Of a stretch of DNA of 46,916 nucleotides, positions 1 through 46,916 are shown in pieces. The translations under genes were made by a program, and so were the position numbers. A model generated the notes under the pieces. That model saw nothing but the letters and a program-made list of their open reading frames with translations, ran no database searches and was not told the origin of the DNA. The stretch is from a virus. The stretch spans positions 1 to 46,916 of the IMG/VR virus record IMGVR_UViG_3300030106_003861; one strand, given 5' to 3'. Numbering within the stretch: the stretch's first letter is position 1; each line of letters opens with the position of its first letter.

Positions 1-523
1 CCCCCTCGACAATCACTATTGGGTCTTCAGGTTTTACCCGTTCTATACCGTAAAACGAGGAGGCGCTGCCCTCCTGTATGAAATCCTTGATCTCTATGCC
101 ACGATATTTGACTGCGTAAATATTATCCGAGACAGGATCGACGTATGGAAAGCCGCAACATAGCTCCTCTTTGCCAGCTTTTCTCAGCCATTTGCTGGCA
201 GACAATACGCGCCCAGAGGATATCACCTCCTCAGACAAGCCACGCTTCTTCAAGTAAGTGACGGCAGCGTCTTCGATCTTCTCAATAGGCGGTTTAAATT
301 TTACAATATTATCTTGCTTTTCTTCCCTCATTGTCCCCCCGTTCTCTCCGCAATGATGGCAAAGCCACCGAATGTCATTTTCAATAACCTTCACACTGAG
401 GCATCGTTGTCTCTGATTTGAACGCCTGCGCGTGTGACTACAGACCGGACAAGTATGTCTGTACTGACCGTCAGAACGGTTGCCAAAAAGCGCACGAATT
501 TCACTTGATATATCGTTAGTCAT
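1..523 (-). CDS. DNA primase (primase-helicase type), N-terminal part; runs off the left edge
   Basis: Reading leftward from the ATG at 521-523 gives an open frame to the window edge (174 codons). It starts MTNDISSEIRALFGN and carries a zinc-finger pattern CPVC then CHHC about 25 residues later, as in the zinc-binding domain of T7 gp4-like and DnaG-like primases. The last visible residues, PIVIVEG, match the first acidic TOPRIM motif (VEGE). The role would be primer synthesis, possibly with a fused helicase, but the helicase part would lie outside the window. An AGAGGTG ribosome site precedes the start. Stopping after the first TOPRIM motif is due to the window edge, not a lesion. It follows the RusA-like gene in the same direction with a 23-bp gap. 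Confidence 0.8.
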   Translation of the reverse strand, partial: MTNDISSEIRALFGNRSDGQYRHTCPVCSHTRRRSNQRQRCLSVKVIENDIRWLCHHCGENGGTMREEKQDNIVKFKPPIEKIEDAAVTYLKKRGLSEEVISSGRVLSASKWLRKAGKEELCCGFPYVDPVSDNIYAVKYRGIEIKDFIQEGSASSFYGIERVKPEDPIVIVEG

Positions 524-546
524 TAGTCACCTCTCCATTGGGGATA

Positions 547-945
547 TCAGGAATTACTCAGTCGCGCAACCTTGATAATTGTATGTGGGTTCTCTTTGTC
601 CAACCCATGCAAGATAATTTTTGCCTTAATCTGTCGATCATTCTTGATCACATAGTCCTGCAAAAGGTCCATAATTAAACTTTCATCTAGGTCAGGACGA
701 CGACTAGCATAAAAGATATGGCAAGCTAGGATAACATCGTCTGTTACCAGAGGGTCTAAGACCGGGCATTGCCTCCGAAATATCTTCTCGTAGCCACGCG
801 CCTTGTCAGATTTAATTAATGCTGGCCGGTTCCCAAACTTAACTAATTTTCTTGAGTTCGATTTGCTTGCCGGTTCACCAACTATAGTACATTCAAAAAA
901 CCAGTTAAATTTTTTACCAAAATCATTTAAATTATCTATTGCCAT
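547..945 (-). CDS. RusA-like Holliday junction resolvase
   Basis: This 132-residue protein has the RusA layout: an N-terminal strand FECTIVGEPASKSNSR, then RRPDLDESLIMDLLQDYVIKND with acidic residues spaced as in the RusA active site (PDLDE, LLQD, KNDRQI), and a final K at KAKI. RusA enzymes cut four-way junctions as dimers; in phages they resolve recombination and replication intermediates before packaging. The length is normal for the family (about 120-140). It lies between the primase and the divergent recombination operon, which fits the role. Only 31 bp separate it from the divergent gene at 977, so any promoter for either gene must overlap coding sequence. Confidence 0.78.
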   Translation of the reverse strand: MAIDNLNDFGKKFNWFFECTIVGEPASKSNSRKLVKFGNRPALIKSDKARGYEKIFRRQCPVLDPLVTDDVILACHIFYASRRPDLDESLIMDLLQDYVIKNDRQIKAKIILHGLDKENPHTIIKVARLSNS

Positions 946-976
946 TACACGCCTAATTATTTAAGGTTCGCCATTC

Positions 977-1837
977 ATGAGGTACACAAATAAAAATGAC
1001 TTACCTGAGCCTGTCGTTCGAGCATTGACAGAGTTCGAGGGTTCACCGGAAAGAATCGATGGTATTCGCGTTACCACGCTTATCGATTCTCCCAGAATTT
1101 CGCAATTGAGGCAAGAGCACTCACACAATATTACGGAGGATGTTAGCGAGTTAGTTTATCGCGTCATGGGCACTGCGATACATAAAGTTTTTGAGAATGC
1201 CAGCAGCAATTCATATGTTGCTGAAGAGAGGTTGTCTCATACGGTAGATGGTACTCTCATATCGGGTGCTATCGATCTTCAGTATGAGGATGATGGACTT
1301 GTTGACCTCAAGGACTTCAAGAGCACAAGTGTTTACAAGGTCATGCAAGACGGGCACCCAGATTGGGAGAGGCAGCTTAACGTATATGCGTTTTTGGTGC
1401 GGCACTCCAAGGGATTAAAAGTTAGATCGTTAAGTGTTATTGGCGTGTTGAGGGACTGGCGAAAGGCTGATGCAGATAGAAGGGCAGGGTATCCATCAGC
1501 GCCTATTTTGGAGCTTGATGTTCCGCTTTGGTCGGAGGAAGAGCAGGATGCGTTTGTGAGAGAGAGAGTGAGGCTGCATAAAGTTGCCGAGTTGGAAAAA
1601 GAATTCTCAGGTCTGCCAGAATGCACGGATGAAGAACGGTGGACAAGACCCGGTAAGTGGGCTGTGCACAAGGGCAAAAACAAACGCGCATTAAAACTGT
1701 TTGATACAAAAGAGGAGGCAGAGGCTTTTGCAAAAGAAACAAACGATAGGAGAGTTGAAGAAAGAAGGTCCGAGTATGTTCGTTGTTCTAATAATTATTG
1801 TCGAGTTAACGCATGGTGTGAACAATGGTTAGATTAA
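977..1837 (+). CDS. PD-(D/E)XK superfamily nuclease (RecB/Cas4-like exonuclease)
   Basis: The 286 residues show the RecB/Cas4-like order: GTAIH (G65-H69), then GAID with D100, then DLKDFKST with the D/E-x-K motif around 110-115, then the helix motif QLNVYAFL (Q133). Such enzymes trim DNA ends to expose single strands for an annealing protein; here a Sak3-type annealing protein follows two genes later. The C-terminus has three cysteines (C270, C275, C281), reminiscent of the iron-sulfur cluster of AddB/Cas4 nucleases. No N-terminal fourth cysteine is seen, and the remaining Cys lies mid-protein in PECTDEE, so a cluster is uncertain. It is the first gene of the rightward operon and overlaps the next gene by 13 bp. 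Confidence 0.75.
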   Translation: MRYTNKNDLPEPVVRALTEFEGSPERIDGIRVTTLIDSPRISQLRQEHSHNITEDVSELVYRVMGTAIHKVFENASSNSYVAEERLSHTVDGTLISGAIDLQYEDDGLVDLKDFKSTSVYKVMQDGHPDWERQLNVYAFLVRHSKGLKVRSLSVIGVLRDWRKADADRRAGYPSAPILELDVPLWSEEEQDAFVRERVRLHKVAELEKEFSGLPECTDEERWTRPGKWAVHKGKNKRALKLFDTKEEAEAFAKETNDRRVEERRSEYVRCSNNYCRVNAWCEQWLD

Positions 1838-2070
1838 TATTTTTAATAGTTGCGTGTATGATTTTCAGCGGTTGCGTACATATAGTAGTGCCTTCAGCTT
1901 TATCTCACATAGTGACCCATTCTAGGTTTGAACGGGTAGGAGAGAGACTAGACAAGCTAGAAGGTAAAAAAGAAGAGCATAAAGAGGAGCAGAGAGAGGG
2001 ACGGAAAGAGGAACAGAAAGAGGAACAGGCACGGCAACTCGTTTATGTGCCATCGATATTTCAGAAATAG
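1825..2070 (+). CDS. Small lipoprotein with a Lys/Glu-rich tail
   Basis: The 81 residues begin with a hydrophobic signal (MVRLIFLIVACMIF) and a lipobox SGC at residues 15-17, predicting lipid attachment and membrane anchoring. Residues about 45-70 are a highly charged tract built on repeats of KEEQ/REG, probably a single alpha helix or coiled coil. The start overlaps the nuclease gene by 13 bp and has a GGTG site 6 bases upstream. No family is recognised. A lipoprotein inside a DNA recombination operon is unexpected. It might act at the envelope early in infection, for example in superinfection exclusion, but that is only a guess. Confidence 0.6.
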   Translation: MVRLIFLIVACMIFSGCVHIVVPSALSHIVTHSRFERVGERLDKLEGKKEEHKEEQREGRKEEQKEEQARQLVYVPSIFQK

Positions 2071-2097
2071 ATTTATAACAGAAGAAGGTGACAAAAG

Positions 2098-2958
2098 ATG
2101 ACGACAAAAAAGAAACCGTGGGACATCCTCAGCAAAATTGACTGCGCTGATAAAGTTGAGAACAAAAACGGGTTGACATACCTGTCATGGGCATGGGCGT
2201 GGGGCATTCTCAAGACGCATTTCCCTGACGCTTCTTTCGAGAAACACTATTTCGATGGATTACCGTATGCGGCAGACCCCAATGGTTACGCCTATGTCAA
2301 GGTTAGCGTAACTGTTGAGGGTGCAGAGGTCACCGAGACGATGCCTGTTCTCGACTATCGGAACAAAGCAGTCAAAAACCCAGATGCTTTTTCGGTCAAC
2401 TCTTCACTTCAAAGATGCCTAACCAAGGCGATTTCGTATCATGGCTTAGGCCACTACATCTACGCTGGGGAAGATTTGCCGCCAAACGACGGCGAGGAAG
2501 CACAGGAAAAAGCACCCAAAGAGGTGGCGAAGAAGCCAAAGGTGCAGAAAGAAAAGCCTCAGGTTAAAATTAACCCAGCCAATGTTAAATTAGAGGAGTT
2601 CCGCTCTCAATTCCTAGACCATCACGCAGATATTGTTGAGATGGACGAGGATGCGAAGCTTGCTGATATAACAGAAAGTGACAGCTTCGATGTGGTGCTC
2701 AAGGTGTTTGAGACATTCATGCCGCGCATCCACGATAAGTGGGGAGCGGGACCGGAAGAAGGTTACAGCGGCGAAGATATGTACGAGAGCAACGATGATT
2801 GCGTAAAGGCAATTGAAAGGTTCTACCTAAAGAACAAAAAGGTAGTTTCAATGCTGTCCTCGGATGCGCCATCTTACCATAAGCAGGTGATGGGTATATT
2901 CAAGGCAGCTAAAGGAGCAGCCCAGAAGGGTGAGCAGTATGAAGGAGTAGCAGCGTAA
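2098..2958 (+). CDS. Single-strand annealing protein, DUF1071/Sak3 type
   Basis: The N-terminal 140 residues match the DUF1071 (Sak3) family: YLSWAWAWGILK near residue 28, then FSVNSSLQRCLTKAISYHGLGHYIYAGEDLP at about 100-130. Members are phage recombinases that anneal complementary single strands. The C-terminal half is charged and poorly conserved; residues 138-160 form a Lys/Glu/Pro linker. It is preceded by an AAGGTG site 8 bases before ATG, and its stop TAA overlaps the ATG of the SSB-like gene (TAATG). Together with the nuclease at 977 this makes a Red-like exonuclease/annealing pair. Inside the gene at 2562-2575 is an exact copy of the GGTTAAAATTAACC palindrome found elsewhere in the window. 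Confidence 0.72.
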   Translation: MTTKKKPWDILSKIDCADKVENKNGLTYLSWAWAWGILKTHFPDASFEKHYFDGLPYAADPNGYAYVKVSVTVEGAEVTETMPVLDYRNKAVKNPDAFSVNSSLQRCLTKAISYHGLGHYIYAGEDLPPNDGEEAQEKAPKEVAKKPKVQKEKPQVKINPANVKLEEFRSQFLDHHADIVEMDEDAKLADITESDSFDVVLKVFETFMPRIHDKWGAGPEEGYSGEDMYESNDDCVKAIERFYLKNKKVVSMLSSDAPSYHKQVMGIFKAAKGAAQKGEQYEGVAA

Positions 2959-3323
2959 TGAAGGCAAACTTTGGTGGCGGTAACTTCTTTCGCAATAAGC
3001 GGAAGATAGAAACCATGAATGTCCGGTTGGACTTTGCAAGTAACCACAACCCCAAGCAACCCGATTTCTCAGGCGATATTGAGATCACAAAGGATTGCGT
3101 AAAGTTCCTTATGGAGGCTTTTAAGAATCGAGAAACTGATCGTAGTAAACGCCGCCAAACTGAGGGGCAGGAGATCGTTAAGCTAGAGGTTGGTGGTCGC
3201 GTGTGGGAAAGTCGTAGCGGCGATCAGTACTTCTCTATGTGGCTCCAAGAGCCATATAGGAAACCAGAGCCGCAGCAAGCACCAGCAGATGAAGTTGAGC
3301 TTGATGACGAGATACCGTTCTAA
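2958..3323 (+). CDS. Probable single-stranded DNA-binding protein
   Basis: This 121-residue protein has a basic middle (NRETDRSKRRQTEGQEI), two likely beta segments (VKLEVGGRVWES and YFSMWLQEPY) and an acidic tail ending DDEIPF. The same terminal pattern (acidic residues then I-P-F) is used by bacterial and phage SSBs to recruit partner proteins. The fold itself is not recognisable from sequence alone. Translational coupling (TAATG) to the upstream annealing protein supports a role in binding single strands during recombination or replication. MNVRLDF at residue 20 is a possible later start, but the overlap with the upstream stop favours the first ATG. Confidence 0.6.
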   Translation: MKANFGGGNFFRNKRKIETMNVRLDFASNHNPKQPDFSGDIEITKDCVKFLMEAFKNRETDRSKRRQTEGQEIVKLEVGGRVWESRSGDQYFSMWLQEPYRKPEPQQAPADEVELDDEIPF

Positions 3324-3582
3324 GAAATGGTTAGCGCGTGTCAGGGAAGAGCCGTGCTTAATATGCGGCTCTCCCTACACTGTAGCTCATCATGTAATGT
3401 TCACGGCACCCGCCGCCATGTCCCTCAAAGTACCGGACGATAAGACTGTCCCTTTGTGTACTCCTCATCACATGGAGCTTCATATGGATGGTAACGAAAG
3501 ACGATGGTGGGCCAAACAAGGAGTTGATCCAGAAGAATGGATAGCGAAATTCGAGAGCGAAGTTACGGATTTGAAGCGGTAA
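3304..3582 (+). CDS. HNH-type endonuclease-like protein (Ref/DUF968-like zinc fold)
   Basis: Visible motifs are PCLICG (CxxC), AHHV, then VPLCTPHHMELH, in the order expected of a His-Me/HNH finger with zinc-binding cysteines and histidines, like phage Ref, NinG or DUF968 proteins that act on recombination intermediates. The frame is open further upstream (to 3190), but that part encodes an unconserved-looking peptide antisense in style to the SSB gene. The ATG at 3304, giving MTRYRSKKWLARV, fits the family, which starts shortly before the first CxxC. ATG at 3289 is an alternative. It overlaps the SSB-like gene by 20 bp and the next gene by 46 bp. Confidence 0.62.
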   Translation: MTRYRSKKWLARVREEPCLICGSPYTVAHHVMFTAPAAMSLKVPDDKTVPLCTPHHMELHMDGNERRWWAKQGVDPEEWIAKFESEVTDLKR

Positions 3583-3971
3583 AGACCGCGCTTCGCCAAA
3601 CAAAGGACGGCATAGCCGTAACAATGGTTGTCCACCCAAATGATGTTCCCCCTGATCTTATGAGTGATCCAATTGGTTCGCGGTATATGATCGGGATGGC
3701 ACGATTAGACGAGCAAGAACAGATTATCGAGCCTGAGAGTGTGAAAGAAGGAAGGAAACTATCTAATCAAGCAGGAATGTTTTGTCGAGATCATACGTTC
3801 CAGCAATGGTTGGTAAACAAAGACCTCGCTTTCACAGCGGATGAGGAGAGCGCAATCGCTGCTGTAAGAGAGTTTTGTGAGATTGACAGCAGATCAGAGC
3901 TTAAATCCAACGACAGAGCACAAGCTGCGTGGGTAGATTTATTAGCTCAATTTGAAACGAGAGGTGAGTGA
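3537..3971 (+). CDS. Conserved-looking phage protein of unknown function
   Basis: The 144-residue soluble protein has no signal, membrane segment or recognisable catalytic motif. Its N-terminal third is beta-rich (DGIAVTMVVHP, SRYMIGMARLDE), followed by a helical half rich in charged residues. The ATG is preceded by AGAAGA inside the HNH gene, and the stop overlaps the following start, so the three genes are packed head to tail. Its position among recombination genes suggests an accessory role in DNA processing, but nothing in the sequence proves this. Confidence 0.6.
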   Translation: MDSEIRERSYGFEAVKTALRQTKDGIAVTMVVHPNDVPPDLMSDPIGSRYMIGMARLDEQEQIIEPESVKEGRKLSNQAGMFCRDHTFQQWLVNKDLAFTADEESAIAAVREFCEIDSRSELKSNDRAQAAWVDLLAQFETRGE

Positions 3972-4309
3972 TGCACGATGATAAAAAAATAATACTTGAA
4001 GAGGCAACAGATAAGGTTTGTGGAGATCGACATGATGATTATGGAGACGCCACACTGAACCACACGCGGATTGCAGCGTTGTGGAATGTTTGGATCACCA
4101 ATAGAAAGTGGGCCGGTCAACCTTTAACGGCATATGATGTTGCAATGATGATGAGCTTAACCAAGTTTGCTCGTTGCATGAATAAACCTAAGCATGATTC
4201 TCATGTTGATATTGCGGGATATGCAGCGGTGGCAAATGATATTTATGAAACCATAGTTGGAGTGCAGATTGATGGCGGGACAGAAGCATCGACCACGACG
4301 GATGGATGA
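3971..4309 (+). CDS. DUF6378-like phage protein
   Basis: The 112-residue helical protein carries EEATDKVCGDRHDDYGDA near the start, then LTAYDVAMMMSLTKFARCM and DSHVDIAGYAAVANDIYE. The spaced His/Asp/Glu residues and the GDRxxDYG motif resemble the DUF6378 family of phage proteins; I recall the family by motif, not by search. The arrangement of acidic residues on helices would suit a metal-dependent nucleotide hydrolase, but this is inference. A GTG at 3968 is possible; I chose the ATG at 3971, which overlaps the upstream TGA and sits a few bases after GAGGTGAG. Confidence 0.6.
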   Translation: MHDDKKIILEEATDKVCGDRHDDYGDATLNHTRIAALWNVWITNRKWAGQPLTAYDVAMMMSLTKFARCMNKPKHDSHVDIAGYAAVANDIYETIVGVQIDGGTEASTTTDG

Positions 4310-4568
4310 GAAATCCAGAACATGGAACATCGTGTTTCCCGTTAGATTGATAGAGGAAATCAAGGACAGAGCGTTTGAGCGGAACATGACAGCAGCGTCA
4401 TTGGTCCGAGAAATATTAGAAACACCCGGTGAGGTTGAGGATAACAACGACAACGACCTCAGAGAAAAGATATTTTCAATAGTTCGCAAGGAATTTACTC
4501 ACCCGAAGTACGCCAACGGCAAAACTCTAGGTGACATAATTGTTGATAGGGTGGAGAGGTCTCTTTAA
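4272..4568 (+). CDS. Ribbon-helix-helix (Arc/CopG-like) DNA-binding protein
   Basis: The 98-residue protein contains RTWNIVFPVRLIEEIKDRAFERNMTAASLVREIL, the pattern of a ribbon-helix-helix domain: one beta strand with alternating residues, helix, turn (NMTAAS) and second helix. Such dimers bind operator DNA with the strand in the major groove. A C-terminal acidic linker and a short helix follow. A TTG at 4257 is open in frame, but GGAG lies 9 bases before the ATG at 4272, so the later start is preferred. It is the last gene of the rightward operon and is a candidate regulator of it or of the late genes. Confidence 0.62.
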   Translation: MAGQKHRPRRMDEKSRTWNIVFPVRLIEEIKDRAFERNMTAASLVREILETPGEVEDNNDNDLREKIFSIVRKEFTHPKYANGKTLGDIIVDRVERSL

Positions 4569-4570
4569 GA

Positions 4571-4602
4571 AAAAGGAGAGCGGGTGACTAATCCGCTCTC
4601 CT
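4571..4602 (-). terminator. Intrinsic terminator for leftward transcription
   Basis: A perfect 10-bp inverted repeat (AGGAGAGCGG at 4574-4583, CCGCTCTCCT at 4593-4602) has a 9-base loop. Read leftward, the stem is followed by TTTTTCTT; read rightward, no T run follows. It therefore best stops the long leftward late transcript after the zinc-ribbon gene at 4748, just before that transcript would run into the convergent recombination operon. It may also weakly terminate rightward reading. Confidence 0.75.
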
Positions 4603-4690
4603 GCAACATGAGGTGACACTACTGACTACAATATAGTTAAGAGTAGGCGTCACAATAAAGATATCACAACAAACTAGAGGAGAGCAAGCC

Positions 4691-4876
4691 GTGATAGTAT
4701 CTTTGTCCTACATATTTGTAATAACACAGCTTGTTATTGCTTTTATTCTATGCCAAATAGCACTGTTGCTCACCATCACAGCAGTCTGCTACTGGGCGAT
4801 GACAGGATTCGCACTCTATATGCGCTCTCTTATAGACAAATCGTGTAGCCTGACCGCACCACGGACAATCCGATAG
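4691..4876 (+). CDS. Possible small membrane protein (alternative to the opposite-strand gene)
   Basis: A GTG start with a strong GAGGAGAG site 6 bases upstream opens a 61-residue frame. Residues 1-48 are almost entirely hydrophobic (two likely membrane segments) and the tail is basic. It lies antisense to the zinc-ribbon gene at 4748-4966 over most of its length, and the coding logic of the two is hard to reconcile. The zinc-ribbon protein has better motif support, so this may be chance. The ribosome site is the only positive evidence. Confidence 0.3.
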   Translation: MIVSLSYIFVITQLVIAFILCQIALLLTITAVCYWAMTGFALYMRSLIDKSCSLTAPRTIR

Positions 4877-4966
4877 ATTAGCGTCTTGACCTGTTTTTGC
4901 TTTTTGAACGCGCTCTAAGGTTTTTGGACGAATTGTTACGGGGGTTGCCGTCCCTGTGATGTACAT
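4748..4966 (-). CDS. Small zinc-ribbon protein
   Basis: The 72-residue protein has CPWC (C34, C37) and CESC (C52, C55) separated by 14 residues, a classical zinc-ribbon, followed by DCC and a final Cys. The N-terminal 30 residues are basic. Such small ribbons bind nucleic acid or partner proteins; the exact role is unknown. The start ATG has GGGAGATAAGAGAG just upstream. It overlaps the preceding HNH-like gene by 89 bp, more than usual for this genome, but there is no later start codon before the first CxxC. It is the last gene of the leftward late operon, ahead of the terminator at 4571-4602. Confidence 0.6.
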   Translation of the reverse strand: MYITGTATPVTIRPKTLERVQKAKTGQDANLSDCPWCGQATRFVYKRAHIECESCHRPVADCCDGEQQCYLA

Positions 4967-5099
4967 CTCTCTTATCTCCCTTTTTTAACTTCCCAGAATT
5001 GACCATCTTACGCCTCGCTTTGTTGCGAGAATTCCTGTTTGCCTTTTGCTTCGGCTTAGAATGATAATTTTTATATTCTTTCTTGTAATTTCTAGCCAT
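4878..5099 (-). CDS. Small basic HNH-like protein
   Basis: The 73-residue protein starts MARNYKKEYKNYHSK, is very rich in Lys, Arg and Asn, and carries DVHHRDGNPRNNSSKNL, which resembles the core of HNH homing-type nucleases (xHHxDxNxxNN..NL). The usual flanking cysteine pairs are missing, so it may be a degenerate or minimal DNA-binding version. Three in-frame ATGs lie at 5111, 5105 and 5099; GGAG six bases before 5099 decides the start. It overlaps the end of the hydroxylase gene by 8 bp. Confidence 0.62.
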   Translation of the reverse strand: MARNYKKEYKNYHSKPKQKANRNSRNKARRKMVNSGKLKKGDKRDVHHRDGNPRNNSSKNLRARSKSKNRSRR

Positions 5100-5796
5100 T
5101 GCCATCTCCATAAAATATTTTTTGCCATTCCTTGTGGCGTTTTAAAGGTATGTTAACGTAGGAAAACAATCTTGCCATCCTAATCACACACCAGTTTAGC
5201 ACATTTATTGGAAACGGCAGAGGTTTTACGATATCAATGAATAAAACAGACCTGATCTCATCAGTGTCATTCACAGCAGTATGCTCATATGTATCGTCAA
5301 ACAATACGCATTTACCCTCCTCCCAGTGCAACTTCTTGCCATTCACCATCAAATAACACTTCTTCTCATTCGGTATATCTAGAGCCAGATGAAGTCTCAG
5401 AACGCCCGAATACGGGCCTGCGTGTGGATTTAAAACTTTGCGAGGCCCTAACACTGAAACATACGCACTAATAATGCTTGAGTGGTCAGATATAATCTTA
5501 ACGGTCTCAGGCATTTGCTCACAGTTCTTGGGGAACCATATATTGGCCCCCTTCAAGAAAAATAAACGCCACTTATCATCATTGGATATTTCTATTTGAT
5601 GGGGCGATATCTCCTGAAATGGAGCAAAGTCGTCGTATCTCTTGATTAGCTCTTTATACTCAGCCTGTATCACCGAGAAACTATTCTCTAAATCAGACGA
5701 TCCTGAGAACAGGGAGGCAGGATATATCTCTTGCGTACCCCACTTGTTATATTTTCTGTAAAGGGGTTGTAAAATTTTTTCTACAAAAAGAGCCAC
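5092..5796 (-). CDS. Aspartyl/asparaginyl beta-hydroxylase-like 2OG-Fe(II) dioxygenase (LpxO/AspH family)
   Basis: The 234-residue protein has the family core: NPHAGPYSG with H125, the R134-L-H136 pair, W158-EEG, FDDTYEH with H172, and R182 for 2-oxoglutarate binding. The HxG rather than HxD form at 125-127 is like AspH. Spacing and the hydrophobic/basic C-terminus resemble bacterial LpxO, which hydroxylates lipid A acyl chains. Substrate cannot be decided from sequence: a virion or host protein, or host lipid A. The start is a GTG without a good ribosome site; a GGTTAAAATTAACC palindrome fills the gap before it. It lies directly after the lysis cassette. Confidence 0.8.
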   Translation of the reverse strand: MALFVEKILQPLYRKYNKWGTQEIYPASLFSGSSDLENSFSVIQAEYKELIKRYDDFAPFQEISPHQIEISNDDKWRLFFLKGANIWFPKNCEQMPETVKIISDHSSIISAYVSVLGPRKVLNPHAGPYSGVLRLHLALDIPNEKKCYLMVNGKKLHWEEGKCVLFDDTYEHTAVNDTDEIRSVLFIDIVKPLPFPINVLNWCVIRMARLFSYVNIPLKRHKEWQKIFYGDGNG

Positions 5797-5797
5797 G

Positions 5798-5811
5798 GGT
5801 TAAAATTAACC
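5798..5811. repeat. GGTTAAAATTAACC palindrome, junction copy 1
   Basis: A perfect 6+2+6 inverted repeat lies in the 14-bp gap between the coiled-coil gene (stop 5811-5813) and the GTG start of the hydroxylase (5796). It takes the place where a ribosome site would be expected. See the matching copies at 29173, 38883 and 46778. Confidence 0.7.
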
Positions 5812-6152
5812 TATAAATCTAACTTCGGATGTTTCCCGTTGTGCATCTTCTTCAATGAGTCAACATCATTTCGCAAAGCGGTTATAGAAACGTCCATCCT
5901 CTCAAGAGATCGATGCAATTTTTCTCTAGCGTCTGGACTCATCATTCCGCTAATAACATCCATCCTTTGGCCGACCAAATCTGTTGCATTATCATTTCGA
6001 TCAAGTCGAGAGTCTAGTTTAGCCAATTTTTGAATAGAATCTTTAAGGTTCTGTTCTAGTTCAGAGACTTTCTGCCTGACAACAATAAAACTCGTAATCA
6101 CACTAGCTGCCATACCTGCTATGGTGATTATCATGCGAGCGTCTAATTCCAT
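5811..6152 (-). CDS. Membrane-anchored coiled-coil protein of the lysis region
   Basis: From the ATG at 6152 the 113-residue protein has an N-terminal membrane segment (IITIAGMAASVITSFIVV) followed by about 80 residues of heptad-rich helix (VSELEQNLKDSIQKLAKLDSRL onward). This is the topology of an inner-membrane spanin or of small DUF2730-like phage proteins. The frame is open to 6191, but GGGGG six bases before 6152 and a 1-base gap to the upstream stop favour 6152. Next to a lipoprotein gene and the holin, an i-spanin role is plausible but unproved. A second protein of similar build is encoded at 33772-34047. Confidence 0.6.
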   Translation of the reverse strand: MELDARMIITIAGMAASVITSFIVVRQKVSELEQNLKDSIQKLAKLDSRLDRNDNATDLVGQRMDVISGMMSPDAREKLHRSLERMDVSITALRNDVDSLKKMHNGKHPKLDL

Positions 6153-6153
6153 C

Positions 6154-6504
6154 TTATGCCCCCGAAACACCAACCCCAATTGCGATAACACACGCTAATG
6201 GAGGCGCTCTAAGAACAACCATATACCCAGCGACATCCATTTCTCTTTGAAATGTTGTAAGAAGATACCCGTTAGAGCTATTAATTATTTGACTAAATAT
6301 CGTGTAATTCTGAGCATACAAAAGACCAAGCAACTCAGAATCCACATAACACGGCGCTGTTGCCTTAACTTGTGTAACTACCGGCAAATTATCTATTGCA
6401 AAATTCGTAGGCTCAGAGTTAGCTGAGGGCGCATCAGGGGATGCAACGCAACCAGACAAGATTATAGATAATAAAAATCCTACCCTTGCAAACCTACTTA
6501 TCAC
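6154..6504 (-). CDS. Lipoprotein of the lysis region (possible o-spanin)
   Basis: The 116-residue protein has a basic start (MISRFARV), a hydrophobic stretch and the lipobox LSGC at about 16-19, followed by a Pro/Ser-rich linker. The C-terminal half is moderately hydrophobic and ends in a glycine-rich segment. It would be exported and lipid-anchored. Its place between the 3TM holin and the membrane coiled-coil protein suggests the outer-membrane half of a two-part spanin, though it is longer than most. The start is GTG with GGAG 8 bases upstream; it overlaps the holin gene by 11 bp. Confidence 0.58.
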   Translation of the reverse strand: MISRFARVGFLLSIILSGCVASPDAPSANSEPTNFAIDNLPVVTQVKATAPCYVDSELLGLLYAQNYTIFSQIINSSNGYLLTTFQREMDVAGYMVVLRAPPLACVIAIGVGVSGA

Positions 6505-6973
6505 CTGACTTGCTCCGAGAAGCGCGAGCTTTACTCATTGCCCTGTTGCCAAACCAGAAAGCCATTATAGCGCTAAATATCGCTGCTGTGTCTTGGTCCC
6601 ATGCGGTTTGTATTGCAACCGTCCATTCCACATTTTGATTTGCTATTAACGCATATATTAGCGTTGCTTTGACCGCCGCGAACATGGCAAAGAACAGATA
6701 AGTAATGACAGGGCGCACAGAACCCCTAAGACCGTTGACAAAAGAACCAGATTCGAGAGACTGATCATGTTTATAAATATTCTCCGCTTCAGATATGTCT
6801 GCTTGAGCATCTAACTCTTTTATCTTTAACTCGGACAGCTTATCGGCATACTTGGCCTTTGCTTCAAGCATACGCAGTTCCTGCTCATTAGCCTGCCTTT
6901 GCTTAAAGTACCCAAGCACCTCAGGTATAATTGAGGTGCTAAATCCTAATAATGTGCCGAGCAACGAAATCAT
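6494..6973 (-). CDS. Holin, 3TM (GTA-type) family
   Basis: The 159-residue protein starts with a hydrophobic segment, continues with a charged coiled coil (about 24-70) and then has RGSVRPVITYLFFAMFAAVKATLIYAL, DQDTAAIFSAIMAFWFGNRAMSK. The RPVITY and FWFGNRA motifs are hallmarks of the 3TM holin family of gene transfer agents and marine phages. It would form lesions in the inner membrane to let the endolysin through. It overlaps the EF-hand gene (ATGA) and the lipoprotein gene, consistent with a coupled lysis cassette. Confidence 0.75.
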   Translation of the reverse strand: MISLLGTLLGFSTSIIPEVLGYFKQRQANEQELRMLEAKAKYADKLSELKIKELDAQADISEAENIYKHDQSLESGSFVNGLRGSVRPVITYLFFAMFAAVKATLIYALIANQNVEWTVAIQTAWDQDTAAIFSAIMAFWFGNRAMSKARASRSKSGDK

Positions 6974-7266
6974 TTTTTCTTAGCCATCCACGCTGACATA
7001 CCCATGTAAGAACCCACTACACCCGCCATACCTATATAGAATAAACCAAAAAGGTCTGACAGGGCTTTTATTCTTCCGTCTGGAAAGATAGGAAGAAAGA
7101 GGGCGGCAGTAAAAACAATCATCGTAATCATGGCAACCCATGCCATGTGCCGTTGGGCATCAGCCTTATCCTCTGCCATCTCTGCCTGAGATGCAGCGAT
7201 TTCGCCCTCTGTCACAACCCCGTCGTCGTTTGTATCAATGGATTTACTGCCGTATATTGGCGACAT
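6970..7266 (-). CDS. Small two-span membrane protein with an EF-hand-like loop
   Basis: The N-terminus contains DTNDDGVVTEGE (residues 11-22), which fits the 12-residue calcium loop of EF-hands/dockerins (D1, N3, D5, G6, hydrophobic 8, E12). Two membrane segments follow at about 43-62 and 72-92, and the protein ends in KKK. It sits between the endolysin side and the holin, overlapping both neighbours by 1-4 bases, so it is probably part of the lysis cassette: a second holin, antiholin or calcium-sensing regulator. No family is recognised beyond the loop. Confidence 0.62.
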   Translation of the reverse strand: MSPIYGSKSIDTNDDGVVTEGEIAASQAEMAEDKADAQRHMAWVAMITMIVFTAALFLPIFPDGRIKALSDLFGLFYIGMAGVVGSYMGMSAWMAKKK

Positions 7267-7439
7267 CAGTATTCCTTATAAAATATAGAGATAACACCAG
7301 TTAAAGCGCCAAAGATTAACAGTAATTTCCAATCAAGTAAGGCCCCCAAGGAAATCAAAATGACCCCAATACCAGACCAAGTCGTAATTTCTCTAGCTCG
7401 ATTATCTACCCAATGACATAGTTTTTGAAAATACTTCAT
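7266..7439 (-). CDS. 57-residue membrane protein of the lysis cassette
   Basis: Translating the gap leftward from the ATG at 7439 gives MKYFQKLCHWVDNRAREITT, then a hydrophobic stretch to about residue 54 with a central LLDWK turn (two short membrane segments), ending FYKEY. An AGGAG site lies 6 bases before this ATG; an in-frame ATG at 7445 is too close to it. The stop TGA overlaps the ATG of the EF-hand gene (TGATG), strong evidence of a real coupled gene. Size and topology suit a small holin or pinholin-like protein. The function is not proven. Confidence 0.6.
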   Translation of the reverse strand: MKYFQKLCHWVDNRAREITTWSGIGVILISLGALLDWKLLLIFGALTGVISIFYKEY

Positions 7440-7448
7440 GCTCATCTC

Positions 7449-7844
7449 CTAATAAGACCAAATATTGGGGCGCGGGCTGTCCTCTTTTACATCTATATGC
7501 AGAAACCTAGCGTTGCCTTTCTGGTTAACGCCGATACCCTTCACCCGGTCATCTGCACAGATTAACTTTAACAGATCATACGCATCTTTTCCAGATACGC
7601 CGACATCACACGCCATGCCAGTTGAATGTACACCCGGTGAACTTTTTCTCTCTTCGATGGGATGAAGTGGACATCTATAGCCAGATGTTATTCGCATAGA
7701 CTGTCCGTACTCATCTCTAATAGATTGCATAACATCCATTAACTGCTCACTGATAACTAAGTCATTAGCACCACATTGTGCAGTGACACAATGCTGACAA
7801 CGAAACTCGTCAGGGGAGAAGTTAGGGTATTTTGACCAATCCAC
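7449..7844 (-). CDS. Endolysin: peptidase M15 (D-Ala-D-Ala carboxypeptidase-like)
   Basis: The 131-residue protein has the M15A zinc site: SGYRCPLHP, then GVHSTGMACD with H73 and D80, then FLHIDV with H116. Enzymes of this type cleave peptide cross-links of peptidoglycan. No signal peptide is seen, so release depends on the holin. Two N-terminal CxxC-like cysteine pairs (C16, C19, C24) are common in phage members. The gene overlaps the end of the giant ejection-protein gene by one base and opens the lysis cassette. Confidence 0.85.
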   Translation of the reverse strand: MDWSKYPNFSPDEFRCQHCVTAQCGANDLVISEQLMDVMQSIRDEYGQSMRITSGYRCPLHPIEERKSSPGVHSTGMACDVGVSGKDAYDLLKLICADDRVKGIGVNQKGNARFLHIDVKEDSPRPNIWSY

Positions 7845-10800
7845 TAATCTGTTCTCCTCATATACTCTGATTTACGTTCTCCGTAATAAGAAACTATCTC
7901 ATTCATCATTTCTTGGATTTTAATGAACATTTCTTTCTTTTCACTGGCTGGCATAATCGGATCGATATCAACTTGTCTTCTGAGTTTACGCAACTCAGAC
8001 AGTTCCTTTGATATTATCTTTACATCACCAGCAACATCCAAAAGACCTTCGTTTCTTTTCGCTCGCTCATACCAATCATCTGCGCGGCCTTGCTTGTCTA
8101 AACTAGCAAGCGTCTTTGTAAATAGATCTACTTCATTGGCAAGCTGATAAAAGGCTTCGACAGGCCCGGTCCCTGCTCTCTCTTGTAAGAACCTGCTAAG
8201 AACAGGATATTGATCTGGCCTTTTATCGGCAGGCGCAGGAAGGCCTAGATAGTTACGCATGACGCCGTCAGATGCGAGTAGAGCATACGATCCAACAGTG
8301 CCTAGATACCCCCTAACTAGGTGATCAATTTTTCTAGGCTGAAAATCTATGTTCATATCAGCAAGATGTTGAGATGCAGCTAATGCCAAAGGCGAGGCGG
8401 TTGTTGGATCAGCCGCAAAACCTTCTGTCCTGCCCTGAAAATATGGCACGATAGGTTTGCCGGTATAGAAATCATAATTAGTTATTGTTTCAAACAAAGG
8501 CATCATGGCTTGAGGGAACTGAACGGCAAACGTACCCGTTACATGGCGCGTTATAGACCTCAAGTTATCTGGTTGGTCCGTTTTATCCGCTAAACTTCTT
8601 ATTATCCGCTCAGGTATAACTTTTCCAATAACACCAAGCTCGAAAGGTATCGGGGCTTTAAATGCAGAAACAAAGTCTGAATCAATCCCAAGCCAGCGAG
8701 GGCTAATGATCCAGTTCATATCCTTGTCTGTTTCGTTTGCGTTATAATACCACGGGTTCTCTTCTTCATCCTCTGACATAAGCCAGAACGAATACATTGC
8801 ATTCACAGCAACGAAAGTGAGGAACCTATACATAAACCTCTTTTTTCGCTCCTGTTGTGTCATGGTGGTCTCGGTGCCAACCTTGCCGTGATAGCCTCTA
8901 TACATAACATCTAGGCCCTGAATTCTAGCGTTCAGGAACGGTATCATAGCAGTTAATGCGTTAACGACTGGATTGGCACCGCGACGACTGAAGTTAATCA
9001 CCTCTAAAGCCTCAAACATAGCAGCGGTTGGGTTCTGTGTGGTTTCTAAAACCCTGTTATACACAGCAACTCTAGTGGCTGTATCGGATGCCATTGTCAA
9101 CTTGTCGAGAGTGTCCCACCATTTAGCTGGATTAAGAGGGCTTCTGCGTTGTTGTTTAAAAATCTTCTCTGCGCGTTTATCTCTTTGATTATCATAACCT
9201 CCAACAAAACCAACAGCCTCTAACGCTTCAGCTTCTGCGCTCCCCATAATGGCCTTAGCCAAGCCTACAGCCGTACCGGGACCGGGAACTGTTGTAATTC
9301 CAGAACTCATCCATGATGACATAGAATCCCTCAGTAAGTTAGCGAGCATAAATCCGGGTTCTTTTGTTATAAGCGCCCTAAGCACTTTTGCCGGTGTGGT
9401 TAGTATGTCGAAGAAGCCCAGCGAGAACTCCCCACTTGATTTCATTGCATTGAGGAGGTACGGATCATCCACGTTGTAATAAACAGTTTTCCCGTCAACT
9501 CTTATGCCCACCGTGTCAGCGCTGGGAGAAGCTGGAGCGCGTCCCAATCGACGCGCCATATCCAGCTTATGTAAATCTCTAACCGCTCTGGAAGCGGCCA
9601 CGTTTGCGAGCGAGGCGTGAACAGCCGCATCTAAATTACGAAGTATGTTGTCAAGAGGGCTTTCGATCCTTTGACTTGTTTTTACCACCCGTACCTTCGC
9701 GCCCTTATTCATCTTGCGAAGAATGTCGGCTCGCGCTTTTGCGCTATCGTAAGTTGTGTAAGCTTTTTCAGTTGCGGTGTTATTAACCAAAATCATGAAC
9801 GCTGGCTTGCCACCTTTCAACTCTTTAGGGGCTGGTATGCCATACATATTTTCAAAGACTTTGTTGTTAGGATCGTTAGATACTTGATCTAAATCTCCAG
9901 CCTTATCTAAATCTGGATTAATAACATCATACAATGAGCCAGCATCATCATACGCCTGACGGTAAAACGGCAGATAATCGGCGTTCTGCGTCCACAGTTC
10001 AGCGGCCTCTGCGCTGATAACGCCCGTATCGCGCATCATATTTACTAAAGATTTGTTCCACAATTGATACTCACGATACGCTCTCTCAACAGCCGGATTT
10101 TTAACCCCTGCTTGTATGGCAGTTTCTATTTCAGCATCTGTAAACAGATTCTCTCTGCCCTCCTGCTTCAAGCGTTGTGCGCGGCGACCAGCAGCGTATA
10201 GCTGGAAGGTAGCCAGCATTTGATTTTGATCAAGCTCTGCAAATATCTCTGCTAAACCTTTTAGGTCTTTTGGGTCATTGTATTCTAGTACAATCCTCTC
10301 TCCGGTTGTTGCATCAACATAGTCATCAATCCTCGTCTCTCTCTGCAATCTCTCGAAAGCTTCCTCGTACTGTCGTTTAGCAGCAGGGTCAGGGCTATCG
10401 TTGATCAGCTTCTCGTTCAACGCAGTGATGACACCACCGCTTCTAATCAACGGGCCTTTTGTAATAGCGGCGGCTGACACCCCCTTTGATCTCTCAAGTT
10501 GAGAAAATGCTGTCCAAGCATGAGATTCGACAGACATCTTCTGTATCTCATCAGCCTTCCCAGCCATGTATCTACTACTACCGTACTGATCTTGAAAAGC
10601 TATTTTCATACGCAACCAGATCGAACGATCTCGCGGATCATTCATCTTCATGCTGCCCATAATCTTCTCAAAGAAAGTCTCGTTCTTTTCCTCGTTAAAC
10701 TTTTCTTTGACAAGACGCTTTTGATCTTGCGTCAGACCGTTGTCTTGACGCCTCAAGCTAAACTTGCTTTTTAGGCTGAGTATTTCTCGCTCTACTTTTC

Positions 10801-13800
10801 TTGCTTCTGGCGGGTTGATGGCGTCATTCACACCCCTATCTACAGCCTTCTGCACTTCTAGCGTTCTGTCAGGATCAACAGATATAGCAGGTTGCGCTAT
10901 TGGAATATTTTTAACTTTATCTGACGGGCCAATGAATGATGTCACTAGTTGGGCGGTCTGACGGCCAGCAAATTTTGGGTTCTCTCTTACGAATCTGGGG
11001 CTAAGAACATCGTAGTATACAGGCTCGAATACAAAGACAGCAGGATAGCCGAAGTCTTCACTCTTCCACTCAAGCCTGTATCGACTATTGCCTGTGGGGC
11101 CGCTTTGCTTCTTCACATCGAAGCCGCCAGCCTTAGGATTATTGCGGAAAGGCCAGTACGCTTTGAGGGCTGCCCTAGCTAAGTCCTCTACGTTACCGTA
11201 GGCTCCGTATGTATGGACGGGAACTTTCGCTTGATGTTTCTCGTAATGCGCTGCGCCAAAGCCGACTGATCTTTCTGCTTTTGCCGGGTCTTCTATTACT
11301 CTATCAAAACCGTTTGGAACAAAAACATCGGCAGACTGCCCCTTGCCATCTGGGTCAGTGATGACAAGACGTGGGTAATAGCCTGCGTCATCTTCTGGAG
11401 ACAACGGGCGTCCAACGAAAGCTGAAGTTGGAGCGCCAATTGCCTTTAGGTATCTATTTAGATTACCCCGCTGGGTCTCTATGTTTCTTGCGAGGGAGAA
11501 CTTCTGTCTATCTTGAGACCTGATTTCTCTAAAGCGTTGAGCAGCCTCGTCCGAACTTCTTCTCGCGTCATCTCTGGCGTTATCGCTGTAAGTTCCAGAT
11601 TGTTTAAGTTGTTCGATTCCGTCTGGCGTTCTGATTTCATTGAATGTCCTCAAGTCAAATATTGCGATCTGATCTGCACTATTGGCAATATAGAGCGCAG
11701 TGTCAAGTTCATTGTAAATGTTGACTGCGTCAAGATAATAAAGATTATCGTCCTTATTGAGCCAACCGCCAGCGTAGACCTTATTGCCTGTTGCTTGTGA
11801 TACGTCAAACAGCATATCGGCATATTCGTTAACGGTATTTTCATTAAGCTCGGACGCCTTAATTGTCATCTCCGCGTCTTTAATAGGAGCAACAGCATAA
11901 CCCTCAGGGGCAGGCTGACCATCTACGGTGACGGTAAACCCTTCAGGGTTAGATTTGATGAAGTTTAAGAGCGTTTCGTTTGGCCTTGCGAGGGAGAACT
12001 TCGTTCGCGCTCCATCAGCTTCGCTAGGTTGTCTGTCATCTTCCCTATCTCTTCCCGCGACATCGACGGCGTCTCCTCTGCCCCCTCTCCCCACGGTCTG
12101 TAAAACATTTCCTTTGGCATCTAATTCAACTCCTTCATTTATGATTTTTTTAAACGCTTGAGCATAATCAATGTTCAAGTTTTCTTTTGTGCGAACACCC
12201 AGCTTCTTGTAGAGGTTCTTCTCTGGATACCAAAGAATAGCCTGAAGATCGGCGTTTGTTACATCATACCCGCTGTCCACCAACTTTTTACGGGTTTTAT
12301 CTATTATACGACGAACAGCGTTGCGAAAGTTGCCCCCAGAAGGCGCATCCTGAGGTTTGTTTTGTTGCGTTACAATAGCCTCAGCAGCTTTGGCCCACTC
12401 TGGCTTATTATACTCTTCCCGCTCATAAAGAGCGCGTATTTCAGGCGTCCGAAACAAACGATCATGCTCTCGACGCAATTCATCAGCTATCTCAACGAGA
12501 GCATCAACATCTAAAGTAGACTTAGCGTCAAACACAGATGATATTAAGAAATTATCCCCACGCTTCTCAGGATCGGCTTGGAGACCTTTTATAAGGCGAT
12601 CAGCTTGTGGGCCTATCAAATCCGGCTTACCAATCAATCGACCAGTTAGACGGCCAATGGTTCGCATCAACCACATATCGATAGTTACTGGCTCAAAGTT
12701 CCCGTTTAAGTTTTGATAAAAACCCTGCCCAATCTTTGGCCCTAAAAGGAAAGACCCATAAACAACAGTGTCTACGTTTTCTCCGCTGGGTGGCTTATAG
12801 CCTGCGTCTTTCAGCCCCTTAACCGTAAACTGTTTATCGAATAGCTCCTTAATACCTTGTGGCCCCATTTTATCAAGAAGATCATTGAGCATAATAAAGT
12901 TGTCGCGCATCGAAGGCCCGTGTTTGCCCTTTGCATATTCAGGGAAACGACCATTCTCTCGGTAATAGTCATACACCTCTGTAGTGTAGACAGAGTTCTC
13001 CATAACAGGCGTGTTTTGACTGGTTACAGAAAGAGCCGCTAGGAACGCAAACCGTGCATCGGGATCGGTCTTAATTTCAGGATACAACTCAGCCGCAACA
13101 TCAACAGCCTCACCAACACTCTCACTGTACCAGTTAGCTGCGTTGCCAGTCTTTCTCAGGGCAGCAAGCGCTTCACCAGCAAGAACATCAGATATCAAGC
13201 CATCATAACTTGTATCGTTCTCGATAAGGACGCCCTCTTTACCAATTTTATTGCCAAGAACTCTTTTGGCCCTAGAGTTGAGAAGACGAGAGACGTAGCC
13301 CACAGTATTTCCCGTGCGCTCCGCGAAATCGTCGTTGTAAAGAATGTCAAGAATAGACAAGCGGCGGGGCCTGCTACGGGGGCCAACACGCTTCCCAGCG
13401 ACCTCAGCGTCATCGTGCTCAGAGTTTTTAGCAGAGAAGACTGGGTCTTTTGGGTCTACAGGTTTACGGGCTAATGAATACTTACCCTCTATAGTGGCTT
13501 TTTGCCTATCTAGAGCGCTTTCCTCATCTCTGGACAAACGCCTCCTTATAAAGCGAGAAAGCATCTCACGCGAAACATCAGACGCCCTGACACGCCTTCT
13601 AAAAGTGCCCTCTTGGATTGTGTCAGCGCCTACTATGCGACGAGCAACTCTGTCTAGCTGAACAGGATACAAGGAATACTTGACGCTCTCAGGGTCAGCC
13701 ACCGCATCTGCCGGGGCATCTGGAGCCTGAACGCCAACATCTCTAGGTGGGGCATCTGGGGGTTGATCACCAACAGCGTCAGGTGGAGCGTCTGGAGCCT

Positions 13801-16792
13801 GTAATCCGACTTCTACGTCCCTTTGTCTAGCGCCTAGAGGAGAACGCAGATTATCAAACATTTGCTCGGCAGATATAATGTCTGCATTTGTGAAGCCGTT
13901 TGATAGGGATTTAAAGAAATCAACAATACGGTTGAACAAGCTTCTGGGCTTGCCTGTCAACTTCACATTACCATCTGCCCAATACCTAAACGCATCAGCA
14001 ATAGATTCTTCGACTAAAAGCTCTTCTGTCGGGGGATTTCCAAACGTCTCTTCATAGTATTTTGTGTACCTACCTGCGATATCTTCGTAGAATGTTAAAG
14101 CGTCACCCTTGCGCTTATTATTTTTTGCATACTTCTCTAGAATGGCAAAGTCGGCATCGGTAAGAACACCAAGTGCTCTAAGGGCGTGTATAACTTCATG
14201 ATTAAGAACACCCTTTAGGTTATTTTTAACCTCAGTCGTTGTTTTCGCGCCTATATTAGCTAAGTCTAAGGCAAGAGATATTACAACCTTACCGTCTACG
14301 GGGTCAGCAGCGGCACCCTCGCGCCCCTCACCCAAAGAATCAACCAGCTTAACCTGTATATCCTCCCCAATCTTCATCCCCTTGGGCAGTATTTTTTGGA
14401 ACCTCTTTAACTCCTCACCTATGGACTGATTAATATCGTCCATTCTGAGTTGAGCGTCTGTCTTGACAGTTGAGTTTTCTATGCGATTTTTAAAGTCCCG
14501 ACTTGCTTCGGGTATTGACCTTGTATCACCGGGCGCTCTGTCACGCGGAATTTGTATGCCGGGACCAAGAGTGAAGTCAGCAAGGGTTTCTCTCCTTCTT
14601 GCCTCTTCCGCTTCTTGCCTTCTAGCCTCACCCTCTATTTGCTCACCGCGCCTAAGTGGACTATCTAGATCACGGGCCTCTGCATCATATACAGAGCGGC
14701 TCATCCACCTATTCTTTCTAGTGGGATGCTCTATAAGATCACCACGATCTACAGCAGAATTGATAATAGACTCGGTTGGAGCGCCACGCTTCAGGTCCAA
14801 GGATTTATTAATGTCAGACTTTAGAATGCCATTTTGGCCCTTACGTTTTGCCAGAGAAACAACGGCAGCATATTGGGTGCCAGAAAACTCTGGCTTCTTA
14901 ATCACAGGCAGACGCTGAGGCCCATCACCCGGAAGCGCTGGCATCTGTTCAATCGTTTCATACAGATAACCTAGCTGACCCGGCGATACGCTTGGGCTAT
15001 CGATGCGAGCGCTGCCTATCAAACGCTGTGCAAAGCGCTCAAAGCCAGCATCCTCAACCATAATATTCTTTTGTTCAGCAAGGGATAGGACATCATCAGG
15101 CGTTACCTCAAGAGAGGATGACGGGGCTACCTGAGATATAATCTCTTCAGAGACGCCAGCTTCCGCTAAATCACCCGGCGTTAAGAGATCGTCCGGGCTA
15201 AATGTGCGTTGACCAGTTTGTACGCGCCTTGCGTTTAATTGGGTAACCGTGTCACCGGGCAAGTCCGATACAGGTATACTGTCCGTAACCTGTGTCTTGC
15301 GAGCGGCGTCTAACAAAGCTCCCGTTGAAACATTGGCCGAATCAGGTCCGTAACCCGCACCCTTGATTGCTTCGGCTGCTAAACGGTTGGTCTCTGCCCT
15401 GTCTTGTGTCTCAAGAAGATCATTGACCCCTAAATTAATACCGTCTCTAAATTCAGCAGCCTGTTGAGTGGTTGCGAAATAAGGCGAAACTTTGACGCCC
15501 TGTTTTGATTGAACGAAAGAACCCTTGTTGGTGGTGCTAACTTCATAAGCATCAGGTGTGCCAAGCTCATCAGCCGCCACAATTGCGCCACGATTGAACG
15601 ACAAAGGAAGATCACCCGCGAAATCAGATAGCGTCTGCTCAACAAGAGGCGCAACATCCTCGCCCTCATTGATGAGTGTATCGCTGGCTTCACTCAAATC
15701 CTCCAGAAGAAGCGTGGGCTTAGGAGGTTCCGGCGCTGGTAGCGCCAACGGCAAAGCATCTGCTTGTCCAGCAGGGCCAAGTTCTCTAACTTCCTCTTCT
15801 CTTTGCGCCGCTACCTGAAGCTTTTCTGCTTCTTGTCTTTCTTCTTCTTGTTGTTGAATTCTTCTACGATTGCGTAGACCCGGAACCATAAGCTCTAAGC
15901 CACCTTGGAATATAGCGCCTGCGCTGGCACCATACCCAAAATCAGCCATAGCTGATTCGCCAACCTCTAAATTAGGATTGTACAATCCTTTTTCTGTTAA
16001 ATCCTGAAGATAGCCAGCAAACGCTTCCTGCGTTCCCTCACCAATACCTACTGACGCTATCCTTCGCGGCCTTGTTTTAAACAAAATATTAGCGGCATCG
16101 CCCAAGATTTTGTTTCTGGTCTCTGAGGGTACTGATTTGGGTATTCCCTTGGATAATATTTTTCCCACCATCCTAACAGGGGCGAGTTCACTCAAACCAA
16201 TTCCACCACCCAACAGTATAGCTTGTTTTAAATTTTCTTCAGCGGCAGGATACTTATTACCTTCCTTCTCATACAGATTAAGAATACGCTCTGCTTGATC
16301 TCCAGCGCCAGCGCCAACGGCTAATGCTGTTGTGCCGCCAGTCCCAACCACCCTTCCTGCTGCGCTTAATCCTCTAGCAGCCAGACCTGCCTGACCAAGG
16401 CCGGGAATAAAGAAGCTGGCAAATGACCCAAGGGCGTTACCAAGACCATATGCTTTGGTTCCCTCGTCGCCGCCAAAAAACTCCCTCAAACCTTTTTGAG
16501 ACTCCCTGCCCCATTGAACAAGCTCATTCTCAGATAGATCGTCGGATAAACCCAAAGAATAGCCAAGAGCGCCTACACCCTCAACTGCAAGGGCAGGCAA
16601 AGAAGTAACCCCGTAACCAGCGCCTCTAACAAGGTCTCCCAAGTCACCTACGTTATCGAAGAATCCCGGCTCTTCGGGGAAATCTTCTGGCTTGGCTAAA
16701 TTGTTTTTTATAGCCAGTTCTCTAAGTTGACTTTGGGTTGTGCCTTCTGGAACTCCCGTAATTACACGACCATTAGGAAGAGTTACGTCCAT
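7844..16792 (-). CDS. Giant (2982-residue) polyvalent internal virion/ejection protein
   Basis: The start MDVTLPNGRVITGVPEGTT is typical of virion-associated polyvalent proteins. Residues about 45-310 are Gly/Ala-rich with hydrophobic stretches that could insert in membranes. A winged-helix-like piece lies near 640-710. A zincin metallopeptidase domain has HEVIH (865-869) and a possible third ligand in EESIADAF (928-929). Residues about 1130-1400 resemble DUF7178 (SQNTPVMEN near 1258; GPKIGQGFYQNL and VTIDMWLMR near 1350-1385). From about 2020 an LPD38-like helical module follows (ADYLPFYR near 2271; NLLRDSMSSW). Five K(F/Y)SL motifs at 1038, 1104, 1598, 1764 and 2010 separate modules. It is presumably packed in the capsid and injected with DNA. 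I see no lytic transglycosylase motif. Confidence 0.8.
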   Translation of the reverse strand: MDVTLPNGRVITGVPEGTTQSQLRELAIKNNLAKPEDFPEEPGFFDNVGDLGDLVRGAGYGVTSLPALAVEGVGALGYSLGLSDDLSENELVQWGRESQKGLREFFGGDEGTKAYGLGNALGSFASFFIPGLGQAGLAARGLSAAGRVVGTGGTTALAVGAGAGDQAERILNLYEKEGNKYPAAEENLKQAILLGGGIGLSELAPVRMVGKILSKGIPKSVPSETRNKILGDAANILFKTRPRRIASVGIGEGTQEAFAGYLQDLTEKGLYNPNLEVGESAMADFGYGASAGAIFQGGLELMVPGLRNRRRIQQQEEERQEAEKLQVAAQREEEVRELGPAGQADALPLALPAPEPPKPTLLLEDLSEASDTLINEGEDVAPLVEQTLSDFAGDLPLSFNRGAIVAADELGTPDAYEVSTTNKGSFVQSKQGVKVSPYFATTQQAAEFRDGINLGVNDLLETQDRAETNRLAAEAIKGAGYGPDSANVSTGALLDAARKTQVTDSIPVSDLPGDTVTQLNARRVQTGQRTFSPDDLLTPGDLAEAGVSEEIISQVAPSSSLEVTPDDVLSLAEQKNIMVEDAGFERFAQRLIGSARIDSPSVSPGQLGYLYETIEQMPALPGDGPQRLPVIKKPEFSGTQYAAVVSLAKRKGQNGILKSDINKSLDLKRGAPTESIINSAVDRGDLIEHPTRKNRWMSRSVYDAEARDLDSPLRRGEQIEGEARRQEAEEARRRETLADFTLGPGIQIPRDRAPGDTRSIPEASRDFKNRIENSTVKTDAQLRMDDINQSIGEELKRFQKILPKGMKIGEDIQVKLVDSLGEGREGAAADPVDGKVVISLALDLANIGAKTTTEVKNNLKGVLNHEVIHALRALGVLTDADFAILEKYAKNNKRKGDALTFYEDIAGRYTKYYEETFGNPPTEELLVEESIADAFRYWADGNVKLTGKPRSLFNRIVDFFKSLSNGFTNADIISAEQMFDNLRSPLGARQRDVEVGLQAPDAPPDAVGDQPPDAPPRDVGVQAPDAPADAVADPESVKYSLYPVQLDRVARRIVGADTIQEGTFRRRVRASDVSREMLSRFIRRRLSRDEESALDRQKATIEGKYSLARKPVDPKDPVFSAKNSEHDDAEVAGKRVGPRSRPRRLSILDILYNDDFAERTGNTVGYVSRLLNSRAKRVLGNKIGKEGVLIENDTSYDGLISDVLAGEALAALRKTGNAANWYSESVGEAVDVAAELYPEIKTDPDARFAFLAALSVTSQNTPVMENSVYTTEVYDYYRENGRFPEYAKGKHGPSMRDNFIMLNDLLDKMGPQGIKELFDKQFTVKGLKDAGYKPPSGENVDTVVYGSFLLGPKIGQGFYQNLNGNFEPVTIDMWLMRTIGRLTGRLIGKPDLIGPQADRLIKGLQADPEKRGDNFLISSVFDAKSTLDVDALVEIADELRREHDRLFRTPEIRALYEREEYNKPEWAKAAEAIVTQQNKPQDAPSGGNFRNAVRRIIDKTRKKLVDSGYDVTNADLQAILWYPEKNLYKKLGVRTKENLNIDYAQAFKKIINEGVELDAKGNVLQTVGRGGRGDAVDVAGRDREDDRQPSEADGARTKFSLARPNETLLNFIKSNPEGFTVTVDGQPAPEGYAVAPIKDAEMTIKASELNENTVNEYADMLFDVSQATGNKVYAGGWLNKDDNLYYLDAVNIYNELDTALYIANSADQIAIFDLRTFNEIRTPDGIEQLKQSGTYSDNARDDARRSSDEAAQRFREIRSQDRQKFSLARNIETQRGNLNRYLKAIGAPTSAFVGRPLSPEDDAGYYPRLVITDPDGKGQSADVFVPNGFDRVIEDPAKAERSVGFGAAHYEKHQAKVPVHTYGAYGNVEDLARAALKAYWPFRNNPKAGGFDVKKQSGPTGNSRYRLEWKSEDFGYPAVFVFEPVYYDVLSPRFVRENPKFAGRQTAQLVTSFIGPSDKVKNIPIAQPAISVDPDRTLEVQKAVDRGVNDAINPPEARKVEREILSLKSKFSLRRQDNGLTQDQKRLVKEKFNEEKNETFFEKIMGSMKMNDPRDRSIWLRMKIAFQDQYGSSRYMAGKADEIQKMSVESHAWTAFSQLERSKGVSAAAITKGPLIRSGGVITALNEKLINDSPDPAAKRQYEEAFERLQRETRIDDYVDATTGERIVLEYNDPKDLKGLAEIFAELDQNQMLATFQLYAAGRRAQRLKQEGRENLFTDAEIETAIQAGVKNPAVERAYREYQLWNKSLVNMMRDTGVISAEAAELWTQNADYLPFYRQAYDDAGSLYDVINPDLDKAGDLDQVSNDPNNKVFENMYGIPAPKELKGGKPAFMILVNNTATEKAYTTYDSAKARADILRKMNKGAKVRVVKTSQRIESPLDNILRNLDAAVHASLANVAASRAVRDLHKLDMARRLGRAPASPSADTVGIRVDGKTVYYNVDDPYLLNAMKSSGEFSLGFFDILTTPAKVLRALITKEPGFMLANLLRDSMSSWMSSGITTVPGPGTAVGLAKAIMGSAEAEALEAVGFVGGYDNQRDKRAEKIFKQQRRSPLNPAKWWDTLDKLTMASDTATRVAVYNRVLETTQNPTAAMFEALEVINFSRRGANPVVNALTAMIPFLNARIQGLDVMYRGYHGKVGTETTMTQQERKKRFMYRFLTFVAVNAMYSFWLMSEDEEENPWYYNANETDKDMNWIISPRWLGIDSDFVSAFKAPIPFELGVIGKVIPERIIRSLADKTDQPDNLRSITRHVTGTFAVQFPQAMMPLFETITNYDFYTGKPIVPYFQGRTEGFAADPTTASPLALAASQHLADMNIDFQPRKIDHLVRGYLGTVGSYALLASDGVMRNYLGLPAPADKRPDQYPVLSRFLQERAGTGPVEAFYQLANEVDLFTKTLASLDKQGRADDWYERAKRNEGLLDVAGDVKIISKELSELRKLRRQVDIDPIMPASEKKEMFIKIQEMMNEIVSYYGERKSEYMRRTD

Positions 16793-16803
16793 AAAAAATT
16801 TTC

Positions 16804-19287
16804 CTACTGGTTAAGAGACGAGTAAGGAACGGGGCGTTGACCAGCCTGACCCCCACCTTGAGCTTGCTTCCCTGCCCTCTGCTCAATCATGCCTTTTAGT
16901 TGTTTATCCATATCAGCAGGAAGAGTAACATTGCCAGTGCGAACGCCCCATTCAAGCAACTCTCGTAAGGAGGCTTTTTTAGGAGCACCATCTATATTTG
17001 AAAGCCTTATTCGTTCGTTGGGACCAGCGTTTTTGAAATAGTCATTATAAAACCTATCAGCTAGTCCTGTTAATTGATTCCTTTGATCTTGTGCCGCCCT
17101 ATCTGCCGCCATAGCGGCAAATGAACTTGTTGCCCTGCCCTGAATAGCCATTACAGAAGCCTTAATAGCCTCCGCTCTAAGCAACTCATCAGACTTGCCT
17201 TTGTTTTTGGGGTCTGCCCTCAAAATGGCAAAATTAGCGGTTGTTAGCTCATCAACCGCCCTTCGGTCAGCATCCGTTTTAACTGTAGCTACAGCTAATT
17301 GAGTTGCTCTATTTTCCGCAGCGCTCTCAATCTTGGCCTTCTCTACCGCCAAAGCCTGTGCAGAAGCACGGGCCTTCCCTGCCAACTCCAAGGTTTTTGC
17401 GGCCCTGTCTTCATCCCCCTTTATCTCAGCCTCTCTGGCTTGCATTAGCCTAACTTGAGCTTTTCTAGCCTGTTCTCTCTGAGCGGCGTCAAGCGTTGCA
17501 ATGTCCATGTCTAGCTTAGACATATCTTTGATCAAAGACAGGCCCTGCTTTTTCACCTGCTCATTGCCAGCCGTGTATCCAATCATAGCGTTTGTTAACG
17601 CAACAAGAGTTGGCTGGTTACCCTTTAGCACAGCAGCCGCTGCCGTCATGAATGGCAATCCACTGTTATCGAGAGCTTTAATTCTATTTTCATATTCTGA
17701 TCGAATATCCCTCAAGCCTTTAGGGACGGCGTCTCTTTCCTTCTCTTCTTTGAACGTAGCCTCAAGGTCTTTGGTGATTTTCTTTCTAGCCTCTGAGTTG
17801 TCGGGCAGAAGACCGCTATATATGTCATGGAAACCTTTTATTGTACCAACATCGCCAATCTCAACGGCTTTGGCCCCTGAGCCTAAAAGCTGACTAGGAC
17901 CGGGTACGCTTGTCCTTGGAAGAACCATCCCAGCGTCCCGAACAGCGCTAGGAGTAACGCCCGGAGCAGCGCTCGGAACAGCGCTCGGAGACGAGCTTGT
18001 TGTTTTTTCAACAGTAACTGCGTCCCCCATACTAACAGTCGGCGGAGAAGAAAGGGGAGAAGAAAGGTCTTGATTCTCTATAATTGCCGCCGTCTTATTA
18101 AAATTTTTACCCGATTGATCACCAGAAAACAGGGCACTGCCCAATCGTTCAACGGTATTTAAGGGAATCTCTCTTGTCTCCCCCGTTCTTCTGTCTATAA
18201 CAGACCTCATCTCTTCGGGAACCTCACTCATCATGTCCCCTAAGGTTCGACCTCTAGGTGCTCCTCTGAGAGCTTGAGATGTTCTTGGACTTGCATTGGA
18301 AGCATCCGCTAGTCCGGCCCCAAAAGGTTGATTGTTGACTAAACCTAATGACGGCGGGGCGGGGCGCTTTCCCATTTTAAGAGGAAAACCTTCTTGCATT
18401 TTTACTAAAGGAGGTACTGGCTCATCCTCATCAATGATCCCGCCCATAAGCTCTCTCATTGAAACTAATGTGCCATCCCCTCTATCAATAAATTCATTCG
18501 GATCATACCCATTTCTAGTGAACACAGTTGGCAAGTCATCACTGTCACCAGTGATACTTTTCATTATTTTTAAATAATCTAGACCAGAAGCATCTTCACT
18601 GCCCTTACCCGGCGAAAGCGTTCTGGTTGGAGATGTAAAACCCTTGGACCGCAGAGCCAGTGCGTTGTACTCAGACTGAAAAGGAGGCAACGTATCTAAA
18701 CCCCCATACACACGCTCTTCTTGACGAGCTATAGCAGATGGAATGCCAAACATAGCAGCCATTTGAGTCGCTGGAGAAGCGCCCTTTTTAATTGTCTCCT
18801 CAAAGGATGATTTACGATCCTGATTATATAGCCTTGACTTGCCCTTATCTTTCCTGCGACGAGCCGCTGCCGCTAACATCTCTGCCGTAACACGCGGAGC
18901 ATCACCCGGATACGCGCCCTTCAAACCAGATTGAGCATAAACAGTAGGCATCGGATTTTGCGGTCCAGCAAGCTGTTGCGCCATTTGGCCTTGGGGATCA
19001 GGACGTTGTTGTGGGGACGGCATAGCTGCCATACCTGAAATGGGCGCTTGAGGCATAACTTCTCTTGCCAAACGATGCGCTATTGTAGGCTCTTCGCCTT
19101 GAGCTTCTTGAGCGAATCGTTTTGCCTGAAACTCTTTCTCCATAGTCTCGACTTCTTTTAATCGAGCGGCAATCATGTAGAGGGGTAGGTTTCCTGTGGG
19201 ATCGCGGAGTTCACGCTTTAATGCGTCTTTCGGCATTTTCTTAATAAGATCATCTTTTTCGATGATCGATAAATTGGCAAGACTCAT
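16804..19287 (-). CDS. Internal virion protein (827 residues)
   Basis: The protein is low in complexity. Residues 80-140 are rich in Pro/Gln/Met (MPSPQQRPDPQGQMAQQ), 200-480 are Pro/Ser/Gly-rich and probably disordered, and about 490-720 are long Ala/Lys/Glu helices (for example ADRRAVDELTTANFAIL). The end is Gly/Gln-rich. No enzyme motif is seen. Such proteins, encoded between the tail hub and the giant ejection protein, are normally ejected into the host envelope in short-tailed phages. PTVYAQSGL near residue 115 is echoed by DTVHAQSGY in the 1067-residue protein, suggesting a shared motif. It is 11 bp upstream of the giant gene, in the same direction. Confidence 0.65.
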   Translation of the reverse strand: MSLANLSIIEKDDLIKKMPKDALKRELRDPTGNLPLYMIAARLKEVETMEKEFQAKRFAQEAQGEEPTIAHRLAREVMPQAPISGMAAMPSPQQRPDPQGQMAQQLAGPQNPMPTVYAQSGLKGAYPGDAPRVTAEMLAAAARRRKDKGKSRLYNQDRKSSFEETIKKGASPATQMAAMFGIPSAIARQEERVYGGLDTLPPFQSEYNALALRSKGFTSPTRTLSPGKGSEDASGLDYLKIMKSITGDSDDLPTVFTRNGYDPNEFIDRGDGTLVSMRELMGGIIDEDEPVPPLVKMQEGFPLKMGKRPAPPSLGLVNNQPFGAGLADASNASPRTSQALRGAPRGRTLGDMMSEVPEEMRSVIDRRTGETREIPLNTVERLGSALFSGDQSGKNFNKTAAIIENQDLSSPLSSPPTVSMGDAVTVEKTTSSSPSAVPSAAPGVTPSAVRDAGMVLPRTSVPGPSQLLGSGAKAVEIGDVGTIKGFHDIYSGLLPDNSEARKKITKDLEATFKEEKERDAVPKGLRDIRSEYENRIKALDNSGLPFMTAAAAVLKGNQPTLVALTNAMIGYTAGNEQVKKQGLSLIKDMSKLDMDIATLDAAQREQARKAQVRLMQAREAEIKGDEDRAAKTLELAGKARASAQALAVEKAKIESAAENRATQLAVATVKTDADRRAVDELTTANFAILRADPKNKGKSDELLRAEAIKASVMAIQGRATSSFAAMAADRAAQDQRNQLTGLADRFYNDYFKNAGPNERIRLSNIDGAPKKASLRELLEWGVRTGNVTLPADMDKQLKGMIEQRAGKQAQGGGQAGQRPVPYSSLNQ

Positions 19288-19296
19288 AATATACCC

Positions 19297-20298
19297 CTAA
19301 CTAAATATACTCTTGGCTAAACCGAGACCGCCCAAACCAAAGCCAAGCATTTGTTGTGCAGAACTGGGTTGCGCTTGGAAAACAGAACTCTCACTAATCG
19401 GGCTAACAGGCACACCGTGCAGCACACCACCCATGTAAGCTATCTGCTGACGAGGGAAATCTCGCTCTGAAATAAAGTCAGAGGTTGCAATATCAAGCTG
19501 TTGTTGATCAAACGCTTGCTGTTGCTCACCAATCTGCCGAAGAACATCAGCCTGACGCAATTCTAGGGCCTGCTCTCCTTCACCAAGAGCCGCCGCCCTC
19601 TGTGCCGCAGTCATTCCAACTTGCTCTCCAGCAAGCCCCAATCTAGCAGCCTGTTGAGCGGCTTCTTCAGTCATCCCAAACGCCCTTAACCCGCGCATTT
19701 GATCTGCGTCAAACGCCCTTTGGGCTTGCTCAAATGCTTGAGCACGTTGGGTTGCCTCAAGATCACCAAGCCTGTCTTCAAGGCGAGAACGGGCAAGACC
19801 TCTAGCAATGCCCTCTCTAGAGCCGCCGAAAGCGCCAGCCCTAACTGCCTGATCTGCAATACCGGGATCAGTCTGCTCTTCAAATTGCCTGCGAGCGCGA
19901 GCTTGCTGAACATCTATTACGTTCTCAATGAATGGATTCATATACTGTTCCGCTACGCCGGAAGCAGTAAAATCACCGCCCTGAGCTACACCCGGAGTAT
20001 AGCCGGGTTGGAAATCCATCGCTTGTTGATAACGTGCTCTTGCGGCACCTAGCTCTTCCGGTACGCCGCTACGGGCAACCGCTGCTGCGGTATCAAAGGA
20101 TTCGGTCTGTAATGGATCAAAACCAGCAATTCTTTGAGTAGGAATAGGTATATAATCTTCTGTAGAAACGGCCTCAGCCCTCTCCAAAAGCTTGGTAAAA
20201 AATGGTTCAACATAATCAGGCAACCCGGATGTGCTTGTGGACACACTTGCGGGTGCTGGAGGTTGTTGACCACCACCGCCGCCGCCGCCTTTACCCAT
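19297..20298 (-). CDS. Internal virion/structural protein, Gln/Ala-rich
   Basis: After a poly-Gly N-terminus (GKGGGGGGG) the 333-residue protein has a conserved-looking block YMNPFIENVIDVQQARARRQ and RAGAFGGSREGIARG (about 115-170), then a long Ala/Gln/Glu helix (200-270) and a glycine-rich hydrophobic end. The GAFGGSR block recurs in structural proteins of aquatic podoviruses, as I recall them. The likely role is an ejected internal protein. The ATG at 20298 has GGAG seven bases upstream and overlaps the TGA of the previous gene (TGATG), which decides against the TTG at 20301-side extension. Confidence 0.62.
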   Translation of the reverse strand: MGKGGGGGGGQQPPAPASVSTSTSGLPDYVEPFFTKLLERAEAVSTEDYIPIPTQRIAGFDPLQTESFDTAAAVARSGVPEELGAARARYQQAMDFQPGYTPGVAQGGDFTASGVAEQYMNPFIENVIDVQQARARRQFEEQTDPGIADQAVRAGAFGGSREGIARGLARSRLEDRLGDLEATQRAQAFEQAQRAFDADQMRGLRAFGMTEEAAQQAARLGLAGEQVGMTAAQRAAALGEGEQALELRQADVLRQIGEQQQAFDQQQLDIATSDFISERDFPRQQIAYMGGVLHGVPVSPISESSVFQAQPSSAQQMLGFGLGGLGLAKSIFS

Positions 20299-20723
20299 CA
20301 ATCATCTCCTTTAAACATCTTTTCAAATACAACATATTCTGGCGTCCATCCATGAGGCCCTAAAACCTTTTCAAAACCATTTCGGCCCGTCATCTCAAGG
20401 CCGTCACAGTCATTATCTATCGCCCATCTCTCTAGCGTCTCCAACATTGGATCACGCCATCTCATAATTTTAACACCACCTAGAAATTGACCAGCCAACA
20501 TTTTCTTTCTGGGGTAAAAAATAAATCGCGTTGTTAAAGACGCGATAATGTTTTTATCATCGTTAAAAACGATCCACAGATGTTGCTCGAAATTAACGAT
20601 TTCCCGTAGGATATCATCCATCGTGTAACGACCATGAGCCGTGTGAATGGACTTACCTAGTATTGGCTCGACCTCCTTCCAGATAGCACTGACATAGTTA
20701 GGGTCAACTAACGATACCTTCAT
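20298..20723 (-). CDS. GNAT-like protein, possibly a T7 gp13-type internal virion protein
   Basis: The 141-residue protein has the general strand/helix alternation of an N-acetyltransferase-like fold: LWIVFNDDKNIIASLTTRF, a central beta strand, then LERWAIDNDCDGLEMTGRNGFEKVLGPHGWTPEYVVFEK. The last motif is shared by small phage proteins encoded beside internal virion genes, including T7 gp13-like ones; this is recall, not search. The Q/RxxGxG/A acetyl-CoA loop is not clearly present, so catalysis is doubtful. The start ATG at 20723 lies just after the upstream stop; a TTG at 20732 is possible. Confidence 0.55.
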   Translation of the reverse strand: MKVSLVDPNYVSAIWKEVEPILGKSIHTAHGRYTMDDILREIVNFEQHLWIVFNDDKNIIASLTTRFIFYPRKKMLAGQFLGGVKIMRWRDPMLETLERWAIDNDCDGLEMTGRNGFEKVLGPHGWTPEYVVFEKMFKGDD

Positions 20724-20724
20724 A

Positions 20725-23700
20725 CTATCCAAATGCTTGACGCAATTGCTCCTCTTCCATTCCCCTTACACGCGCACCATTTTCAGGAGTTCCCGGCAAT
20801 CCCGCTGCCATCGCTCTCCGAGATAAACTATCTGCTGTCTCAATATACTCATTTTCACCAACGCGAAGATTTGCTGTCTCTTCTCCGGTATCGGGATCAA
20901 CAATTTTACCGGCTATAATATCCTCTCCTTGCATTGCTCCGTTAGCGATTGTGGTACCGCCATTAGCTGGCTTCACAATGCCCCCTTCATCCCTTGGATT
21001 ACGGGCTAATTCTGAAATCATATTATACGCTTCAGGGCCAAAAGTCTCGATAAACTCCTCAATCGCCATTTGGGCTTCCTCAGGCTCAAGCATACCCTGA
21101 ACCGCTAACATTGCGCGGTCATATATTGCCCTCTCTTCCACGTTTTGAGGCTGGCTAACGTCAGGAGTTACGGACATACGCTCGTTCAGGTTATCTTTAA
21201 CCTCTTCAGAGGCAATCTCCATGATGCCTTCTTGGGCTGTCATTGCCTCAGAAGGAACGCCGCCCTCTTGCATTCTGACGTTCTGATTAGAGCCAAACAA
21301 AGCGTTTACCGCCGCATTGGGGTTTAATCCGACAGCCCTTGGGGCAGGGGCAGCGACAGGTTTAGGTGCAACATTTGAAGCCACTTCTTGCGCTGCCTTC
21401 ATAATTGCAGACCTCATTTGCGCCGTTTGAGGAGTGCCTTGCTGCGCCATCGCGCCCTGAACTTGATTAGGACGGCCCATCTGCGCCATAGAGACATCAG
21501 AGTAGCCAGACTGAGCGTGTACAGTGTCTAGACTGCCTTTCTTGCCGTCCTTAGCAAAGAAACGAAACTGGGGATCAATACCCGCCTTAGATGCATCAAA
21601 GCCTTCTAGATTGACCGTTCTATTCAAGGGTGCAATGTCAGGCATCTGATATGTGCGCCTGCGGGGAATAGCACCATACTCAATCGGCTCTGGATCAAAA
21701 AACCCAGCGCCAGCAGCCGACAGGCCAAGGCCACCAAGTCCTTTGGCGGCAGTCTCAAAGTATCCGGGGAAACCTTCCTCGCCTATATTAGAAATCCCCT
21801 CACCTATAAGGTCGAACTTGGTTGGAACACCTTCAACGCCAGTTTGGAAAGGACTAGCAGCAGATTCATACAAAGTGCGCCCCACATTAGCGGTGGCACT
21901 TTTAGGGGTGGCACCCTTGAAAGAAGCCGCTAGACTTTCCCGCACTGAAGCAGCATCGGGGCTAATTCGTGGGTCTACTAAATTACGGAACCTAGAACCG
22001 CTTCTTATCAAATTTTCACTGGCTCCCTTAGAAAGAGCGTCAGCGCCAGTCCCAGTAAGCCGACCATCAGCTATATTTGGACTGGGTATATTCGGGTCGA
22101 GGAAAGATGTAGTAGCGGGGGGAGGGGGAGGATTAATCATTGGTCGACCGCCACCAACCAAAACATTCGCTGTACTTGGGAGGCCCGCTGTTGGAACTGG
22201 TGGTGGTGGAGCTACGCCAATAGGTGGAGCTACGCCAGTAGGTGGAGCTACACCAGTAAAATCTAACATCGTAGATGTGTCAGCTAATTGAGCACCGCTA
22301 GGAAAAACTTCCCCAGCAATACGCGGTGTGGGTGCCAAGCGTTGAAAAGTTGAAACATCAATTGGTGCGTTTGGTAAAAATTGACCAGCGCTATCTGTGA
22401 TACCGGGTATGTTAACCGCACCTTCCCCAGCGCCAACTGCAGAAGCACCAATATCCGCAGCGCCAACTGCAGAAGCACCAACATCCGCAGCACCGCTACT
22501 CAGAACCTGAGGCGCATTAAGTGCATCTCTAACAGCGGTTTCTGCTCCCACATTAGCAGCGCTAGAGCCAAAGCTGTCTGCCAAGCTACCAAGAGCATAA
22601 GAACCAAGACCTGCCATTAAACCTTTGCCAATATCGCCAGTCGTAATCGCTGTTGTAGCGCCCGTTCCTAGAGCAACAGCCCAAGTCGGCAGGCCAAACG
22701 CCGCACCAGCAAGGCCAGCAATCGTAGGAAGAATGTTCTTGAATGAGAACATCTCTGGCAGGCCAGTGTCTGGATTGATTGTAACTTGATTAGCCGAAAG
22801 ACCACCCAAGCCGCCTAAAGATGCCATCGCTTGATATTCTTGAGGGTTCATGTGAACCAATATAGAATCACCATGACGGCCTTTGCCTTGTAGCCTCTGC
22901 GCCTGCTTAACTAAGCCGCCGTTTTTCATGACAACGGCTGCTTCAGCGTCACCGGGTAAAGCCCGAACCGCAGGAGCTTCTTGGACGGGCATAGCTGCTT
23001 CTTGGGCAGGAACAACGGGGGCCATTTGAGCCTGTTCGCGTTCAAGCCGTCTAGCTCCCGTAGCTGCATCAGCGCTAGGATACTGGGGAAGCGATAAGCT
23101 AATTACGCCACTCCTTTCCAGCTCCGCAATAAAAGGATTTTGCTCACGAAACTCAGGCAATGTAATACCTGAGGCTTGACCCATTGTCGCGGGGGCAGGA
23201 GCGTTTGGGTCAAAAACACTATAAAGACCCCTCGGTAACAGTGGAAGCCTTGGCTCTTGGTAAGGGGACACAGCAGGAGCGTTTGGGTCAAAAACACTAT
23301 AAAGACCTCGCGGTAACAGTGGAAGCCTTGGCTCTTGGTAAGGGACAGGCAATGTAATACCTGAGGCTTGACCCATTGCGGCATCTGGAACCTGACTCAT
23401 TAGTGACCTAGCTACTTCTGTGTGAGGATACCTTATTTGCCCCCGCCCAACTAACCCACCTTCATTCATTTCAACAACCACCTCAGCATCACTGGGCAGC
23501 GCTTTCTCCATAGAAACGGCGTCCTGCGGTGCAGGAGCCTCAACACTATCGCTGCCTGAAGCTTGACGCTGACGTTGAAGGAGAAAATCATTTAACGTAA
23601 GCCCGTCGCTCGGTCGCCTAGCGTTTCTCGCTAAATTAAAAAATGCGCCGCCGAAAGTACCTCGCGGTGGAAGCCCCGGTAGCTGGTAAGGGGACAGAGA

Positions 23701-23928
23701 GGACAAACCAGACAGGCCAGACAGGCCAGACATTATATCATCATCCGTTGCTGCCCGTAGCGCCGACCCGATGGCCTCTTGGGCTTGATCCCGACCATCC
23801 ACCTCGGCCATCAACCCGCCCAACGCAGGCCCTTCTTCTTCGGGAGATGCTGGCGCATTTATCTGAATGGGAAGCTGCTTTGGATCAAGCAACGGCTGCT
23901 TTTGCGCGTGAGGATATAGTACTGGCAT
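20725..23928 (-). CDS. Large internal/structural virion protein with repeats (1067 residues)
   Basis: The protein is a chain of low-complexity pieces. It has a GLS repeat near 68-77, two near-identical 26-residue units (PYQEPRLPLLPRGLYSVFDP) flanked by MGQASGITLP on both sides, repeated NGGLV motifs (MNEGGLV, MKNGGLV), and a hydrophobic glycine-rich block (about 395-460) that could contact membrane. GVAPP and ASAVGA repeats lie near 490-600. The motif HGDSILVHMNPQEYQAM precedes the hydrophobic block. The C-terminal 200 residues are acidic. No enzyme signature is seen. Its position between the tail hub and other internal proteins fits an ejected or tail-associated protein. Confidence 0.65.
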   Translation of the reverse strand: MPVLYPHAQKQPLLDPKQLPIQINAPASPEEEGPALGGLMAEVDGRDQAQEAIGSALRAATDDDIMSGLSGLSGLSSLSPYQLPGLPPRGTFGGAFFNLARNARRPSDGLTLNDFLLQRQRQASGSDSVEAPAPQDAVSMEKALPSDAEVVVEMNEGGLVGRGQIRYPHTEVARSLMSQVPDAAMGQASGITLPVPYQEPRLPLLPRGLYSVFDPNAPAVSPYQEPRLPLLPRGLYSVFDPNAPAPATMGQASGITLPEFREQNPFIAELERSGVISLSLPQYPSADAATGARRLEREQAQMAPVVPAQEAAMPVQEAPAVRALPGDAEAAVVMKNGGLVKQAQRLQGKGRHGDSILVHMNPQEYQAMASLGGLGGLSANQVTINPDTGLPEMFSFKNILPTIAGLAGAAFGLPTWAVALGTGATTAITTGDIGKGLMAGLGSYALGSLADSFGSSAANVGAETAVRDALNAPQVLSSGAADVGASAVGAADIGASAVGAGEGAVNIPGITDSAGQFLPNAPIDVSTFQRLAPTPRIAGEVFPSGAQLADTSTMLDFTGVAPPTGVAPPIGVAPPPPVPTAGLPSTANVLVGGGRPMINPPPPPATTSFLDPNIPSPNIADGRLTGTGADALSKGASENLIRSGSRFRNLVDPRISPDAASVRESLAASFKGATPKSATANVGRTLYESAASPFQTGVEGVPTKFDLIGEGISNIGEEGFPGYFETAAKGLGGLGLSAAGAGFFDPEPIEYGAIPRRRTYQMPDIAPLNRTVNLEGFDASKAGIDPQFRFFAKDGKKGSLDTVHAQSGYSDVSMAQMGRPNQVQGAMAQQGTPQTAQMRSAIMKAAQEVASNVAPKPVAAPAPRAVGLNPNAAVNALFGSNQNVRMQEGGVPSEAMTAQEGIMEIASEEVKDNLNERMSVTPDVSQPQNVEERAIYDRAMLAVQGMLEPEEAQMAIEEFIETFGPEAYNMISELARNPRDEGGIVKPANGGTTIANGAMQGEDIIAGKIVDPDTGEETANLRVGENEYIETADSLSRRAMAAGLPGTPENGARVRGMEEEQLRQAFG
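22205..22258. repeat. Three 18-bp tandem units (GVAPPx repeats)
   Basis: GGTGGAGCTACGCCAATA-type units begin at 22205, 22223 and 22241 with one or two base changes, encoding three GVAPP(T/I/P) units in the 1067-residue protein. The high identity implies recent slippage. Confidence 0.85.
22431..22490. repeat. Two 30-bp tandem units (GASAVGAADI repeats)
   Basis: Positions 22431-22460 and 22461-22490 differ by one base and encode repeated ASAVGAADIG segments of the 1067-residue protein. Confidence 0.85.
23154..23378. repeat. Nested repeat: 78-bp tandem duplication inside a 33-bp flanking repeat
   Basis: The outer repeat (23154-23186 and 23346-23378, beginning CAGGCAATGTAATACCTGAG) encloses two copies of a unit starting at 23195 and 23273. 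The 78-bp offset keeps the reading frame. The inner copies differ at only a few bases. A weaker third relative lies near 23660-23695. Confidence 0.85.
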
Positions 23929-23937
23929 AACAAACTC

Positions 23938-24246
23938 CTAAGAAATAACTACCGTCACCGAACCAGCGGCCCCCGACAAAGACGGCGTAAAATTATCCTC
24001 TGAACGGACAATCTTTAAAAACCCGGTTTCATCAACATAAACTTCACCATTGAAGAGATTAGCTCCACTTGTAGGCAATCTAGTTAAAATAAGCGTTGAC
24101 CCCCTAATATTACCCTCTTCTTGCTCTCTCTCAAAGAAAATCTCTAAAGAACGAACAAGAGAGTTCATGTACTCTTCAGAATAGCCTATCGTTGGAGTAG
24201 GAAGGGTGAACGAAACTATTTGACTTTTTTCAACAGGAGCAGCCAT
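23938..24246 (-). CDS. Small tail-associated structural protein
   Basis: The 102-residue protein starts MAAPVEKSQIVSFTLPTPTIGYSEEYMNSLVRSLEIFFEREQ and ends in beta-rich sequence (FNGEVYVDETGFLKIV). A helix followed by a short beta module like LPTSGANLFNGEVYVD is common in small phage tail proteins. It overlaps the hub gene by one base (stop/start) and precedes the 1067-residue gene by 9 bp. No enzyme motif. The exact role is unknown; a hub accessory or fibre adaptor is most likely. Confidence 0.55.
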   Translation of the reverse strand: MAAPVEKSQIVSFTLPTPTIGYSEEYMNSLVRSLEIFFEREQEEGNIRGSTLILTRLPTSGANLFNGEVYVDETGFLKIVRSEDNFTPSLSGAAGSVTVVIS

Positions 24247-26576
24247 TAACGCCTCCCATCTTTTCTAACGTCTATTCTAGGAGAACCAAGCCTCCAAAAG
24301 ACGCCAGCATCATCAGATGATACCCTAATCGCCATCTCCCTACTGCGAAGACGAACAAACGCTTGATCAGTAAATTGTTCAACATCAACGGTTTGTGTCG
24401 CGGATACTGAAGCAGAATTAGAAGTTCCAAAAGCAGAACCCGGAAAGTTTCTTGGCTTCAAAGAAAACGACACAGAGGGCGTATCCACAGAAGACCCATT
24501 GAAGCTTAAATCTGGAATAATGCGACTAATAAACTGAAAATTATCCCCTTCACCTATCTCGAAATCTGAACTCTCTATGAAAGAACTCATTCCAACCGCT
24601 GGTGTTTCACTGCCATCATCCAATCCATCATCATGCTGAAATATGTATCCATCAGGAGATACAGCTATAGGGAATTCTCGTATGCTTCTATCGATCCAAG
24701 CCGTGCGCGGCATTGTTCCGGTATACCAAACCTTATCCTGAGTATTGTAAATAACATACTTATTTACATCGTCTGATCCCTCAGAGACATAAAAGAACAT
24801 TACTTCATTAAATTCGTAGTTAGTTGCGGCAAAGAACTTGTCTCTTTCACTAAAGTTTAAATCTTGAAAGATAAAATTCCTAACAGGGCAAGGTAAGGTC
24901 GATACGCGCCCGTTGTATGTGTAGAAGGTATTGTTTCCCATCCAAAAGACCGAGTCTCCCATAACGGTAACTGCATTCGGCCCTACTATGGTCACATTTT
25001 GCGATATCATAGTTTGACCAAAAACAAATGGGCTACCAACAAACCTTAATGAATGAAGGCTCCTGTCAGTCCACACTAGAACCTCTTGACGAGTTTCCAC
25101 GGCAGTTATGATCTCGGAACCGTTATTAATCCTTAAATCGCCAGCCGTATTTGTTGTAGCTGGGGTCCAGTTTGTTAAAGACTCTTGATCTCCCCACCGT
25201 ATTAAGAGCGGGTCTACATCACCCGTTGTTATATCGTTACAGGCAAACGCTAAAACGTGACGATCATTATCCGAGACCAGAACAACGCGAGCAGACGTTG
25301 GGCAATCAGAAGAGCCGTCTAGGCTTGACAGTTCAACGGCACGGTTGGTAAAGCCGTCACTCGTATCCCAGTAATACAAGCTGCCGCCATAAATATTAGC
25401 CAGCAAATCTTCTCCAAAGTTATCTTGCTTCCACATTCTAACAGTTGTTGCGGATTCAGTGGCTACTTCTTCAGAAGCCGGTATCACTGACCCCCAGCCC
25501 ACAAAGTTAAAAGATTCTGTAGCCGTAGCGCCAGAATCATGTGCAGCAGCCGTAGTGGCAAGCTGTCCCCTTTGCGCTCCAGTTAAGCTATTAGTAGATA
25601 CGCCGGTATAAGTGATAATCTCTTCATCAATAACCAACGTGCCGACATATGTAGCTGAAGCACCGGAAGAGTGAGAAGCTGCGGTTGTGCCATTGTAACC
25701 TCTAGTTATGCCCGACAGTGCGGTAGAGGATTTTACTGAGGTGTAATACATCTCCTCAGAGCCGATCTTGACAATCCCGACAGCAGGGAACCCAGTTGTC
25801 GAGGCAACATTAATAAGTCCCACAACGGCATCGATATTTGCTGAAATAGTCGTCGCGGCAGTATCGAATCCTGTCGCGGAAGTGAGAGGGATGGTTGTTA
25901 CTGAGTTGTTAATTCCTGAGGCCAGCGTGGTAGTAGTCGCTCCTGATCTTGTCCCACCCCAAAATCCAGCGCCAAAACCTAAACCATCAGAGCCTGCTTC
26001 TGCTGGGCCGGTGTTTATTTCATACGACACAATAACAGAGGAGCCGCCACCCGCCGTATCTCCAGAAGAGGACGAACCTTCTGTTACAAACTTATATGTA
26101 TTAGAATCTACAACAGCCGTTATAACATGACTTGTGTTTAACTGTACGTCCGTAATACCATCAACCGTTGCAGCGCCAGTCATAATAACAGTATCGTCTA
26201 CTATAGCGCCGTGACTAGCGTGGGTCACAGTCACCTCGCCAGTGCCTGCTGTATTGGTTTTAATAGGATTAGAGCCTAAGGTTATATTAGATGTACGAAG
26301 AGGCGTCACATTAGAGATAGCGCCCCCCTCTTCGATAAGAAGCTTGGTAGAAGTCCCTAGTGACAAGAAGTCTCTACTGGATAATGTTGACCAGTTAAAT
26401 AAAGAACGGCAAACACCAGAAAATCCGGTAGAGCTAACTTTAACCCAACCGCCTAGCTTTTGTGGAAGTCCGTTAACAAAGCGAACTTTGTCACAGTCAA
26501 ACCAATTCCCTTCGCCGCTATAGCGAGTAGCATCTTTTACTATGCCCGGACGGAATGCTAACTTCTGAAGAGACAA
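24246..26576 (-). CDS. Tail hub / DNA stabilisation protein, P22 gp10-like
   Basis: The 776-residue protein opens with KLAFRPGIVKDATRYSGEGNWFDCDKVRFVNGLPQKLGGW, the start pattern of the phage stabilisation (P22 gp10-like) family, and has a beta-rich body (GDSVFWMGNNTFYTYNGR, NEVMFFYVSEGS, VWYTGTMPRTAWIDRS) typical of a propeller-like tail hub. In P22 this protein closes the tail below gp4 and holds DNA in. An inserted region at about 215-345 has two related units (EEMYYTSV...GITRGYNGTTAASHSSGA and EEIITYTGV...GAQRGQLATTAAAHDSGA), probably surface Ig-like decorations. P22 gp10 is about 470 residues, so this one is enlarged. Confidence 0.75.
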   Translation of the reverse strand: MSLQKLAFRPGIVKDATRYSGEGNWFDCDKVRFVNGLPQKLGGWVKVSSTGFSGVCRSLFNWSTLSSRDFLSLGTSTKLLIEEGGAISNVTPLRTSNITLGSNPIKTNTAGTGEVTVTHASHGAIVDDTVIMTGAATVDGITDVQLNTSHVITAVVDSNTYKFVTEGSSSSGDTAGGGSSVIVSYEINTGPAEAGSDGLGFGAGFWGGTRSGATTTTLASGINNSVTTIPLTSATGFDTAATTISANIDAVVGLINVASTTGFPAVGIVKIGSEEMYYTSVKSSTALSGITRGYNGTTAASHSSGASATYVGTLVIDEEIITYTGVSTNSLTGAQRGQLATTAAAHDSGATATESFNFVGWGSVIPASEEVATESATTVRMWKQDNFGEDLLANIYGGSLYYWDTSDGFTNRAVELSSLDGSSDCPTSARVVLVSDNDRHVLAFACNDITTGDVDPLLIRWGDQESLTNWTPATTNTAGDLRINNGSEIITAVETRQEVLVWTDRSLHSLRFVGSPFVFGQTMISQNVTIVGPNAVTVMGDSVFWMGNNTFYTYNGRVSTLPCPVRNFIFQDLNFSERDKFFAATNYEFNEVMFFYVSEGSDDVNKYVIYNTQDKVWYTGTMPRTAWIDRSIREFPIAVSPDGYIFQHDDGLDDGSETPAVGMSSFIESSDFEIGEGDNFQFISRIIPDLSFNGSSVDTPSVSFSLKPRNFPGSAFGTSNSASVSATQTVDVEQFTDQAFVRLRSREMAIRVSSDDAGVFWRLGSPRIDVRKDGRR

Positions 26577-26578
26577 TT

Positions 26579-27133
26579 TTACTCACCAATCAGTCTTGGG
26601 TTTTGGGGCCAATCGTCAAATTCCGAGTGCTTCTTTCCCTCGCCTTTCATCTCTTCTGTAAGTACTGTCATGGCCTCCAGAGAGGCGACATCGCTTTTGC
26701 TATCAATAGCCGTTTTGAGAGCAGCAGCCTTTGATCTCAAGTCCGTGCGCCATTTAGCCAAATCAGAAGGCTTTGCAGTCCCGTTATCCTGTTCACGCAC
26801 AACAATCCAGTCAGTTTCACTAAGATTGCGACCAAGGGAAGAAGAAACGATCTCCTTCATAGCGGTCTTTACCAAACTTACAGACTTGGCAGCTTTTGTT
26901 ATCGTCACAACAACCTTATCTGATGAAACGACAGGCGAAGATTCAGAGGACGTATAGAACATAGCATTCACACTATCCCCCTCGTAAACATAAGGGACAA
27001 CCCCGATAGCTTTACGCTCCTCATCTGTCCAAGAAATAAAAATTTCCTTTGGATGCTGTATTTCGTCAATAATAACAGGCTTCGGCGAACTAATCACCTC
27101 AACAACTTTGTTGTCTTTAACTATTGCCCACAT
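26579..27133 (-). CDS. Tail-fibre assembly/XkdW-like protein
   Basis: The 184-residue protein starts MWAIVKDNKVVEVISSPKPV and has LGRNLSETDWIVVREQDNGTAKPSDLAKWRTDLRSKAAAL, which resembles the C-terminal part of XkdW-like and tail-fibre assembly proteins (TDWxVxR then a basic helix). These act as chaperones or as small virion components near fibres. It has a good AGGAG site and lies 2 bp from the hub gene, directly downstream of two fibre-like genes, which fits. Confidence 0.55.
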   Translation of the reverse strand: MWAIVKDNKVVEVISSPKPVIIDEIQHPKEIFISWTDEERKAIGVVPYVYEGDSVNAMFYTSSESSPVVSSDKVVVTITKAAKSVSLVKTAMKEIVSSSLGRNLSETDWIVVREQDNGTAKPSDLAKWRTDLRSKAAALKTAIDSKSDVASLEAMTVLTEEMKGEGKKHSEFDDWPQNPRLIGE

Positions 27134-27194
27134 GATCTAATCTCCTAAATACCCTGACCTCTCAACGGCCTGCCTGTAGTTGTCGTCTGTACTT

Positions 27195-27767
27195 TTAAGT
27201 TACGCACGTAATATCAGCAATATTTGCCGCATTTGGAGTAAATCCAGAAGCGCAAAATCTCAAAGTAGCCGAAACTGATGTCCATTCTTCTTTTTCAGTA
27301 TCGTTAATAAACCACTTTAAACTTGTACCAGTTCTTTGCCATTTAAACGTATCGTTCGTTGAGAACGAAATACTACTAGCTAGTACAGTTCCGTCCTCAA
27401 CAGTTTGAAAAGTTAATCCTCCATCCATGTTTATGTAATAGCTGGCACTCATACTATTCATGCCCTGCTGATAAGCCTGAGAAGCAAATGTCGAGTCTTC
27501 CGATATATCATAAAATCCATAGCTAGAATCTGTATTGCCCCCGCCATTTCCGACTTGAGTATATGTCCATGTGAAGTCGCCATCCAGAACAGGCGCAGTA
27601 GCGTGTTTAATGCGAATGTTTGAGAAGTCGGGTGTACTTGACTCGGTTTTAGACGCATCATTTCCCGAAAGCGTCCATTTAGAGGTATCACCGTCCCACA
27701 TAGCCGGAGTAATTTCGGTGGTTACGGGGCCGCTTTGCGTAAACCAGAAGGAGGGAGACAGAGCCAT
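27195..27767 (-). CDS. Probable tail fibre/tip protein with a lectin-like beta sandwich
   Basis: The 190-residue protein is rich in Ser, Thr, Trp and aromatic residues with alternating strands (FTWTYTQVGNGG, YYINMDGGLTFQTV, FKWQRTGTSLKWFIND), a pattern seen in concanavalin-like or SPRY-like domains that bind sugars. It follows the repeat-containing fibre gene with no gap, so it may be the receptor-binding tip or a second fibre subunit. No enzymatic residues are evident. Assignment is by composition and context. Confidence 0.5.
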   Translation of the reverse strand: MALSPSFWFTQSGPVTTEITPAMWDGDTSKWTLSGNDASKTESSTPDFSNIRIKHATAPVLDGDFTWTYTQVGNGGGNTDSSYGFYDISEDSTFASQAYQQGMNSMSASYYINMDGGLTFQTVEDGTVLASSISFSTNDTFKWQRTGTSLKWFINDTEKEEWTSVSATLRFCASGFTPNAANIADITCVT

Positions 27768-29150
27768 TTAAGCAAACGCCTTTTGAACTGCGCCCAGTTG
27801 AATACTTCCAGACGCCTTTACAAAATACGGGATTACATCAACAGCATTCGCTCCTGTGCTTAATGTTATCCCTGACCCGCCAGCAGTTTCATAGTCTGTT
27901 CCAAGACTGAGGGTTCGAGAACCAGTGCCGTCTTGTATCATAACCATCACTCCAGACTGCCCAACAGCTTCTGTTGACGGATTTGCTAAAGTAATATTTC
28001 CTGTTAACGTCAAGACGAAGTTTTGGTTAGCTTGGAAGTCTAGCGTAATACTTCCTGTATTGGATGTATCTGTATCGGTAGCGCTAAGAGTATTCTTACT
28101 AAAAGTAACGGTTTGATTCTCATCGATTGAAATTGCAGGGGTTGTGCCGACAGTAGAACCAAGACCTATTAGAAGATCATCCGCACTGTCATCCAGCCCA
28201 ACGTAATAATCTTGCGCGTTACCATCAAATACAATTTTTGTATCAACAGCAGCGCCATCTCCAATCGTTACAGAATCATCATCAAGGGTTAGAATTGAGT
28301 TCGTACCAACCCCCGAACCAACGCCCACAACCAACTTATCAGCGCTATCGTCAAGACCCATGTAGAAGTCTTTAGCATTACCATCGTAAACAAGCTTTGT
28401 GTCTTCCGCACCGCCGTCACCAATCGTAAGGCTTGGCGTTGTGCCTTTCAAACTCATCGTTTGAGCTACAATATCTCCAGTCGTACTGGACGCCGCCTGT
28501 CCAACGCCAATGCTTTCGGCAAATTTAATGTCTAGATTCTCATCAATCTCAACGGCTGGCGTGGTACCGACAGTTGACCCTTTCCCGATAACCAGATCAT
28601 CAGCGCTGTCGTCAAGCCCGATATAGAAATCCTGCGCGTTACCATCAAAAACGACCTTCGTATCTTCTGCTGCGCCACTTCCAACCGTTACTGTAGCGCC
28701 AGTTGTAAAGGTTCCAGCAACCGAAAGGTCGGTGAATACATCAAAAACAGCAGCCCCGGAACCAGCGCCATCCGTAACAATAGCCTTTACGCCACCGTTA
28801 GGGATTGTAACCTCTGCCCCAGAACCTTGTTTGATTGATATTGACTGGCTACCAGTAGTAGCATTCTCAATAACCCATATCTTAGAGACTGTATTAGGAG
28901 CAAGGGTTACGGTTCTTGTTGCGCTTAGGCTCGTAGATGTAATCTTCAAATAAATAGAACGAGCGGCGTCCGATGCACCATCAGCGAGGGTGATCGTTGT
29001 ATTGGCATCAGAACCGAGGTTTTCGGTACCCATACCAAACGCTTCTCCAATGAATTCCAAGTTTGCATTGGTTTTATTTCCCCAAGTGCCGGAATTCTCT
29101 CCCGTTCCCATCTCTTCTAAGCGAAGATTATTTACAAATGTACTAGCCAT
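27768..29150 (-). CDS. Tail fibre with tandem beta repeats
   Basis: The 460-residue protein begins MASTFVNNLRLEEMGTGENSGTWGNKTN, a common start of marine phage fibres. Residues about 150-347 contain three related units of 50-70 residues built on DTKVVFDGNAQDFYIGLDDSADDL and VGTTPAxxIDEN. The C-terminus (GSITLDFQANQNFVLTLTGNITL, GSRTLSLGTDYETAG) is a beta-structured module. The likely role is host recognition. It has a strong AGGAG site, and a GGTTAAAATTAACC-type palindrome lies upstream at 29173. Confidence 0.75.
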   Translation of the reverse strand: MASTFVNNLRLEEMGTGENSGTWGNKTNANLEFIGEAFGMGTENLGSDANTTITLADGASDAARSIYLKITSTSLSATRTVTLAPNTVSKIWVIENATTGSQSISIKQGSGAEVTIPNGGVKAIVTDGAGSGAAVFDVFTDLSVAGTFTTGATVTVGSGAAEDTKVVFDGNAQDFYIGLDDSADDLVIGKGSTVGTTPAVEIDENLDIKFAESIGVGQAASSTTGDIVAQTMSLKGTTPSLTIGDGGAEDTKLVYDGNAKDFYMGLDDSADKLVVGVGSGVGTNSILTLDDDSVTIGDGAAVDTKIVFDGNAQDYYVGLDDSADDLLIGLGSTVGTTPAISIDENQTVTFSKNTLSATDTDTSNTGSITLDFQANQNFVLTLTGNITLANPSTEAVGQSGVMVMIQDGTGSRTLSLGTDYETAGGSGITLSTGANAVDVIPYFVKASGSIQLGAVQKAFA

Positions 29151-29172
29151 TTAACTCTCCTAAACTGACTAA

Positions 29173-29186
29173 GGTTAATTTTAACC
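29173..29186. repeat. GGTTAAAATTAACC palindrome, junction copy 2
   Basis: An exact copy (read as GGTTAATTTTAACC on +) lies in the 40-bp gap between the stop of the 101-residue gene (29191) and the fibre start (29150), upstream of the fibre ribosome site. Confidence 0.7.
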
Positions 29187-29190
29187 TTAA

Positions 29191-29496
29191 TTAAGCAGCT
29201 ATCCTTTGGTAATTAGCATCTTGGATAGTAACTACTTCACTCCAAACATTAGGCTGAGACGTTTGGCCTGAAGCACTGACCCCCGTTACAGAAACAGTTC
29301 CCGGTAACGCTATGACGGTTCCGCTACCAACCTGACCAGTTCCGCTAACGCCGGTAACGGCTATAGTAAAGCCAAGAGCAACAGTTACAGAGCCAACACC
29401 ACCCGTTCCTGCAATTCCAGTAACCTCAACCGGAGCGGGGGAGTTCCATGCCCCGCTATTCCAAGTCTCACGCCCCCATCCTGTTAAAGAACTCAT
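29191..29496 (-). CDS. Small repeat-rich structural protein
   Basis: The 101-residue protein starts with SSLTGWGRETWNSGAWNS and then has three versions of a TGxxGTGxVGSxTV unit (IAGTGGVGSVTV, VSGTGQVGSGTV, VSASGQTSQPNV). The GWGRxTW...GAW start is common to small phage tail or head surface proteins; the repeats are probably beta turns. The same GAVGSVTVSV ending occurs in the protein at 31092-31445, suggesting shared modules. The function is not known; it is placed among tail genes. Confidence 0.55.
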   Translation of the reverse strand: MSSLTGWGRETWNSGAWNSPAPVEVTGIAGTGGVGSVTVALGFTIAVTGVSGTGQVGSGTVIALPGTVSVTGVSASGQTSQPNVWSEVVTIQDANYQRIAA

Positions 29497-29504
29497 TCTC
29501 TACA

Positions 29505-29939
29505 CTACGCTATCCTGATAATGGCATTTGACGCATCAGCCGCAGGGAACTGAACGGTAAAATCGCCAGAAGAACTACTCTTATCAGAGCCAAAATCAAG
29601 AACAACGACTGTCGGATCACCCGATGCTGAATCATTGTATATCAACGCACCGCGAGCCGTTATGCTGGACGAGCCAAAAGTAAGATCACTAAAATCGGTA
29701 AATCCCGTTGTTCCGCTACTAGATGGGTCTACCCTAGTCAAAGACCCGCCACCGGCACTATAACCAGTACCACTAACTTCATTGCTCGTAGTATAGGCTG
29801 TAGTTGCAGCAGTAAAACTAGCTGAGTTTGTGTACATGGCTAACTTAAACGTACTGCCGCCACTATTTTTAAAGTTGTGAACACCCTCCAGAAGCTCCTT
29901 CTTGAAAGACGTACACATAAAGTTTCCGCTAAAAGCCAT
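29505..29939 (-). CDS. Tail structural protein
   Basis: The 144-residue protein contains TFKLAMYTNSASFTAATTAYTTSNEVSGTGYSAGG and a beta-rich C-terminus ending DASNAIIRIA. This block occurs widely in virion proteins of aquatic phages, in my recollection. It has no signal or catalytic motif. Its stop/start overlap with the upstream gene places it in the tail-adaptor to fibre part of the late operon. Confidence 0.6.
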   Translation of the reverse strand: MAFSGNFMCTSFKKELLEGVHNFKNSGGSTFKLAMYTNSASFTAATTAYTTSNEVSGTGYSAGGGSLTRVDPSSSGTTGFTDFSDLTFGSSSITARGALIYNDSASGDPTVVVLDFGSDKSSSSGDFTVQFPAADASNAIIRIA

Positions 29940-30232
29940 TACGCTCTCCTTAACAGATTCGCAAGATCATCATAACCACCTACAGAAGCAACATGAACGC
30001 AACGATCTCGCTCTGCTCTCATAGCTTCCTTAATATAACCCAAAACTACGCTTTCTACACGAACTTTAAACGCATTAGCCTGATCTCGTATGGCTGGAGG
30101 CGCATCGTCAGAAACGTAAACTAACTTACGACAACACAAGTCTGCAATCTGTTCAGCAGAAAGACCGCCATTTGAACTTGTTTGGACAAAAACAGACGGT
30201 ACTGCTCCTGTAGATAGGGCTTCGGAGATCAT
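29939..30232 (-). CDS. Small helical late protein of unknown function
   Basis: The 97-residue protein has an N-terminal segment of 25 small/polar residues, then helices EQIADLCCRKLVYVSDDAPPAIRDQANAFKVRVESVVLGYIKEAMRAERD and DDLANLLRRA. The DDAPPxIRDQAxAF block is a conserved-looking feature in marine phage genomes. It overlaps the adaptor gene by 4 bp. It could be a minor tail or assembly factor. Confidence 0.5.
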   Translation of the reverse strand: MISEALSTGAVPSVFVQTSSNGGLSAEQIADLCCRKLVYVSDDAPPAIRDQANAFKVRVESVVLGYIKEAMRAERDRCVHVASVGGYDDLANLLRRA

Positions 30233-30861
30233 GCTGTGCGCCTCATAGTGTTACGATAAGAATCCATATTAACCTCAGCAGCGCCGTACTTTTGCAAGGC
30301 TTGTAGGGCAGTGTTGTACCTATCGACGTAAAAAGACATTATATCTTGCTCGCCCTTCAGGTAGGTATATGCCTCTACTAGAGTAGCGTATAACAAAGCT
30401 GCTTCAGCATTATCACCAAACCAACTATTTGCATTAGTGGACGACAATGCGTCAGGTTGAAACTTGTAGTGAAGCTCTACCGAATAATCGTCATCAGGGA
30501 CAGGCCCAACAATGAAAAACTCATCATCAAAGTTGCCGTAATGAGTAGGTAGGCCCGAATCATCAGCATCAGGAAATGCCTCACGAATAAAAGAAACATC
30601 TTTGGGCAACATATAACTATACACGTTCCCGGTCTTAATAACCGCCAATGAGTAGACCTTAAACAAATCTGCGGGTTTCTGTAGAAAAGTGTTGTCTTTC
30701 GTCATTGTGCCGGTGACATTCTTGTGAAAGTCAGGGACATCAATATCAAAGAAGAGACGGTTTTCAGCCTGCTTAATAAAAGTATCTATATTAGTTACAA
30801 AGGAAGTCTCGCTACTTTGCGTATAATCCTGAATAGCCGTTTTTAGTTGTGTATAATTCAT
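30229..30861 (-). CDS. Head-tail adaptor (T7 gp11/phage adaptor-like)
   Basis: The 210-residue protein has TFIKQAENRLFFDIDVPDFHKNVTGTMTKDNTFLQKPADLFKVYSLAV near the start and a C-terminal helical pair (AALLYATLVEAYTYLKGEQDIMSFYVDRYNTALQAL). This layout fits adaptor or tail tubular A-type proteins of short-tailed phages, which form the ring under the portal. A second adaptor candidate is at 31445-32134, so the two may form successive rings or one may be a paralogue. Confidence 0.6.
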   Translation of the reverse strand: MNYTQLKTAIQDYTQSSETSFVTNIDTFIKQAENRLFFDIDVPDFHKNVTGTMTKDNTFLQKPADLFKVYSLAVIKTGNVYSYMLPKDVSFIREAFPDADDSGLPTHYGNFDDEFFIVGPVPDDDYSVELHYKFQPDALSSTNANSWFGDNAEAALLYATLVEAYTYLKGEQDIMSFYVDRYNTALQALQKYGAAEVNMDSYRNTMRRTA

Positions 30862-30870
30862 AGCAGGGCC

Positions 30871-31092
30871 TCAGTTTGGCAATTCAGAGTAGCCATCAAA
30901 ATCATTTATTTGCAAAAGTAAAGAAACATAACGTCCAAACCACATGGCTTGATCAAGGTCGCGCATTCCAGAAAACTCTACAACAACCCTAATATTATCT
31001 TCATCAGCCCCATCAACGCTGACAAAATAAAAAGAATTTAGACCAGCGGCAGCTTTCTGCATCAAATTTATATCTTCACTAAAACACGACAT
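30871..31092 (-). CDS. Small unknown protein between adaptor genes
   Basis: The 73-residue protein shows FYFVSVDGADEDNIRVVVEFSG and a helix DLDQAMWFGRYVSLLLQ. It overlaps the upstream gene by one base and precedes the adaptor by 9 bp. No family is recognised. Tight packing in the head-tail joining region suggests a small assembly factor. Confidence 0.5.
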   Translation of the reverse strand: MSCFSEDINLMQKAAAGLNSFYFVSVDGADEDNIRVVVEFSGMRDLDQAMWFGRYVSLLLQINDFDGYSELPN

Positions 31093-31445
31093 CAGACCGA
31101 AACCGTAACGGAACCCACGGCTCCACTCGCTTGCAAACTATCTTGCGTTGAGAAACCATAAGCTTGGAAAAGAGTGTTTCTGTCTCCTACGGGGTTCCAA
31201 TTTGCAGATGCGTTTGAAGAAGAAGCGAGCCTGTTGTCTGGACGAGCACCCCTCAAAGCTTGAAAATCATTTATTGGAAATTCGCCCAAGAAGTTTTGTG
31301 GGTGATCAGGGTCTAGCATATCACGGCCCACGCGCAGCCCCGTATTCTTACCGTCCTGCACCTCATACACCAAGTCCTTCAACTTGTATGTAAAGCCACT
31401 ACGATCACATATACCTAAGGCGTATTTACCAGCAGCATAAGACAT
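31092..31445 (-). CDS. Small virion protein with a GSVTVSV tail
   Basis: The 117-residue protein begins SYAAGKYALGICDRSGFTYKLKDLVYEVQDGKNTGLRVGRDMLDPDHPQNFLG. The paired CDRSG...DxLDPDHPQ pattern is seen in small phage proteins next to gp4-like adaptors, as I recall them. It may carry a metal-binding site (C13, D14, H54), but only one Cys is present. It ends SGAVGSVTVSV, like the repeats at 29191-29496. Start and stop overlap both neighbours. Confidence 0.55.
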   Translation of the reverse strand: MSYAAGKYALGICDRSGFTYKLKDLVYEVQDGKNTGLRVGRDMLDPDHPQNFLGEFPINDFQALRGARPDNRLASSSNASANWNPVGDRNTLFQAYGFSTQDSLQASGAVGSVTVSV

Positions 31446-32134
31446 TATATGTTATATCCCCCCGGCGTAATTCTAATGCCTGCCTTCACGCGATCCTCAC
31501 CAGCAGCGAAATCAAACTGCTCATCATAAATCTGTTTAAGGCCCGGAGTTCTTTCTTGCGTTTGGACGTTCTTCATTGAAACATAATAAGCCAAACCAGC
31601 AGTCAGAGCAGGCAACCAGCGCTCTGGCGCATCGTAATTATTGGTTCCCTTGGTCCCAACATCTTGAATTCTCTTAATTCTAAGGAAAGCCAAGGTATAT
31701 GTTTCGGTGCTATCTGGGACAGGCCACAAGGTAAACTGTGGAGAACTAGTCCTTTGGATGTAGATTTGCAACGGCTTCCCTGAAGTGAGCTTATTGGGGA
31801 TGCTGGCAAATGTTGACGGGCTAATTCTTGTTAGGTTTGAATCTGACTGATTACTCGTACTACCAGCGTTGGTTCTAATATGGTGCTCGATGAAATCAAT
31901 CGTACCCGCTGGAAATCCATAGGTGGCAGTACCAGCGGTTAACGCCAGAGTCCCCTCCTCGATAGTCCAAAGATTAACCCCACGATTAATCCACTCAAGA
32001 GACATAAGGTCTAAGCTACGACGAGCGGTCTTTAACTCATAACCGCCGCGCATCTCCATACCCGCTCTTTCATAGGCTTCTTCGCAGATATCTATGATAT
32101 CTAGAGTAAAATCTGATGTACCGCTGGTTGCCAT
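31445..32134 (-). CDS. Head completion/tail adaptor, P22 gp4-like
   Basis: The 229-residue protein has DIIDICEEAYERAGMEMRGGYELKTARRSLDLMSLEWINRGVNLWTIEEGTLAL, the start block of P22 gp4-like adaptor proteins, and a C-terminal helical region after RWLPALTAGLAYYVSMK. In P22 this protein binds the portal ring from below and recruits the tail hub, and a gp10-like hub is encoded here at 24246-26576. P22 gp4 is about 166 residues, so this version is somewhat longer. Confidence 0.68.
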   Translation of the reverse strand: MATSGTSDFTLDIIDICEEAYERAGMEMRGGYELKTARRSLDLMSLEWINRGVNLWTIEEGTLALTAGTATYGFPAGTIDFIEHHIRTNAGSTSNQSDSNLTRISPSTFASIPNKLTSGKPLQIYIQRTSSPQFTLWPVPDSTETYTLAFLRIKRIQDVGTKGTNNYDAPERWLPALTAGLAYYVSMKNVQTQERTPGLKQIYDEQFDFAAGEDRVKAGIRITPGGYNI

Positions 32135-32138
32135 TTAG

Positions 32139-32273
32139 TTACTTCTTTTTCTTTTTCATAGATTTAGTGCCGCCACGCATCATGACCTTGTTGTTCTTTC
32201 TCATGCCGCCGCGAGCCATAACCTTTTTCGCTGGCTTTTTCTTCTTAGCCATCCTCTTTTTACCCATCGCCAT
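32139..32273 (-). CDS. 44-residue Lys/Met-rich protein
   Basis: A short frame starts at the ATG at 32273 (AGGAG 8 bases upstream): MAMGKKRMAKKKKPAKKVMA, then RGGMRKNNK, MMRGGT and a run of lysines. It is followed 5 bp later by the gp4-like gene. It overlaps the preceding gene by 14 bp. With about 40 percent basic residues it is probably a nucleic-acid-binding virion component, one of five such genes in a row. Confidence 0.55.
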   Translation of the reverse strand: MAMGKKRMAKKKKPAKKVMARGGMRKNNKVMMRGGTKSMKKKKK

Positions 32274-32808
32274 CACAAATTCTCCTTCTGTTCAAAACTA
32301 GCGTTTCATAAAGATGATCTGAAAAATGATTATAATACCCAATGCCGTCTAACGCCACACTTGCTTTATTAAGTTTAGACAGTGACTGAATAAAAACCAT
32401 CATGTAATCATCAAGGGAAGATTCCCATTCATTGTCAGTTAAAAAATCCTCATCATCATCCGATGGTGGATAATCAGGGTGAAATAACATCAAATGAATA
32501 TCATTCTTGACATACCTCTTGTTCCACAAAGAAACCCAGCGCTCCCATAAATTTTGACGCCCTAAGTTAAAATTAACCCATATCAATATATCCGTAGAAA
32601 CTGGGTCATAGAGACTTATTGCCTTTTTCAAATCTAAAACATCTTCCCCGACGAGCACATTAATACGGCCATCTGACCATGACTTTTTTGCATAAGGACA
32701 GGCTGGCAAACCAGACAGATGCGGGTTTGGCTCCTCCAAAACAGAGCTAGACCAAGACCGCAACTCTTCATATACGCTCTCCTTAATGACGCCGTTTTCA
32801 ATATTCAC
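32260..32808 (-). CDS. Unknown protein with a CPYAKK motif
   Basis: The 182-residue acidic protein has HLSGLPACPYAKKSWSDGRINVLVGED near residues 29-55, then LIWVNFNLGRQNLWERWVSLWNKRY and a Asp/Glu stretch PPSDDDEDFLTDNEWE. LPxCPYAKK with a single Cys recalls the CPYC of glutaredoxins but lacks the second Cys. No family is assigned. It starts with GTG overlapping the upstream TGA. The surrounding genes are tiny basic proteins, so the strongly acidic middle might counterbalance or chaperone them; this is a guess. Confidence 0.5.
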   Translation of the reverse strand: MNIENGVIKESVYEELRSWSSSVLEEPNPHLSGLPACPYAKKSWSDGRINVLVGEDVLDLKKAISLYDPVSTDILIWVNFNLGRQNLWERWVSLWNKRYVKNDIHLMLFHPDYPPSDDDEDFLTDNEWESSLDDYMMVFIQSLSKLNKASVALDGIGYYNHFSDHLYETLVLNRRRICDGDG

Positions 32809-32987
32809 TTTTTTCTACGCCCTTTAGAAGGTTTCTTCTTCTTTAGCTTTTTTAAATCTGCCCCCGTAATTTTATTTCTTGGGGGAGCGATTTTAGCAAT
32901 TTTCTTTTGCTTTGGACTAAGTTTCTTTGCTGGCATTCTTCTACCACCTTTTAATTGACTGCCTGTTTGACTTCTAGATATAGGCAT
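32805..32987 (-). CDS. Small basic protein (60 residues)
   Basis: MPISRSQTGSQLKGGRRMPAKKL, then PKQKKIAKIAPPRNKITGADLKKLKKKKPS: about one third Lys/Arg, no hydrophobic core, probably disordered until bound to DNA. The repeat-like KIA(P)P motif and the conserved-looking ITGADLK segment suggest a real family in marine phages. Start and stop overlap neighbours by one to four bases (TAATG, GTGA), supporting a genuine gene. Confidence 0.6.
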   Translation of the reverse strand: MPISRSQTGSQLKGGRRMPAKKLSPKQKKIAKIAPPRNKITGADLKKLKKKKPSKGRRKK

Positions 32988-33229
32988 TACTTACGATGCC
33001 TAGCTGTCTTTTTGGCTATCTTCTTTGGTTGTTTTACGTGTTGTTTTCCGGCAGCAGTCCCCCGGCGCTTTGCTCGCGTGGTCGCTGCATACTCCTGAGG
33101 GGACAACGACTTTATAGCGCTCGCTGGTAAGTATCTTTCCCCAGTCTTCCCTGAGGGTTTTCCCGACTTGGTTCCCCATTTTTGTCTTGTCCATCTATCT
33201 AAACTCTTTTGAGGTTTACGTTTTGGCAT
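32987..33229 (-). CDS. Small basic protein (80 residues)
   Basis: Basic protein with SLDRWTRQKWGTKSGKPSGKTGERYLPASAIKSLSPQEYAATTRAKRRGTAAGKQ. The WxxQxWxTKSGKPS...GERYLPxxAIKxLxPxEYAAT block is recognisable from DUF5872-like sequences in phages and environmental genomes; the name is recalled, not searched. It probably binds DNA or RNA. Joined to the upstream gene by TGATG and to the next by TAATG. Confidence 0.62.
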   Translation of the reverse strand: MPKRKPQKSLDRWTRQKWGTKSGKPSGKTGERYLPASAIKSLSPQEYAATTRAKRRGTAAGKQHVKQPKKIAKKTARHRK

Positions 33230-33465
33230 CAGTCTTTATAACCCCCGCCAGCTTTTTTATAAGCGCTCGCCAACATCTGAGCTTTTCTCGCGCTCCACTG
33301 ACCCGGCTTACCGCCCTTCCCACCAGACTTTATTCTGCTAAACAAACGCTTACGCATAGCTGGTTTTGTATAATTTCCTGCTTCGTTAACCCTGCTTTTA
33401 GATTTCTTAGCAGGTTTACGGGCAGGGGACTTTCTTTTCGTAGCTGTTTTCTTTCGAGCAGCCAT
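33229..33465 (-). CDS. Small basic protein (78 residues), DUF5872-like
   Basis: The N-terminus is a Lys/Arg/Ala/Pro tail resembling histone H1 ends (ARKKTATKRKSPARKPAKKSKS). It is followed by VNEAGNYTKPAMRKRLFSRIKSGGKGGKPGQWSARKAQMLASAYKKAGGGY, a conserved-looking globular domain (DUF5872-like by recall). The ATG at 33465 overlaps the upstream TAA and has GGAGGTG just before it; the ATG at 33477 is less likely. The tail-plus-domain build suggests a DNA-condensing protein. Confidence 0.62.
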   Translation of the reverse strand: MAARKKTATKRKSPARKPAKKSKSRVNEAGNYTKPAMRKRLFSRIKSGGKGGKPGQWSARKAQMLASAYKKAGGGYKD

Positions 33466-33764
33466 TAACACCTCCATCTGCGCCTAGCTTGACGCAATCT
33501 ACTGTTTTTGTTTTTAGCGGCTTTAGGGAATTTTTTCATCTGACCAGCGCTACGGGCGCAGAAAGACTTGCGGCGTTTTGCTCTGGCTTTTGATCTAGGT
33601 TTCTTTTCAGTGACAGCCGTTTTTAACTTACTTCCGGGGTTTTGACGCCTGTATTTTGCAACCCCCTTAGCAGTCATACCAGCGCCTGATTTAGTGGGGC
33701 GCTTATGACCACCTTTTATGGTCATACCCTTCATACCAGTTTTGCGCTTCTTTCGTGCCGCCAT
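33465..33764 (-). CDS. Small basic protein (99 residues), DUF6321-like
   Basis: Contains SGAGMTAKGVAKYRRQNPGSKLKTAV and RKSFCARSAGQMKKFPKAAKNKNSRLRQARRRWRC. The second block, SFCAR...RxxRRWxC with two Cys, is a recognisable motif (DUF6321-like by recall) found in phage virion regions. About 40 percent of residues are basic. It lies 7 bp after the membrane coiled-coil gene and is the first of four contiguous basic genes. Confidence 0.62.
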   Translation of the reverse strand: MAARKKRKTGMKGMTIKGGHKRPTKSGAGMTAKGVAKYRRQNPGSKLKTAVTEKKPRSKARAKRRKSFCARSAGQMKKFPKAAKNKNSRLRQARRRWRC

Positions 33765-33771
33765 ATCGGAC

Positions 33772-34047
33772 CTACATCCTTGACAATCTCTCGGTCAAAA
33801 TTTTGTCAAACTTTTCTTCAAGCCTATCAAACCTAAGCATAATGGATTTTATATCATCTTGCAGGTCAGTTTTGGTCACATAATTATGCGCCATTTTTTC
33901 TCTGGTTTCAGAGAGACTTACCCTAAAACTATGTATATCGGCGTCCATCCTATCAAACCTTTGGCCCAAAGACCGGAGCCAAAAAACAAAGATAGGAACG
34001 CACACACCTAACATTACGTTCCATATCATGCCTGCCCCGATATCCAT
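33772..34047 (-). CDS. Membrane-anchored coiled-coil protein
   Basis: The 91-residue protein has one N-terminal membrane segment (IWNVMLGVCVPIFVFWL) and a long charged helix (RFDRMDADIHSFRVSLSETREKMAHNYVTKTDL onward). Like the protein at 5811-6152, this is the DUF2730-like or inner-spanin topology. Here it sits within the head genes, far from the lysis cassette, so its role is unclear. It overlaps the upstream gene by one base. Confidence 0.52.
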   Translation of the reverse strand: MDIGAGMIWNVMLGVCVPIFVFWLRSLGQRFDRMDADIHSFRVSLSETREKMAHNYVTKTDLQDDIKSIMLRFDRLEEKFDKILTERLSRM

Positions 34048-34451
34048 TAGGCGTAATACTTGACGGCCCTAATAACGATTTCGTAAGAATCGCCAGACGC
34101 TTCTGTTCCTAATGTCGTAAGAAGAATGTCACCAGTAGCGTTGGTTCCGTACATCTTCAGTCCACCGACACTAGAGAAGTCCTGATAATTCCAACCAACG
34201 CCAGCGTCAAACGCTACTACATTAGTATCAGCATCATAAAGAAGTCGAACTCCGTCAAAGCCATGAACTTGCGCCCATATCTCTTGGATACGAACCTCAT
34301 TACATGACTTGCCTGTGGCGCTAGAATTAAGCGCCGAGACATCGATTTTAGTTACATCACTTTCACCCGTGCTATCAGATAGGTTTGTCAACTGAACAAC
34401 GAGTTGCCGCTCCCCATCTTCAATAGTGGTGACGTTTACAGCATCTGCCAT
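34047..34451 (-). CDS. Head decoration-like structural protein
   Basis: The 134-residue acidic protein is beta-rich (ERQLVVQLTNLSD, NEVRIQEIWAQVHGFDGVRLLYDADTNVV, DSYEIVIRAVKYYA). This beta-rich pattern with RLLYDADTN is seen in head-surface proteins of marine podoviruses, by recall. No signal peptide. It follows a hairpin at 34466-34496 and has an AGGAG site. The likely role is capsid decoration or stabilisation. Confidence 0.55.
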   Translation of the reverse strand: MADAVNVTTIEDGERQLVVQLTNLSDSTGESDVTKIDVSALNSSATGKSCNEVRIQEIWAQVHGFDGVRLLYDADTNVVAFDAGVGWNYQDFSSVGGLKMYGTNATGDILLTTLGTEASGDSYEIVIRAVKYYA

Positions 34452-34465
34452 ATCAATCTCCTAAA

Positions 34466-34496
34466 AGGTAGGGAGAGGTTGCCCCCTCCCAGACCT
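34466..34496 (-). terminator. Hairpin downstream of the 236-residue structural gene
   Basis: Arms AGGT-GGGAG-GG (34466-34478) and the matching CC-CTCCC-ACCT (82-96) form a long stem with an A/C mismatch and small bulges. Read leftward it is followed by TTTTAGGAG, so it may be a weak terminator or an RNA-processing/stability hairpin just before the next ribosome site. Confidence 0.5.
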
Positions 34497-34499
34497 AAA

Positions 34500-35210
34500 T
34501 TACCGTTCAACCGCAGCAATGATGTAATCAAGCGTCATCGTTTTAGCTGCCGCAGCGCCGTTTTGGATGCCGAAAGAAACCGTAAGCTCTTCGTCATCTG
34601 GCACATTGGTAAGCGTTGATTGCTCGGCTACCTTTGAGTCGTCAATGAATACACTGAAAGACCCAGAGCCACTATTGCCGTTGGGATCATAAGCAAACGC
34701 AACTGTGATAAAGGTGTCGTCTGCAAGCGTACCTACAGCAGAATTCGAGGTTGCCGAATTATCCTTTTCAATATGAAAATCGATATTGGTGTCGCCGTCG
34801 TCTTTCATGAAGAAAATTCCGTCAGTAACATCAAGCGGCGTAGTGTCAGTAATCTGAAGCCCAATCACAACATCAGACTGCGTTGCATCACTGACCTTAA
34901 AGCGAGCCTTAAAGAACATCTTTTTTGTAGAGACGTACTTGAAGCTCTCACCCTTGAGGTTAAAGAAGTCTGCATCATTATCAGCGTCATCGTTGGTGAC
35001 AAGCAAAGCGCCACCCGCAACAGACGTTAGAGCCTCGGATGCGTTGCCAGAGCCACCTTCGGTAGTGGTGATCGTCCACTCATCAGCGTGATAAGTGAAA
35101 AAATCGTTCACATACGAATAGTATTTGAACGGATCAAGATAAGGATAATCATAGAGAGGATTGCCAACCGTTTGGTTAGAAACACCATTTGTAAAATGAG
35201 TAGTTGTCAT
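34500..35210 (-). CDS. Head surface protein with a concanavalin-like domain
   Basis: The 236-residue protein has an aromatic start (NPLYDYPYLDPFKYYSYVNDFFTYHADEWTITTTEGG) followed by a LamG/concanavalin-like beta sandwich (FFKARFKVSDATQSDVVIGLQITDT, FHIEKDNSATS, FITVAFAYDPNG, SFSVFIDDSKVAE). It lies directly after the major capsid gene, past a strong terminator. It probably decorates the head; a glycan-binding role is possible but unproved. Confidence 0.62.
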   Translation of the reverse strand: MTTTHFTNGVSNQTVGNPLYDYPYLDPFKYYSYVNDFFTYHADEWTITTTEGGSGNASEALTSVAGGALLVTNDDADNDADFFNLKGESFKYVSTKKMFFKARFKVSDATQSDVVIGLQITDTTPLDVTDGIFFMKDDGDTNIDFHIEKDNSATSNSAVGTLADDTFITVAFAYDPNGNSGSGSFSVFIDDSKVAEQSTLTNVPDDEELTVSFGIQNGAAAAKTMTLDYIIAAVER

Positions 35211-35254
35211 AACAGTTCCTCCTTAGAACCAGCGCATAAGCGCCATTACGACAA

Positions 35255-35287
35255 TTAAAAGAAAGAAGGGGAGAGCGAACTCTCCCC
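35255..35287 (-). terminator. Intrinsic terminator after the major capsid gene
   Basis: Read leftward: GGGGAGAG, loop TTCG, CTCTCCCC, then TTCTTTCTTTT. The perfect 8-bp stem (35268-35275 with 35280-35287) closed by the exceptionally stable UUCG tetraloop and followed by a T-rich run makes a strong terminator. It lies 10 bp past the capsid stop and would reduce transcription of the downstream genes relative to capsid. Confidence 0.8.
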
Positions 35288-35297
35288 CTCCACTAGC

Positions 35298-36206
35298 TTA
35301 GGAAGCTCCGGGTGAACCGAAAATTCCGAGAGGATCAGAAACACCAAACGAATAACGCTCACGCGACTTGTATCGCACGTTACCAGTTTGGAAATCACCG
35401 TCCATAGCGGTTGTCATTGGAGCACGTTCAAAATGCTTCATGCCATTCGGCACATCAGTGCGAATGAAGAAAGCATTTGTGTCCGTGAGGTAATGATTGA
35501 CCGCATAACCTTCAGGGATTGTACCGTTGGTCATGATGGCGTTGACATCGTTGTCAGCGGTTCCAACACGAAGCTCGGATTCGAGAATACGAGTTGCAAC
35601 AAACATCAAGTCCGGTGGAACAATCAGCTTGCGGGGGCGAGCCGCAATCAGAAGGCCACGTTGATCCGTCCACTTTGAGATTTGGATGACAGCAGCCTCA
35701 AGAGAGGTTTCATTCAAATCCGTTGCAGTAGCAGGACGATTAGAGTTAGTGCCACCACTTACCAGCGGATGGGCAGTACTAAACAGGGTTACACCGTCAC
35801 CAGACTGAAAGCTATCAAAGCCATTGTTCAGTGGTGTGGCAGCTTTTACCTGCTTTGTATAAGCCATTGCACGGGCGAGGGCTTTAGTATAGCGAGCACT
35901 GAGAGAGTCATAGAGGTTATCCTCCATAGCTTCCTCAGTAATTGCAAAACCCATTGCAACCGTTTCGTGGTTATAGCGAGCAGTAAAAGATTCCTGCGCG
36001 ACATCATACGAGATTGACGAGCCTTCATTCTTAACAGGCGCGGCATCGAACCCCGAAAGAGCCACTTCCTCTTCAAAGCTACGCTCAGAAGATTCTGACT
36101 CATAAATTTCGGTATGTTCGTCCTCGTACTTTTCGTACTCCAGACCGAAGAGAGCATTCAACCCCGGCAGGAGTTCTTTAAGCATTTGTGCTCTTGAAAT
36201 AGCCAT
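35298..36206 (-). CDS. Major capsid protein (HK97 fold, Mu gpT-like)
   Basis: The 302-residue protein resembles Mu gpT-type head subunits: an N-terminal helix region (QMLKELLPGLNALFGLEYEKYEDEH), then SGFDAAPVKNEGSSISYDVAQESFTARYNHETVAMGFAITEEAMEDN, a central DGVTLFSTAHPLVSGGTNSNRPA and RGLLIAARPRKLIVPPDLMFVATRIL. The size is normal for a capsid without a cleaved delta domain. The upstream scaffold and decoration genes and the downstream strong terminator agree with a highly expressed shell protein. Confidence 0.85.
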   Translation of the reverse strand: MAISRAQMLKELLPGLNALFGLEYEKYEDEHTEIYESESSERSFEEEVALSGFDAAPVKNEGSSISYDVAQESFTARYNHETVAMGFAITEEAMEDNLYDSLSARYTKALARAMAYTKQVKAATPLNNGFDSFQSGDGVTLFSTAHPLVSGGTNSNRPATATDLNETSLEAAVIQISKWTDQRGLLIAARPRKLIVPPDLMFVATRILESELRVGTADNDVNAIMTNGTIPEGYAVNHYLTDTNAFFIRTDVPNGMKHFERAPMTTAMDGDFQTGNVRYKSRERYSFGVSDPLGIFGSPGAS

Positions 36207-36218
36207 TGCTCAGACCCC

Positions 36219-36824
36219 CTAGATACCAGTGGTATCTTGATATTGATGAGAAGCACAACTGTCGCCAGTCGCGTCACCACCAGAGTTGAACTTACAGATG
36301 ACATCAGTAAAGCTGTCACCGACTGAAGAATTCGGACCATCTACGAAATCAATGATGCGAACCGGAAGAGTTTTTGTGGTAGCGATTGTACTTGAATCGA
36401 TAGCATTCTTACTCGTTCCAATTGACGTAGAACCAGCCGTCTGAACTACAGCCACGTTATTGCCAAGGGCGGTTTGAGCCAAAGAGGCATCACCCTGTGC
36501 TTGGAAAACCACATTTGGGTCATCCACAACATAAGCCATAATATCATCTGCTGCCGTAGAAGCAGGATACGTTTGGTTAAAGGTCAATTGATTGGTATTA
36601 GGGTCAGTATATCGAACCCCAACAAAAATTCCACAAGGTGTCATAGTCGTCGTACCAGTATCTTTTTCAATGGTACCCGTATTGACGATTTTCACGACAT
36701 CCCCGTAGAAAATGGCTGTTCCGTAATCATTAGCAATCTTGATGTGACGAACTGCATCAGACCAAGAGCCACCGCCAAGAAGGCCAACGGGACGGAATCC
36801 ATAAGGCGCAGCAGTTGTTGCCAT
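36219..36824 (-). CDS. Head decoration/structural protein
   Basis: The 201-residue protein starts APYGFRPVGLLGGGSWSDAVRHIKIANDYGTAIFYGDVVKIVNTGT, a beta-rich block found in proteins encoded just upstream of capsid genes in marine podoviruses (by recall). The middle has TMTPCGIFVGVRYTDPNTNQLTFN. It lies 12 bp before the capsid gene. Its ribosome site lies in a 10-bp stem (36829-36869), so its translation is probably coupled to the upstream gene. Confidence 0.65.
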   Translation of the reverse strand: MATTAAPYGFRPVGLLGGGSWSDAVRHIKIANDYGTAIFYGDVVKIVNTGTIEKDTGTTTMTPCGIFVGVRYTDPNTNQLTFNQTYPASTAADDIMAYVVDDPNVVFQAQGDASLAQTALGNNVAVVQTAGSTSIGTSKNAIDSSTIATTKTLPVRIIDFVDGPNSSVGDSFTDVICKFNSGGDATGDSCASHQYQDTTGI

Positions 36825-36828
36825 TGCC

Positions 36829-36869
36829 TAATCTCCTTCCAAAGGACAAAGTTTAAACCAAGGAGATTA
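36829..36869 (-). promoter_or_regulatory. Stem hiding the ribosome site of the decoration gene
   Basis: A perfect 10-bp inverted repeat (36829-36838 and 36860-36869) encloses a 21-base loop. In the leftward RNA the 3-prime arm contains AAGGAG, the ribosome site for the ATG at 36824, and the 5-prime arm begins at the stop codon of the 156-residue gene. A ribosome ending there would open the stem. Confidence 0.6.
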
Positions 36870-37337
36870 ATCCGGCTTCACGCCGCTACCAAATTGAACC
36901 CTAGTTGTGGACTCATTTAGCTTAGGCATTCGCGGATCGTTCTCCCGCATGAAGTTGTTGTCAACAGACTCAACCTGCCTAGCCGCTGCATTCGCATAAT
37001 ACTCATTACGCGCTTCTACATTTTCGACGGTAGTCTTGCAAAGAAGAAGACCCCCAACTTCGATGTTCCCATCCCACTTAGTGCCGTGGTCAGATTGAAG
37101 CATCAATTCTGGATGATCCTCGGCCCTTACAGGCTCCCATCCTTCTCGAAAACGCTTAGATGCATTCACATTGTCTGCGTTACCAAGAGTAGAAGTCCTA
37201 ATCCACCGAAAAACATAACCGTCTTGCGGGGCTGGATCAGGAAGTACTTGCGGCGGTTCCCACGACTTACTACGCACTTGTTCTTCACGGGTATCCGTCT
37301 GTCTCGGTTTGCGCTCTGATCCTCTTACGTCAGCCAT
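36867..37337 (-). CDS. Head-region structural/assembly protein
   Basis: The 156-residue protein contains KSWEPPQVLPDPAPQDGYVFRWIRTSTLGNADNVNASKRFREGWEPVRAEDHPEL, then LLLCKTTVENVEARNEYYANAAARQVESVDNNFMRENDPRMP. The WxPPxxLxDPxPxxGYxxRWIRTS block is a recurring feature between scaffold and capsid genes of marine phages, by recall. It overlaps the scaffold gene by 8 bp. No enzyme motif. It could be a scaffold partner or a minor capsid protein. Confidence 0.6.
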   Translation of the reverse strand: MADVRGSERKPRQTDTREEQVRSKSWEPPQVLPDPAPQDGYVFRWIRTSTLGNADNVNASKRFREGWEPVRAEDHPELMLQSDHGTKWDGNIEVGGLLLCKTTVENVEARNEYYANAAARQVESVDNNFMRENDPRMPKLNESTTRVQFGSGVKPD

Positions 37338-38301
37338 TACTCATCTCCTTCACAAGCTGTGCCGCGTACTGTTGAGGCGATAACCCAAGTTTCTTGGCGA
37401 GAGAAACCTGAGTACTAGTTAACTCCACTTTGCGCGGCGTACCACCAGACCCCCTTTTGGACGGCGATACTACCGGGGTTCTTCGGGAAGTCGGAGCCTC
37501 ACTAGCTGGCTTTTTATCCTTCCCCAAGGTTTCAGAAAACTGCTTTTCTATAGCAGCATCTATATTCTCATAATAGCTTGGATTATTGCGCGGGTCTACC
37601 CCTTGTTTTACAAGTTTTTCATGAAGGCCCACGGCGAATCCTGTCATTTCTTCATATCCGGGTTGCTGGAACCAAGGATTGCGCTTTAACCAGTCAACTG
37701 CCATCGGATCAGGGGGAGGTATATTAGGTGCCTGTTGTTGAGCCTGAGGCTGTTGCTGAGGCGCAGCCTGTTGGTCAAACCCCTCGCCCTCAACTGCAAA
37801 TCTAGTTTTTTCAGCGTAAAGCCTACTCAAGTCCTCTTGAGCGCTTACAACCGAGTCTGTATCACCACTCTCGTAAGCATCCTTGTACCGGCGCTTCACA
37901 GCCTCTATTTCTGTGTCTGTTTTTGCAGCCACCTGATCATAGAGGAGACGCCTTAACTCAGAAGATTGATTCCGCAAGTTCTCATTTTGACTTTGTATGG
38001 ACTGAGCATAGTTTACTGCTTCTGCGTTTTCTCTTTGAAAACGCTCTTTTTCTCGTCTTTCCTCATTGTAATCATAGCGAAGCTTATTAATCCTTTTTTG
38101 GATACGCTTGCTAAACTGAGTTTCATCCAACTCCTCATCGTCGCCGTCAGCATCTTCAACGTCACCATCGGCCTGCTTAACTCGACCACGGTCTTCTTCG
38201 GGAGTATCATCTACGACACTAACCTCAAAGGCGTCGGGGTCAGGAACATCTTCTTCCTCAGTGACCTCTTCAGCCTCTTGTAAAGCTCCTTCTTCAATCA
38301 T
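37330..38301 (-). CDS. Capsid scaffolding protein
   Basis: The 323-residue protein has a strongly acidic N-terminus (EEVTEEEDVPDPDAFEVSVVDDTPEEDR), a long charged coiled coil (about 65-170: FSKRIQKRINKLRYDYNEERREKERFQ...), a Gln/Pro-rich middle (AAPQQQPQAQQQAP) and a basic C-terminal helix (SLAKKLGLSPQQYAAQLVKEM). This architecture and the place between portal and capsid are classic for scaffolds, which guide shell assembly through a C-terminal helix and then leave. It overlaps the GroES-like gene by 4 bp (ATGA). Confidence 0.78.
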   Translation of the reverse strand: MIEEGALQEAEEVTEEEDVPDPDAFEVSVVDDTPEEDRGRVKQADGDVEDADGDDEELDETQFSKRIQKRINKLRYDYNEERREKERFQRENAEAVNYAQSIQSQNENLRNQSSELRRLLYDQVAAKTDTEIEAVKRRYKDAYESGDTDSVVSAQEDLSRLYAEKTRFAVEGEGFDQQAAPQQQPQAQQQAPNIPPPDPMAVDWLKRNPWFQQPGYEEMTGFAVGLHEKLVKQGVDPRNNPSYYENIDAAIEKQFSETLGKDKKPASEAPTSRRTPVVSPSKRGSGGTPRKVELTSTQVSLAKKLGLSPQQYAAQLVKEMSNG

Positions 38302-38672
38302 ACCCTTTTTATCCCCCTTGGGTCTTCTACTACTGCCTCGACAGAATCGTCATTGATAATACGAAACTCTTTACCATGCACCTCTATCCTAGTGCCGCTA
38401 TAAGAGCGCATTACAATCCAATCGCCCTCTTTGCACCAAGGACCGCCGGGAAACCTTTCAATGTCAGAATAAGCATCGGGACCAACTTTCAATATTAAGC
38501 CCGTAATGCTGGCTTCCTCTTCTCGACGGCGAGTGTCTTCTGGCAATAAAACACCACCGTCAGTCTTCTCTTCTTTAGCGGGAATTGCTATTAGCAATTT
38601 ATAGCCCACGGGATCAGGCAGGGCTTTTGCCTTTCTTGCATCGTCCAATGGAACGACATTTTCTTCAGTCAT
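38298..38672 (-). CDS. GroES-like co-chaperonin
   Basis: The 124-residue protein has the Cpn10 barrel pattern: GYKLLIAIPAKEEKTDGGVLLPEDTRRREEEASITGLILKVGPDAYSD, then PGGPWCKEGDWIVMRSYSGTRIEVHGKEFRIINDDSVEAVV. The segment KEEKTDGGVLLPEDT fits the mobile-loop region that contacts GroEL, and ITGLILKVGPDA plus GDWIVM fit the GroES core. The likely role is helping host GroEL fold the capsid protein, as T4 gp31 does. The ATG at 38672 has AAGGAG 6 bases before it; an upstream start at 38708 lacks such support. It lies directly upstream of the scaffold gene. Confidence 0.72.
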   Translation of the reverse strand: MTEENVVPLDDARKAKALPDPVGYKLLIAIPAKEEKTDGGVLLPEDTRRREEEASITGLILKVGPDAYSDIERFPGGPWCKEGDWIVMRSYSGTRIEVHGKEFRIINDDSVEAVVEDPRGIKRV

Positions 38673-38871
38673 CTTCTTCTCCTTTACGCAAAGCTTCAAA
38701 AAGATCAATAAGTTCTCTTTCAGCTAATGCAAGACCTTGGATTACTCCTACCGCCTTGTTGTATTCTTCAAAGCTACTTGCACCACCAGTAGCTAAAAAG
38801 TCTGCCTTCTCATTCATATATTCTCTAAGGTTTTTTTGATATAACTCATAGATATTCTCTACTACAGCCAC
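38665..38871 (-). CDS. Small helical protein between portal and GroES-like genes
   Basis: The 68-residue helical protein NIYELYQKNLREYMNEKADFLATGGASSFEEYNKAVGVIQGLALAERELIDLFEAL has no recognised family. The start GTG is preceded by GAGGTGA, and the stop overlaps the GroES-like start by 8 bp. The helical hairpin style and position suggest a portal or head-assembly accessory. Confidence 0.58.
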   Translation of the reverse strand: MAVVENIYELYQKNLREYMNEKADFLATGGASSFEEYNKAVGVIQGLALAERELIDLFEALRKGEEDD

Positions 38872-38882
38872 TTGTCACCTCA

Positions 38883-38896
38883 AGTTAATTTTAACC
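38883..38896. repeat. GGTTAAAATTAACC palindrome, junction copy 3 (one mismatch)
   Basis: AGTTAATTTTAACC on + spans the portal stop codon (38891-38893) and the 19-bp gap to the next start (38871). One base differs from the exact form. Confidence 0.65.
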
Positions 38897-41398
38897 TCTA
38901 TTGTTTCTATTACCATTATTCGGGTTCATCAAGCTTTTTCCGACATCAGAGAGAACCTTAGCTGTATCCATAATGCCCTTGCGCTTAACATCTTCTTTCT
39001 TCTGTTCCGCTGCCAAGGCATCTTTGGCAATCTCAACACCCAACCTAGAGCCTTCCATGCGCTCCTGAGACTTAATTCTAAGAAGCTCTGTCTCTTGACG
39101 CATCTGAGCCTCTTTTAGGTCTTTGATCATTCTGGCTGTGTCGGTTTGCGCCTTACGCTCAAGGTCTGCTGCCTCAAGCTGAAGCTCTTGCTGTTGCATC
39201 TGAATAACAGGGTCTTGAGCCTGTTCCATAGCTTTCTTCTGCTGTTCTTCCATAACGTCTTTTCGGAACAATCTATCTGATGCTTCAGCAACAAGACGAG
39301 ACAAGTTAACTTCAACATCTTCTGGCAGAGGCTCGTTCTCATGTGGCAACTCGACGCCCATCTGCTTCTCAATCTCACGCCTGTACATGAACCCTAAATG
39401 CTCTTGTATGTGCGCTGACATAGCGGCCTGTATGGTGCCAGCCATCGGGCTTTGGCTCACAAGTTGAGTGATTTTCGGGTCTTGTATGGCGTTCATATGC
39501 ACCTGTATATGCGCCTCATGGTCTTGATATGAGAAAGCCTTCATTGGCTTGCCATTAAGAACGTCCATGTTCTCTGACACAGGATCACGGGGCTTTTTCT
39601 CTGCGGTAAGAGGAATAATAGAATCTGCGTCCTGAATTCCAAGAACGTCAAGCATTTGCCTATGTAGTTCTGGCAAATCATACATTTGAGGAGCTTGTTG
39701 AGACAACTGTAATGCAGCCTGATACTGCATAATACGCTGACTCATCGTAGAGGAATTTGGATCACTGACAGGGATAACATCGATACGATTATCGAAGTCC
39801 TCTACCTTTACAACGTCATCTTCCGCTTCATACTCATACCCATCGTCTGCCCCGTAATCATGAACAAGGTCAGAAACCAAGATAAACTCTCGCTTCATTG
39901 AAGCGTGTAAACGAGCTTGGATTGCGGTCATAACTTTCATTGACCGTTCAATTAAAGCTAGGGTTGTGCCTACAGGAGCGTCTTGCTTCATATCGGCAAG
40001 CTTCAGGTCTGTCAGGGAAGCGAAACGCCTACCTTCATCAACAAGCTCGCCCAGCATTTGATGGAGCACATTGCTTGGCTCTTTGTATGGAAGGAATGTG
40101 ATATTGTCCCTGATTGCACCGCCCGGAACATCAACGTCCCTGAACTCACCGGGCATGATAGGACTGTCGTCGCCCTTTATACGCAAGCCGCGAGATTTTA
40201 GACCACCCGGTAGGTTAGAAAGTGTGCCAGCATCAACTAACTGACGAAGAATTGAGGTTGCGCTTTTAGCAATGCCACCAATTAGATGAATAAGTCCAAA
40301 GCCATAAAACCCTAAACCGGGCATATATTGGTAATGCACAAAGTGCATACGCTTCATTTTATTGTCGTCGTCTTCATACCAATTGCGGCGTATAGACAAA
40401 ATCTTATTGCTAGATTTTAAGATAGTCACAACATACGGCAACGCTATCTCTGTTGGTTCTCCGCTGTCGTCCGTGTCTTCAAATCCCTCTAGATCAAGAT
40501 CAACGTGCATTTCCAAAACAACATGACGACTGTCATTATCGCCTGAACGGCTTTCGCCTTCTATCTCATCATATTTCTCTTGAATATCAGTGTCATAACT
40601 AGCAGCATTGCCAATCTTCACATCTCTATACAAACCGGCGACCTGTAACTTCCTAATCTCATTAGAAGATTTACGCATAATGTGCGTATATCTCTCTGCC
40701 GACTGTAGATCAGAGCTTCCGTAGCTAACCACAAAATCCTCGGCAGGAACAAATGTCGTGCAGATACGGTCCATGCTGGCGTCAAAGTAAACCTTTTTAA
40801 ATGCTGATCCGGCTAACGGCAGACTGAACAGAAGTTGCTCCATCTCTGGACGATACTCTGTCATTTTTTCGGTCAAGAGATAATTCATATAATCTTGAAC
40901 GCGATTTGCCTGCTGTTGTTTTTCGTCTGTAATCTTTCCGACAACTTTAGTTTTGACGGGTCCAGAAGCTGGAAACACCTCCATAATCGCTTGCGATTGG
41001 AAGCGTATAACTGCCTCTGTCAGTATAGGATGGTAAACTCCACAAGCTCCGGGCCAAGGTGTGGTTCTGTCTTCGGCCTTTAATCCCAACAAGTCTAAGC
41101 CCTTAACATAGGCATCTGCCCAATCAGACCGGGAATTCTGATCCATCTCAAAGTCAGAAGAAAGGTCCGAAGCAAGTGCTTGAAGCTCCTTGTCGTCCAT
41201 CATGTTAGCTAGATTTGTATCATGACCGCCCTCAAGAATGCCCTCACCTTCAGGACTAAAATCAATCACAACACCACCATCATCTGTTGAAATTGCAACA
41301 GCCTCAGGATTAACGACAGCGATTTCGACTTCTTGAGCAGGGCTGTCGGGGTCCATTAACTCAATTTCACTCTCTTCAAGACGTTTTTCTACAGCCAT
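38891..41398 (-). CDS. Portal protein, P22-like
   Basis: The 835-residue protein has PWPGACGVYHPILTEAVIRFQSQAIMEVFPASGPVKTKVVG near residue 115, LPLAGSAFKKVYFDASMDRICTTFVPAEDFVVSYG near 205, and GFGLIHLIGGIAKSATSILRQLVDAGTLSNLPGGLKSRG near 370, all typical of P22-type portals. The last 130 residues form a long charged coiled coil (QQQELQLEAADLERKAQTDTARMIKDLKEAQMRQETELL), matching the extended barrel of P22 portals. It forms the 12-subunit DNA channel. P22 gp1 is 725 residues, so this one is enlarged. Start/stop overlaps with both neighbours show a coupled packaging block. Confidence 0.85.
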   Translation of the reverse strand: MAVEKRLEESEIELMDPDSPAQEVEIAVVNPEAVAISTDDGGVVIDFSPEGEGILEGGHDTNLANMMDDKELQALASDLSSDFEMDQNSRSDWADAYVKGLDLLGLKAEDRTTPWPGACGVYHPILTEAVIRFQSQAIMEVFPASGPVKTKVVGKITDEKQQQANRVQDYMNYLLTEKMTEYRPEMEQLLFSLPLAGSAFKKVYFDASMDRICTTFVPAEDFVVSYGSSDLQSAERYTHIMRKSSNEIRKLQVAGLYRDVKIGNAASYDTDIQEKYDEIEGESRSGDNDSRHVVLEMHVDLDLEGFEDTDDSGEPTEIALPYVVTILKSSNKILSIRRNWYEDDDNKMKRMHFVHYQYMPGLGFYGFGLIHLIGGIAKSATSILRQLVDAGTLSNLPGGLKSRGLRIKGDDSPIMPGEFRDVDVPGGAIRDNITFLPYKEPSNVLHQMLGELVDEGRRFASLTDLKLADMKQDAPVGTTLALIERSMKVMTAIQARLHASMKREFILVSDLVHDYGADDGYEYEAEDDVVKVEDFDNRIDVIPVSDPNSSTMSQRIMQYQAALQLSQQAPQMYDLPELHRQMLDVLGIQDADSIIPLTAEKKPRDPVSENMDVLNGKPMKAFSYQDHEAHIQVHMNAIQDPKITQLVSQSPMAGTIQAAMSAHIQEHLGFMYRREIEKQMGVELPHENEPLPEDVEVNLSRLVAEASDRLFRKDVMEEQQKKAMEQAQDPVIQMQQQELQLEAADLERKAQTDTARMIKDLKEAQMRQETELLRIKSQERMEGSRLGVEIAKDALAAEQKKEDVKRKGIMDTAKVLSDVGKSLMNPNNGNRNNRG

Positions 41399-42528
41399 CA
41401 GACTTTTCCTTGAGATGCTTCATTAGCACTAACATTAACATACTTCTCTCTTAAAAATTTTAAAAATTCTACACCACTATCAACATCGTGAAAAACATTG
41501 ATCATGCCCGGATCGTTTTGTTCTTTTTCTGGGTCTATAATGGTTAAAACTGCCGGGGATATATTTTGATCAGGCAACCCTAAAGCGGTGGCGTAATCAT
41601 CATGGATTTTGTATGACGCAACTCTTAATGCGTGAGATATGGCACCAGACAATGGGTTTTTTAAAATTTGATATCCCGTTATATGCTTATGACCAGCTAT
41701 AACTATATTATCGGTTATGCCTCTTTGTATTGCCTTTGCTGGGCCGTGCGCTGGATTATACTGAGAATGCCCCGGCCAATCATGACGAGCATTAACAATT
41801 GCTGAATTGCCATTAGGGAACTTTAACTGTATCCTAGCACCGTGGGACTTATAAACTCCCATCTGGTTCCTGATCATCCATTCAATAGGATCGCCATCAC
41901 CAACCCACATATCGTGATTGCCGCCAATTATGTACAACCAGTCAACGCTGGTCATGAGCCATTCCACCAATTTCCAAGTTTCTGCTTGAGTAGTTGACTG
42001 ATATGCGTGGAGGCGAGCGAGCCGTCCAACCCAGTGATTTGCCATGTCGCCAACATTAGCACCGAACAATCCCTCTGTGCAGTTTATCATGTCAATATGC
42101 TTCTGAAGAAGGCTAATATCAGTTCCGGGGTCATCGACATGATTATCCCCCATATGAAGAATTCCTACAGGCCCTTTAATATTTACAGAACACGGTATCA
42201 GAGCATTTGACTTTGACGCCCTATCTCTTCTGTTAAACTCGCGCCTTCTCCTCTCAATTATATCATCAACATCTGCTATGTCATCGCCAATATCTTTTCT
42301 TTTTATTTCAAAAGGAAGGTCTACAGCCAATCTTTCAATTAACTCATTCCTGCGCCTTAAAATATATCTAAGCTTGCCAACCCCAATTCCGATGCTTTTT
42401 GCGTACTGTGAGTGGCCCATTTCACTCGCCACAAAAGACTGATGTACTTCTTCGCACTGATCTAACGAATATGGATTATTTCTACTGTCAGACTGACAAT
42501 TTTTTTGTAACTTTTCTGATATGCTCAT
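41398..42528 (-). CDS. Calcineurin-like metallophosphoesterase with an N-terminal HTH
   Basis: The 376-residue protein has all five metallophosphoesterase motifs: GDNHVDD (128-133), GDM(A)NH about residue 158-162, GGNHD (202-206), ARHDWPGHS (near 250) and AGHKH (278-282). The N-terminal 60 residues (SLDQCEEVHQSFVASEMGHSQYAKSIGIGVGKLRYILRRR) look like a helix-turn-helix. Family members are phosphatases, nucleases or nucleotide hydrolases with two metals; the substrate is unknown. It lies exactly between terL and portal (TAATG and TGATG overlaps), where a terminase small subunit or nuclease might be expected. No classical TerS is visible. Confidence 0.75.
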   Translation of the reverse strand: MSISEKLQKNCQSDSRNNPYSLDQCEEVHQSFVASEMGHSQYAKSIGIGVGKLRYILRRRNELIERLAVDLPFEIKRKDIGDDIADVDDIIERRRREFNRRDRASKSNALIPCSVNIKGPVGILHMGDNHVDDPGTDISLLQKHIDMINCTEGLFGANVGDMANHWVGRLARLHAYQSTTQAETWKLVEWLMTSVDWLYIIGGNHDMWVGDGDPIEWMIRNQMGVYKSHGARIQLKFPNGNSAIVNARHDWPGHSQYNPAHGPAKAIQRGITDNIVIAGHKHITGYQILKNPLSGAISHALRVASYKIHDDYATALGLPDQNISPAVLTIIDPEKEQNDPGMINVFHDVDSGVEFLKFLREKYVNVSANEASQGKV

Positions 42529-44027
42529 TAGTAATATTCCGCTTTTGTACGGGGGATGAAATCCTCGTCATCGTCAGATGACATTCTTATAAAGCCACCC
42601 TGCCTAAACCTAAGCAATGCCTGAGTGCTACTGTCAACCAAGTCATCATGCTCTCCAACAGGAAACGCTGCAAATTCTTCTATAACCTCTTCTGCCCAAG
42701 AAGTCTGAGGCGTCCATACAACGCCAGATGCGAAGAGATCACTAACAGCATTTACACGGGCTATCTTGTCGTTGCCTCTGGATGGGGTGAATTCCCCGAT
42801 AGGCATCCCCATCTGACGCAACTCAAATATAAGCGGCATACCAGCCGCCTTGGCCTCTACAATACAAGCGTCTGGCTCCCACTCATTGTATGTCTTCATT
42901 GCGACATTTTTTAATTCTGGAAATTCCATTCTATCCTTGAATGCGTCCAGAAGAATTATATTTGCGTTACCAGCCTCGTCTTCGTCAGGATAAAAAACGC
43001 CCCACGTTGTGCAGGCAGAGTAGTCGGCTCTTTCTGTTTTAAGAAAAGCCGTATCCCACGATTGTATTATAAACTCGCAGTTAGGTGGGTTTTTCTCTTC
43101 CCACACACGCCACCAATCTCTTTTGATAATAGCGTTTTCTTCAGCGGTTGGGTCTTGTTGATATTGCGCCGACCACTTTGATGCAGGCAACTCAGCTTTT
43201 AATTTTTCCAGTTCTGGCTGAGGCCAAAACTCAGGCCACAGAGAATTACCTGACGGCAGAATTGCAGGTAACTGGATAACTTTCCATTCATCACTGCCAT
43301 CCCTTTGTTGAGAAGCTTTTAATATTTGACCAGCCAAATCTCGTTGATGCCATCGTGTCATGACGATCACAATCGCACCGCCCGGTTGTAATCTTTGTCT
43401 GGGGCCTGATGTATACCACTCGTACACAGGATCAAACACAGAGACATCAGAAGACCTAGCCTCTTGTTCGCTGTGAGGGTCATCAATAATCAGAAGATCG
43501 GCACCCTTACCAGTAACAGCACCGCCAACACCAATAGCAAAATATTCGCCATTTTTGTTGGTGCTCCATCGACCGGCAGCTTTCGAGTCTGACCTCAGAG
43601 ATACATCTTTGAACACCGACTTGAAGGCATCGTCGCCAACTAGGTTTCGCACTTTACGACCAAAGCCTACTGCAAGTTCTGCTGTATGTGCGGTTTGAAT
43701 AACTTTTTTTTCTGGGTATTTACCCAAGAACCAAGCGGGTAAAAGATACGAAGCAAATTCTGATTTGGTATGCCGTGGCGGCATATTGATAATTAATCTT
43801 TTCAGTTTGCCTTCGCATACTTTTTCAAAGGCATCTGCCATGATTTCGTGATGAGAACCATGAATAAATGCAGGCCACATTTCTTGCACAAAATTTAGGA
43901 AACTAGTCTGGGAAGCCTCTCTTTTTGTTGCTACATCCAAATCTTGTAGCAGCTTTAATATCTCCTCTTGCTCCGCAGCAGGAAGAGTGGAAACCTTATT
44001 CAAGTAGCTTTCTAGCTGAGTGTCCAT
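42528..44027 (-). CDS. terL: Terminase large subunit
   Basis: The 499-residue protein has an ATPase domain: Walker A-like NMPPRHTKSE (81-90), Walker B LLIIDDPHSE (178-187), and IVMTRWH motif III (221-227). The nuclease domain has IQSWDTAF with D325-326 and EAKAAGMPL. RHTKS instead of GKS/T is the usual deviant loop in this terminase branch. It powers DNA packaging through the portal encoded two genes downstream. It is the first gene of the late operon, behind a likely promoter at 44145-44173. Confidence 0.88.
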   Translation of the reverse strand: MDTQLESYLNKVSTLPAAEQEEILKLLQDLDVATKREASQTSFLNFVQEMWPAFIHGSHHEIMADAFEKVCEGKLKRLIINMPPRHTKSEFASYLLPAWFLGKYPEKKVIQTAHTAELAVGFGRKVRNLVGDDAFKSVFKDVSLRSDSKAAGRWSTNKNGEYFAIGVGGAVTGKGADLLIIDDPHSEQEARSSDVSVFDPVYEWYTSGPRQRLQPGGAIVIVMTRWHQRDLAGQILKASQQRDGSDEWKVIQLPAILPSGNSLWPEFWPQPELEKLKAELPASKWSAQYQQDPTAEENAIIKRDWWRVWEEKNPPNCEFIIQSWDTAFLKTERADYSACTTWGVFYPDEDEAGNANIILLDAFKDRMEFPELKNVAMKTYNEWEPDACIVEAKAAGMPLIFELRQMGMPIGEFTPSRGNDKIARVNAVSDLFASGVVWTPQTSWAEEVIEEFAAFPVGEHDDLVDSSTQALLRFRQGGFIRMSSDDDEDFIPRTKAEYY

Positions 44028-44045
44028 ATAACCCCAGTCAAATTA

Positions 44046-44121
44046 GGAAAAGAGCGCCTAAGCGCCCTTTTCCCGGTGCGTAAAGGGGAACTTGCGCGGG
44101 TATCGGTAGTCCCGGCACCGG
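44046..44121 (-). other. GC-rich structured leader before terL (hairpins; possible attenuator or cos/pac)
   Basis: Two stems lie in tandem. One is a 12-bp inverted repeat GGAAAAGAGCGC/GCGCCCTTTTCC (44046-44057, 44062-44073) with a CTAA loop and one G-T pair. The other is CCGGTGC/GCACCGG (44073-44079, 44115-44121), enclosing CGGG/CCCG (44097-44100, 44111-44114). The block is GC-rich within AT-rich DNA and would be in the leader of the terL mRNA. It may be an attenuator, an RNA-stability element or a packaging site. Confidence 0.5.
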
Positions 44122-44144
44122 ACTCAAACAATGAGTACATAGTG

Positions 44145-44173
44145 TTTATAATAAAAAAAAATTTAAAAATCAA
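44145..44173 (-). promoter_or_regulatory. Probable sigma70-like promoter for the late operon (leftward)
   Basis: Read leftward: TTGATT (44168-44173), exactly 17 bases, TATAAA (44145-44150), in a very AT-rich stretch. The transcript would begin about 110 bases before the terL start. Confidence 0.55.
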
Positions 44174-44187
44174 CAATATGTATTGTT
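44172..44187. promoter_or_regulatory. Operator-like inverted repeat AACAATA-TG-TATTGTT
   Basis: Seven-base arms separated by two bases, touching the -35 of the late promoter and the stop codon of the gene at 44187. Position and symmetry suit a dimeric repressor or activator, for example the LexA-type protein encoded 550 bp upstream. Confidence 0.5.
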
Positions 44188-44765
44188 TAGTCAGTTATTC
44201 TAAAAAGAGACATTGGTATTTCATAAGCAGCCTCAATATCCATTGGATCGTTTCTGTCTGTTCTGCCCCATGTTGTGGTCGTTATTTTATTTCTTGTAAT
44301 ATATGAATCAATATCCCCACACCAGTTGTCGAAAATTGCAAAATTATCATCCGTCATTGGACTGCTAAAGTAATTATCTGTTTGATTAAACGGATTGCAA
44401 ATAATCATGCTGGTGACGGTGTCGGTCCACTTAACAACCAGCATCGACATTATGCTATCCTTGTAAGATTCGCGAATAATGTTGTCGATTTTCTTTTTCG
44501 ATATTTTATAGGTTGGAAAGCTGTTTGATTTATATTTTCTTTGCTTGACTTCGATCAAAGCAATCGGGCTACCCGGCTCATCCTCGTCTCCACAAGTGAG
44601 AACATAATCGTAGCATGAAAAATCTGGAGACTTGATAGACCAGAAATCATTTTTTACAGGCCCCTCAGTTCCAAAATATACATCATCTAGCAGGAACGTC
44701 TCGAATTCAGAAAGAACGCTTGTCTCGTTATTTAAGTCATCTTGTGTCTGATATGTCGGTCTCAT
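44187..44765 (-). CDS. PD-(D/E)XK-like nuclease candidate
   Basis: The 192-residue protein has DYVLTCGDEDEPGSPIALIEVKQRKYKS: D53, then E72-V-K74, the spacing and hydrophobic strand of a PD-(D/E)XK active site, followed by a basic helix (KISKKKIDNIIRESYKD) and MLVVKW. This could be a DNA nuclease or a decayed relative. Upstream E residues (about 20-22) could serve as the helix ligand. It is the last gene of the small leftward control operon and ends at the operator-like repeat before terL. The function in infection is unknown. Confidence 0.55.
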   Translation of the reverse strand: MRPTYQTQDDLNNETSVLSEFETFLLDDVYFGTEGPVKNDFWSIKSPDFSCYDYVLTCGDEDEPGSPIALIEVKQRKYKSNSFPTYKISKKKIDNIIRESYKDSIMSMLVVKWTDTVTSMIICNPFNQTDNYFSSPMTDDNFAIFDNWCGDIDSYITRNKITTTTWGRTDRNDPMDIEAAYEIPMSLFRITD

Positions 44766-44991
44766 GTCTCATGTGTCTCCATACTGGTATTGGGTAAATT
44801 GCTCTGGCTCGACCTCTCTCTGTGTGTACAAACCCCTTGTCAGATAGCGCTGACACAATGGCGTATGTATGAGATAATGCTGTTCCCTCAATGTCTGATA
44901 TCTCTCGATATGACGGAGAATAGTCATGCTCTTCCCAAAATTTCTCTATGAAATTCAGCACTTGCCGTTGTTTCTTCGTCAAAAAAACCAT
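44737..44991 (-). CDS. LexA-type winged-helix DNA-binding protein without peptidase domain
   Basis: LTKKQRQVLNFIEKFWEEHDYSPSYREISDIEGTALSHTYAIVSALSDKGFVHTERGRARAIYPI matches the LexA N-terminal DNA-binding domain. The protein then ends after 84 residues; the autocleavage/dimerisation domain of LexA is absent. Thus it is a stand-alone regulator. GGAGG lies directly against the ATG at 44991, too close to work, whereas the TTG at 44982 (giving fMet-TKKQRQVL) is 9 bases away and may be the real start. It overlaps the DUF1937 gene by 68 bp. Confidence 0.65.
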   Translation of the reverse strand: MVFLTKKQRQVLNFIEKFWEEHDYSPSYREISDIEGTALSHTYAIVSALSDKGFVHTERGRARAIYPIPVWRHMRHETDISDTR

Positions 44992-45424
44992 CCTCCAACT
45001 CTAATTTAAATATTGTTTTTCCGTTCGTTAATGCCCATTCAATCTCTTTTTGAACGCCGGGACTTTCCTCCCATCCTGCCAATGCGAGAAATGCAAAGAC
45101 ATCGCACTTGTTAAAGAATTCAAAATCCCTACGCAGCCACCAAGCAGAATCATGACTGCCACACGTTTCTTCGATATACATTCCATAAACTATAGGCGAG
45201 AAGACCCATATTCCGTTATTGAGTAGCCATTCGGTAACAATGGCTGTCTGGGTAGCCCTTTCACGCCAGACCCACTCAGGAACCCCTTTATAGGGCTGGA
45301 AGGCTTTTTCTGATTTAAATGGAGATGCCAGATACACTAAAGAGTTTCTGCATGAAGCTGCAAAAATAAAAAATGTTTCGGTCTTCGATAGGTCTCGCGC
45401 AATTTTAATTGTGGTGAAGTTCAT
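44924..45424 (-). CDS. DUF1937-like (nucleoside deoxyribosyltransferase superfamily)
   Basis: From the ATG at 45424 the 166-residue protein has LVYLASPFKSEK, ATQTAIVTEWLLNNGIWVFSPIVYGMYIEETCGSHDSAWWLRRDFEFFNKCDVFAFLALAGWEESPGVQKEIEWALTNGKTIF. The YLASPF start and the D...CD...GWExSxGVxxEI block are those of the DUF1937 and nucleoside 2-deoxyribosyltransferase superfamily, which cleave or transfer nucleobases. Possible roles are nucleotide salvage or removal of modified nucleotides. The start overlaps the previous stop (ATGA), preferred over the upstream alternative at 45448. Confidence 0.68.
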   Translation of the reverse strand: MNFTTIKIARDLSKTETFFIFAASCRNSLVYLASPFKSEKAFQPYKGVPEWVWRERATQTAIVTEWLLNNGIWVFSPIVYGMYIEETCGSHDSAWWLRRDFEFFNKCDVFAFLALAGWEESPGVQKEIEWALTNGKTIFKLELEDGFFDEETTASAEFHREILGRA

Positions 45425-45648
45425 ATTGAAGGCTCTTCTGAAACGCAAAAAATATTTTCAACACTGTTTTCGCCACCAAATTCTGTAATCGCAAAGACAG
45501 ATAGCCCGACAATATTTTCTTCAACGTAATCCAAGCATTCGGACTTCGTTTCAAAATAAAGCATCTCATCGTTTGCCATAGAAACTTCCACCGCATCATG
45601 ACCCTCGGCAGAGAGTGTCATCATTACGACAACAATGAACCATTTCAT
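45421..45648 (-). CDS. Small secreted protein
   Basis: The 75-residue protein has a signal-like start (MKWFIVVVMMTLSAEG) and a short mature part with two Cys (C38, C68), which could form one disulfide in the periplasm, and an ending IFCVSEEPSI. No family is recognised. It is joined to the previous small basic gene (stop overlap) and to the DUF1937 gene (ATGA), so it is translated as part of the control operon. Confidence 0.55.
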   Translation of the reverse strand: MKWFIVVVMMTLSAEGHDAVEVSMANDEMLYFETKSECLDYVEENIVGLSVFAITEFGGENSVENIFCVSEEPSI

Positions 45649-45809
45649 CTGCCCTGACCTCTATATTTTTTCCAGTTCCTGCGTTTGTTCTTGTTCAGGG
45701 GTCTGCTGAAGGAAGAAAATCCGATAGAGGTTTTCTTGCCACGACTAAACTCGTACTTGTGTTCAATCTTCTTTGCCAAAACACTTTCCCGAACAAATGT
45801 GTAACGCAC
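45645..45809 (-). CDS. 54-residue basic protein
   Basis: Translating leftward from the GTG at 45809 gives VRYTFVRESVLAKKIEHKYE, then FSRGKKTSIGFSSF and SRPLNKNKRRNWKKYRGQGR. The C-terminus is rich in Lys, Arg, Asn and aromatic residues and looks RNA- or DNA-binding. Its TGA overlaps the ATG of the secreted-protein gene (AGATGA). An in-frame stop lies three codons before the GTG. TATAAG lies just upstream (45815-45820), so the message may be nearly leaderless. A TTG inside is an alternative start. Confidence 0.5.
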   Translation of the reverse strand: MRYTFVRESVLAKKIEHKYEFSRGKKTSIGFSSFSRPLNKNKRRNWKKYRGQGR

Positions 45810-45820
45810 AAACCCTTATA

Positions 45821-45917
45821 CTAGTAGTACTAGTACTTAGTCTAGACTAAAAATATAATATATAGGCTAGACTAGCTATAGACTAGAACTAGAATCTATG
45901 CTAGAACTAGCCTAGTT
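45821..45917. repeat. CTAG-dense, palindrome-rich control region
   Basis: Ten CTAG tetramers occur in 95 bp (from 45821), and four more follow by 46049. Perfect palindromes include AGTACTAGTACT (45826-45837), TTAGTCTAGACTAA (45837-45850) and AACTAG-C-CTAGTT (45905-45917). CTAGAACTAG is repeated at 45883 and 45901. No gene is seen from 45810 to 46065. It lies between the leftward control operon and the rightward methyltransferase, so it is probably an operator/origin-type region. A TATAAT occurs at 45854-45859. Confidence 0.7.
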
Positions 45918-46010
45918 AGTTTGGTCACACAGAATTTTCCGAAGTGGAGCTTGTGCTAGCAAGCAACACATTTTTCCTCCCTGTGCTAATATCTGTAAAA
46001 GCACAAACTA

Positions 46011-46058
46011 GCTAGGCCAGCATTCCTATCCCTGTAGAGGCTGGTCTAGCGTTTTTTT
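46011..46058 (+). terminator. Rightward intrinsic terminator before the methyltransferase gene
   Basis: GCTAGGCCAGC (46011-46021) pairs with GCTGGTCTAGC (46040-46050) with one G-U pair, an 18-base loop and TTTTTTT at 46052-46058. It points rightward and lies 8 bp from the next start codon. It can only serve a short RNA begun inside 45810-46010 or act as an attenuator for the methyltransferase. Confidence 0.72.
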
Positions 46059-46065
46059 AGAGAAA

Positions 46066-46590
46066 ATGGGTAAACGATCAAATTTTGATAGGATAGAAAG
46101 AGATTTTTATCCGACGCCGTACAAGGCAGTAATCCCCCTAATACCGCATATAGCGGATATCACACGCTACGAAGAACCATGTGCAGGTAATGGAGCACTA
46201 ATAAGCAGTCTAGAGAAACATGGTAAGGTGTGTGGCAGAGCTTCCGATATAGAACCAAGGAGCGCATACATCAAGACAGGTGATGCAACCCACCAGTATT
46301 CTTGTCTAGGGCAGGCTTTTATCACGAACCCACCTTGGTCAAGGGATATACTCCATAAAATTATAGTAAGGCTATCGAGTATTGCACCAACTTATCTGCT
46401 GTTCGATGCAGACTGGATGCACACCAAGCAAAGCGCAGAGTATATGCACCTATGCAAGAAGGTTATTAGCGTAGGAAGAGTGAAGTGGATTGAAGATTCA
46501 CCCAGTACAGGCAAAGATAACTGTGCATGGTACCAATTTGATAAGAATTACACGGGTAAAACTGTGTTTGTGGGCCAGAATGGTACCTAA
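46066..46590 (+). CDS. SAM-dependent DNA methyltransferase (NPPW, likely N6-adenine)
   Basis: The 174-residue protein has motif I EPCAGNGALI (37-46) for S-adenosylmethionine and motif IV NPPW (88-91), the catalytic motif of amino-methyltransferases acting on adenine N6 or cytosine N4. It begins FDRIERDFYPTPYKAV, a YPTP start typical of small phage methyltransferases. There is no restriction partner beside it, so protection of phage DNA or regulation of promoters or packaging is likely. The catalytic core is complete; a target-recognition domain is minimal. The ribosome site is weak (AGAG). Confidence 0.75.
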   Translation: MGKRSNFDRIERDFYPTPYKAVIPLIPHIADITRYEEPCAGNGALISSLEKHGKVCGRASDIEPRSAYIKTGDATHQYSCLGQAFITNPPWSRDILHKIIVRLSSIAPTYLLFDADWMHTKQSAEYMHLCKKVISVGRVKWIEDSPSTGKDNCAWYQFDKNYTGKTVFVGQNGT

Positions 46591-46680
46591 ATGGGGGTAG
46601 TACCCCATGTTCATGAAAATGGTGTTATTATTTGTGTGGAATAGTGTGTATACCCGGCACACTCGCGACAACATATAAGG

Positions 46681-46742
46681 CCCCCCCGCCCCCTACCCCC
46701 CGGCGCTGGCAGATAGTGTGGCTATAAGGGGTACCCCCCCCC
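46681..46742. other. C-tract-rich non-coding block (G-quadruplex-capable on the minus strand)
   Basis: C7, C5 and C6 runs at 46681-46701 and a C9 run at 46734-46742, with a GGGGTACCCC palindrome at 46728-46737. The minus strand has G runs that could form a four-stranded structure. From 46591 to 46790 no gene is seen. Homopolymer runs may also mark sequencing or assembly uncertainty. Confidence 0.5.
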
Positions 46743-46777
46743 TGTCGATTTTCTGTGAGAGGGAGGCAGGTGGGTCA

Positions 46778-46791
46778 GGTTATTTTTAACC
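46778..46791. repeat. GGTTAAAATTAACC palindrome, junction copy 4 (one mismatch)
   Basis: GGTTATTTTTAACC on +, touching the stop codon (46791-46793) of the partial leftward gene, in otherwise GC-rich DNA. The identical 14-mer also occurs inside the giant gene at 14218-14231. Confidence 0.6.
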
Positions 46792-46916
46792 TAGCCGGTC
46801 AGCAGGGCAGTCAACTTATCCTGAAGCTCGCGGCGCAGGTCATCGGGTGAGCGGTCAGCGTTGTCGGTCTCGATACGCTCTACGAACAAGCCAACGTCGT
46901 GGGTCTTGCCCAGCAG
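46791..46916 (-). CDS. C-terminal end of an unidentified protein; enters from the right edge
   Basis: Reading leftward from the window edge gives 41 residues, LLGKTHDVGLFVERIETDNA then DRSPDDLRRELQDKLTALLTG and TAG. Only the end is visible and I do not recognise the family. Codons are mostly G/C in the third position (GAC, CTG, CGC, ACC), unlike the AT-leaning rest of the window. This could mean a different gene origin, host DNA or a mis-joined contig. Joining the left and right edges does not restore a sensible primase frame. Confidence 0.55.
   Translation of the reverse strand: MLGKTHDVGLFVERIETDNADRSPDDLRRELQDKLTALLTG

Follow-up and report, generated by a model that had tools for sequence, protein, structure and literature searches.

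A recurrent border motif between the modules downstream of a zincin-like domain in a giant phage polyvalent protein

Whether polyvalent proteins are cut, where, and by which protease, has been an open question since their first description, with only a general zincin hypothesis so far. We address it at one gene that takes up 19% of the window (the whole 46.9-kb virus record analysed here) and runs for 2,982 codons without interruption. It had been described at first as a single large gene, with no strand given, and this holds, with the minus strand now added. Long relatives of the protein, at 81–92% identity, are present on several IMG/VR contigs, so we regard it as a maintained gene.

7844..16792, minus strand: giant polyvalent protein gene, 2,982 aa (open ORF; long IMG/VR relatives)

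Gene order in the window is podovirus-like, with terminase, portal, major head protein, stabilization protein and ejection protein (phrog_4287) genes preceding the giant gene on the minus strand, so that it sits among virion and late genes. The earlier reading of its product as a phage polyvalent protein is backed by an LPD38 domain, a zincin-like module and this late-gene ejection cluster. Several unrelated domains share one polypeptide, which is mosaic among relatives, modules having been gained or reordered in L020, L033 and others. Elsewhere in the record, the gene directly after the giant gene encodes an M15-type peptidase, probably an endolysin (7449–7844, minus strand), and a GroES/Cpn10-like co-chaperonin gene lies amid the head genes (38298–38708, minus strand; Pfam E 1.9e-11). 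An aspartyl/asparaginyl beta-hydroxylase-like gene (5092–5796, minus strand; Pfam E 9.3e-42), an unusual phage cargo, and a gene for a Sak-type single-strand annealing protein (2098–2958, plus strand; Pfam E 4.5e-44) were also found.

The N-terminal part of the protein contains two features, a leader and a small region that was visible in the AlphaFold prediction.

16679..16792, minus strand: N-terminal leader, residues 1–38 (matches N-termini of phage ejection/DNA-transfer proteins)
14669..14875, minus strand: small alpha/beta region, possibly winged-helix-like, residues ~640–708 (AlphaFold)

Residues 1–38 are 53–58% identical to the N-termini of phage ejection or DNA-transfer proteins (E 4e-7 to 2e-5), including the DNA-transfer protein of Vibrio phage PVA1 and a glucosaminidase protein of CBW1004C-Prop1; a protein of Vibrio phage 1.275.O, encoded just before the tailspike gene, also matches. 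In three close relatives (L002, L003 and L007) this leader is swapped for an unrelated, equally widespread one that matches giant or ejection-slot proteins of Ruegeria phage 45A6, Shewanella phage X14, several Vibrio phages and Pelagibacter phage HTVC106P. When the window was compared with L007, the leader stretch was unrelated (55% DNA identity) and the body of the upstream gene 93% identical; as the 300 bp before the start were also divergent and the next 200 codons just 70–75% identical, the leader swap forms part of a larger divergent patch. Because the N-terminal 30 residues of P1 DarB suffice for capsid targeting (PMC9024508), we propose both leader types, by analogy, as candidate virion-targeting leaders. 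Such swappable leaders are undescribed in the literature as far as we found, and suggest at least two alternative virion-targeting signals.

The first-pass annotation had the protein ejected together with the DNA, and at the level of sequence this is supported, the leader being that of annotated ejection and DNA-transfer proteins. Taken with LPD38, the gene position and the relatives, it indicates that the giant protein probably enters the host with the DNA. For the relative PTXU04, in which the giant protein is gene 25, the particle proteins identified are confined to gp7, gp10, gp11 and gp12, a result that neither shows nor excludes the presence of the gene 25 product in virions. The hydrophobic N-terminal segments proposed at first reading proved weak, the region being Gly/Ala-rich: 19-residue windows exceeded a Kyte–Doolittle mean of 1.3 only at residue 191 (1.37) and at residue 867 (1.41), the latter inside the zincin-like module. 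No transmembrane helix was evident by this measure, and a membrane-spanning N-terminus is not supported. For residues ~640–708, the predicted order of helices and strands was weak (pLDDT about 65–73).

The zincin-like module follows.

13778..14425, minus strand: zincin-like metallopeptidase module, residues ~790–1005 (conserved residues; weak zinc-peptidase matches)
14186–14200, minus strand: HEVIH, residue 865 (sequence)

Aligning nine divergent homologues revealed that the H, E and H of this motif, and a downstream E-E pair, are invariant. The aligned rows gave weak Pfam matches, mostly to zinc peptidases (BSP, M13, SprT and DUF5700). The AlphaFold prediction was confident for a helical core only (about residues 849–965) and not for the sheet, and a Foldseek search with the module returned no PDB fold match; PDB sequence and fold searches with parts of the giant protein likewise yielded nothing useful. 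Of the metallopeptidase first annotated here, the motif at 865 and its invariant residues stand, the label ‘zincin-like’ being supported by sequence and not by fold.

Downstream of the zincin-like module, we delimited the following.

12002..13471, minus strand: module m2, DUF7178-like, all-helical, residues 1108–1597 (IMG/VR relatives, AlphaFold, remote DUF7178 relation)
11504..11989, minus strand: module m3, residues 1602–1763 (shared with other polyvalent proteins; stand-alone form in phages)
10766..11491, minus strand: module m4, residues 1768–2009 (kept in relatives including L034, L035 and L161)
7847..10753, minus strand: C-terminal core, residues 2014–2982 (Pfam LPD38; phrog_9854, phrog_18222)
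8198–8755, minus strand: LPD38 (PF18857), residues 2680–2865 (Pfam E 1e-25, 91 bits, cut-off 27)

Module m2, with at least 556 IMG/VR relatives, is common to other viral polyvalent proteins and is predicted to be all-helical (pLDDT about 90). Its earlier description as DUF7178-like survives as a remote relation only. The Pfam scan of the whole protein gave no DUF7178 match in this region, and m2 alone scored 13.4 bits (E 0.076) against the Pfam cut-off of 27; the same slot in the relative L163 holds a distant m2 homologue with a true DUF7178 match (6e-12), to which m2 aligns by profile (hhalign 93%, E 2.7e-7). A GPKIG...TIDMW pattern had prompted consideration of m2 as an HhH-GPD DNA glycosylase, which we rejected: hhalign to EndoIII/MutY gave 0.1%, and there was neither a PF00730 match in the record nor a Foldseek match. 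Module m3 resembles stand-alone proteins of ~130 aa from Microbacterium, Salinibacter and Gordonia phages, and on this resemblance seems to be a free phage gene captured as a module, or the reverse. Module m4 had no match in Pfam or the phage collection. The idea of m4 as a PBECR RNase came from a module of L163 to which m4 shows no similarity, and was dropped, with no Pfam match at E 0.1.

The LPD38-like module noted at first is confirmed, and is the only domain that Pfam recognizes in a whole-protein scan. The whole protein matches 53 phage records, mostly through the C-terminal core, of which the last ~800 residues match giant proteins of Escherichia phages Pondi and PTXU04, Planktothrix phage Pag-Yong1 and Vibrio phage VvAW1.

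The most informative feature of the protein, missed at first reading, is a short motif repeated at the borders of these modules.

13670..13681, minus strand: border motif 1, KYSL, residue 1038
13472..13483, minus strand: border motif 2, KYSL(AR), residue 1104
11990..12001, minus strand: border motif 3, KFSL(AR), residue 1598
11492..11503, minus strand: border motif 4, KFSL(AR), residue 1764
10754..10765, minus strand: border motif 5, KFSL(RR), residue 2010

K[FY]SL, usually followed by [AR]R, occurs at these five positions and nowhere else in the protein; all five are downstream of the zincin-like module, and the motif joins all modules after it. Only 0.06 copies were expected, and five were reached in none of 20,000 shuffles of the protein. 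The copies use differing codons, with serine encoded by both TCN and AGY, and this diversity rules out a DNA recombination seam as the origin of the motif. K[FY]SL is conserved in L002–L007, L017, L028 and L033, and in L028 and L033 it separates the same modules as in the window protein. Where relatives have acquired or rearranged modules, the motif has gone with them: L033 has an additional ART-like module (ART read by eye) between two motif copies, and L020/L123 have the reversed order, m3 before m2, with K[FY]S[VI]AR preceding each. The motif is also kept in relatives whose linkers differ. As far as we found, a regular border motif of this kind is undescribed in the literature.

Beyond the window clade, we sampled 23 non-redundant proteins carrying the same zincin subfamily (<60% identity). 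The relaxed motif [KR][FY]S[LIV] was found 24 times in the parts following the zincin and not once in the parts preceding it, and shuffled post-zincin parts averaged 5.0 motifs, with 24 reached in 0 of 2,000 shuffles. The strongest permuted motif at this cut had 19 occurrences, mostly at one homologous C-terminal-domain site, while the flanks of the real motif were varied. At a 45% identity cut the excess was smaller (11 motifs versus 3.0 expected, with one permuted motif reaching 12), and some proteins of the zincin subfamily have no strict motif.

The motif sites coincide with the edges of homology. Homology begins just after the motif at 19 of the 24 sites (6.2 at random) and stops just before it at 17 (7.3 at random), with both seen at 13 (2.6 at random); none of 3,000 random draws was as high. 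The five sites of the window protein are too few to show this enrichment alone. The 44 motif sites examined collapse into 20 distinct junctions, of which 16 come from the 24 sites outside the clade, and outside the clade the motif precedes at least 14 unrelated downstream modules.

We also considered whether the motif marks DUF7178-like polyvalent proteins in general, and rejected this. In a sample of 43 non-redundant DUF7178-like proteins, the motif was no more frequent than its permutations once the window clade was set aside, so polyvalent proteins do not all share it. Motif counts in this sample were higher where the zincin subfamily was present (P = 0.003), an association that was only marginal without the window clade (P = 0.057).

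Our best reading is that the giant protein is a cargo or ejection protein of a podovirus-like marine phage; the ~38-residue leader that it shares with other ejection proteins would take it into the virion, and it would enter the host together with the DNA. Its internal zincin-like metallopeptidase is followed by a string of interchangeable modules, each opening with [KR][FY]S[LIV], and its own zincin may recognize and cleave this motif, which would free the modules either inside the capsid or, with greater likelihood, once the protein has been ejected. That the motif is the recognition or cleavage site of the built-in zincin is the best mechanism that we can offer, and we are about evenly divided on it. 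In its favour are the excess of the motif over chance, its position at module borders, its confinement to the post-zincin part, its occurrence at 20 distinct junctions and its acquisition along with new modules. Zincin autoprocessing of polyvalent proteins was proposed earlier (PMC5512222), and P1 DdrB and DarA are processed (PMC5512222; PMC12810830). Counting against self-cleavage are the packaging of the zincin-bearing N4 virion RNA polymerase (vRNAP) in unprocessed form (PMC5512222) and, from our comparisons, the missing fold match, the subfamily members that have no strict motif, the smaller excess at the 45% cut, the marginal link of zincin and motif outside the clade and the DUF7178-like sample.

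N4 vRNAP, being packaged intact, favours instead a docking or assembly tag, with the motif binding a common partner (a chaperone, a virion protein or the core of the giant protein itself) and the modules folding or packing separately within an uncut chain. Short, hydrophobic-basic and located at module starts, the motif has features that a binding peptide could have. No partner is known, however, and a docking tag would not predict confinement of the motif to the part after the protease; we consider this possible, with perhaps a quarter of our confidence. Cleavage by another protease, whether a host enzyme or one that matures the phage, is unlikely: in P1 it is the prohead protease Pro, not a zincin, that cuts DarA (PMC12810830), but our motifs lie solely after the zincin, and a scan of the window ORFs, in a record that may be incomplete, recognized no separate prohead protease. 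The head protein has weak matches to combined head/protease families. Least likely is that the motif has no function and survives by descent as a seam from module shuffling. Common descent does account for part of the copies in the window clade, and DUF7178-like polyvalent proteins do not generally carry the motif. Outside the clade, however, it precedes at least 14 unrelated modules, in excess over shuffles; relatives with differing linkers keep it; and the codons, which differ between copies, show that it is no conserved DNA seam.

Returning to cleavage by the built-in zincin, we suggest, somewhat more guardedly than for the site itself, a family of giant injected proteins with a generic, transferable border signal downstream of a metalloprotease, that is, a self-dicing polyprotein that would release in the host any module placed behind the signal. 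A defined motif at fixed positions makes the guess of cleavage directly assayable, and it gives an annotation rule by which giant phage proteins of this family can be split into modules.

The giant protein is ordinary in kind, that is, a phage polyvalent protein. Compared with LPD38-class polyvalent proteins (Iyer et al. 2017, PMC5512222), its module set is not described in the literature found, its zincin subfamily escapes recognition by Pfam and K[FY]SL is present at every post-zincin border, with no site motif in the text of PMC5512222. It resembles P1 DarB/DdrB, the DarB-like JC1 gp69 of Bcep22-like phages and the protein of Vibrio phage VvAW1 in being very large, theirs being virion-linked, and JC1 gp69 and VvAW1 have a C-terminal LPD38-type region in common with it. 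P1 DarB has an N-terminal capsid-targeting leader, to which the window leader may be alike in role. P1 DdrB is processed, and no cleavage of DarB is reported in the text consulted. In the window protein, Pfam recognizes neither a methylase-helicase nor any other antirestriction domain. N4 vRNAP is similarly an ejected protein, of ~3,500 residues, in which an HExxH zincin-like domain lies inside the chain and much of the C-terminal portion is helical, but the window protein has no RNA polymerase domain. With P22-type ejection proteins, represented by the Vibrio phage PVA1 DNA-transfer protein (661 aa), it shares the leader and the slot after other ejection genes, but beyond that leader it consists of unrelated cargo.

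Two further polyvalent proteins were observed among the records. A relative on L018 (1–12899) carries zincin, DUF7178-like, zeta-toxin-like kinase (Pfam 9.8e-16), m3 and ASCH-like modules, and its module borders read DQPLAS, not KFSL. On L010 (7259–16636, plus strand; PQ492659, Limnohabitans phage DC33), a 3,125-aa polyvalent protein has LPD22 and ART-PolyVal domains; PQ492659 is filed under Inoviridae yet is 39 kb long, and its taxonomy line looks wrong.
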